Source of the DNA: Chromatiales bacterium
Lineage (GTDB): Bacteria > Pseudomonadota > Gammaproteobacteria > Thiohalomonadales > Thiohalomonadaceae
Assembly: GCA_029879245.1 (NCBI GenBank)
Contig: JAOUQQ010000015.1
Span: forward strand, 1-34,143
Direction of reading: 5' to 3'
Length of the DNA: 34,143 nucleotides
The notes under the pieces are model-generated. The model was given only the letters and a program-made list of their open reading frames with translations. It was not told the DNA's origin and made no database searches. A program made the position numbers and the translations under genes. This document shows, in pieces, positions 1 to 34,143 of this stretch. The first letter of the stretch is position 1; the number at the start of each line of letters is the position of its first letter.

Positions 1-752
1 GCGGCCTGACTCATCACCTGCTGCTCCATCTCCATTTGCTCATCAATAGTGGTGGGGGAGGCGGCGAGGGGTTGCGGCTCCATTGCAACAGCGGCACCCT
101 CCTCGGCGTCGTAGAGACCGCTCAGTGGTGAGGTTGCACTGCCACTGGCCGTTGCCCCTGAACTGGTATCCTCTAATGCGAGTTCGTCGCTCTCGACCTC
201 CTGCTGCGCAGAGCGTTTCTCGGCGCTGAGGCGGGCGCGCCGCTTTGTCTGTTCACTACTGCTGACCAGACGGTTACGACTCAATATCTCCTGTAGCGTT
301 GCCTGCAGCGACTTGCGCCCGTCGTGCTCCTCCTTGCTGATGCCGTAGAGGCTGCTTGAGTCGGGGCGTTGCGGGAGTAGCGGCGTGGTGAAGTTGCCGC
401 TGGTGTCGATCTGAAAGTAGCCGAGCAGGCCGGGGATCTCTGCGCTAACCGGAAAGGCCGAGAGCGGTGAGCGTTGAATAAAGTTGACCTTATCCCCCTC
501 GGCGACGTTGAGAAAGGTGTAGTCGGTAAAGCTGCGCGCCTCTTCACTGTTAATGCGCTGCTGCAGCTCACGGTCGATGCGCAGTGTCAGCTCCTCGGCC
601 ATCACCCGGTGCTGGTGAAAGGCCTCCCATTTAAGCTGACTGTAGGCCTGATAGATGAGTAACGCGGTGGGCAGGGCGAGGGCGAGAAAGAAGAGTGACA
701 GCCCGAGGCGTAATCGCCCCGGTGTCATACCGCTTAGCAGGGTGTTACGCAT
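1..752 (-). CDS. Sensor histidine kinase, N-terminal part (cut by window start)
   Basis: An open frame runs off the left edge; about 250 N-terminal residues are visible. It starts with an ATG six bases after the stop of the response regulator gene, so the two are surely co-transcribed and probably translationally coupled. One hydrophobic segment (about residues 14-36, rich in L, F and A) is followed by a region with the look of a periplasmic sensor domain (LRIDRELQQRIN, then QRSPLSAFPVS and GLLGYFQID). After about residue 170 comes a charged, Ser/Ala/Glu-rich low-complexity stretch. The dimerisation/phosphoacceptor and ATPase domains would lie outside the window, so the kinase call rests on its place next to an OmpR-type regulator and on the membrane-plus-sensor architecture. 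The signal sensed is unknown; the divergent PspA/VWA genes suggest envelope stress. Confidence 0.75.
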   Translation of the reverse strand, partial: MRNTLLSGMTPGRLRLGLSLFFLALALPTALLIYQAYSQLKWEAFHQHRVMAEELTLRIDRELQQRINSEEARSFTDYTFLNVAEGDKVNFIQRSPLSAFPVSAEIPGLLGYFQIDTSGNFTTPLLPQRPDSSSLYGISKEEHDGRKSLQATLQEILSRNRLVSSSEQTKRRARLSAEKRSAQQEVESDELALEDTSSGATASGSATSPLSGLYDAEEGAAVAMEPQPLAASPTTIDEQMEMEQQVMSQA

Positions 753-758
753 CGGCGC

Positions 759-1466
759 TTAGCCCTGCTGTGCCAACAGTCGATAACCGGCACCACGCAC
801 GGTGATCAGGTACTGCGGTTCGGCGGGCTGCGGTTCAAGCTTGCGTCGCAGTTTGGCGATGTGAATGTCGACGGTGCGTGTCTCCAGGTCAAGATTTTTG
901 GCGTAGCCCCACACCTTGTGCAGTAGCTCATCACGCGCTACCGGGCGCTCACGATTGGCGTGCAGGTATTGCAGGATCTCGATCTCACGGCGGGTGAAGT
1001 TGAGCGCTTCGCCGTTGCGTTGGCCGCTGAGGTTGCGGGTGTCGATGGTGAAATCGTGGTCCAGTGTGATCTGGTGGCTCGCCTCTTCACCGATGTGGGC
1101 GCGTCGCAGCACCGCCTTCACCCGCAGTACCAGTTGTGTTACCGAGAAGGGTTTTGCGACGTAGTCGTCGGCACCGAGTGAGAGGCCGTGGATGATCTCC
1201 TCATCGCTCCCCTTTGCGGTGAGCATGATGATCGGCTGGTCACGATCCTGCTCGCGAATTTTATTGCAGAGGGTGTAGCCGTCGATGCCGGGCAGCATCA
1301 CATCGAGCAGGATCATATCGAAGCGACCGCTCAGCGCCAGGCCGAGTGCGCTATTGCCGTCGGCGGCGCTCTCCACCTCGTAGCCGTGAAAGGTAAAGAG
1401 GTCGATCAGGCCGTCGCGGATCGCCGCCTCATCCTCCACTATCAGTATGCGACTCTTCTTCTCCAT
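759..1466 (-). CDS. OmpR/PhoB-family response regulator
   Basis: This 235-residue DNA-binding regulator is the partner of the adjacent kinase. The receiver domain covers about residues 5-120, with acidic pair E11/D12, phosphoacceptor D55 (LLDVMLPG), T83 and K105 (VAKPF). The C-terminal winged helix spans about 135-232 and shows the family pattern FTRREIEILQYL ... VWGY ... TRTVDIHIAKLRRKLE ... IRTVRGAGYRL-like ending (here ITVRGAGYRL). The ATG is preceded by AAGGG at a suitable distance. It is transcribed away from the pspA-like/VWA genes, and the region between carries a direct repeat of the kind bound by this family, so autoregulation and control of the divergent operon are likely. It resembles CpxR-type regulators, but I cannot assign orthology. 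Confidence 0.93.
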   Translation of the reverse strand: MEKKSRILIVEDEAAIRDGLIDLFTFHGYEVESAADGNSALGLALSGRFDMILLDVMLPGIDGYTLCNKIREQDRDQPIIMLTAKGSDEEIIHGLSLGADDYVAKPFSVTQLVLRVKAVLRRAHIGEEASHQITLDHDFTIDTRNLSGQRNGEALNFTRREIEILQYLHANRERPVARDELLHKVWGYAKNLDLETRTVDIHIAKLRRKLEPQPAEPQYLITVRGAGYRLLAQQG

Positions 1467-1504
1467 AGTGCCCTTAGCTTAGCAGTTAGCCATGGCGGCG
1501 GCAT

Positions 1505-1520
1505 GTAAAGTTTTTGTAAA
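1505..1520 (+). promoter_or_regulatory. CpxR-like direct-repeat operator
   Basis: Two GTAAA half-sites (1505-1509 and 1516-1520) lie in the same orientation, 11 bp apart start to start, in the intergenic region between the response regulator and the pspA-like gene. The known E. coli CpxR box is GTAAA repeated after about five bases, so this is a close match. A third half-site in inverted orientation (CTTTTAC) lies at 1534-1540. Binding by the adjacent regulator is an inference. Confidence 0.5.
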
Positions 1521-1551
1521 CGTGCGCCATCAGCTTTTACCAAAGGGTGCC

Positions 1552-1580
1552 TGTTTAGTGCAAGGCGATGTGCCTAGACT
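1552..1580 (+). promoter_or_regulatory. Possible sigma-70 promoter for the pspA-like operon
   Basis: TGTTTA at 1552-1557 and TAGACT at 1575-1580 are separated by 17 bases and lie 46 bases before the pspA-like ATG, just downstream of the GTAAA repeats. Both hexamers are imperfect, as expected for an activator-dependent promoter. I see no convincing sigma-54 (GG-N10-GC) element here, although classical pspA promoters use sigma-54. Confidence 0.3.
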
Positions 1581-1626
1581 TTTCCCCATCGACAACAGAT
1601 TGCAAGCAGTGATGTGGAGGTGAAAG

Positions 1627-2163
1627 ATGGCACTAATTACTCGACTGTCCCGGCTCTTTAAGGCCGATATGCACGCGGTGCTGGATCGCATCGAAGAGCC
1701 GCAGCAGATGTTGCAGCAGGCGATTCGTGAGATGGAACAGGCGCTCTATCAGGAACAACAGCAACTGAAGCTGCAGCAGCACGAACAGGTTGAACTGCAA
1801 CGCCAGATGGATGGGCTGCTGCAGAAAGTGGAGTGCAGTCAGAAGGAGCTGGATCTCTGTCTTAACTCGGGCAAGGAGGAGCTGGCGCGCGGAATTATCA
1901 GACGCCGTCTCGAGAGAGAGCGTCTTGCCGGTGTGATTACTCAACGTCAACAACTGCTGGGTGAGAAGATCACACAGCTTAGTAACCGCATTGAGCAGCA
2001 GCGCAATGAACTGGAGGGGATGCGACAGAAGGCGGAGCTGGTGGCCGCTGCGGCACCGGTGAGTGACCACGGCAGAGGGGTGGGTGAGTGTGCCATCCGT
2101 GTCAGCGAGGATGAGGTGGAGATCGCCCTGCTGCGTGAAAAGGAGCGGAGGGCGGCATCATGA
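1627..2163 (+). CDS. PspA/IM30-family coiled-coil protein
   Basis: The 178-residue product is almost entirely helical and rich in Q, E, L and R. The N-terminus (LITRLSRLFKADMHAVLDRIEEP) matches the amphipathic membrane-binding helix and start of PspA/IM30 proteins, which sense and stabilise damaged inner membrane. The long coiled coil runs to about residue 140. It is shorter than typical PspA (about 220 residues), because the C-terminal helices are missing or replaced by a short acidic tail. A near-ideal Shine-Dalgarno (GGAGGTGA, 1616-1623) precedes the ATG, suggesting high translation. Its stop overlaps the start of the next gene (ATGA). It is likely peripheral to the inner membrane and works with the two downstream genes. 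Confidence 0.85.
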   Translation: MALITRLSRLFKADMHAVLDRIEEPQQMLQQAIREMEQALYQEQQQLKLQQHEQVELQRQMDGLLQKVECSQKELDLCLNSGKEELARGIIRRRLERERLAGVITQRQQLLGEKITQLSNRIEQQRNELEGMRQKAELVAAAAPVSDHGRGVGECAIRVSEDEVEIALLREKERRAAS

Positions 2164-2720
2164 ACAGGGCGACCTTCTTTCAGGGGGTGGGCGTGGCCCT
2201 TATCGCTGCGATTGTGGGTGAGGTAGTGTTCAGCGCCCTCACACTACTGCTCGGCAGTTATAGCGCGCTGCAACTGGTGATCGCCACGCTCTCTCTGTGC
2301 TACATCCTCTATCTGTTACGTAGCAGCGAGGTGCGGCTGGGCAGGGTGGTAACGATCTCAATGTGGTTGCTGGTTACGCTGCTCACCCTGTGGTTATCAC
2401 CGCACCTGCTGCTCACCGTTACCATCCATTCGCTGATGATCTGGCTGGTGCGTGCCCTCTACCTGCACAACTCGTTGCTTACCGCGCTGGCAGACCTGGG
2501 ACTCGCTGTCCTTGCTGTGTCGGCGGCGCTGTGGGCAACCCTGCAGACGGGGAGCCTGGCGATGGCGCTGTGGTGCTACTTCCTGATCCAGGCGCTCTTT
2601 GTCTTTATCCCATCAACACTCACACCCCCACGTACCGCGCCGACGGTTGAAAACGACCACTTCGAGCAGGCACGCCGCGCCGCCCAGGCGGCACTGCGTA
2701 AGCTCTCGGCGAGTAACTGA
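2160..2720 (+). CDS. Polytopic inner-membrane protein of the PspA-VWA cluster
   Basis: This 186-residue protein begins inside the pspA-like gene through an ATGA overlap. Hydrophobic segments at roughly residues 8-30, 38-53, 62-79, 83-98, 105-125 and 130-150 give five or six membrane spans, followed by a polar C-terminal tail with many Arg and Ala residues that should be cytoplasmic. I do not recognise the family. The fixed place between a PspA-like protein and a secreted VWA protein suggests it is the membrane partner that recruits the PspA-like protein, much as PspB/PspC do in enterobacteria, but there is no sequence similarity I can point to and this remains an inference. Confidence 0.75.
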   Translation: MNRATFFQGVGVALIAAIVGEVVFSALTLLLGSYSALQLVIATLSLCYILYLLRSSEVRLGRVVTISMWLLVTLLTLWLSPHLLLTVTIHSLMIWLVRALYLHNSLLTALADLGLAVLAVSAALWATLQTGSLAMALWCYFLIQALFVFIPSTLTPPRTAPTVENDHFEQARRAAQAALRKLSASN

Positions 2721-2746
2721 ACAGAGACTGCAAAAGGAGAAAGACG

Positions 2747-3955
2747 ATGAAGACAAAACTGATCGCACTATCGCTGTTTGCCACTACCGCCGTTGCAGTG
2801 GCTCTATTTCCCACCCTTAACGGGGCGCTGGCGATACCGCAGGTAGCAGTAACACCCGTGGTAACGCCGATTAATCAGCTCGCGAGCGAAAGAGCGATGG
2901 TGGAGGCGGTCTTTGTGCTGGATACCACCGGTAGTATGAGCGGCCTGATCGAGGCGGCAAAGGAGAAGATCTGGTCGATCGCCAACACCATGGCACAGGC
3001 AGACCCGGCACCGGAGATCCGCATCGGCCTGGTGGCCTATCGCGACCGTGGTGATGCCTACGTGACGAAGGTTGTCGACCTCTCATCCGACCTCGATTCG
3101 GTCTACGCCACCTTGATGGACTTTCGTGCCGACGGTGGCGGGGATGGCCCGGAGAGTGTCAATCAGGCGCTGGATGATGCCCTTAACAGGGTGAGCTGGA
3201 GTCAGGAGACGCAGGGCTACCGGGTGATCTTCCTCGTTGGTGACGCCCCTGCCCATATGGACTATCAGGATGATGTGAAGTACCCGGTCACCATCGCCCG
3301 GGCGAAGCAGCGCGGTATTGTCATCAACGCCATTCAGTCGGGTAACAGTGGTGATACGTCAAAGATGTGGCAGCAGATCGCCTCGCTGGGCAGTGGTGAC
3401 TTCTTTCAGGTAGAGCAGGATGGTAACGCGGTGGCAGTGGCCACACCGTTTGATGAAGAGATGGCGGAACTCTCTGCCAAACTGGATGAGACCCGCCTCT
3501 ACTACGGCAGTGAGGAGAAGAAGGCGGAGAAGCGCAAAAAGGTGGCAGCAGGTGAGAAGCTGCGTGATGCCTCGACCGCATCACAGGCACGCCGGGCCGC
3601 CTTCAACAGCTCGAAGAGCGGCATGGTGAATCTCTTTGGTGACAGTGAACTGGTCGATGATGTGGCCAGTGGTCGAATCGCTATCGATGAGATCGAAGAG
3701 GAGAAGCTACCCGAGCCGCTGCAGGCGATGGCCCCTGCCGAACGTGCAGAGGTAATTACGCAGAAGGCGGAGGAACGTAAGTCGCTACAGGCGAAGATCA
3801 AGACGCTGGCGGAGGAGCGCAGCCGTTACATCAGGGATAAGGTGGCGGCTGAGGGCGGGGCGGAGGATTCGCTGGATGAGAAGATCTACAGCGCGGTGCG
3901 CGAACAGGCACTTGGCAAGGGGCTGCGCTACGAGGCGGAGAGCGCCGATTACTAA
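2747..3955 (+). CDS. Exported von Willebrand factor A domain protein
   Basis: The 402-residue product has a signal peptide (K3, K5, hydrophobic core to about residue 22, likely cleavage after ALA at 27-29). The VWA domain covers about residues 53-260. Its metal-binding site is the DxTxS variant (D59, T61, S63) followed by the GGGDGPESV loop and later FLVGDAPAH. The domain is followed by a long, charged alpha-helical region (about 255-402) with RKSLQAKIKTLAEERSRYIRDK. An AGGAG-type ribosome site precedes the ATG. VWA domains mediate metal-dependent protein binding; here the protein should act in the periplasm or at the cell surface. It is the last gene before a strong hairpin and completes the putative stress operon. 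No LPXTG or GlyGly-CTERM anchor is present. Confidence 0.85.
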   Translation: MKTKLIALSLFATTAVAVALFPTLNGALAIPQVAVTPVVTPINQLASERAMVEAVFVLDTTGSMSGLIEAAKEKIWSIANTMAQADPAPEIRIGLVAYRDRGDAYVTKVVDLSSDLDSVYATLMDFRADGGGDGPESVNQALDDALNRVSWSQETQGYRVIFLVGDAPAHMDYQDDVKYPVTIARAKQRGIVINAIQSGNSGDTSKMWQQIASLGSGDFFQVEQDGNAVAVATPFDEEMAELSAKLDETRLYYGSEEKKAEKRKKVAAGEKLRDASTASQARRAAFNSSKSGMVNLFGDSELVDDVASGRIAIDEIEEEKLPEPLQAMAPAERAEVITQKAEERKSLQAKIKTLAEERSRYIRDKVAAEGGAEDSLDEKIYSAVREQALGKGLRYEAESADY

Positions 3956-3973
3956 ATTGTACCGGGAAAAGTG

Positions 3974-4003
3974 AGCGGGCCACCCTCAATGGGGTGGCCC
4001 GCT
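3974..4003. terminator. Hairpin terminator between convergent genes
   Basis: A perfect 12-bp stem (3974-3985 with 3992-4003, GC-rich, six-base loop) lies between the ends of the VWA gene and rssA. The downstream U-tract is poor on the + strand (AATTATC) and short on the - strand (four T). It probably ends both transcripts. Confidence 0.7.
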
Positions 4004-4018
4004 AATTATCCGGCGAGC

Positions 4019-4933
4019 CTACTGCTCAGGCAGTGCATGCTGGATCGCCGGCAGCATGCGTCGCACACTGTCGTAGCCCTCGGCAATCGCTTCTTCGGCG
4101 CGGTCAAACTCCAGCAGCCCCAGTTGTCCCAGCCGTGGGGAGAGCAGCACATCGGGCGGGTCACCGGCCATACGGCTTTTGGTGATGCGATCCTGCATGA
4201 TGTTAATGGCGCTCGCCATTACCTCGAACAGGCCGGGGCTCTCTGCAGGCTCCTTACTGGTACCGAACCACTGTGAGAGTCGACTCTCTTTTATATTGTC
4301 GCTCACCTTCTCCATCATGCGGGCGAAGAGGTCGCGCTCCTCATGGATGGCCTGCTCTTTTCGTTCGCGCAGGTGTTTACCGACAATATCGCTGTTGAGG
4401 TTGACGGCGATGATGATGTCGGCCCCCATGGCACGGCAGAGCGAGACAGGTACCGGATTGGTGAGACCACCATCGACCAGCCAGCGACCGTCATTGGCGA
4501 CCGGTGAGAAGAGGCCGGGGAGGGCGATAGAGGCGCGCACCGCATCGGGGAGAGAGCCCTGCTGCAGCCACACCTCGCGCCCATTGTTGAGGTCGGTGGC
4601 GACGGCGGCATAGGGGATCGGCAGTTGTTCGATATTGAGCTGGGCGATCTTGTCGCGAAAGGAGCTCATCAGATTGTCCCCCTCGATAAGTCCACCGCTC
4701 ATCCTGACATCGAGCAGTCGTACCACATCAATGAAGTTGAGCTTCCTGACCCACGACTCAAGGATATCGAGGTGGCCCCCCACATAGGCGGCCCCCACCA
4801 GGGAGCCGATGGAGCAGCCGGTGACGATATCGGGCCTGATGCCGTGCTCCTCCAGTGCTCGTATCACACCGATATGGGCCCAGCCGCGGGCCGAGCCGCT
4901 GCCAAGGACGAGTCCTATTTTACTGTTTGCCAT
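4019..4933 (-). CDS. rssA: Patatin-like phospholipase RssA
   Basis: The 304-residue protein has the complete patatin active site: oxyanion loop GSGSARG (residues 11-17), nucleophile elbow GCSIG with Ser41, and the DGG motif with Asp154, so the Ser-Asp dyad is intact. Length matches E. coli RssA (about 300 residues). I chose the ATG at 4933 because AGGAGGGGAG stands directly before it; an upstream in-frame ATG at 4987 would add 18 poorly conserved residues without a comparable ribosome site. The C-terminal third is helical and charged. Family members are esterases or lysophospholipases of the NTE type. The gene is divergent from the tandem-thioredoxin gene and convergent with the VWA gene. Confidence 0.9.
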   Translation of the reverse strand: MANSKIGLVLGSGSARGWAHIGVIRALEEHGIRPDIVTGCSIGSLVGAAYVGGHLDILESWVRKLNFIDVVRLLDVRMSGGLIEGDNLMSSFRDKIAQLNIEQLPIPYAAVATDLNNGREVWLQQGSLPDAVRASIALPGLFSPVANDGRWLVDGGLTNPVPVSLCRAMGADIIIAVNLNSDIVGKHLRERKEQAIHEERDLFARMMEKVSDNIKESRLSQWFGTSKEPAESPGLFEVMASAINIMQDRITKSRMAGDPPDVLLSPRLGQLGLLEFDRAEEAIAEGYDSVRRMLPAIQHALPEQ

Positions 4934-4952
4934 CTCCCCTCCTGTTTGGAGG

Positions 4953-4958
4953 ATTATA
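4953..4958 (-). promoter_or_regulatory. Perfect -10 box upstream of rssA
   Basis: On the minus strand TATAAT stands 19 bases before the chosen rssA start, so the leader would be very short and begin just before the Shine-Dalgarno. No good -35 hexamer is present at 16-18 bases. The location supports the 4933 start, since the alternative start at 4987 lies upstream of this element. Confidence 0.5.
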
Positions 4959-5015
4959 GGGGGATTGTCAGGCAAAGACATACCCAATGGGCACTGCTTT
5001 GGGTAACATCACGGC

Positions 5016-6041
5016 ATGAGACGACTTTCACTTTTCCTCTCTCTGCTCATTTTACTGGGTGCGATATCCACCCAGGCGGCGATGCTGGAGCAGTCGGTGG
5101 ATGGGCCGGCGCTAAACGATGCGCCGGTTCGTGACCCGATCCGCTATCCGGCCTGGTTCAAGCTCAGTTTTCTCCATCTGCAGGAGGACCTGGAGGAGGC
5201 CGTGCGCTTCAGAAAACGCGGTCTGATCGTCTACTTTGGTCAGCGTGATTGTGCCTACTGTTATGCCCTGATCGAGAAAAATTTTGCGCTGGCCGATATT
5301 GCGCAATATACGCGGCGCTATTTTGACGTGGTGGCGATCGATATCCATAGCGAAGAGAAGATGAGCGATATGGGGGGTGAGGAGTTGAGCGAGCGTGAAT
5401 TTGCCACCCTGCAGGGGGTCGATTTCACACCAACCCTGCTCTTCTACGCACCGGATGGTAGTGTGGCATTGACGTTGCGCGGATATTACCCGCCCTATAA
5501 ATTTCGCGCCGCGCTGGAGTATGTGGCCGATGCCCACTACAAGACAGAGAGCTTTCGTGACTACCTGGAGCGGGCCGACCCGCCACTGGCCTTTGAAGAG
5601 GGAGGGATGAACGAGTCTGATCTCTTCTCTCCACCACCCTATGCGCTGGATCGGTCACGCTTTGCAGCCAAACAGCCACTGGCGGTCTTTTTTGAGCAGG
5701 GTGAGTGTCACGCCTGCGATATCCTTCACACCACACCACTGGCCAATGCAGAGATAGTGAAACTGTTGCGTGGCTTTGAGAGCGTGCAGCTCAATATTTG
5801 GGCTGATACCCCGGTGCTCACCCCCTCCGGGGTCGCCACCACCAGCCGGGAGTGGGCGCGACAGTTGGGGCTCTTCTACACCCCGAGCATCCTCTTCTTT
5901 GATGAGCACGGTAAGGAGATCATGCGGGTCGACTCCGTCGTCGGTTTTACCCGCCTGCAGAAGGTTCTCGACTATATCGCCTCGGGAGCCTACAAGCGCG
6001 GCATACCCTATCAGCGCTATCGCCGTGGTAGCGCGGAGTAG
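5016..6041 (+). CDS. Periplasmic protein with two tandem thioredoxin-fold domains (SoxW-like)
   Basis: The 341-residue product has a signal peptide (MRRLSLF..., cleavage near TQAA at 19-22). Two thioredoxin-like domains follow. Domain 1 (about 55-185) has CAYC at 79-82 and cis-Pro context FTPT at 137-140; domain 2 (about 215-338) has CHAC at 231-234 and YTPS at 288-291. Each domain ends with a related tail: an EYVA/DYIA element, then YK and a terminal aromatic pair (168-183 and 319-335). The same tail recurs in the single-domain protein at 28662. Proteins of this type reduce or exchange disulfides in the periplasm; the substrate is unknown. The stop is followed after four bases by mazG, so the two genes are probably co-transcribed although functionally unrelated. 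Confidence 0.82.
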   Translation: MRRLSLFLSLLILLGAISTQAAMLEQSVDGPALNDAPVRDPIRYPAWFKLSFLHLQEDLEEAVRFRKRGLIVYFGQRDCAYCYALIEKNFALADIAQYTRRYFDVVAIDIHSEEKMSDMGGEELSEREFATLQGVDFTPTLLFYAPDGSVALTLRGYYPPYKFRAALEYVADAHYKTESFRDYLERADPPLAFEEGGMNESDLFSPPPYALDRSRFAAKQPLAVFFEQGECHACDILHTTPLANAEIVKLLRGFESVQLNIWADTPVLTPSGVATTSREWARQLGLFYTPSILFFDEHGKEIMRVDSVVGFTRLQKVLDYIASGAYKRGIPYQRYRRGSAE

Positions 6042-6045
6042 CCGC

Positions 6046-6834
6046 ATGGCAGGAGAGAACATTTATAAATTGATTGAGGTGATGGCGGCCTTGCGTGACC
6101 CGCAAAACGGCTGTCCCTGGGATATCGAACAGGATTTCTCTACTATCGCACCCTACACCATCGAGGAGGCCTACGAGGTGGCCGATGCCATTGAGCGTGG
6201 TGAGCTTGCCGAGCTGCGTGATGAGCTGGGGGACCTGCTGTTTCAGGTGGTATTCCATGCCCGTATGGCCGAGGAGCAGGGGACCTTTGCCTTCGGTGAT
6301 GTGGTGGAGGGGATTGTCGAGAAGATGATCCGTCGCCACCCCCACGTCTTTGCCGATGCCGAGGTGGCCGATGCCGAGGCGCAGACCCGTGCATGGGAGG
6401 CGCAGAAGGCAAATGAGCGCAAAGAGAAGGGGGCGCAACAGGGGTTGCTCGATGGGGTGACCCTTGGACTGCCAGCACTGAGCCGTGCCGAGAAGTTACA
6501 GAAGCGTGCCGCCCGTGCCGGTTTCGACTGGCCGGAGATCGCCCCGGTGTTCAACAAGATCCACGAGGAGATCGAAGAGGTGCGTGCCGAGCTGGCGGGT
6601 GATGACCATCAGGCGCTGCAGGCCGAGATCGGTGACCTGCTCTTTGCCTGCGTCAATCTGGCGCGTCACGCCGGGGTGGACCCCGAACAGGCGTTACGCT
6701 CGGCAAACAGCAAGTTTGTCAGCCGCTTTCACTACGTGGAACGTGAGCTAAAGGGGCAGGGTATTTCCGTTGATGAGGCCGACCTGGCGCAGATGGATGC
6801 GCTATGGAATGCGGCGAAGGGAGAGGGGATGTAG
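6046..6834 (+). CDS. mazG: Nucleoside triphosphate pyrophosphohydrolase MazG
   Basis: This 262-residue enzyme hydrolyses NTPs to NMP and pyrophosphate, cleaning the nucleotide pool. It has two MazG domains. The N-terminal one shows metal ligands E40, E41, E44, E60 and D63 within TIEEAYEVADAI and RDELGDLLFQVVFHAR; the C-terminal one repeats the pattern in IHEEIEEVRAEL and AEIGDLLFACVNLARH. RRHPHVFAD, typical of the family, is present. The frame is open much further upstream, but that part lies over the thioredoxin gene; the ATG at 6046 matches the usual MazG N-terminus and has GGAG at 6035-6038. Length agrees with E. coli MazG (263). Confidence 0.96.
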   Translation: MAGENIYKLIEVMAALRDPQNGCPWDIEQDFSTIAPYTIEEAYEVADAIERGELAELRDELGDLLFQVVFHARMAEEQGTFAFGDVVEGIVEKMIRRHPHVFADAEVADAEAQTRAWEAQKANERKEKGAQQGLLDGVTLGLPALSRAEKLQKRAARAGFDWPEIAPVFNKIHEEIEEVRAELAGDDHQALQAEIGDLLFACVNLARHAGVDPEQALRSANSKFVSRFHYVERELKGQGISVDEADLAQMDALWNAAKGEGM

Positions 6835-6835
6835 C

Positions 6836-6863
6836 AGGCACCACACCAGCCGGTGTGGTGCCT
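6836..6863. terminator. Bidirectional hairpin between mazG and the PQQ-repeat gene
   Basis: A perfect 12-bp stem (6836-6847 with 6852-6863) with a four-base loop lies between two convergent genes. No long T-run follows on either strand, but stability and position make it a likely shared terminator. Confidence 0.65.
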
Positions 6864-6870
6864 ATGCGTC

Positions 6871-7956
6871 TTAACGTACCGAGTAGTAGAACCCGTCTTC
6901 ACTACCAAAATAGAGGTGGTTACCGTCCAGTATGGCCGATGCGGTGATCGACCCCTGGGTATTTATTTTCCACATAAGTTTGCCGCTGCTGCTATTTACC
7001 GCATGGAGGTTCTTGTCGAAACCGCCGACATAGACCAGATCGCCACCGACAACGACGCCAGAGTTGACCCAGTCGCCGATACGATACTTCCACTTGGGGC
7101 GCTGGTTCGACATATTGATAGCGTAGAGGTAACCATCCTGCGAGCCGACGTAGATGGTGCCGCCGCTGATCGCTGCCTCGCTGTTAATCGCGGCCGCGGT
7201 ACGGTAGCGCCACTGCTGCTGCCCGGTCTTGATCTCTATCGCGTAGAGGGCATCGTCCTGACTGCCGACATAGACTGTTCCATCGTTAAGGGTGGGGGAG
7301 GCGTGAATCTTTCCCTCGGTTGTAAAGCGCCAGCGCTCATTGCCGCTACCAGCTTCAACGGCAAAGAGGTGCATATTGTCACTACCGAAGAAGACCAGAC
7401 CGCTACCCAACGCCGGTGAGGAGTAGATGGGGCTCCCGGCATCGAAACTCCAGCGCTCATTGCCGTTTACGGTGTCGACGGCGAGCAGTTTTCCGGCCAC
7501 ATTACCAACATAGAGGGTGGTCTCGGCCATGACCGGTGAGGTGGTCACCGAACCGCCGGTGGGCAGCTTCCACTTCATCTGTCCTGTTGCGATGTCGATG
7601 GCGTAGAGGTTACCGTCATGACTACCTACATAGGCGATGCCATTGGCAATCAGGGGTGCACCACCGATAGGACCATCAGTTTTATAACGCCACTTCTCGG
7701 CGCCGCTCTTTAGGTCGACTGCAAAGAGGAAGCCGGCGTTGTTACCAAAATAGGCAATCCCGCTGCTAATCACCGATGAGGTCTTGATGGGTGCCTGGCT
7801 GTTGAATTTCCAGACCAGTTGATTGAAGTTGCTTACGCTGCCACTGTAGATACCCGTGTGGCCGGGATTTGAGCGGTACATCTCCATTTTGGCGCTGCCA
7901 CCGCAGCCACCCAGAACAAGTGCGCTTAGCAATACCAATGCACGCCTCTGCATCAT
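6871..7956 (-). CDS. PQQ-like eight-bladed beta-propeller lipoprotein
   Basis: The 361-residue product starts with a lipoprotein signal (lipobox LGGC, Cys18) and then carries about eight copies of the PQQ-type repeat (pattern G-x-hydrophobic-Y-V-G-S-x-D-G-x-L-Y-A-I-D-x-x-T-G-x-x-x-W), consistent with a closed eight-blade propeller. It resembles BamB of the outer-membrane assembly complex and could share that fold, but it is not next to der or hisS as bamB usually is, so I give no symbol. The start is set at the first ATG of a doublet at 7956 because AGGAG lies just upstream; an in-frame upstream start would place that site inside the gene. It should be anchored to a membrane and face the periplasm. 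Confidence 0.85.
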   Translation of the reverse strand: MMQRRALVLLSALVLGGCGGSAKMEMYRSNPGHTGIYSGSVSNFNQLVWKFNSQAPIKTSSVISSGIAYFGNNAGFLFAVDLKSGAEKWRYKTDGPIGGAPLIANGIAYVGSHDGNLYAIDIATGQMKWKLPTGGSVTTSPVMAETTLYVGNVAGKLLAVDTVNGNERWSFDAGSPIYSSPALGSGLVFFGSDNMHLFAVEAGSGNERWRFTTEGKIHASPTLNDGTVYVGSQDDALYAIEIKTGQQQWRYRTAAAINSEAAISGGTIYVGSQDGYLYAINMSNQRPKWKYRIGDWVNSGVVVGGDLVYVGGFDKNLHAVNSSSGKLMWKINTQGSITASAILDGNHLYFGSEDGFYYSVR

Positions 7957-8184
7957 CTCTCTCCTTTTTTGAGTCCACACGGCCTGTTACAACTCCAGGC
8001 CATAATCATTAATTATGCGCAGGACTATGCCATATAGATAAAGGTGAGACCATGCCTTTGTCACACAATTGGTATGTTATTGGGCTTCAGGTGGGGGCGG
8101 GCGAGAATATCGGGTGCTATCAAGGGTTCTCCTCCATCGAGAACGCGCAATAGCTGCCCCGCTAGAGGGCAAGAGAGGATTGGA

Positions 8185-8200
8185 TGCACCAATGTGGTGC
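8185..8200 (+). promoter_or_regulatory. NtrC-type enhancer palindrome, distal site
   Basis: TGCACC-AATG-TGGTGC is almost identical in form to the E. coli NtrC site upstream of glnA (GCAC and GGTGC arms around a five-base AT-rich spacer). It is centred about 99 bases before the predicted sigma-54 start point, the normal distance for an enhancer. Confidence 0.8.
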
Positions 8201-8256
8201 TTCGTGGCGCTGCAAATTGATCAGTTTAGCCCCTTAACCCCCTGATTTACTGTTTG

Positions 8257-8271
8257 GCACCAAGTTGGTGC
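8257..8271 (+). promoter_or_regulatory. NtrC-type palindrome overlapping the -24 element
   Basis: GCACC-AAGTT-GGTGC is a perfect inverted repeat of the same form as the distal site, 71 bp from it centre to centre (close to seven helical turns). Its right arm contains the GG of the -24 promoter element, so a protein bound here would compete with sigma-54 polymerase. Confidence 0.65.
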
Positions 8272-8281
8272 GATTCTTGCT
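8267..8281 (+). promoter_or_regulatory. Sigma-54 promoter of the ammonium transporter gene
   Basis: The sequence TTGGTGC-GATTC-TTGCT has GG at 8267-8268 and GC at 8279-8280 with the required ten bases between, and a good -12 element TTGCT. Transcription would begin near 8292, giving a leader of about 27 bases that holds a GGGGAG ribosome site. Together with the NtrC-type sites this indicates nitrogen-limitation control. Confidence 0.82.
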
Positions 8282-8318
8282 GAAAGCTGCGGCATCGTAA
8301 CTCTAACGGGGAGCTTTC

Positions 8319-9512
8319 ATGGAAAACTCAAGTGGTATCGATACGCTATTTGTCCTGCTGGGTGCCATTATGGTACTGGCGATGCATGCCGGTTTTGCCT
8401 TCCTTGAGGTGGGCACGGTGCGTAAAAAGAATCAGGTTAATGCCCTGGTGAAGATCATTACCGACTTTGCCATCTCCACCATCGCCTATTTCTTTATCGG
8501 TTATGCAGTTGCTTATGGCGTTGGCTTCTTTGATAGCGCCAGGGATCTCAGCATCAACAATGGTTACGAGCTGGTAAAGTTCTTCTTCCTCCTCACCTTT
8601 GCCGCGGCGATCCCGGCGATTATCTCAGGCGGTATCGCCGAGCGCGCCCGTTTCTATCCGCAACTTATCGCCACCTTTGTTCTAGTTGCACTGATCTACC
8701 CCTTCTTCGAGGGTGTCGTGTGGAACGGTAACTTCAGAGTGCAGGCGTGGCTTGAGGCCACCTTTGGCGCCACCTTCCACGACTTCGCGGGCTCTATTGT
8801 CGTGCATGCGATGGGCGGCTGGCTGGCACTCGGCGCGGTGATCCTGCTGGGCCACCGCAAGGGGCGTTATGGCAAGAATGGCGAGGTCTACGCCCATCCC
8901 CCCTCAAGCATCCCCTTTCTGGCGCTGGGCGCCTGGATCCTCACTGTTGGCTGGTTCGGCTTTAACGTGATGTCGGCACAGAGTGTCGGCGGTATCTCCG
9001 GCCTGGTCGCCGTCAACTCCCTGATGGCGATGGTGGGCGGTATCCTCGCTGCGCTGTTTGTAGGTAAGAATGACCCTGGTTTCGTCCACAACGGCCCGCT
9101 CGCCGGTCTGGTGGCGGTGTGCGCCGGCTCCGATCTGATGCACCCGATGGGTGCCCTGATCACGGGCCTGGTAGCGGGTGGGCTCTTCGTCTGGACCTTC
9201 ACCCTGGTGCAGAACAGGTGGAAGATCGACGACGTACTCGGCGTCTGGCCACTGCACGGCCTGTGCGGTGCCTGGGGCGGCATCGCGGCAGGCATCTTCG
9301 GCCTGGAGGCGTTGGGTGGCATGGGGGGCGTTACCTTTATGTCGCAACTGATCGGCACACTCTTTGGTGTGGTGATCGCCACCGCTGGTGGTTTTGTCGT
9401 CTACGGTGCACTGAAACAGTTTATCGGCCTGCGTCTCTCCGAGGAGGAGGAGTATGAGGGTGCCGATCTGGCGATCCACAAGATTGCAGCAGAGCCTAAC
9501 TACGACCGTTAA
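8319..9512 (+). CDS. amtB: Ammonium transporter (Amt family)
   Basis: The 397-residue inner-membrane protein conducts ammonium/ammonia uptake. About eleven hydrophobic spans are visible. Family signatures include the conserved HDFAGSIVVHAMGG, whose second His (163) and His313 (VWPLHGLCGAWGG) form the pore twin-His pair, with Asp155 nearby, and SGGIAERARF. There is no cleavable signal sequence, unlike E. coli AmtB. The C-terminus has the acidic LRLSEEEEYEGADL element usual for the cytosolic tail that contacts PII proteins. No glnK gene lies next to it, which is the common arrangement, so its PII partner must be encoded elsewhere. Promoter elements upstream point to NtrC/sigma-54 control. Confidence 0.95.
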   Translation: MENSSGIDTLFVLLGAIMVLAMHAGFAFLEVGTVRKKNQVNALVKIITDFAISTIAYFFIGYAVAYGVGFFDSARDLSINNGYELVKFFFLLTFAAAIPAIISGGIAERARFYPQLIATFVLVALIYPFFEGVVWNGNFRVQAWLEATFGATFHDFAGSIVVHAMGGWLALGAVILLGHRKGRYGKNGEVYAHPPSSIPFLALGAWILTVGWFGFNVMSAQSVGGISGLVAVNSLMAMVGGILAALFVGKNDPGFVHNGPLAGLVAVCAGSDLMHPMGALITGLVAGGLFVWTFTLVQNRWKIDDVLGVWPLHGLCGAWGGIAAGIFGLEALGGMGGVTFMSQLIGTLFGVVIATAGGFVVYGALKQFIGLRLSEEEEYEGADLAIHKIAAEPNYDR

Positions 9513-9540
9513 ATCAGAGAGCGTTGTAGAGATGAAGAAT

Positions 9541-9560
9541 GGCCACAAGGCCCGTTTTTT
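9541..9560 (+). terminator. Weak terminator-like hairpin after the amt gene
   Basis: A short GGCC-ACAA-GGCC stem-loop is followed by CCG and six T residues. The stem is only four base pairs, but the T-run and location after the transporter gene favour a terminator. Confidence 0.45.
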
Positions 9561-9593
9561 ATGGCTCATATTCCAGTATCAAATATAAGTATA

Positions 9594-9622
9594 TTGCATA
9601 ATACTAATATTGATTGTATGAT
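9594..9622 (+). promoter_or_regulatory. Sigma-70 promoter of the Sel1-repeat gene
   Basis: TTGCAT (9594-9599) and TATGAT (9617-9622) are spaced by exactly 17 bases inside a distinctly AT-rich stretch. The start point would be near 9629, some 33 bases before the ATG, with GGAG at 9651-9654 as ribosome site. Confidence 0.75.
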
Positions 9623-9661
9623 GCTGCACTCTCAGGCAGACCCAATTCAAGGAGATGAGCG

Positions 9662-9955
9662 ATGAATACTCCATACAGCAGAGTCATTAAACCGGTGGTA
9701 CGTGCGATCATGTTGGTGGCGATTCCCTTGCTGAGCTTTGCCTCGGTAACTCATGCTATTGATCTGGAGAGGCCGGTGTTTGAGTTTCAAAGCAAGCTGG
9801 CCAATCAGGGCAATGCCACAGCGCAGTACTTCCTGGCCCAGATGTATGAAGAGGGGCGTGGTACTGAGGCTAATCCAGAGTTGGCAAAGCAGTGGTACGA
9901 GAAGGCGAAGCTTAACGGCTATGAGCCAGGAAGTGGCGCCGGCGTGGTCAACTAA
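9662..9955 (+). CDS. Small secreted Sel1-repeat protein
   Basis: The 97-residue product has a long N-terminal region with a hydrophobic core and probable signal cleavage after THA (about residue 32). The mature part of about 65 residues contains a single Sel1-like repeat ([20 protein letters not shown] ... A[12 protein letters not shown]). Sel1 repeats are TPR-like helical pairs for protein contacts; one copy alone is unusually small, so it probably works as a dimer or by binding a partner. It has its own strong promoter and lies between the ammonium transporter and recQ with no clear link to either. Confidence 0.75.
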
Positions 9956-9973
9956 TTACGCTGTTATCCACCA

Positions 9974-9996
9974 GGGGGCGGTGTATGATCGCCCCC
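9974..9996 (+). other. Inverted repeat enclosing the first recQ start codon
   Basis: GGGGGCG (9974-9980) can pair with CGCCCCC (9990-9996) with a nine-base loop holding the ATG at 9985; the second candidate ATG (9997) follows immediately. The left arm is also the only purine-rich ribosome site in the region, so the hairpin would mask it. Confidence 0.45.
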
Positions 9997-12135
9997 ATGA
10001 GTTCTCCCAATCCCCTGAGCATTTCGGCTCATCAAATCCTGCAACAGACCTTTGGCTACGACGCTTTTCGTCCGCAGCAGGGCGAGATCGTCGAGCAGCT
10101 GATCGGCGGTGGCGATGCCCTGGTGTTGATGCCCACCGGCGGCGGCAAGTCGCTCTGCTACCAAATCCCCTCGATGGTGCGGCGGGGGGTGGGGATCGTG
10201 GTCTCACCGCTGATTGCCCTGATGCAGGACCAGGTCGATGCCCTGCGGCAGAACGGGGTACGCGCCGCCTTTCTCAACTCCACCCTTAGCCTTGATGAGG
10301 TGCGCGAGGTGGAGTCCCAACTCCACCGTGGCGATCTGGACCTGCTCTACGTGGCGCCGGAGCGCCTGCTGCTGCCGCGTACGCTGGACCTGATTGAAAG
10401 TATCCCGGTCGCCCTGTTTGCCATCGACGAGGCGCACTGCGTCTCCCAGTGGGGGCACGACTTTCGTCCCGAGTATGTGCAGCTATCGATCCTGCACCAG
10501 CGCTTCCCCCATATCCCGCGCATCGCGCTGACCGCCACCGCCGACGGTGCAACGCGGCGCGAGATCATCGAGCGGCTGGCGCTTGAAAATGCCCGGCAGT
10601 TCATCAGCGGCTTCGACCGCCCCAATATCCGCTATCGCATCGCCGAGAGCCGCGGCAATGCCCGTGACGAGCTGTTGCGTTTTATCCGCAACGAGCACCA
10701 GGGGGAGGCGGGGATCGTCTACTGCCTCTCCAGAAAAAAGGTGGAAGAGGTAGCAAAGTGGCTCGCCACAAAGGGCGTGAATGCCCTGCCTTATCACGCA
10801 GGTATCCGGGCCGACGTGCGGGCACGGAATCAGCAGCGCTTCCTGCGCGAGGAGGGGGTGGTGATCGTCGCCACCATCGCCTTCGGTATGGGCATCGATA
10901 AGCCCGACGTGCGTTTTGTCGCCCACCTCAATCTGCCGAAGAGCCTGGAGGCCTACTATCAGGAGACCGGTCGCGCCGGGCGCGATGGCCAGCCCGCAGA
11001 CGCCTGGATGCTCTACGGCCTGCAGGATGTGATCACCTTAAAGCAGATGCAGGCCAGCTCCGATGCACCGGAACAGATCAAGCGTATTGAGCACCACAAG
11101 CTCGATGCGATGCTCGGCCTGTGTGAATTAACCAGCTGTCGTCGTCAGGCACTGCTGCGCTATTTTGACGACGAGCTGGCCGAGCCATGCGGTAACTGCG
11201 ACACCTGCCTGGAGCCGCCCGTCACCTGGGATGCCACCATCGCGGCACGCAAGGCACTCTCCTGCGTCCATCGCACCGGCCAGCGCTTCGGCGTCACCTA
11301 TCTGGTTGATGTGCTGTTGGGTAAGGGTAATACGCGAATACGCCATTTTGGCCATGACAAGGTGAGCACCTTTGGCATCGGACCTGAGCTTAACCAGAGC
11401 GAGTGGCGCAACCTCTACCGTCAGCTCATCGCCCACGGCCTGCTGGCGGTCGATATGGAGGGGCACGGAGGCCTGCACCTGACCGAGGCGAGTCGCCCGG
11501 TGTTGCGTGGTGAGCAGCCGCTACACTTGCGCAAACTCTCACGCAAGAAATCGATGAAGAGCCGTGAACGTAAGGCCAACCGCTTCGCCGATCAGGGGCA
11601 GGATAAATTGTGGCAGGCGTTGCGTAGCCGACGCCAGCAACTGGCCGACGAGCAGGGCATTCCTGCCTACATGATCTTCCACGACGCCACCCTGGGCGAG
11701 ATGGTGGAAAACCGTCCCGAGACCCTGGTGCAGCTCGCCAAAATCTCCGGCGTCGGCGCCAAGAAACTCGACGCCTACGGTGAGGCCTTTCTCGACGTGC
11801 TCAACGAATACCGCAACCTCGAAGATGACAGCCAGAGCGACAGCGAAGAGGAGACACTACAACTGTTTCGCCTCGGCATGGATGTGCCGGCCATCGCCGC
11901 ACAACGTGGCTTAAAAGAGACCACCGTCTACAACCACCTGAGCAAGGGCATAGAGCGCGGCGAGGTGCCGCTACGCGAAGTGGTAAAACTGGAAGACCAC
12001 CAACTCGAAGCGATCCGCTTCGCCCTCGAACACCATGACGGCGGCAAACGACTCAAGCCGGTGTTCGAGGCGCTGGAGGGGGAGTTTTCTTATGAGGTTT
12101 TGCGGTGTGTTAGGGCGGATGTGGTTGGGGGATAA
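9985..12135 (+). CDS. recQ: ATP-dependent DNA helicase RecQ, long form
   Basis: The product (716 residues from 9985, 712 from the in-frame ATG at 9997) unwinds DNA 3'-5' in repair. Order: helicase core with the Gln motif [10 protein letters not shown], Walker [13 protein letters not shown] box ([20 protein letters not shown]) and motif [12 protein letters not shown]; the zinc-binding RQC part with CELTSC...CGNCDTC; a winged helix; and an HRDC domain (about 525-610). Beyond it is an extra segment of roughly 90 residues with a helix-turn-helix look ([26 protein letters not shown]), known from some RecQ and Lhr-type helicases but absent from E. coli RecQ (about 610 residues). Which start is used is unclear because of the hairpin over the first one. 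Confidence 0.95.
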
Positions 12136-12194
12136 TAAGCGGAGTACCCTGTGCACTCTGTCAATTAACCAAGTAGTGTTTCAACATAAATTTA

Positions 12195-12572
12195 ATGGAT
12201 GACGATTGGTTGTTTGCTATGGGAAAATTTGAGTGGTATTCGATATATGTAGGTGCTGCGTATTTGTTATCTACAGGTGTGGCTTTTCAGGCTGTAGTAG
12301 TGTGGTATGCGAGGTATGTGAACAGCATAGGAAAGGTTGGTTCATTGGTGTCTGATATGGTCATGTTAATCAATCTTTCCGTTTTTTTCTTGGTGGGAAC
12401 ATTTTCTATCGGGGCTGTATTCGCGTATGGAAAAATCAAGGGTGTGCATGACATTTATGTGGATGTGTTTGCAATATCTCTAATTGCTTTTCTAGTATGT
12501 GTAGTAGTTATCCTGAAACTATTATCAAAAAAATTAAAAGAATGCGGCTTGGGAAATCATAACGCTAATTAG
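12195..12572 (+). CDS. AT-rich orphan membrane protein
   Basis: A 125-residue open frame with three hydrophobic segments (about residues 16-42, 50-78 and 88-112) and a Lys-rich C-terminus (KLLSKKLKECG). I do not recognise it. Base use is much more AT-rich than in recQ and rapA on both sides, and no good ribosome site stands before the ATG; a second in-frame Met lies at codon 9. A palindromic dispersed repeat follows directly after the stop. These points suggest horizontally acquired DNA. It could be an immunity- or effector-related small membrane protein, but nothing in the sequence proves that. Confidence 0.55.
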   Translation: MDDDWLFAMGKFEWYSIYVGAAYLLSTGVAFQAVVVWYARYVNSIGKVGSLVSDMVMLINLSVFFLVGTFSIGAVFAYGKIKGVHDIYVDVFAISLIAFLVCVVVILKLLSKKLKECGLGNHNAN

Positions 12573-12580
12573 AATTATTC

Positions 12581-12609
12581 CTCGCACCCACGCAGAGCGT
12601 GGGAACGAG
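12581..12609. repeat. REP-like palindromic repeat unit
   Basis: The element has CCCACGC (12587-12593), loop AGA, GCGTGGG (12597-12603), and outer arms CTCG (12581-12584) and CGAG (12606-12609) separated by a two-base mismatch on each side. From memory, near-identical units of the type CTCGTTCCCACGCTCTGCGT recur in many gammaproteobacterial genomes. Only one copy is seen in this window. It lies between the ends of convergent genes and may also end transcription. Confidence 0.65.
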
Positions 12610-12621
12610 AAGCTCCTTAGC

Positions 12622-15540
12622 CTACATCGCCACCACAACCCGAACCGCATCCAGCCTCGCTTTGGCAGAATCAAGCGCCAGGTCTAGCGCGCGCCACTGT
12701 TCACGGAAGAATTCCACCTCTTCCTCTCTCACGTTGGGATTAACGTGACGTAGCGCTTCCAGACGATCAATTTCACGGCTGAGCAGTTCGCCGCTCTGTT
12801 TGTGAGCGCTGGCGATAATCGCGGGGGCCTGTTGCTCGGCGAGGTTCTCGGCGCTGGCGATGATCTCGCGCAGCTCTTTTTCGTAGGCGCAGATCACTTT
12901 GTGGGCGGTGGCCTTTTCCAGCGGCTGGCGCTGGGCGTTGATCTCTTCGTGCGCGAGCTTGTCGGCGAGGTTGTTGCCGCTCTGGCCTACCAGCACACGA
13001 ATGGTGGTGGGGGGCAGGTAGCGCTCGGCGTGTAGCGCGGTGGCGGCGGTGCTCTCTACTACGAACAGCGCCTCCAGCAGCAGGGTGCCGGGTTTGATGC
13101 GCGTGCTTTTGATGGCTGTGATGGCGCTGTTGCCCAACTCTCCACTGAGGATGGTTTCCATAGCTGCGGTGGTGAGTGGATGATCCCAGGTCAGGTAGTG
13201 CAGGTCTTCGTTGGCCAGGGCGTGGTCACGTTCGCAGGTGAAGCTTATGCCATCCTCGCTAAGTCCGGGCAGGCCGCTCACCTGCATCTGCTCGCCGGGG
13301 CGGATCACGGTGCTGCGCTCACTGTGGGCCTCGCTGTCGATACCGAAGCAGTCGAACACCTTGTTCAGGTAGTCGGGCAGGGTGGTGAAGGCGTCATCCA
13401 GTTTTGCCTCTTGTTGAAGCTGTTGGGCGATGCCGGGGCGGCAGGAGTTGACCTCCAGCAGGCGGTCGCGGCCACGGTGCAGTTCATCGTCCAGCTCGCG
13501 GTGCAGCTGGTAGCTGGCCTCGATCAGGGCGCTCAGCAGCGCCTCGTCGTGGTCCGGGTGATGTAGCGCCGCCACCAGATCGGCGGCCACGCGCACGAAG
13601 ACACTGTGCCCGGCGGGACAGGTCTTCTCAAAGGCACCCAGCGCCTCGTGGTACCAGCGGAACATCAGCGCCTGGCCGCTGTGCTCCAGGTAGGGGACGT
13701 GGATATTAATGGTCTCGCTCTGACCGATGCGATCCAGGCGGCCGATGCGCTGCTCCAGCAGGTCGGGGTTGAGCGGCAGGTCGAACAGGATGAGGTGGTG
13801 GGCGAACTGGAAGTTGCGCCCCTCGCTGCCGATCTCCGAGCAGATCAACACCGGGCTGCCGAACTCCGGGTCGGCGAAGTAGGCGGCGGCGCGGTCGCGC
13901 TCCAGCAGGCTCATGTCCTCGTGGAATACTGCCGCGTGCAGGCCGGTGGTGACGCGCAGGTGTTCGGCCAGATCCATCGCGGTGTCGGCGCTGGCGGCGA
14001 TCACCAGCACCTTCTTGCCACGCAACGCCTTGAGCGTGTCGGCCAGCCACTGGGCGCGCGGGTCGATGCGGGTCCAGGGGGTGTGGGCGGCGGCATCATC
14101 GGCCTGCCCACTATCCGCTTGAAAGAGCAATTCGGGACAGAGCAGCAGCTGCGGCTCGTTGAGGCCGCTGGCACGGAATACCTTTAGTGTCTCGGCATAT
14201 TCGGCGGGCAGGGGCAGCGGATAGGGGTGCAGCTCCCGTCCGGGAAAGCCCTGCACCGCAGCGCGGGTGTTGCGGTAGAGGATGCGTCCGGTGCCGTGGC
14301 GGTCCAGCAGGTGGCTTACCAGTTCGTCGCGGGCGGTGGCGCGCTCGGCTTCACTCCCGGCCCCCTGTAGCGCGTCAAACAGCTCGCGGTTGTCCTCCTC
14401 GCCCAGCGACTCCATCAGCACCTGCCACGCCGCGTCGTCCAGCGGGCGGTTCTCCAGCAGCTCCTCCACCGCGTTGGCCACAGGCTCGTAGCCCTTTTCC
14501 TCGGCGACGAAGGTCTCGAAGTCGTGGAATCTGTCCGCATCGAGCAGGCGCAGGCGGGCGAAGTGGCTTGCCTTGCCCAGCTGCTCCGGGGTGGCGGTGA
14601 GCAGCAGTACGCCGGGGATCTTTCGGGCCAGCGCCTCTACCAGCTGATATTCGATGCTGGGGGCCTCGGGCGACCACTCCAGGTGGTGCGCCTCGTCTAC
14701 CACCAGCAGGTCCCACTCGCTTTGCAGGATCTGTTGCATGCGCGGCGGGTGATTATGGAGAAAATCCAGAGAACAGAGCACCAGCTGTGCCGAGTCGAAG
14801 GGGTTGGCCTGCTCACCGCTCTGCTCCACCGCCTGGCAGCGCGCCTCGTCAAAGATGGAGAAGTGCAGGTTGAAGCGGCGCACCATCTCCACCAGCCACT
14901 GGTGGGTAAGGCTCTCGGGCACCACGATAAGCACCCGCCGCGCCTGCCCGGTGAGCAGCTGCTGGTGCAGAATCAGGCCCGCCTCGATGGTCTTGCCCAG
15001 TCCTACCTCGTCGGCCAGCAGCACCCGTGGGGCGAAGCGCCCAGCCACCTCGTGAGCGATGTAGAGCTGGTGGGGCAGCAGGCTGGTGCGCACCCCGGTG
15101 AGGCCGCGCAGCGGCGAGTGGCCGAGGCGGTTGGCGTGTTGCAGGGTCTCGTAACGCAGGGCGAACCACTTGTCCGCGTCGAGCTGGCCGGTGAAGAGGC
15201 GCTCAGTGGGGCGACTCAGCTGCATCAGGTCGTTCAGCTCCCCCTCCGGCAGGGCGGTGAGCAGGCCATCGTCACTGCGACGGCCACCATAAATCAGCAG
15301 CCCGCCACGCTCCTCCACCGACTCGACGATGATCGACCACCCCTCCTGCGACTGCGCCTCATCCCCCGCCTTGAACTGCACCCGGGTCAGCGGCGCGCTC
15401 TGCCGGGCGTAAACCCGCTGCTCGCCGGTGGCAGGGAAGAGTACCGTCACGGTGCGGTGATCGGTATCGAGGATGGTGCCAAGGCCCATCTGCAGTTCTG
15501 CGTCGCTGATCCAGCGCTGGCCGGGGAGAAATTCTTGCAC
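12622..15540 (-). CDS. rapA: RNA polymerase-associated ATPase RapA
   Basis: A Swi2/Snf2-family ATPase that recycles RNA polymerase. The N-terminal region (GQRWISDAELQMGLGTILDTDHRTVTVLFPATGEQ) is the Tudor-like RapA domain. Motifs: Walker A LADEVGLGKTIEAGL, DEAH box VVDEAHHLEW, TATPEQ, and in the second RecA domain CSEIGSEGRNFQF and QRIGRLDRIGQ. I take the GTG at 15540 as start, giving 972 residues against 968 in E. coli and an N-terminus (VQEFLPGQRW) that fits the family; GAGG lies about eight bases upstream. The frame stays open to 15630, but the extra 30 residues look unlike the family. Long open frames on the opposite strand here are a by-product of its GC-rich codon use. Confidence 0.95.
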   Translation of the reverse strand: MQEFLPGQRWISDAELQMGLGTILDTDHRTVTVLFPATGEQRVYARQSAPLTRVQFKAGDEAQSQEGWSIIVESVEERGGLLIYGGRRSDDGLLTALPEGELNDLMQLSRPTERLFTGQLDADKWFALRYETLQHANRLGHSPLRGLTGVRTSLLPHQLYIAHEVAGRFAPRVLLADEVGLGKTIEAGLILHQQLLTGQARRVLIVVPESLTHQWLVEMVRRFNLHFSIFDEARCQAVEQSGEQANPFDSAQLVLCSLDFLHNHPPRMQQILQSEWDLLVVDEAHHLEWSPEAPSIEYQLVEALARKIPGVLLLTATPEQLGKASHFARLRLLDADRFHDFETFVAEEKGYEPVANAVEELLENRPLDDAAWQVLMESLGEEDNRELFDALQGAGSEAERATARDELVSHLLDRHGTGRILYRNTRAAVQGFPGRELHPYPLPLPAEYAETLKVFRASGLNEPQLLLCPELLFQADSGQADDAAAHTPWTRIDPRAQWLADTLKALRGKKVLVIAASADTAMDLAEHLRVTTGLHAAVFHEDMSLLERDRAAAYFADPEFGSPVLICSEIGSEGRNFQFAHHLILFDLPLNPDLLEQRIGRLDRIGQSETINIHVPYLEHSGQALMFRWYHEALGAFEKTCPAGHSVFVRVAADLVAALHHPDHDEALLSALIEASYQLHRELDDELHRGRDRLLEVNSCRPGIAQQLQQEAKLDDAFTTLPDYLNKVFDCFGIDSEAHSERSTVIRPGEQMQVSGLPGLSEDGISFTCERDHALANEDLHYLTWDHPLTTAAMETILSGELGNSAITAIKSTRIKPGTLLLEALFVVESTAATALHAERYLPPTTIRVLVGQSGNNLADKLAHEEINAQRQPLEKATAHKVICAYEKELREIIASAENLAEQQAPAIIASAHKQSGELLSREIDRLEALRHVNPNVREEEVEFFREQWRALDLALDSAKARLDAVRVVVAM

Positions 15541-15665
15541 GTATCTGCCTCTGTGGGGTGAAGGGGGCGCAATGTTAGAACAAATGTAGCCTATTGGCAC
15601 GGGTTTGGAGGGAAATGTCTTGTATGTCATGATGAACGGAGGGAGAAAATCACAATTCAGGGGGC

Positions 15666-16997
15666 ATGATGCGCATACTACTCAAGGTCGTTCTATTCAT
15701 TCTGTTGCTACCGATCATTTATCTAGTGGTGATCAATCTATTGCCTGATGAAGAGCTCTCCGCCGGTGCGAAAGAGTGGCTCAAGCCCGAGCCGATAACC
15801 GTTCCCAAAGATCAGAACAGCTACTACCTGTTGTGGGGGCTGGATGCGCCTGTGGGGGTGGATATGCGGGAGTATGGGGAGGCGCGTGTAGCCAGGATCG
15901 GCGAGGTTGAAGCATCTGGTGCCGGTGCAGCATCCGATTATATGCCTGCAGGTTATAAAGAGAGTGATTTGATTAAGACTAAAGGTGTGATGGAGTTATG
16001 TTCGCCGATTAATGAGTTGTGTCTTGAACGATATCAGCGTGACGGAATGAAGGTGTTACAGGAGGGTGTTAATCCCCTGTTGCTGGACCGTTATCGGCAA
16101 CTGATCGCGCAGCCCCATTACCAGCGGGTCTCACCTCATGGGCTCTATACACCGATAGTGCCGCTAGGGGTGCTTAGGGCCAGCCATCGCTTACACCTTA
16201 TGGCCCTTGTCTCTCGCTATCAACAGGGGAATAGGGCAGAGACGCTAGAGCAGCTGGCACAGCTGATGCGCTTTAATCGGATGCTGATAACTAAGTCGGA
16301 TATATTGATTGACCGGATGATTGCCCTGACACTTCTCGGCGATACGCTCCATACCTACAGCCAACTTCTTGAGTCTGAGTTACCGTCAGACAAGCTTCGC
16401 AAGGAAATAGACGAGATAAGTGAACTCAACCCGGATGAAACGAGTTTTGAGAGTGTGTTGCGGGGGGAACTTCGTTTTATGGCGAATAGTCTGGATACAG
16501 CGTTAAAAGGGGATGATAGTGATTTTGCTGAAATGGTGGCGCGTGGTTCGTTGCCGATTAATCATAATCGTATAATTAATCGGGCGTATCAGAATCATCG
16601 CCGAGTGAGTGCAATGGTGTCGTCACCTCCCTCCGAAATTTTACAGAAAAGTGCAGAGATACGGGCGGAGGTAATGGTGGATCATTGGGGGTACCTGCGC
16701 GATCCCTTGACGTCATTTCTTATAGATATTGGGTCAGCCGATTTATCACAATATATTCTGAAACATAAAGATCTAAATGCGCTGATTCGTCTTCTAAAAT
16801 TAAAAGCCCAAATAAAAAAAGAGGGTGTAAGCAAAGAAAATATCGACGCATTTATTGCAAGTAGTCCCTATGCATCTGCCTATCCCGATGAGATGGCTCC
16901 TGTTCGCTGGGAACCGGGAGAGCAGGCTCTTATTTTCGGCTCTGCTATGGGTGAAAAGGCAAACAAGCGTAATCGCATCTTCTTCCAACCAGACTGA
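15666..16997 (+). CDS. Membrane-anchored protein of unknown function
   Basis: The 443-residue product starts with a Met-Met doublet, one Arg and Lys, then a strongly hydrophobic helix (about 4-24), which suggests a signal anchor and a large periplasmic domain. The rest is soluble and mainly helical, with LYWGLDAP-like [14 protein letters not shown] (about 53-66), a CSPINELC pair of cysteines, and a central stretch of helices with many Leu and Arg. I recognise no catalytic motif. The second half uses more A and T than the neighbours. It lies divergent to rapA (126 bases apart) and just before rhlE. AGGGGG stands six bases or fewer before the ATG. Confidence 0.75.
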
Positions 16998-17002
16998 TCA
17001 GG

Positions 17003-17008
17003 TATACT
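17003..17008 (+). promoter_or_regulatory. Possible -10 box for rhlE
   Basis: TATACT lies 36 bases before the rhlE ATG, across the end of the previous gene. No acceptable -35 hexamer is seen at 17 bases, so this is a tentative call. Confidence 0.35.
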
Positions 17009-17044
17009 GCGCGCCTTTCCGAATACCATCCACCGAGTATCCCT

Positions 17045-18394
17045 ATGCCATTCACCACCCTCGGCCTCTCCGAGCCGCTGCTGCGCGCAATCAAGGATAA
17101 AGGCTACGACAAGCCTTCACCGATTCAGGAGCAGGGCATTCCCGCCGTGTTGCAGGGCCACGATATGATGGCGGCGGCGCAGACCGGTACCGGTAAGACC
17201 GCAGGCTTTACCCTGCCGCTATTGCAGCTGCTCTCGGCCGGGCAGAGGGCGAAGGCGAATCAGGCCCGCGCCCTGGTGCTCACACCCACCCGCGAGCTGG
17301 CCGCTCAGGTGGCCGAGAGTGTGGAGACCTATGGCAAGTATCTGCCTCTTAGCTCCACGGTGGTCTTTGGCGGGGTGAAGATCAATCCGCAGATGATGCG
17401 CCTGAGAAAAGGGGTGGATGTGTTGATCGCCACGCCGGGTCGTCTGCTGGATCTCTACAACCAGAACGCGGTGAGGTTCGACCAGCTGGAGATCCTGGTG
17501 CTGGACGAGGCGGATCGCATGCTCGATATGGGGTTTATCCGCGACATCAAGAAGATTCTCGCCCTGCTGCCGAAAAAGCGGCAGAACCTGCTCTTCTCCG
17601 CCACCTTCTCCAGTGAGATTCGATCCCTGGCGCAGGGGTTGCTCAATGACCCGGTGGAGATCTCGGTGAGCCCGCGCAATGCGGCGGCGAAGACGGTGAA
17701 ACAGTCGGTGTTCGAGGTGGACAAGGGGCGCAAGCCCGCGCTGTTGAGCCACCTGGTGCGCGACAACGGTTGGGATCAGGTGCTGGTCTTCACACGCACC
17801 AAACACGGTGCCAACCGTCTGGCAGAAAAGCTGTTAAAAGATGGCGTTTCGGCCGCGGCGATCCATGGCAACAAGAGTCAGGGGGCGCGTACCAGGGCGC
17901 TGGCCGACTTTAAGTCAGGCAAGGTGCGGGTGCTGGTGGCCACGGACATCGCGGCACGCGGTATTGATATCGCTGAGCTGCCCCATGTGATCAACTTCGA
18001 GCTGCCCAATGTGCCGGAGGATTACGTCCACCGTATCGGTCGTACCGGGCGGGCCGGTAGCGAGGGGGAGGCGATCTCACTGGTCAGCGCCGATGAGGTG
18101 AAGTTGTTGGCCGCCATTGAGAACCTGATTCGCCTGACCTTGGTGCGAGAACAGGAGCCCGGTTTTGTGCCGACACAGAATCTGCCGCTAACCCAGCTCA
18201 AACCAGAAGGTAATAAGCCGAAAAAGCCGAAGAAACCCAAAGCTGGGCCGCCTACTAGCGCAAAAGAGGGTGGTGGCGAGAGACGCGCAAAGCCGAAGAA
18301 GGCAGGTTCCTTCAAGGGTCAGGCTCGAGGAAGTGTGGCAGGGAGAAGTCGTCACACGAGCAGCAATAAGCATGGTGTTAGTAAGGACAAGTGA
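17045..18394 (+). CDS. rhlE: DEAD-box RNA helicase RhlE
   Basis: The 449-residue protein remodels RNA, with a known role in ribosome maturation. All core motifs are present: Q motif [11 protein letters not shown], Walker [18 protein letters not shown] box [26 protein letters not shown] and [10 protein letters not shown]. The N-terminus [21 protein letters not shown] is the RhlE type. After about residue 375 comes a Lys/Pro/Gly-rich, highly basic disordered tail ([11 protein letters not shown] repeats) that should bind RNA. The upstream distance is only 47 bases, and no classical Shine-Dalgarno precedes the ATG. Confidence 0.95.
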
Positions 18395-18484
18395 AGGGAA
18401 TTTTGCGTTGCCCCCTGTGGTGCTTCTGGCTATGCTGACGGGGCAATACAGGATTATCACAAAGAGACAGTTGAGGAGTCTGAG

Positions 18485-18673
18485 ATGAAGAAACGATTTT
18501 TAATGAGCGCGCTGCTCCTGATCTGGTTGAACGGTCAGGCGGTAGCCTCTGAAGGTGAGGCGCGTGCCTACTGCGAGAATGCGGTAAAGGTAATGCAACT
18601 AGAGGGAGATAAGGCTGCGGCTTATATTGCGGAATGCGTCAAGGCGAGGCTGGCCGAGGAGGCAGACGAGTAA
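18485..18673 (+). CDS. Small secreted protein with two cysteines
   Basis: The 62-residue product has a clear signal peptide (MKKRF..., cleavage near AVA at 19-21). The mature peptide of about 41 residues is helical and acidic, with C30 and C51 spaced 20 residues apart, a layout that could form a disulfide-bonded helical hairpin in the periplasm. GAGGAG precedes the ATG by six bases, and a strong terminator follows, so it looks like an independently expressed gene. I recognise no family. Confidence 0.7.
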   Translation: MKKRFLMSALLLIWLNGQAVASEGEARAYCENAVKVMQLEGDKAAAYIAECVKARLAEEADE

Positions 18674-18709
18674 TCCTCAACGTCCATCTTAAGTGATGTG
18701 ATAAAAAAA

Positions 18710-18732
18710 GGCAGCCATCGGCTGCCTTTTTT
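18710..18732. terminator. Strong bidirectional rho-independent terminator
   Basis: GGCAGCC (18710-18716), three-base loop, GGCTGCC (18720-18726), with seven A before and six T after. It serves both the small secreted protein gene and the convergent barrel protein gene. Confidence 0.92.
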
Positions 18733-18748
18733 CTGAAACGATTTAGAA

Positions 18749-19318
18749 CTAAAAATCGAAACCAATTTTTATATCGGTGATTATATTGTTCATACCGTCA
18801 CCGCTGCCCCACATATCCTGGTTACTCGTATGCTGATAGCGAGTACCTGCGCTAAGTGAGATATTATCAATGCGATATTCTATTGCAGCACTCACCTGTA
18901 GGGTGAAGCTGGATTCATCACCCAATAAGGACGATTCAGGTTTGATCCACATGTAACCAAAGCCAGGACCTGCGCCGTAACGCAGATTACCGTCCACAGC
19001 ATACCAGCGGGGATTGATCTCGAAGGTGGTCAGGTCATACCCATCACCATCTACCTTGTTGAGATTAAACTGCTGACGCAGGGCCCCTACAGGCGGCCCA
19101 AACCAGGGGCAGTTGAGTGAGAGCTGCAAACCAAGACTGGTTTCATTTTGCATGCCATTTGGACTGGGATCGAACTGGCCGGCAGTAACCGAGAGATTAA
19201 ACTCTGGGTCCCAGTTGGGATCCTTGTAGGGCCACATTTTAATGTATTCCCCGGCAAGGGCACTGCCACAGAACAGCGTGCCGGTTAGACTGACGAGTAG
19301 TACTTTTTTATTAATCAT
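18749..19318 (-). CDS. Outer-membrane beta-barrel-like protein, possibly acyloxyacyl hydrolase type
   Basis: The 189-residue product has a signal peptide (MINKKVLLVSL..., cleavage near ALA) and then alternating hydrophobic/polar strands (FNLSVTAGQF, TSLGLQLSL, YAVDGNLRYGAGPGFGYMW, FTLQVSAAIEYRIDNISLSAGTRYQHTSN) ending in IKIGFDF, a terminal Phe typical of outer-membrane barrels. The HTSN in a late strand recalls the HxSN active site of PagL-type lipid A deacylases, but the acidic partner is not obvious, so activity is uncertain. The ATG at 19318 is chosen because a G-run (GGGGGG) stands just before it. Confidence 0.65.
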   Translation of the reverse strand: MINKKVLLVSLTGTLFCGSALAGEYIKMWPYKDPNWDPEFNLSVTAGQFDPSPNGMQNETSLGLQLSLNCPWFGPPVGALRQQFNLNKVDGDGYDLTTFEINPRWYAVDGNLRYGAGPGFGYMWIKPESSLLGDESSFTLQVSAAIEYRIDNISLSAGTRYQHTSNQDMWGSGDGMNNIITDIKIGFDF

Positions 19319-19443
19319 TTTCCCCCCCATATATAGGTGTTGTTAATCTGTTATGGTCGAACTTAAAAAATCAGCGTGTACGGTAACCTGCGCAATGTTC
19401 GGGCGGATAGAGGGCGGGGCGGCCCGCTCCCCGCTAGAACAAT

Positions 19444-19929
19444 CTATTCCGCACGCTCAACTTTCTCAACTACAGAGTAGCTAAGGGTGGTGACGGGGCG
19501 ATAGCCCTCTGCGGTCTCCTGCTCAACGGCGATCTCCCACGGGCCAGTCTTCGAGGTGGGGAGGCTCTTCCAGGTACGGTAGCGAATGGCATTACTGAGT
19601 GACATTTCGTCACTCTTCAGCGCCTTGCCCTTATGTTTGAACTGTATCAGCACGTTTGCACTGTCGCTGCCAGGGACAAAGAAATTCATCCATACGAGGG
19701 GACGGCTTCCCTCTTCAATGGTGGTGGCATTGATCTCCTCAGCGCACTCGTTTTTGTTGTCACCCGCCTTCTCCACCTCGGTGCAGAACTTTGATTCAAC
19801 CAGCATGACATCACTGCCATCCTGATAGTACTGCATTACTTTGCGAACCTCTGCCGGGCTGGGCGGGTCAGCGGCGAATGCGGGGGCAGTAAATGGGGCG
19901 AGAAGCAGTAGGCTGTAGTATCGGTTCAT
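19444..19929 (-). CDS. Secreted protein of unknown function
   Basis: The 161-residue product has a signal peptide (hydrophobic core LLLLAPFTAPAFA, cleavage after residue 19). The mature part is polar, with VMQYYQDGSDVMLVESKFC near the N-terminus, two cysteines about 13 residues apart (KFCTEV and NECAEE) that could pair, and beta-rich sequence after it (LVWMNFFVPGSDSANVLIQFKH, RYRTWKSLPTSKTGPWEIAVE). A good AAGGAAGGA ribosome site precedes the ATG. I do not recognise a named family. It is separate from purN (114 bases) and upstream of the barrel gene on the same strand. Confidence 0.7.
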   Translation of the reverse strand: MNRYYSLLLLAPFTAPAFAADPPSPAEVRKVMQYYQDGSDVMLVESKFCTEVEKAGDNKNECAEEINATTIEEGSRPLVWMNFFVPGSDSANVLIQFKHKGKALKSDEMSLSNAIRYRTWKSLPTSKTGPWEIAVEQETAEGYRPVTTLSYSVVEKVERAE

Positions 19930-20071
19930 GTTCTATCCTTCCTTAAATAGTGCGAAGTCGTTATTAGATTAGAAATCCCTGATGGGTAACAGGGGAATGG
20001 GGAGTATAGTGGTTGTGAAGTGCTATTTCTACTTGACTGTTTGCGGCCTGACCAGGCGGTGATTCTCTTTA

Positions 20072-20094
20072 CAGACTCGATTTATTTGAGTCTG
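20072..20094 (-). other. Hairpin carrying the purN stop codon in its loop
   Basis: CAGACTC (20072-20078) pairs with GAGTCTG (20088-20094), leaving a nine-base AT-rich loop that holds the purN TAA (20082-20084). There is no T-run after it on the minus strand, so if it ends transcription it is not a classical terminator. Confidence 0.4.
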
Positions 20095-20666
20095 GTGATG
20101 GCAAATTGGCGAATCGCCTCAGGGTAGATGAGATGCTCCTGCTCCAGTACACGGGCGGCGAGAAGTTCGGGGGTGTCATCAGGAAGGATGGGGACTCGTG
20201 CCTGATGCAGTACGGGACCAGAGTCGAGTTCAGTGGTGACCAGATGGACGCTGCAGCCGGCCTCGCTGTCCCCTGCATCAATGGCGCGGGCATGGGTGTT
20301 GGTGCCCTTGTATTTGGGGAGTAGCGAGGGGTGTATGTTGAGCATGCGCCCCTCGTAGTGGTGGACAAAGTCATCACTGAGGATTCGCATAAAACCTGCC
20401 AGTACTACCAGTCCGGGCCCAAACCGGTCGATGACGCGGGCCAGTTCGGTGTCGAAGGCCTGGCGGCTGTCAAATTGGGTGTGGTCGACAACCACGGTCT
20501 CAATATTGGCTTCCCTTGCACGCTCCAGTCCGTAGGCGTCCGCCCTGTTGCTGATCACCGCTCTTATCGCGACCGGCATGTCGTTACTTGCAGCATCAAT
20601 GATCGCCTGCAGGTTGGAGCCGCCCCCCGAGATCAGCACAACAATGGGTAACTTCCCTGCTGTCAT
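20082..20666 (-). CDS. purN: Phosphoribosylglycinamide formyltransferase PurN
   Basis: The 194-residue enzyme transfers a formyl group from 10-formyl-tetrahydrofolate to GAR in purine synthesis. It shows VLISGGGSNLQAIID at the N-terminus (phosphate-binding loop), VLAGFMRIL, the catalytic NIHPSLLPKYKG (Asn and His), and the Asp of TTELDSGPVL. Length fits the family (about 200-212). Its ATG shares one base with the purM stop (TAATG), so translation is coupled to purM. Confidence 0.97.
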   Translation of the reverse strand: MTAGKLPIVVLISGGGSNLQAIIDAASNDMPVAIRAVISNRADAYGLERAREANIETVVVDHTQFDSRQAFDTELARVIDRFGPGLVVLAGFMRILSDDFVHHYEGRMLNIHPSLLPKYKGTNTHARAIDAGDSEAGCSVHLVTTELDSGPVLHQARVPILPDDTPELLAARVLEQEHLIYPEAIRQFAITRLK

Positions 20667-21715
20667 TACTTGATAACGACCTGCGCGCCCTCGCTGAACG
20701 TCTCAATGGTACCGATCACTACCGCCTCTTCACCATTGGACCGAAGGATCTCAATGGCCCTTTCGGCCTCATCGGCACTGACGGCGACCACCATGCCGAC
20801 GCCGCAGTTGAAGGTGCGATACATCTCGCTATCGGCGATATTGCCCTGCTGCTGCAGCCAGTCGAAGACCGGCGGCCGCTGCCAGGATTTGCTGTCGATA
20901 ACGGCGCGGCAGTCGTCGGGCAGGACGCGCGGCAGGTTCTCGGGCAGACCTCCGCCGGTGATATGGCACAGAGAGTGGATCTCCAGCTTGCTGATCAGGT
21001 CGAGCAGTGGTTTGACGTAGATGCGGGTTGGTTCCAGCAGGGTCTCGCCCAGACTCTTGCCGTGGAAATCATCAGAGAGTGAGGCTCCACTTACTTCCAG
21101 CACCTTACGAATCAATGAGTACCCGTTGGAGTGGGGGCCAGAGGAGGCGATGCCGAGCAGGGCGTCACCTGCCTTCACCTTACTACCGTCGATGATGCCG
21201 CTCTTCTCGACGATACCGACACAGAAGCCGGCCATATCGTAGTCATCGCCCTCATACATACCGGGCATCTCGGCGGTCTCACCACCGGTGAGGGCGCAGC
21301 CGGAGATCTCACAACCATCGGCGATCCCCTTGATGACATCGGCGGCGGCATCGACGTTAAGATGGCCGGTGGCGTAGTAGTCGAGGAAGAAGAGTGGTTC
21401 GGCGCCACCAACGATGAGGTCGTTGACACACATTGCCACCAGGTCAATACCGATGGTGTCGTGCTTGCCCATCTCAATGGCCAGCTTCAGCTTGGTGCCG
21501 ACACCGTCTGTACCGGAGACCAGTACCGGTTCGCGGTAGCGATCCAGCGGGATCTCGAACAGCGCGCCGAAACCGCCCAGACCGCCCAGTACCTCGGGGC
21601 GCAGGGTGCGTTTGGCATGGGGTTTGATGCGCTCGACCAGGCTGTTGCCTGCATCGATATCTACACCGGCGTCACGATAGCTGAGGCCGGATGGTTGCTG
21701 TTTGTCGTTACTCAC
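20666..21715 (-). CDS. purM: Phosphoribosylformylglycinamidine cyclo-ligase PurM
   Basis: This enzyme closes the imidazole ring (FGAM to AIR) using ATP. Family signatures: [14 protein letters not shown] near the start, [63 protein letters not shown] and [16 protein letters not shown] use the GTG at 21715 (349 residues; E. coli has 345) since GGAG lies nine bases upstream and the product begins with a fitting VSNDKQQ; a TTG at 21730 is also in frame. It heads the purM-purN operon, divergent from the DUF2066 gene, with about 130 bases between. I saw no clear PurR-type operator. Confidence 0.96.
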
Positions 21716-21844
21716 GGTGTTGCTCTCCAAAGAGGCGATGGCACTGAGGCCGGGAAGAAACCGCGTATTCTATCAGCACGATGTGACCACGTCTTCCTGC
21801 GGCTATCTTGACTTGTGGCATGGGCTGACATAGCTTGCCACTCC

Positions 21845-23017
21845 ATGAGATACCTTAATTACATGGCGCTTGGGGCGCTGCTAGTCATCTGGGGGGGCGT
21901 GCTGCAGGCGGCACCGCCTATGGGCATGTATGAGGCCGAGATTGAGTTGGCCGATCAGGGGCGTGAGAGTCGCAATGAGGCGATGCAGGAGGCGCTGGGC
22001 AAGGTATTGCTGAAGGTCTCCGGACGTACCGAGGTGCTGGAGGATGAGGCGCTACGAGCTGAAATGGCCAATGCGAGGCGTTATGTCCAGCAGTACCGCT
22101 ATCGCAGTGAATCATCACCAACCGGTGAGCGAAGTGAGTCGTCGACTGGGACGAAGCTTTTTTTGCATGTGAGTTTTGACCGCGGCAGCGTCGATGGTCT
22201 GCTGCAGCGTCTCGGTTTTACGGTGTGGAGTGCTGCGCGGCCGGTCACGCTGGCGTGGTTGGCGGTGGACGATGAGAAGCAGCGTCAACTGGTTGGGGCC
22301 AATGACCGTGGTCTGGTACGTGAGGTCGTTGAGGTCATGGCAGAGAGTCGAGCGATACCGGTGAAGCTGCCACTGCTCGATTTGACAGACCAGTCCCGTG
22401 TCAGGGCGGTCGATGTGTGGGGGGGCTTTACCGATAATATCGAGTCTGCATCGGCCCGATATGAGAGTGAGGCGATCCTGATCGGAAAGCTCTACCCGGT
22501 AGGTTCGATGTGGGAGGCGCACTGGACTCTGCTCTATCAGGGGGGGCGCCACGAGTGGGACTATAGCCACAGAAAAGTTAGTGAGGTGATTGCCAACGGG
22601 GTTAGCGGAACGGCTGATTATCTGGCCAGCTATTTTATCTCGACCAGCCACCAGAGGGCTGAGCAACTCCTCTTTCACGTCAGTGATGTGACGGGCATGG
22701 CCGGTTTTCGCCGTGTTAAGGATTATCTTTCCTCACTGCACGGCGTGAAACTGGTTACGCTCACTCGGGCGGACGCGAATAGTGCCGACTTCATGCTGAA
22801 TATTGTGGGTGGGTGGGATGCTGTGCTGCACGCCATTCAAATGGGCGATGTGCTGGCAGAGGCCACTCGGCCAGCGATGGCTATCTCCGAGATTGTGCCG
22901 CAATCACCATCTGGACAAAGGGAGTCGGTGATTCAGCAAGATACGGTGCAGGACGAAGATGGCGCAGCGGGGCCATCTTCAGCTATGACAGAGCGTTACT
23001 ACCGTCTGCTACCGTGA
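21845..23017 (+). CDS. DUF2066-family exported protein
   Basis: The 390-residue product has a signal peptide (MRYLNYMALGALLVIW..., cleavage near LQAA). The conserved DUF2066 look is in the first 250 residues: YEAEIELADQGRESRNEAMQEALGKVLLKVSGR, RYVQQYRYR, and LFLHVSFDRGSVDGLLQRLGFTVW. The family is exported and lies beside purM in many gammaproteobacteria; its function is not known. I set the start at 21845, the first Met followed by a signal-like N-terminus; the frame is open 30 bases further but adds an ordinary polar stretch. Its stop overlaps the GTG start of the next gene, so it heads a four-gene operon. Confidence 0.85.
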   Translation: MRYLNYMALGALLVIWGGVLQAAPPMGMYEAEIELADQGRESRNEAMQEALGKVLLKVSGRTEVLEDEALRAEMANARRYVQQYRYRSESSPTGERSESSTGTKLFLHVSFDRGSVDGLLQRLGFTVWSAARPVTLAWLAVDDEKQRQLVGANDRGLVREVVEVMAESRAIPVKLPLLDLTDQSRVRAVDVWGGFTDNIESASARYESEAILIGKLYPVGSMWEAHWTLLYQGGRHEWDYSHRKVSEVIANGVSGTADYLASYFISTSHQRAEQLLFHVSDVTGMAGFRRVKDYLSSLHGVKLVTLTRADANSADFMLNIVGGWDAVLHAIQMGDVLAEATRPAMAISEIVPQSPSGQRESVIQQDTVQDEDGAAGPSSAMTERYYRLLP

Positions 23018-23577
23018 AAGCGCGCTATATCCCCAATCTGATCTGCATTCTTCGCATCTTGCTGGTGCCGCCTGTCGTCATCCTGATGCTGGGCGGCGAT
23101 TTTGCCCTGGCGTTATTACTGTTTGCTATTGCCGGTGTGAGTGATGGGCTGGATGGGTACCTGGCTAGACGGTTTGACTGGCGCTCCCGCCTTGGGGCGA
23201 TTCTAGACCCGCTGGCCGACAAATTGCTGATGGTCTCAAGCTACACGACCATGGGATGGTTAGGACTGTTGCCCTGGTGGTTGGTGGTGTTAGTGCTATT
23301 GCGCGATGTGGTGATCATCGGCGGAGCGTTAATCTATCACCATCTTTGCGGTTACGTGGAGATGGCGCCAACCCTGATCAGCAAGGCCAATACCGTTCTG
23401 CAAATCATGTTGGTGTTATTGGTCATGATCATACAGGCGGGGCTATCTCTCCCTGAGTTTGTGCTGACACTCTTCATTGCTGCAGTTGCCATTACCACCC
23501 TCTGGAGCGGTATCAATTATGTCTGGGAGTGGTCTCGACGGGCACGCCACTGTTCGAGGGGAGCGCAGGGAGCATAG
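23014..23577 (+). CDS. CDP-alcohol phosphatidyltransferase family protein
   Basis: The 187-residue integral membrane enzyme has the complete signature DG-x2-AR-x8-G-x3-D-x3-D: the segment VSDGLDGYLARRFDWR is followed by SRLGAILDPLADK. The N-terminus (YIPNLICILRILLVPPVVILML) and further spans match PgsA-like enzymes that join CDP-diacylglycerol to an alcohol such as glycerol phosphate. The start is the GTG overlapping the previous stop (GTGA), which gives a normal family N-terminus; the much longer open frame upstream overlaps DUF2066 and is not used. Which alcohol is the acceptor is not certain, and a canonical pgsA next to uvrC may exist elsewhere. Confidence 0.88.
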   Translation: MKARYIPNLICILRILLVPPVVILMLGGDFALALLLFAIAGVSDGLDGYLARRFDWRSRLGAILDPLADKLLMVSSYTTMGWLGLLPWWLVVLVLLRDVVIIGGALIYHHLCGYVEMAPTLISKANTVLQIMLVLLVMIIQAGLSLPEFVLTLFIAAVAITTLWSGINYVWEWSRRARHCSRGAQGA

Positions 23578-23578
23578 G

Positions 23579-24646
23579 ATGAGCGAATCGCAGAAGTGGT
23601 TCTTTCTGGCGGGTTTGAGTTTTGGCGGTGTGCTGCTCTACCTGTTAGCACCGGTACTGATGCCATTTGTGGTGGCGGCAGTACTTGCCTACATTGGTGA
23701 CCCTCTGGTGGATCGGCTTGAGTCCTGGGGGTTTTCCCGCACCCTTTCTGTAGTTGCTGTCTTTGTCACCCTGACGTTGTGCGCCCTTCTGCTACTCATC
23801 ATTCTGTTGCCGCTGCTGGAGCGCCAGGTGACGCTACTCATCAGTAAATTACCTCACTATCTTCACTGGTTGCAGCAGACCGCGATCCCGGTGGTGAGCG
23901 AAAGGCTCGGCTTTGATGGGCCTCTGCTAGATCTGGCGGCCCTGCAGGAGTCGATGCGTGCCCAGTGGCAGCAGGCAGGAGGAGCGGTAAAAGGGGCGAT
24001 TGGGGTGATCTCAAAATCGGGGGTCACGCTGCTGGGCTGGATCGGTAACCTGGTGTTAATACCGGTAGTGACTTTTTACATGTTACGTGACTGGGACATT
24101 CTGGTGGCGCGGGTACATGAGCTCATTCCTCGTCGTTATGAAGAGGTTGTGGTTCGGTTGGCACGGTCATCAGATGAGGTGCTGGGCGCCTTTCTACGTG
24201 GACAGTTGACGGTGATGATGGCACTGGGTGGGATCTACTCGATTGGCCTGAGCATCGTTGGGCTGGAGTTGGCCGTGCTGATTGGTATGTTGGCTGGCGT
24301 TGTCAGCTTTGTGCCCTATCTTGGTTTTATTGTCGGAATTGTGGTGGCGGGAATAGCTGCGTTGATGCAGTTTCAGGAGCTACTGCCAGTACTGTATGTC
24401 GTGATCGTCTTCGGTATTGGCCAGATGTTCGAGGGGATGGTATTAACGCCGCTACTGGTAGGTGAGAAGATTGGTCTTCATCCTGTAGCGGTGATCTTTG
24501 CCGTACTGGCGGGTGGTCAGTTATTTGGCTTTGTCGGTATTCTGCTGGCATTACCCGTTGCAGCTGTGGTGATGGTGTTATTGCGCTATACCCATGAGCG
24601 GTATGTAGGCAGCACTCTTTATGGACACTCAGAAGCAGACGAATGA
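23579..24646 (+). CDS. AI-2E family (PerM-like) membrane permease
   Basis: The 355-residue protein has the AI-2E family layout: two spans at the N-terminus (LAGLSFGGVLLYLLAPVLMPFVVAAVLAYIGDPLVDRLE), a third at about 57-80, a central amphipathic region, then a hydrophobic C-terminal half. FYMLRDWD and the DEVLGAFLRGQLTVMM segment are family hallmarks. The ATG at 23579 is preceded by GGGAGCATAGG and lies just after the previous stop. The substrate is unknown; some relatives act in small-molecule export or cation/proton exchange. The gene overlaps hda by the sequence ATGA. Confidence 0.87.
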   Translation: MSESQKWFFLAGLSFGGVLLYLLAPVLMPFVVAAVLAYIGDPLVDRLESWGFSRTLSVVAVFVTLTLCALLLLIILLPLLERQVTLLISKLPHYLHWLQQTAIPVVSERLGFDGPLLDLAALQESMRAQWQQAGGAVKGAIGVISKSGVTLLGWIGNLVLIPVVTFYMLRDWDILVARVHELIPRRYEEVVVRLARSSDEVLGAFLRGQLTVMMALGGIYSIGLSIVGLELAVLIGMLAGVVSFVPYLGFIVGIVVAGIAALMQFQELLPVLYVVIVFGIGQMFEGMVLTPLLVGEKIGLHPVAVIFAVLAGGQLFGFVGILLALPVAAVVMVLLRYTHERYVGSTLYGHSEADE

Positions 24647-25321
24647 CCCCCACTCAAGGTGAACAGCTCCCTCTGCGTATCGGACTCAGGGATGGCGCGA
24701 CCTTTGCCAATTTTCTGTCAGGGGGAAATGCGGCATTACTTCACGCCCTGGAACAGGGCCATGAGCCATTCATCTATATTGGCGGCTCTGATGGCAGTGG
24801 ACGTAGCCATCTTTTGCAAGCGGCCTGTCATGAGGTAAGCGAGGCAGGTGGACGTGCCGCCTATCTGCCTTTGACTGAGTGCATGACAATGTCGCCGCAG
24901 ATGCTTGATGAAATGGAGCAGATGACACTGGTCGCGATTGATGATGTGGAGCTGCTGGCTGGCAACAGTGAGTGGGAAGTTGCACTGTTTCACCTCTATA
25001 ACAGGATGCGTGACGTGGGCCATCGTCTTATCGTTGCTGGAAATGGCTCCCCTGCAGCACTGGGGATCTTGCTTCCCGATCTGTTGTCCCGTCTCGGCTG
25101 GGGGCCGGTTTTTCAGATACAGCCGTTGAACGATAGTGAAAAATCGCAGGCACTGCGTATGCGGGCTGAGCATCGAGGTATGGAGATGCCGGTGGAGGTG
25201 GCGGAGTATCTGCTAAACCACTCCTCCCGCGATATGCGTGATCTGTTCGCCCTGCTCGACAGACTGGATGAGGGCTCACTGGCGGCGCAACGCAGGCTAA
25301 CGATTCCTTTCGTGCGAACCT

Positions 25322-25332
<11 letters not shown>
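24643..25332 (+). CDS. hda: DnaA regulatory inactivator Hda
   Basis: A 229-residue AAA+ protein that, with the DNA clamp, promotes hydrolysis of ATP bound to DnaA and so prevents re-initiation of replication. Seen: N-terminal clamp-binding peptide type QLPLRIGL, the P-loop GGSDGSGRSHLLQAA, Walker B LVAIDDVELLAG, and a C-terminal lid helix region with [30 protein letters not shown]. The length is normal. Its start overlaps the permease stop (ATGA) and its end overlaps the DUF2069 gene on the other strand by 11 bases. Confidence 0.94.
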
Positions 25333-26300
<968 letters not shown>

Positions 26301-26348
26301 CTATGATCCCGTTAATTATTAAGTATCGCCATTCTAACGGCTTATGAC

Positions 26349-26377
26349 TTGACAGCCTATAGGGGCAATGATAGCGT
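26349..26377 (+). promoter_or_regulatory. Possible promoter of the DUF4398-type lipoprotein gene
   Basis: A perfect -35 TTGACA (26349-26354) is followed after 17 bases by TAGCGT (26372-26377), a weak -10. It lies 58 bases before the ATG. Confidence 0.45.
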
Positions 26378-26434
26378 TTGCATCAGATATCCCCCCAATA
26401 ATGAGGCTGAAAAGCCAGTCGGCATGAAAACAGT

Positions 26435-26737
26435 ATGCCTTTGAAATTACACACATATTTACTATTGATTGTAGGCACCATTTTACTGGTAGGCTGTGCG
26501 GTAGTGCCGCCTGTACAGGAGATGAGCGATGCACGGCAGGCTCTGGAGGCAGCAAGGGAGGCAGATGCTGCAAAATATGCGGAACAGAAGTTGCGCAGTG
26601 CGGAAGATTCAATGGAATTGGCAACACGGACCCTCAATCAGGGTGAGTATGAGGCGGCACGCATGGCCGCAGTCGTGGCGAGAGCGTTGGCAATCAAAGC
26701 GAGGGATGAGGCGTTGGCGGCCAAACGTGTGAAGTGA
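26435..26737 (+). CDS. DUF4398-type lipoprotein
   Basis: The 100-residue product has a lipoprotein signal with lipobox LVGC (Cys21). The mature part is a charged, Ala-rich helical hairpin (ARQALEAAREADAAKYAEQKLRSAEDSME and on), as in the DUF4398 family. It should sit on the periplasmic face of a membrane. It is followed by a second, related lipoprotein that adds a LysM domain. Role is unknown; a cell-wall-linked structural role is plausible. Confidence 0.8.
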   Translation: MPLKLHTYLLLIVGTILLVGCAVVPPVQEMSDARQALEAAREADAAKYAEQKLRSAEDSMELATRTLNQGEYEAARMAAVVARALAIKARDEALAAKRVK

Positions 26738-26786
26738 TTTTTAACATAATGGCGCAAAAAGTGTGGAAATGGTCACGCAAGTTACC

Positions 26787-26816
26787 TTGACACGGTTTTA
26801 CAGCAAGTGCTAATTT
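26787..26816 (+). promoter_or_regulatory. Promoter of the LysM lipoprotein gene
   Basis: TTGACA (26787-26792) and TAATTT (26811-26816) are spaced by 18 bases and lie about 55 bases before the ATG, in an AT-rich leader. Confidence 0.6.
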
Positions 26817-26871
26817 CCCCTACAGGGTACTGCGTTATTCAATAAATCCAAACAGTGGAGACAACAAGACA

Positions 26872-27474
26872 ATGAACATTTTCCAAGGAGTTAAATTTGC
26901 CGCACTAATCGCACTTGTGCTGAGTATTGCGGTAGGTTGTGCCAGCACTCCGGAGCCAGAGCCGGAAGATCAGCGCGCAATCGCTGAGCAGGCTATCGCC
27001 GATGCCAAGGCTGCCAACGAGCGTGCCAAAGACGCTGGTGCCGAGTGGCGTGATACCGAAGAGCTGATCAAGCAGGCCGAGGAGGCTTTCGCTGCCGAAG
27101 ACTATCCGAAGGCTATTGAACTGGCCAACCAGGCGCGTCGTCAGGCCGAAAACGCCCTGCGTCAGCATCAGGCGGAGATGAACAAGGCGAAGCCTGTTGC
27201 GAACGACGGTTACACCGTCATGTCCGGTGATACCCTGTGGGGCATCTCTTCAAAGAGTTCCATCTATGGTAACCCGTACCAGTGGCCACTCATCTATAAG
27301 GCCAATCGTAGCCAGATCAAAGATGCTGACCTGATCTACCCCGGTCAGAATCTGGTAATCCAGCGTGATGCCTCTGCGGCGGAGATCGATGCAGCGGTTA
27401 ACCATGCCCGTAACCGTGGTGCCTGGTCTATCGGTGTTGTTGAGTCTAGCGATGAGGCCTATCTCTCACGCTAA
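26872..27474 (+). CDS. LysM-domain lipoprotein with DUF4398-like helical region
   Basis: The 200-residue product has a lipobox AVGC (Cys23), an acidic linker, an Ala/Glu-rich helical region (about 35-108) related to the preceding small lipoprotein, and a LysM domain (about 113-162: GYTVMSGDTLWGISSKSSIYGN ... IYPGQNLVI) for peptidoglycan binding. A C-terminal tail of about 35 residues follows. It likely links the outer membrane to the cell wall. The promoter upstream and the terminator downstream make it a single-gene unit. Confidence 0.88.
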   Translation: MNIFQGVKFAALIALVLSIAVGCASTPEPEPEDQRAIAEQAIADAKAANERAKDAGAEWRDTEELIKQAEEAFAAEDYPKAIELANQARRQAENALRQHQAEMNKAKPVANDGYTVMSGDTLWGISSKSSIYGNPYQWPLIYKANRSQIKDADLIYPGQNLVIQRDASAAEIDAAVNHARNRGAWSIGVVESSDEAYLSR

Positions 27475-27500
27475 ATCACTAACGACACACAGTGATTGGG

Positions 27501-27524
27501 AAAGGGCTCCTTATGGAGCCCTTT
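27501..27524 (+). terminator. Rho-independent terminator after the LysM gene
   Basis: AAAGGGCTCC (27501-27510), loop TTAT, GGAGCCCTTTT (27515-27525) forms a ten-bp stem ending in a short T-run. Confidence 0.88.
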
Positions 27525-27578
27525 TCATTTGTCTGGAATGGTTATAAATTTGGAAAACTGTTCGGTGGTGATGGCTGT

Positions 27579-28121
27579 ATGAAGGCAATTGAGAACATTT
27601 TTGAGAGCATCTTGTGGGAGAGTCGTCTGGCGGTGCTATTTGCCGTAGTGGCGAGTCTGTTGAGTGCATTGGCGGTGTTTTATATGGCGACGGTGGATGC
27701 CTTCTACATGATAAGCCACCTGGGAGAGTATGCCTCCCCGGCGCTGGATAGTGCTGCAAGAAATGAGTTACGTAGCAGTACCATTACCCACGTTGTGGAA
27801 ATTGTCGATGGCTATCTCCTGGCGACGGTGTTACTGATATTCTCTCTTGGATTATATGAACTCTTTATCAGTAAGATTGAAAAGGCAGAGCAGTCCGAGA
27901 AGGCATCCAACGTGATGTTAATTACCAGTCTTGATGACCTTAAGGGGCGTCTGGCCAAGGTGATCCTGATGATTCTGATCGTTAAGTTCTTTGAGCATGC
28001 GATCGGTATGGCTTTCAAATCTGCACTGGATCTATTGTATCTGGCAGCCGGTATATGCCTGCTTGGACTTGCGCTATTTCTCTCGCATGTTGGTGAGGGA
28101 AAGTCTCACAAGCCTGAATAG
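27579..28121 (+). CDS. YqhA/UPF0114-family inner-membrane protein
   Basis: The 180-residue product has spans at about 18-38, 76-93, 126-143 and 150-170 and matches the YqhA family pattern (IENIFESILWESRLAVLFAVVASLLSALAVFYMATVDAF ... DGYLLATVLLIFSLGLYELFISKI ... DLKGRLAKVILMILIVKFFEHAI). The ATG at 27579 is the start that gives the family N-terminus; the open frame reaches back into the terminator region. Function is unknown. It stands first in a run of co-directional genes leading to the TolC-family gene. Confidence 0.82.
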   Translation: MKAIENIFESILWESRLAVLFAVVASLLSALAVFYMATVDAFYMISHLGEYASPALDSAARNELRSSTITHVVEIVDGYLLATVLLIFSLGLYELFISKIEKAEQSEKASNVMLITSLDDLKGRLAKVILMILIVKFFEHAIGMAFKSALDLLYLAAGICLLGLALFLSHVGEGKSHKPE

Positions 28122-28155
28122 TGAAACTTCTACATGTATGAACAGTCGAAGGTCT

Positions 28156-28659
28156 ATGAAATGCCATATGGTAGCTAACATGAGAGTTTTTGCACTATTC
28201 GTACTGTTTGTTTTTAGCGCTCCACTACTTGCAATGCAGGTTGACCTTGAACTCACCGACCTGGATGGTCGAACTTTTAAGTTATCCGACTATCGCGGAA
28301 AGTGGGTGGTGCTTAATTACTGGGCAACGTGGTGCCCCCCGTGTCTGGAAGAGATCCCTGAATTGGTCCATTTTCATGAGAATCATAAAGATGATGATGC
28401 AGTAGTGATCGGGATCGATATGGAGATGCTACAGTTAGAGGTATTAAAAGAGTTTGTAGATGATTACTTCATGACATATCCCGTAGTACCGCTGGTAGCT
28501 GGGATGCCCGCCTTTGACAATGTAGAAAACTTTCCGACAACCTACCTAATCGATCCGAATGGTGTGGCGGTAGTAAAACATGTTGGGCCCGTAACCGTTG
28601 ATGCTATAGAGAAATTCATTAAAGACTATGTTCCTGAGAAAAGTGCAAGTCGTGACTAA
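28156..28659 (+). CDS. TlpA/ResA-type periplasmic thioredoxin
   Basis: The 167-residue protein (from the ATG at 28156) has a signal peptide ending near LLAM (about residues 24-27), then a redoxin domain with FKLSDYRGKWVVLNYWATWCPPCLEEIPEL; active site WCPPC is C60/C63. The FPTTYLIDPNGV element carries the cis-Pro. Such proteins reduce disulfides in the periplasm, for instance in cytochrome maturation. The ATG at 28156 was preferred because GAAGG stands three bases before it; ATGs at 28168 and 28180 are in frame and would also leave a signal peptide. It is closely followed by the SoxW-like gene. Confidence 0.88.
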   Translation: MKCHMVANMRVFALFVLFVFSAPLLAMQVDLELTDLDGRTFKLSDYRGKWVVLNYWATWCPPCLEEIPELVHFHENHKDDDAVVIGIDMEMLQLEVLKEFVDDYFMTYPVVPLVAGMPAFDNVENFPTTYLIDPNGVAVVKHVGPVTVDAIEKFIKDYVPEKSASRD

Positions 28660-28661
28660 CT

Positions 28662-29198
28662 ATGAAGACATACTGTAATCGAATTTTTGTCATATTATGT
28701 ACAATCACTCTTCTGCCGGCCATAGTGTGGGCAGAGACGCCGCGCGATCCCTATACCTATTTCTTTAATGAAACATTTGGTGATTTCTCCGAAGAGCTGG
28801 TGACTGCCCGCGATGAAGGGAAGAAGGGAATTATGATCTTCTTTGAGATGGATGAGTGTCCATTCTGTCATTACATGAAGGGAAACGTACTTAATCGTCC
28901 ATCGGTGCAGGAATATTACCGGGAAAAATTTCTCCTCTTTGCGGTAGATATAGAGGGCGATCTGGAGATCGTGGACTTTGATGGCAGCAGGATGTCGCAA
29001 AAAGATTATGCCTTCAAACAACATCGGGTTCGTGCAACACCTGTGTTTGCCTTTTTTGATCTGAATGGTGAGCGGATACATCGTCATACAGGTAAGACAT
29101 CAGGTATTGATGAGTTTATGTTGATGGGTGAATTTGTGGCAGAGGGACACTATCGAGATACCACATTTACCCGTTATAAGCGCAGTAAAAAGAAGTAA
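28662..29198 (+). CDS. SoxW-like periplasmic thioredoxin
   Basis: The 178-residue product has a signal peptide (about 1-24, cleavage near VWA) and one thioredoxin domain: FFEMDECPFCHYMK with CPFC at 66-69, VDIEGDLEIVDFDG, and RATPVFAFFDLNG with the cis-Pro. The tail EFVAEGHYRDTTFTRY (157-172) matches the ends of both domains of the protein at 5016, so the three domains form one subfamily. The start lies two bases after the previous stop and the end lies three bases before the TolC-family gene, so it is surely in the same transcript. Confidence 0.85.
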   Translation: MKTYCNRIFVILCTITLLPAIVWAETPRDPYTYFFNETFGDFSEELVTARDEGKKGIMIFFEMDECPFCHYMKGNVLNRPSVQEYYREKFLLFAVDIEGDLEIVDFDGSRMSQKDYAFKQHRVRATPVFAFFDLNGERIHRHTGKTSGIDEFMLMGEFVAEGHYRDTTFTRYKRSKKK

Positions 29199-29201
29199 TC
29201 A

Positions 29202-30545
29202 ATGCCAGAGCATGCAGTGACTCGGATCTGCATAGTTGGCTCGCTTATCGCCATATTACTACCTGTTTCGGTACAGGCGGATTGTTCAAAGCCATTACCT
29301 CAACCCCTGACACTAGATAATGCACTGTCACAGCTGGAGTGCGACACAGCGTCCATGCAACAGGCCCGTTCGGCCCAGGCGAAGGCAAACGCACGGCTCC
29401 AGACTAGTGAAGCTGAAGATGATCTGAGCATTATTGCAGAGGGGAGATTGCGTTGGGTTGAGACATCACCTTCACAGGGTGGTGATGTGATTGATGATCA
29501 CAAGGGCTCTATATTTGTACGAAAGCCACTTTACGATTTTGGACGTAGTGGCGCATTGCAACAGGCAGCCCGAAGTGAGGCGCAGGCGATGGTGAGTCAC
29601 TATCAGTCAACTCAGGATCAACAGCGTGTGGCGATTATGCAGGCCTTTTTTAATGTACTACAGGCTGATCAGGAGAATTTTCGTGATAATGAAGCGATGG
29701 CGGTTGCCTATGTCACGCTGGATCGCATGAAGAGTCATCAGGAGTTGGGGCAGACTTCAGATATTGAGGTAATGGAGCAGGAGAGTCTCTACCAGAATGT
29801 TAGATATCAGGTGCTGCAGAGCGAATCAAATCAGCGTCTGACTCGATCTATCCTAGCCAATATTCTTAACCGCCCCGATGAATTACCCTCTGAACTGGTA
29901 AGCCCAGAATTTAGTCATGCCCAACGCAAGCTACCAGACTATGAAAGGTTGTTGCAGTTGGCTTTTGAGCATAATCCCCGATTGATGTCACTGAAGCTGG
30001 AGCTTGATGCCGCATTGCAACGAACTACCGCGGCTCAAAACAGTAAGCTCCCTCGTCTTGATGGTGAGATTGAGGCATCAAGTTACACTCGAGAGTTGGG
30101 TTCCAGTGACAGTCTGCGCGCGGGGGTTACCCTGAGTATTCCAATCTACAATGGTGGTCGTGTCGATGCAGCTATAGCCACTGCAGAGGCTGAGGTGATG
30201 CGTTTAAGGGGAAAACTGACGGAGTCACGTCATGAATTGCGTCAGGCACTACTGGAACAGTGGTTTTCGATACGGCGACTTATGATCAGACGCCAGCGAG
30301 AAGAGAGTACTCTGGCGTATCGTGAGCTCTATCTGGATCGCAGCCGTGCCAACTATGAAATGGAGGTGAAGGCTGATCTGGGTGATGCCATGGTGCGGTT
30401 GAGTGAAGCGCAGCTGGCACTTCTGAAGGTGGACTTTGAGACAGCCCTTGCATGGGAGCATCTGCGTTCATTGGTTGGCGTGGAGATGGACCAGTTACTC
30501 GCGGTAGATGACACGAGGATAAAGGAGGGGAGTAATGGTAATTAA
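29202..30545 (+). CDS. TolC-family outer-membrane channel protein
   Basis: The 447-residue product has a signal peptide (cleavage near VQA), then two related halves of long helices with short strand segments: the first begins LTLDNALSQLECDTASMQQARSAQAKANARL, the second (about 245-447) has the family sequence LMSLKLELDAALQRTTAAQNSKLPRLDGEIEASSY and LRAGVTLSIPIYNGGRVDAAIATAEAEV. TolC relatives form trimeric tunnels through the outer membrane and periplasm. Length is normal for the family. The end overlaps the adaptor gene by 11 bases. A Cys near the mature N-terminus (ADCSKP) and one at CDTAS could form a disulfide. Confidence 0.9.
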   Translation: MPEHAVTRICIVGSLIAILLPVSVQADCSKPLPQPLTLDNALSQLECDTASMQQARSAQAKANARLQTSEAEDDLSIIAEGRLRWVETSPSQGGDVIDDHKGSIFVRKPLYDFGRSGALQQAARSEAQAMVSHYQSTQDQQRVAIMQAFFNVLQADQENFRDNEAMAVAYVTLDRMKSHQELGQTSDIEVMEQESLYQNVRYQVLQSESNQRLTRSILANILNRPDELPSELVSPEFSHAQRKLPDYERLLQLAFEHNPRLMSLKLELDAALQRTTAAQNSKLPRLDGEIEASSYTRELGSSDSLRAGVTLSIPIYNGGRVDAAIATAEAEVMRLRGKLTESRHELRQALLEQWFSIRRLMIRRQREESTLAYRELYLDRSRANYEMEVKADLGDAMVRLSEAQLALLKVDFETALAWEHLRSLVGVEMDQLLAVDDTRIKEGSNGN

Positions 30546-31077
30546 AAGAGGTCTCTTGCTACCGGTTCTGCTTCTGTTCGGTATCACCGCTCTCTATGTG
30601 AATGCATCATACGGGCAAGCCGGATCCGAAAATATGCTAACACTCTCCAGCAATCTCGCCGCAGAGGTAGTAGCGGTAAAGATAAAGTCGGGCGAGAGGG
30701 TTAAGAAGGGAGTTTTGTTGATACAGCTTGACACCAAAGTAGCGGCTGCCGATCTTCAACAGGCGCGTGCAGAGCTCGCCCATCAAAAGCTCCTGCTCAA
30801 GGAGGCCGCAAGTGAGCTGCAGCGTAGTGAGGAGCTCTATGATCGCACCCTGCTTTCTGAGCACGATTTGACTGTTGCAAGAATTGCTGAGGCGGCGGCT
30901 AAAAGCAGTTATCAGCGGGCACTCTTTGCGGTGAGCGAAAAACAGCACAACCTTGATCTTCGTCAGATCGTTGCGCCATTTAATGCACGGGTGCTTGATG
31001 TCTACGTCAAGACCGGCGAGACGATTAATGGTTACTACCAGTCGGTAAAGCTGATCACACTGCAGGCAGAAAATTAG
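30535..31077 (+). CDS. Miniature periplasmic adaptor (HlyD/RND membrane-fusion type)
   Basis: The 180-residue product has an N-terminal hydrophobic segment (signal or anchor, about 6-24). It then shows the first half of a lipoyl-like domain (EVVAVKIKSGERVKKGVLLIQLDTKVAAADLQQA), a coiled-coil hairpin (about 62-140), and the second lipoyl half (IVAPFNARVLDVYVKTGETI). The usual beta-barrel and membrane-proximal domains are missing: normal adaptors have 350 or more residues. No frame break is seen; the gene ends in an orderly way (LITLQAEN). No RND, MFS or ABC inner-membrane gene follows. It likely docks to the TolC-family channel just upstream. Confidence 0.8.
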   Translation: MVIKRGLLLPVLLLFGITALYVNASYGQAGSENMLTLSSNLAAEVVAVKIKSGERVKKGVLLIQLDTKVAAADLQQARAELAHQKLLLKEAASELQRSEELYDRTLLSEHDLTVARIAEAAAKSSYQRALFAVSEKQHNLDLRQIVAPFNARVLDVYVKTGETINGYYQSVKLITLQAEN

Positions 31078-31082
31078 TACGA

Positions 31083-31376
31083 ATGTGCGGTGCAGATGAC
31101 AGAACTGTTTTGCGTTGTTCACGCTGCATTGTCACAGGGAGAGTACAGGGAGTCTGGTTCAGGGACTCGACCCGCCGGCAGGCAGGGCGGCTGCGGTTAA
31201 AGGGATCCGCTACCAACTTGCGTGATGGCAGTGTAGAGGTGATAGCGTGCGGTGATGAGGCTGCCCTTGAACAGTTACAACGCTGGTTGTGGCAGGGGCC
31301 TGATATGGCGCAGGTCAGTGATGTTCGCTGTGAAGAGGTGGCGTTGGAACTACCGCCCGGTTTTACAATTGGTTGA
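31083..31376 (+). CDS. acyP: Acylphosphatase
   Basis: This 97-residue enzyme hydrolyses acyl phosphates. The catalytic loop GRVQGVWFR (Arg) and the Asn of GSATNLRDGSVEV are both present, as is the C-terminal LPPGFTI element. The N-terminus has three cysteines and is a few residues longer than usual. The gene follows the adaptor gene after five bases and may share its transcript, though that is probably fortuitous. It ends one base before the convergent transglycosylase stop. Confidence 0.92.
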   Translation: MCGADDRTVLRCSRCIVTGRVQGVWFRDSTRRQAGRLRLKGSATNLRDGSVEVIACGDEAALEQLQRWLWQGPDMAQVSDVRCEEVALELPPGFTIG

Positions 31377-31377
31377 G

Positions 31378-31989
31378 TTATTTATACCAGGTAGTGCGTA
31401 GCGCCTTGTAGACCTTACTGGGATATTCATAACTGCCGCGACTACCGTTATACCTTGCCAGAGCGCGTGTCAGATTCTCTTTCTCCATATCAAGATAGTA
31501 GCGCAGGATGGTACAGCCGAAGCGCAGGTTGGTCTGTAGTTCAAACAGATTGTCATCCGGACGTTTTAGCTCCTGTAACCAGAATGGCATGACCTGCATC
31601 AGCCCACGCGCGCCGACAGAGGAGATGGCGAAGCGATCAAAATTGCTCTCTACCTGAATCACAGAGAGTACCAGCTCCGGTGAGAGTTTGGCCCGTCGCG
31701 CCTCGATATGCACCTGCTGCAACAGGGTGAGCAACTCCTCTTCGTGATAGTCTTTATATTTCAGTCGACTCTTCAGGCGCTGGAACTTGTCGACCAGCCA
31801 CACCTCCGCATCGAAGCGATCAACCTTGTCGTCAATCTGAGCCAGTGCTACTACCAGGCGCTGCTTCAGATCCTGATCGACAACACGTGTTGCGGTATTG
31901 GCCTGTGTCAACGGGCTCAGCACCATGAGCAACAGGCAGCAGAAAAGCTGTATCAAGGGGCGCCGGGTCTGTCGGGCAACATATTGCAT
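31378..31989 (-). CDS. Lytic transglycosylase, Slt-type
   Basis: The 203-residue product has a signal peptide (hydrophobic core about 12-27, cleavage near TQA) and a C-terminal SLT domain: LSPELVLSVIQVESNFDRFAISSVGARGLMQVMPFW with catalytic Glu114, and later ALARYNGSRG. It cleaves peptidoglycan with formation of anhydromuramic ends. An N-terminal helical region of about 65 residues precedes the domain. It is divergent from the rhombosortase gene, with 70 bases between. Confidence 0.92.
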   Translation of the reverse strand: MQYVARQTRRPLIQLFCCLLLMVLSPLTQANTATRVVDQDLKQRLVVALAQIDDKVDRFDAEVWLVDKFQRLKSRLKYKDYHEEELLTLLQQVHIEARRAKLSPELVLSVIQVESNFDRFAISSVGARGLMQVMPFWLQELKRPDDNLFELQTNLRFGCTILRYYLDMEKENLTRALARYNGSRGSYEYPSKVYKALRTTWYK

Positions 31990-32059
31990 GGTCGAAATGA
32001 TCGTCCCTTATAAGCTACTATCGCTACATCATAGATGGGGACGTTAAGCGGGGCAATCT

Positions 32060-32642
32060 TTGGAAGCGAAGCAGAGTAGAGGTGACGTACGCCAGTGGAT
32101 CATCCCACTGCTGCTGACCTGTAGCGCACTACTGATCGCGGTTGCCGGTAGTGAGCTTGCGACACTCCTGCGTTATCAGCGCACGGAGATTGGTAACGGT
32201 GAGTGGTGGCGACTGCTTAGCGGACATCTGGTTCATCTAAGCTGGGCACACCTCTGGATGAACCTAGCGGGACTTGTACTGGTATGGCTACTGGTGGGGC
32301 GTACGCTCACGCTTTCGCAGTGGGTCTATCTAATTGGCCTTTGCGCGATCGGGATCTCTCTGGGACTTTTCTGGTGGATGCCCCGGCTCGACTGGTATGT
32401 GGGGCTCTCCGGTCTGCTGCACGGGATGCTCTTTGCCGCTGCACTGAGTCAGGCGCTACGTGGTGATCGGGAGTCGATGGTGATCATCGCCGTAATGGTA
32501 CTCAAGGTGGGATACGAGATGTGGCAGGGACCCCTTCCCGGCAGCCGCGAGGCGGCCGGGGGGGAGGTGGTCTATCAGGCACACGCCATGGGTTGTCTCT
32601 GCGCCACTCTTTTTGTGATGGCGCAACAGTTACATCGCAGGA

Positions 32643-32653
<11 letters not shown>
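32060..32653 (+). CDS. rrtA: Rhombosortase (rhomboid-family protease for GlyGly-CTERM proteins)
   Basis: The 197-residue integral membrane protein has at least five spans and the rhomboid catalytic pair: Ser117 in GLSG ([12 protein letters not shown]) and His175 in YQAHAMG. The short length and the [24 protein letters not shown] segment fit the rhombosortase branch, which cleaves and modifies proteins with a GlyGly-CTERM tail. No such substrate is in this window. The start is a TTG at 32060, since no ATG or GTG in frame precedes the conserved region. The gene ends in an 11-base overlap with proS on the other strand. Confidence 0.85.

Positions 32654-34143
<1,490 letters not shown>

Follow-up and report, generated by a model that had tools for sequence, protein, structure and literature searches.

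A thioredoxin–TolC–adaptor gene set almost confined to sulfur oxidizers suggests an undescribed sulfur/thiol route across the outer membrane

Gene content and protein families of the cluster

The locus lies in a 34,143-nucleotide stretch of DNA (the window) from a Chromatiales bacterium (contig JAOUQQ010000015.1 of assembly GCA_029879245.1). Its nucleus is a set of five genes running in one direction, the first four spaced 34, 2, and 3 bases apart and the last two overlapping by 11 bases. This layout, as given in the initial annotation, proved exact to the base on rechecking, and the accompanying claim that the cluster lacks a transporter gene also held, since no inner-membrane transporter is encoded between positions 26435 and 31989. 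The genes, together with the one that follows them, and their best-supported domain matches are as follows:

27579..28121, + strand, UPF0114/YqhA-like small membrane protein, 180 aa (PF03350, E = 2.8e-31)
28156..28659, + strand, TlpA/ResA-type periplasmic thioredoxin with a WCPPC motif (PF00578, E = 2.2e-21)
28662..29198, + strand, "SoxW-like" periplasmic thioredoxin with a DECPFCH motif (PF13098, E = 2.2e-15; CPFC also matched by PF13899)
29202..30545, + strand, TolC-family outer-membrane channel (PF02321, E = 9.3e-30)
30535..31077, + strand, mini-adaptor, 180 aa (PF13533, E = 2.6e-6, slightly under the cut-off)
31083..31376, + strand, acylphosphatase (PF00708, E = 4.4e-22)

In the TlpA-like protein, W59, C60, P62, and C63 are invariant across 19 relatives, and translation could just as well begin at the ATG at 28180, a probable start that would give the protein a signal peptide. 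The second thioredoxin is distinguished by an invariant C66, P67, and C69 (CPxC) in the alignment of its family. Its single-chain AlphaFold model has a mean pLDDT of 94.6, and the nearest solved folds retrieved with it include an H. pylori DsbC-like protein, DsbD-gamma, and DsbH. On the basis of this model, we predict that it is a reductase of the DsbD-gamma/DsbH-type fold with a CxxC motif. The name "SoxW" is the label of the initial annotation; NCBIfam profiles give weak matches to DsbH and TsoB.

The TolC protein belongs to a distinct subfamily, typified by a motif in the second repeat, YEMEVK.DLGDAMVRLSEAQL, that is conserved in an alignment of 16 sequences; the family profile matches TolC structures with E values of 1e-15 to 1e-11 (up to 4.9e-15). 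The adaptor is more unusual. It consists of a signal-like N terminus, a lipoyl domain, and an α-hairpin with an RLS-type tip (R97-x3-L101-x6-S108; RSEELYDRTLLS in the window) that is kept in most relatives, and the alignment reveals that both the β-barrel and the membrane-proximal domain are missing. Its single-chain model has a pLDDT of 90.5, with the hairpin helices spanning residues 68-103 and 109-141, and fold searches retrieved AcrA, a MexC-like protein, and MacA as the best matches; a match to the NCBIfam RND_mfp profile (E = 4.8e-21) is under the cut-off of that profile. The alignment, model, and fold search thus bear out the description of the adaptor as reduced to lipoyl and coiled-coil parts, and the model indicates that it has lost the pump-docking domains with the lipoyl–hairpin fold and the TolC-binding motif intact. 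If uncleaved, its N-terminal helix could serve as an anchor.

The usual adaptor of the relatives is about 255 residues long, and even the family profile falls about 90 residues short of the MexJ C terminus; the protein in the window stops at position 182 of the 257 profile positions. The β-barrel is retained in 55 of 63 loci, and the short form occurs in the remaining 8, the window among them. We considered that the short adaptor might be a decayed pseudogene and dropped this reading because it folds confidently, the next gene begins only 6 bases on, and short forms (165-192 residues as open frames) recur in several families.

Conservation of the block and the search for a pump

In a sample of 370 genomes of the class, weighted to relatives of the window, we found the TolC family in 90 genomes and the SoxW family in 101. 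Both were present in 89, in 85 of which the SoxW-like gene lies no more than 300 bp upstream of the TolC gene. Among 64 loci inspected, SoxW and TolC were present within 2 kb in all 64 and the adaptor (HlyD) in 63, a recurrence that argues against a chance arrangement. The TlpA-like gene is found on the same strand within 2 kb in 43 of these loci, so that, in these loci, the earlier expectation that the thioredoxin genes stay with tolC is borne out for the SoxW-like gene and less often for its neighbor. The adaptor likewise keeps to TolC as anticipated, but in its miniature form only in the minority of loci noted above. The YqhA-like gene, which had been counted as a member of the cluster, falls outside the core, being on the same strand within 2 kb in just 3 of the 64 loci. 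Accordingly, the core consists of the TlpA-like, SoxW-like, TolC, and adaptor genes, with YqhA as an optional addition. The acylphosphatase gene is a frequent downstream neighbor, lying no more than 2 kb away in 43 of the 64 loci, and is probably not a functional part of the cluster.

The pump-free neighborhood is a general property of the block. No exporter recurs among 108 neighbors of the block in 73 loci, and RND genes occur near it in only 2 of these, both on the opposite strand. No cognate RND, MFS, or ABC transporter is encoded in the cluster, and none is recurrently linked to it in the 73 loci. One locus (L067), which by gene lengths might have been taken for a SoxW-adaptor-RND operon, in reality encodes porin-like, SoxW-like, Sulf_transp, ankyrin, and MACPF proteins. 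Where an inner-membrane gene does follow the adaptor, it is dsbD: immediately in L099, L102, and L044 and two genes later, along with tlpA, in L092; in L079, the order is SoxW-DsbD-TlpA. Such adjacency is seen in just 5 of the 73 loci, and in the genome of the window, DsbD is encoded elsewhere.

These observations bear on the proposal that the TolC and short adaptor dock on an inner-membrane pump encoded at another locus to form an ordinary tripartite exporter, with the thioredoxins being merely cotranscribed and maturing or protecting envelope proteins. TolC channels are commonly shared by pumps encoded elsewhere, the four RND operons in the genome of the window lack a TolC of their own, and the β-barrel kept by most of the adaptors is a domain that contacts RND pumps. 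However, each of these four pumps already has a full-length adaptor encoded alongside, and a separate TolC of the ordinary type is available on contig C181. Moreover, the adaptors of the block lack the region following the barrel, the mini-adaptors lack the barrel too, and the absence of a linked pump extends over all 73 loci. A general exporter also fits poorly with the restriction of the block to sox-bearing genomes (see below), and we regard this proposal as rather unlikely.

Association with sulfur oxidation and a proposed role

The phyletic distribution of the block points to sulfur metabolism. The soxB gene is present in 86 of the 90 TolC carriers versus 75 of the 280 other genomes (Fisher's exact test, 1.5e-33, a value that ignores kinship), and the association holds in 45 of 47 families. 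Among the carriers lacking soxB, G203 and G074 possess soxA, G260 has a partial soxA match, and G396 alone is devoid of a Sox gene. In a phylum-wide sample, the two TolC carriers other than the window's own, one of them from another class, are both soxB positive. As a correlate, DsrA is weaker than SoxB (67 of 90 TolC carriers). This near-exclusive occurrence in soxB-bearing genomes lends strong support to a connection of the block with sulfur or thiols. Sox itself can do without this TolC, given that 75 of the soxB-positive genomes sampled do not carry it. The initial annotation had suggested export or handling of a thiol or sulfur product through a pump-free tunnel, of which the connection to sulfur and thiols is now backed by the co-occurrence with soxB and export through the tunnel remains conjectural. 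The sox association of the TolC–SoxW block is new in this analysis, and our literature search for SoxW or TlpA together with TolC found no description of such an operon.

The genome of the window encodes SoxB, SoxA, DsrA, and a single DsbD. SoxB is on contig C112, SoxA on C163, and the cluster on C124, placing the cluster outside the sox operon and not next to soxV. It is conceivable that the thioredoxins constitute a SoxW/SoxS-like system, fed by DsbD rather than SoxV, that reduces and reactivates SoxYZ or aids c-type cytochrome maturation, with the TolC and adaptor exporting a disulfide-containing peptide or toxic by-product and sharing the operon through induction by sulfur compounds. The presence of soxB in 96 of the 101 SoxW-family genomes, the adjacency of dsbD in some loci, and the DsbD-gamma/DsbH-like fold are consistent with this, as is a diverged SoxW-family member in G181 that overlaps a YeeE/YedE gene and is 5.6 kb away from soxB. 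Yet this alternative, which we consider unlikely, leaves unexplained the tight bond of SoxW with the TolC-adaptor pair, which is seen in 89 of 90 TolC carriers, as against the presence of the second thioredoxin in only 43 of 64 loci. The genes might also be merely hitchhiking, without forming a functional unit, among conserved housekeeping genes (wrbA, LysM protein, acylphosphatase, SLT, and proS), a stretch common to many loci. This is very improbable because the block is whole in 12 of 64 loci away from its usual wrbA/LysM/AcyP/SLT surroundings, because in G409, from another class, it is beside cbb3-oxidase-like genes, and because its genes overlap or almost touch.

We tentatively favor, at somewhat short of even confidence, a conserved operon of sulfur oxidizers in which the reduction of thiols in the periplasm is coupled to a TolC conduit that has no pump and serves Sox-dependent sulfur oxidation. 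Under this proposal, cytoplasmic thioredoxin would be the source of electrons, and DsbD would relay them through the inner membrane to the SoxW-like and TlpA-like reductases. A ring of the short, soluble adaptor might cap the TolC trimer by binding its tip, and the capped trimer could then form a passive passage between the periplasm and the outside. At this tunnel, the two reductases would hold the cargo or its carrier as a thiol or persulfide, such that sulfane sulfur, polysulfide, or a small thiol reductant might cross the outer membrane, in whichever direction, and either feed the Sox pathway or be released by it. A bolder and distinctly doubtful extension is that DsbD replaces the solute pump by driving, via the SoxW/TlpA reductases, thiol, persulfide, or polysulfide exchange through the tunnel; if true, zero-valent sulfur would in this way reach Sox oxidizers, or leave them, through the outer membrane.

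Relationship to known systems

The block resembles the tripartite TolC efflux systems (AcrAB-TolC, MacAB-TolC, MexJK, and EmrAB) in its TolC-family channel and its lipoyl and α-hairpin adaptor with an R-x3-L-x6-S tip. In contrast to these, it has no linked inner-membrane transporter, its adaptor lacks the membrane-proximal domain (that of the window also the β-barrel), and its operon adds two thiol reductases. If the favored reading is true, it would represent a natural example of a TolC assembly without a pump and would reveal which features an adaptor needs when the channel end alone remains.

With the SoxV-SoxW-SoxS system of Paracoccus-type sox operons, it shares a periplasmic thioredoxin that co-occurs with SoxB and, likely, electron delivery of the CcdA/DsbD type; unlike that system, it is outside the sox operon, has a TolC and an adaptor as partners, and is linked, where at all, to DsbD instead of SoxV. 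The DsbD-TlpA/CcmG pathway (cutA-dsbD-tlpA-aroQ-accBC operons) is comparable in its reductase-type thioredoxins, and the linkage is direct in the five dsbD-adjacent loci listed above; the block differs in the addition of a TolC and adaptor and in its correlation with sox genes.

Finally, for the activation of extracellular S0, outer-membrane thiol proteins or excreted thiols have been proposed, with the transporter not identified (PMC6335251; PMC8232776). The common element is outer-membrane thiol chemistry in sulfur oxidizers; in the available portions of these sources, the proposals are physiological ideas that name no TolC or thioredoxin operon. For the passage of elemental sulfur, polysulfide, or sulfur-mobilizing thiols across the outer membrane of sulfur oxidizers, the block, with a tunnel, a collar, and two thiol reductases, offers a concrete candidate.

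Gene block and its conservation

As the initial annotation had it, five genes follow one another in a single direction, and their spacing is exact to the coordinates:

27579-28121, + strand, YqhA (Pfam UPF0114)
28156-28659, + strand, TlpA-like thioredoxin (AhpC/TSA-Redoxin)
28662-29198, + strand, SoxW-like thioredoxin (Thioredoxin_2/Thioredoxin_7)
29202-30545, + strand, TolC (OEP)
30535-31077, + strand, adaptor (half lipoyl domain)

Judging by sequence, the tlpA product acquires a clean signal peptide from the ATG at 28180 and an awkward leader from the first ATG at 28156. Upstream (26435-27474) lie two DUF4398 lipoprotein-like genes, a pair that also accompanies the block in many relatives; the second carries a LysM domain and, at residues 12-105, matches SAXB, the SoxAX-binding protein of NCBIfam (E 6e-20, under the cut-off).

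Comparison of neighborhoods around both adaptor and SoxW relatives revealed a single gene order that recurs, TlpA-SoxW-TolC-adaptor, with acylphosphatase often coming next. Among the 64 loci having SoxW and TolC, with neighbors counted within 2 kb on the same strand, the adaptor is present in 63, TlpA and acylphosphatase in 43 each, and YqhA in 3. The block is whole in 12 of them in the absence of any usual flanking gene, so synteny alone is insufficient as an explanation. The proposed linkage with tolC holds in other genomes for the SoxW-like thioredoxin gene: of the 89 genomes that have both, 85 place SoxW no more than 300 bp upstream of TolC. In a genome of another class (G409; locus L128, 2-3791), SoxW-TolC-mini-adaptor adjoins genes resembling those for cbb3 oxidase and its assembly factors. 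Two small-genome relatives have a second small thioredoxin-like gene near the block, beside argininosuccinate lyase (L065, 3375-3860; L072, 11460-11945).

Co-occurrence with sox genes

The block is clearly restricted to sox-bearing genomes. In the class sample (370 genomes; SoxW profile E <=1e-30, TolC profile E <=1e-55), the SoxW profile matches 101 genomes, the TolC profile 90, and both 89. SoxB occurs in 86/90 TolC carriers versus 75/280 other genomes (Fisher p 1.5e-33, which overstates the independent events, as phylogeny is uncorrected and the window's relatives may be over-represented in the sample) and in 45 of the 47 families of TolC carriers. Of the four SoxB-negative carriers, two have SoxA (G203, G074), one combines DsrA with a partial match to SoxA (G260), and only a fragmented draft (G396) has none of these genes. 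DsrA correlates less well (67/90 TolC carriers). In the phylum-wide sample, the block's TolC was found in 3/377 genomes, the window's own and two others, all SoxB positive. On one contig (G181:C3; L067, 351-9333), soxB has a diverged SoxW-like gene 5.6 kb away; that gene comes after one for a phosphate-selective-porin-like protein and overlaps a YeeE/YedE (Sulf_transp) gene. Genes for an ankyrin-repeat protein and a 1046-residue MACPF and PAN-domain protein follow (9398-14796).

A short adaptor and no linked pump

The adaptor had been described as reduced to its lipoyl and coiled-coil parts, and a confident model (pLDDT 90.5) agrees: the lipoyl domain is closed and the two hairpin helices are 36 and 33 residues long. 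Its nearest structures are AcrA, MexC-like and MacA. The closest NCBIfam family is RND_mfp, scoring under the family cut-off. The family profile covers MexJ residues 26-255 of 347; hence, even full-length members lack the final part, the membrane-proximal domain in known adaptors. The window adaptor also lacks the beta-barrel, as do those of seven more of the 63 loci compared, and the L044 adaptor is likewise short. We saw no evident lipobox or second membrane helix in the window sequence. The RLS arrangement of adaptor hairpin tips is known to contact TolC; in the tip RSEELYDRTLLS, arginine, leucine and serine follow that arrangement, spaced +4 and +7. The part that the window protein retains is the channel-facing half.

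The anticipated lack of a linked inner-membrane pump was borne out: RND-like proteins occur in 2/73 loci, each on the strand opposite to the block, and a Pfam scan of 108 unassigned neighbors yielded no recurring exporter family among the matches listed, which are the commoner families, so a lone MFS or ABC neighbor could escape. Ammonium, chromate and TRAP transporters appeared once each. One main rival is that TolC and the adaptor serve an unlinked pump. The window's own genome encodes three TolC proteins, one DsbD and four full RND pumps, with a full-length adaptor ahead of each pump.

Reductase-like thioredoxins, DsbD and a proposed conduit

The SoxW-like family has an invariant CPxC in the alignment, and a thioredoxin fold is confidently predicted; among its closest solved folds are DsbD-gamma, DsbH and a DsbC-like protein from Helicobacter, making the protein reductase-like by its modeled fold. 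In L099 and L102, dsbD directly follows the adaptor (4 and 68 bases separate the open frames), as it does in L044; L092 reads SoxW-TolC-adaptor-cutA-dsbD-tlpA and L079 SoxW-dsbD-tlpA. These 5/73 loci far exceed the roughly 0.2 expected by chance (P about 2e-6, assuming random gene placement and independent loci, against which L079 and L102 belong to one family). The inner-membrane protein encoded after the adaptor, at the position expected of a pump gene, is therefore an electron conductor. The window genome's own dsbD operon (L122, contig C153) reads cutA-dsbD-aroQ-accB-accC; tlpA, downstream of dsbD in L092, is missing here, as if moved to the TolC cluster.

The other main rival is that the thioredoxins act in SoxYZ reactivation and that the export function is unrelated. 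We favor a pump-free conduit in which electrons would pass from cytoplasmic thioredoxin to DsbD, thence to the SoxW/TlpA reductases, and finally, at a TolC tunnel with a soluble adaptor ring as its cap, to a thiol, persulfide or polysulfide; the tunnel's cargo and direction are what we infer. A search for descriptions of such an operon (SoxW or TlpA with TolC; TolC in sulfur oxidizers) found none in a literature coverage that most subscription papers fall outside. In Sulfurovum, TolC/HlyD genes are upregulated with S0, interpreted as secretion for attachment (PMC10045233), and passages of sulfur-oxidation reviews propose that extracellular sulfur is mobilized by small thiols that the cells excrete or by outer-membrane thiol proteins yet to be identified (PMC6335251, PMC8232776).
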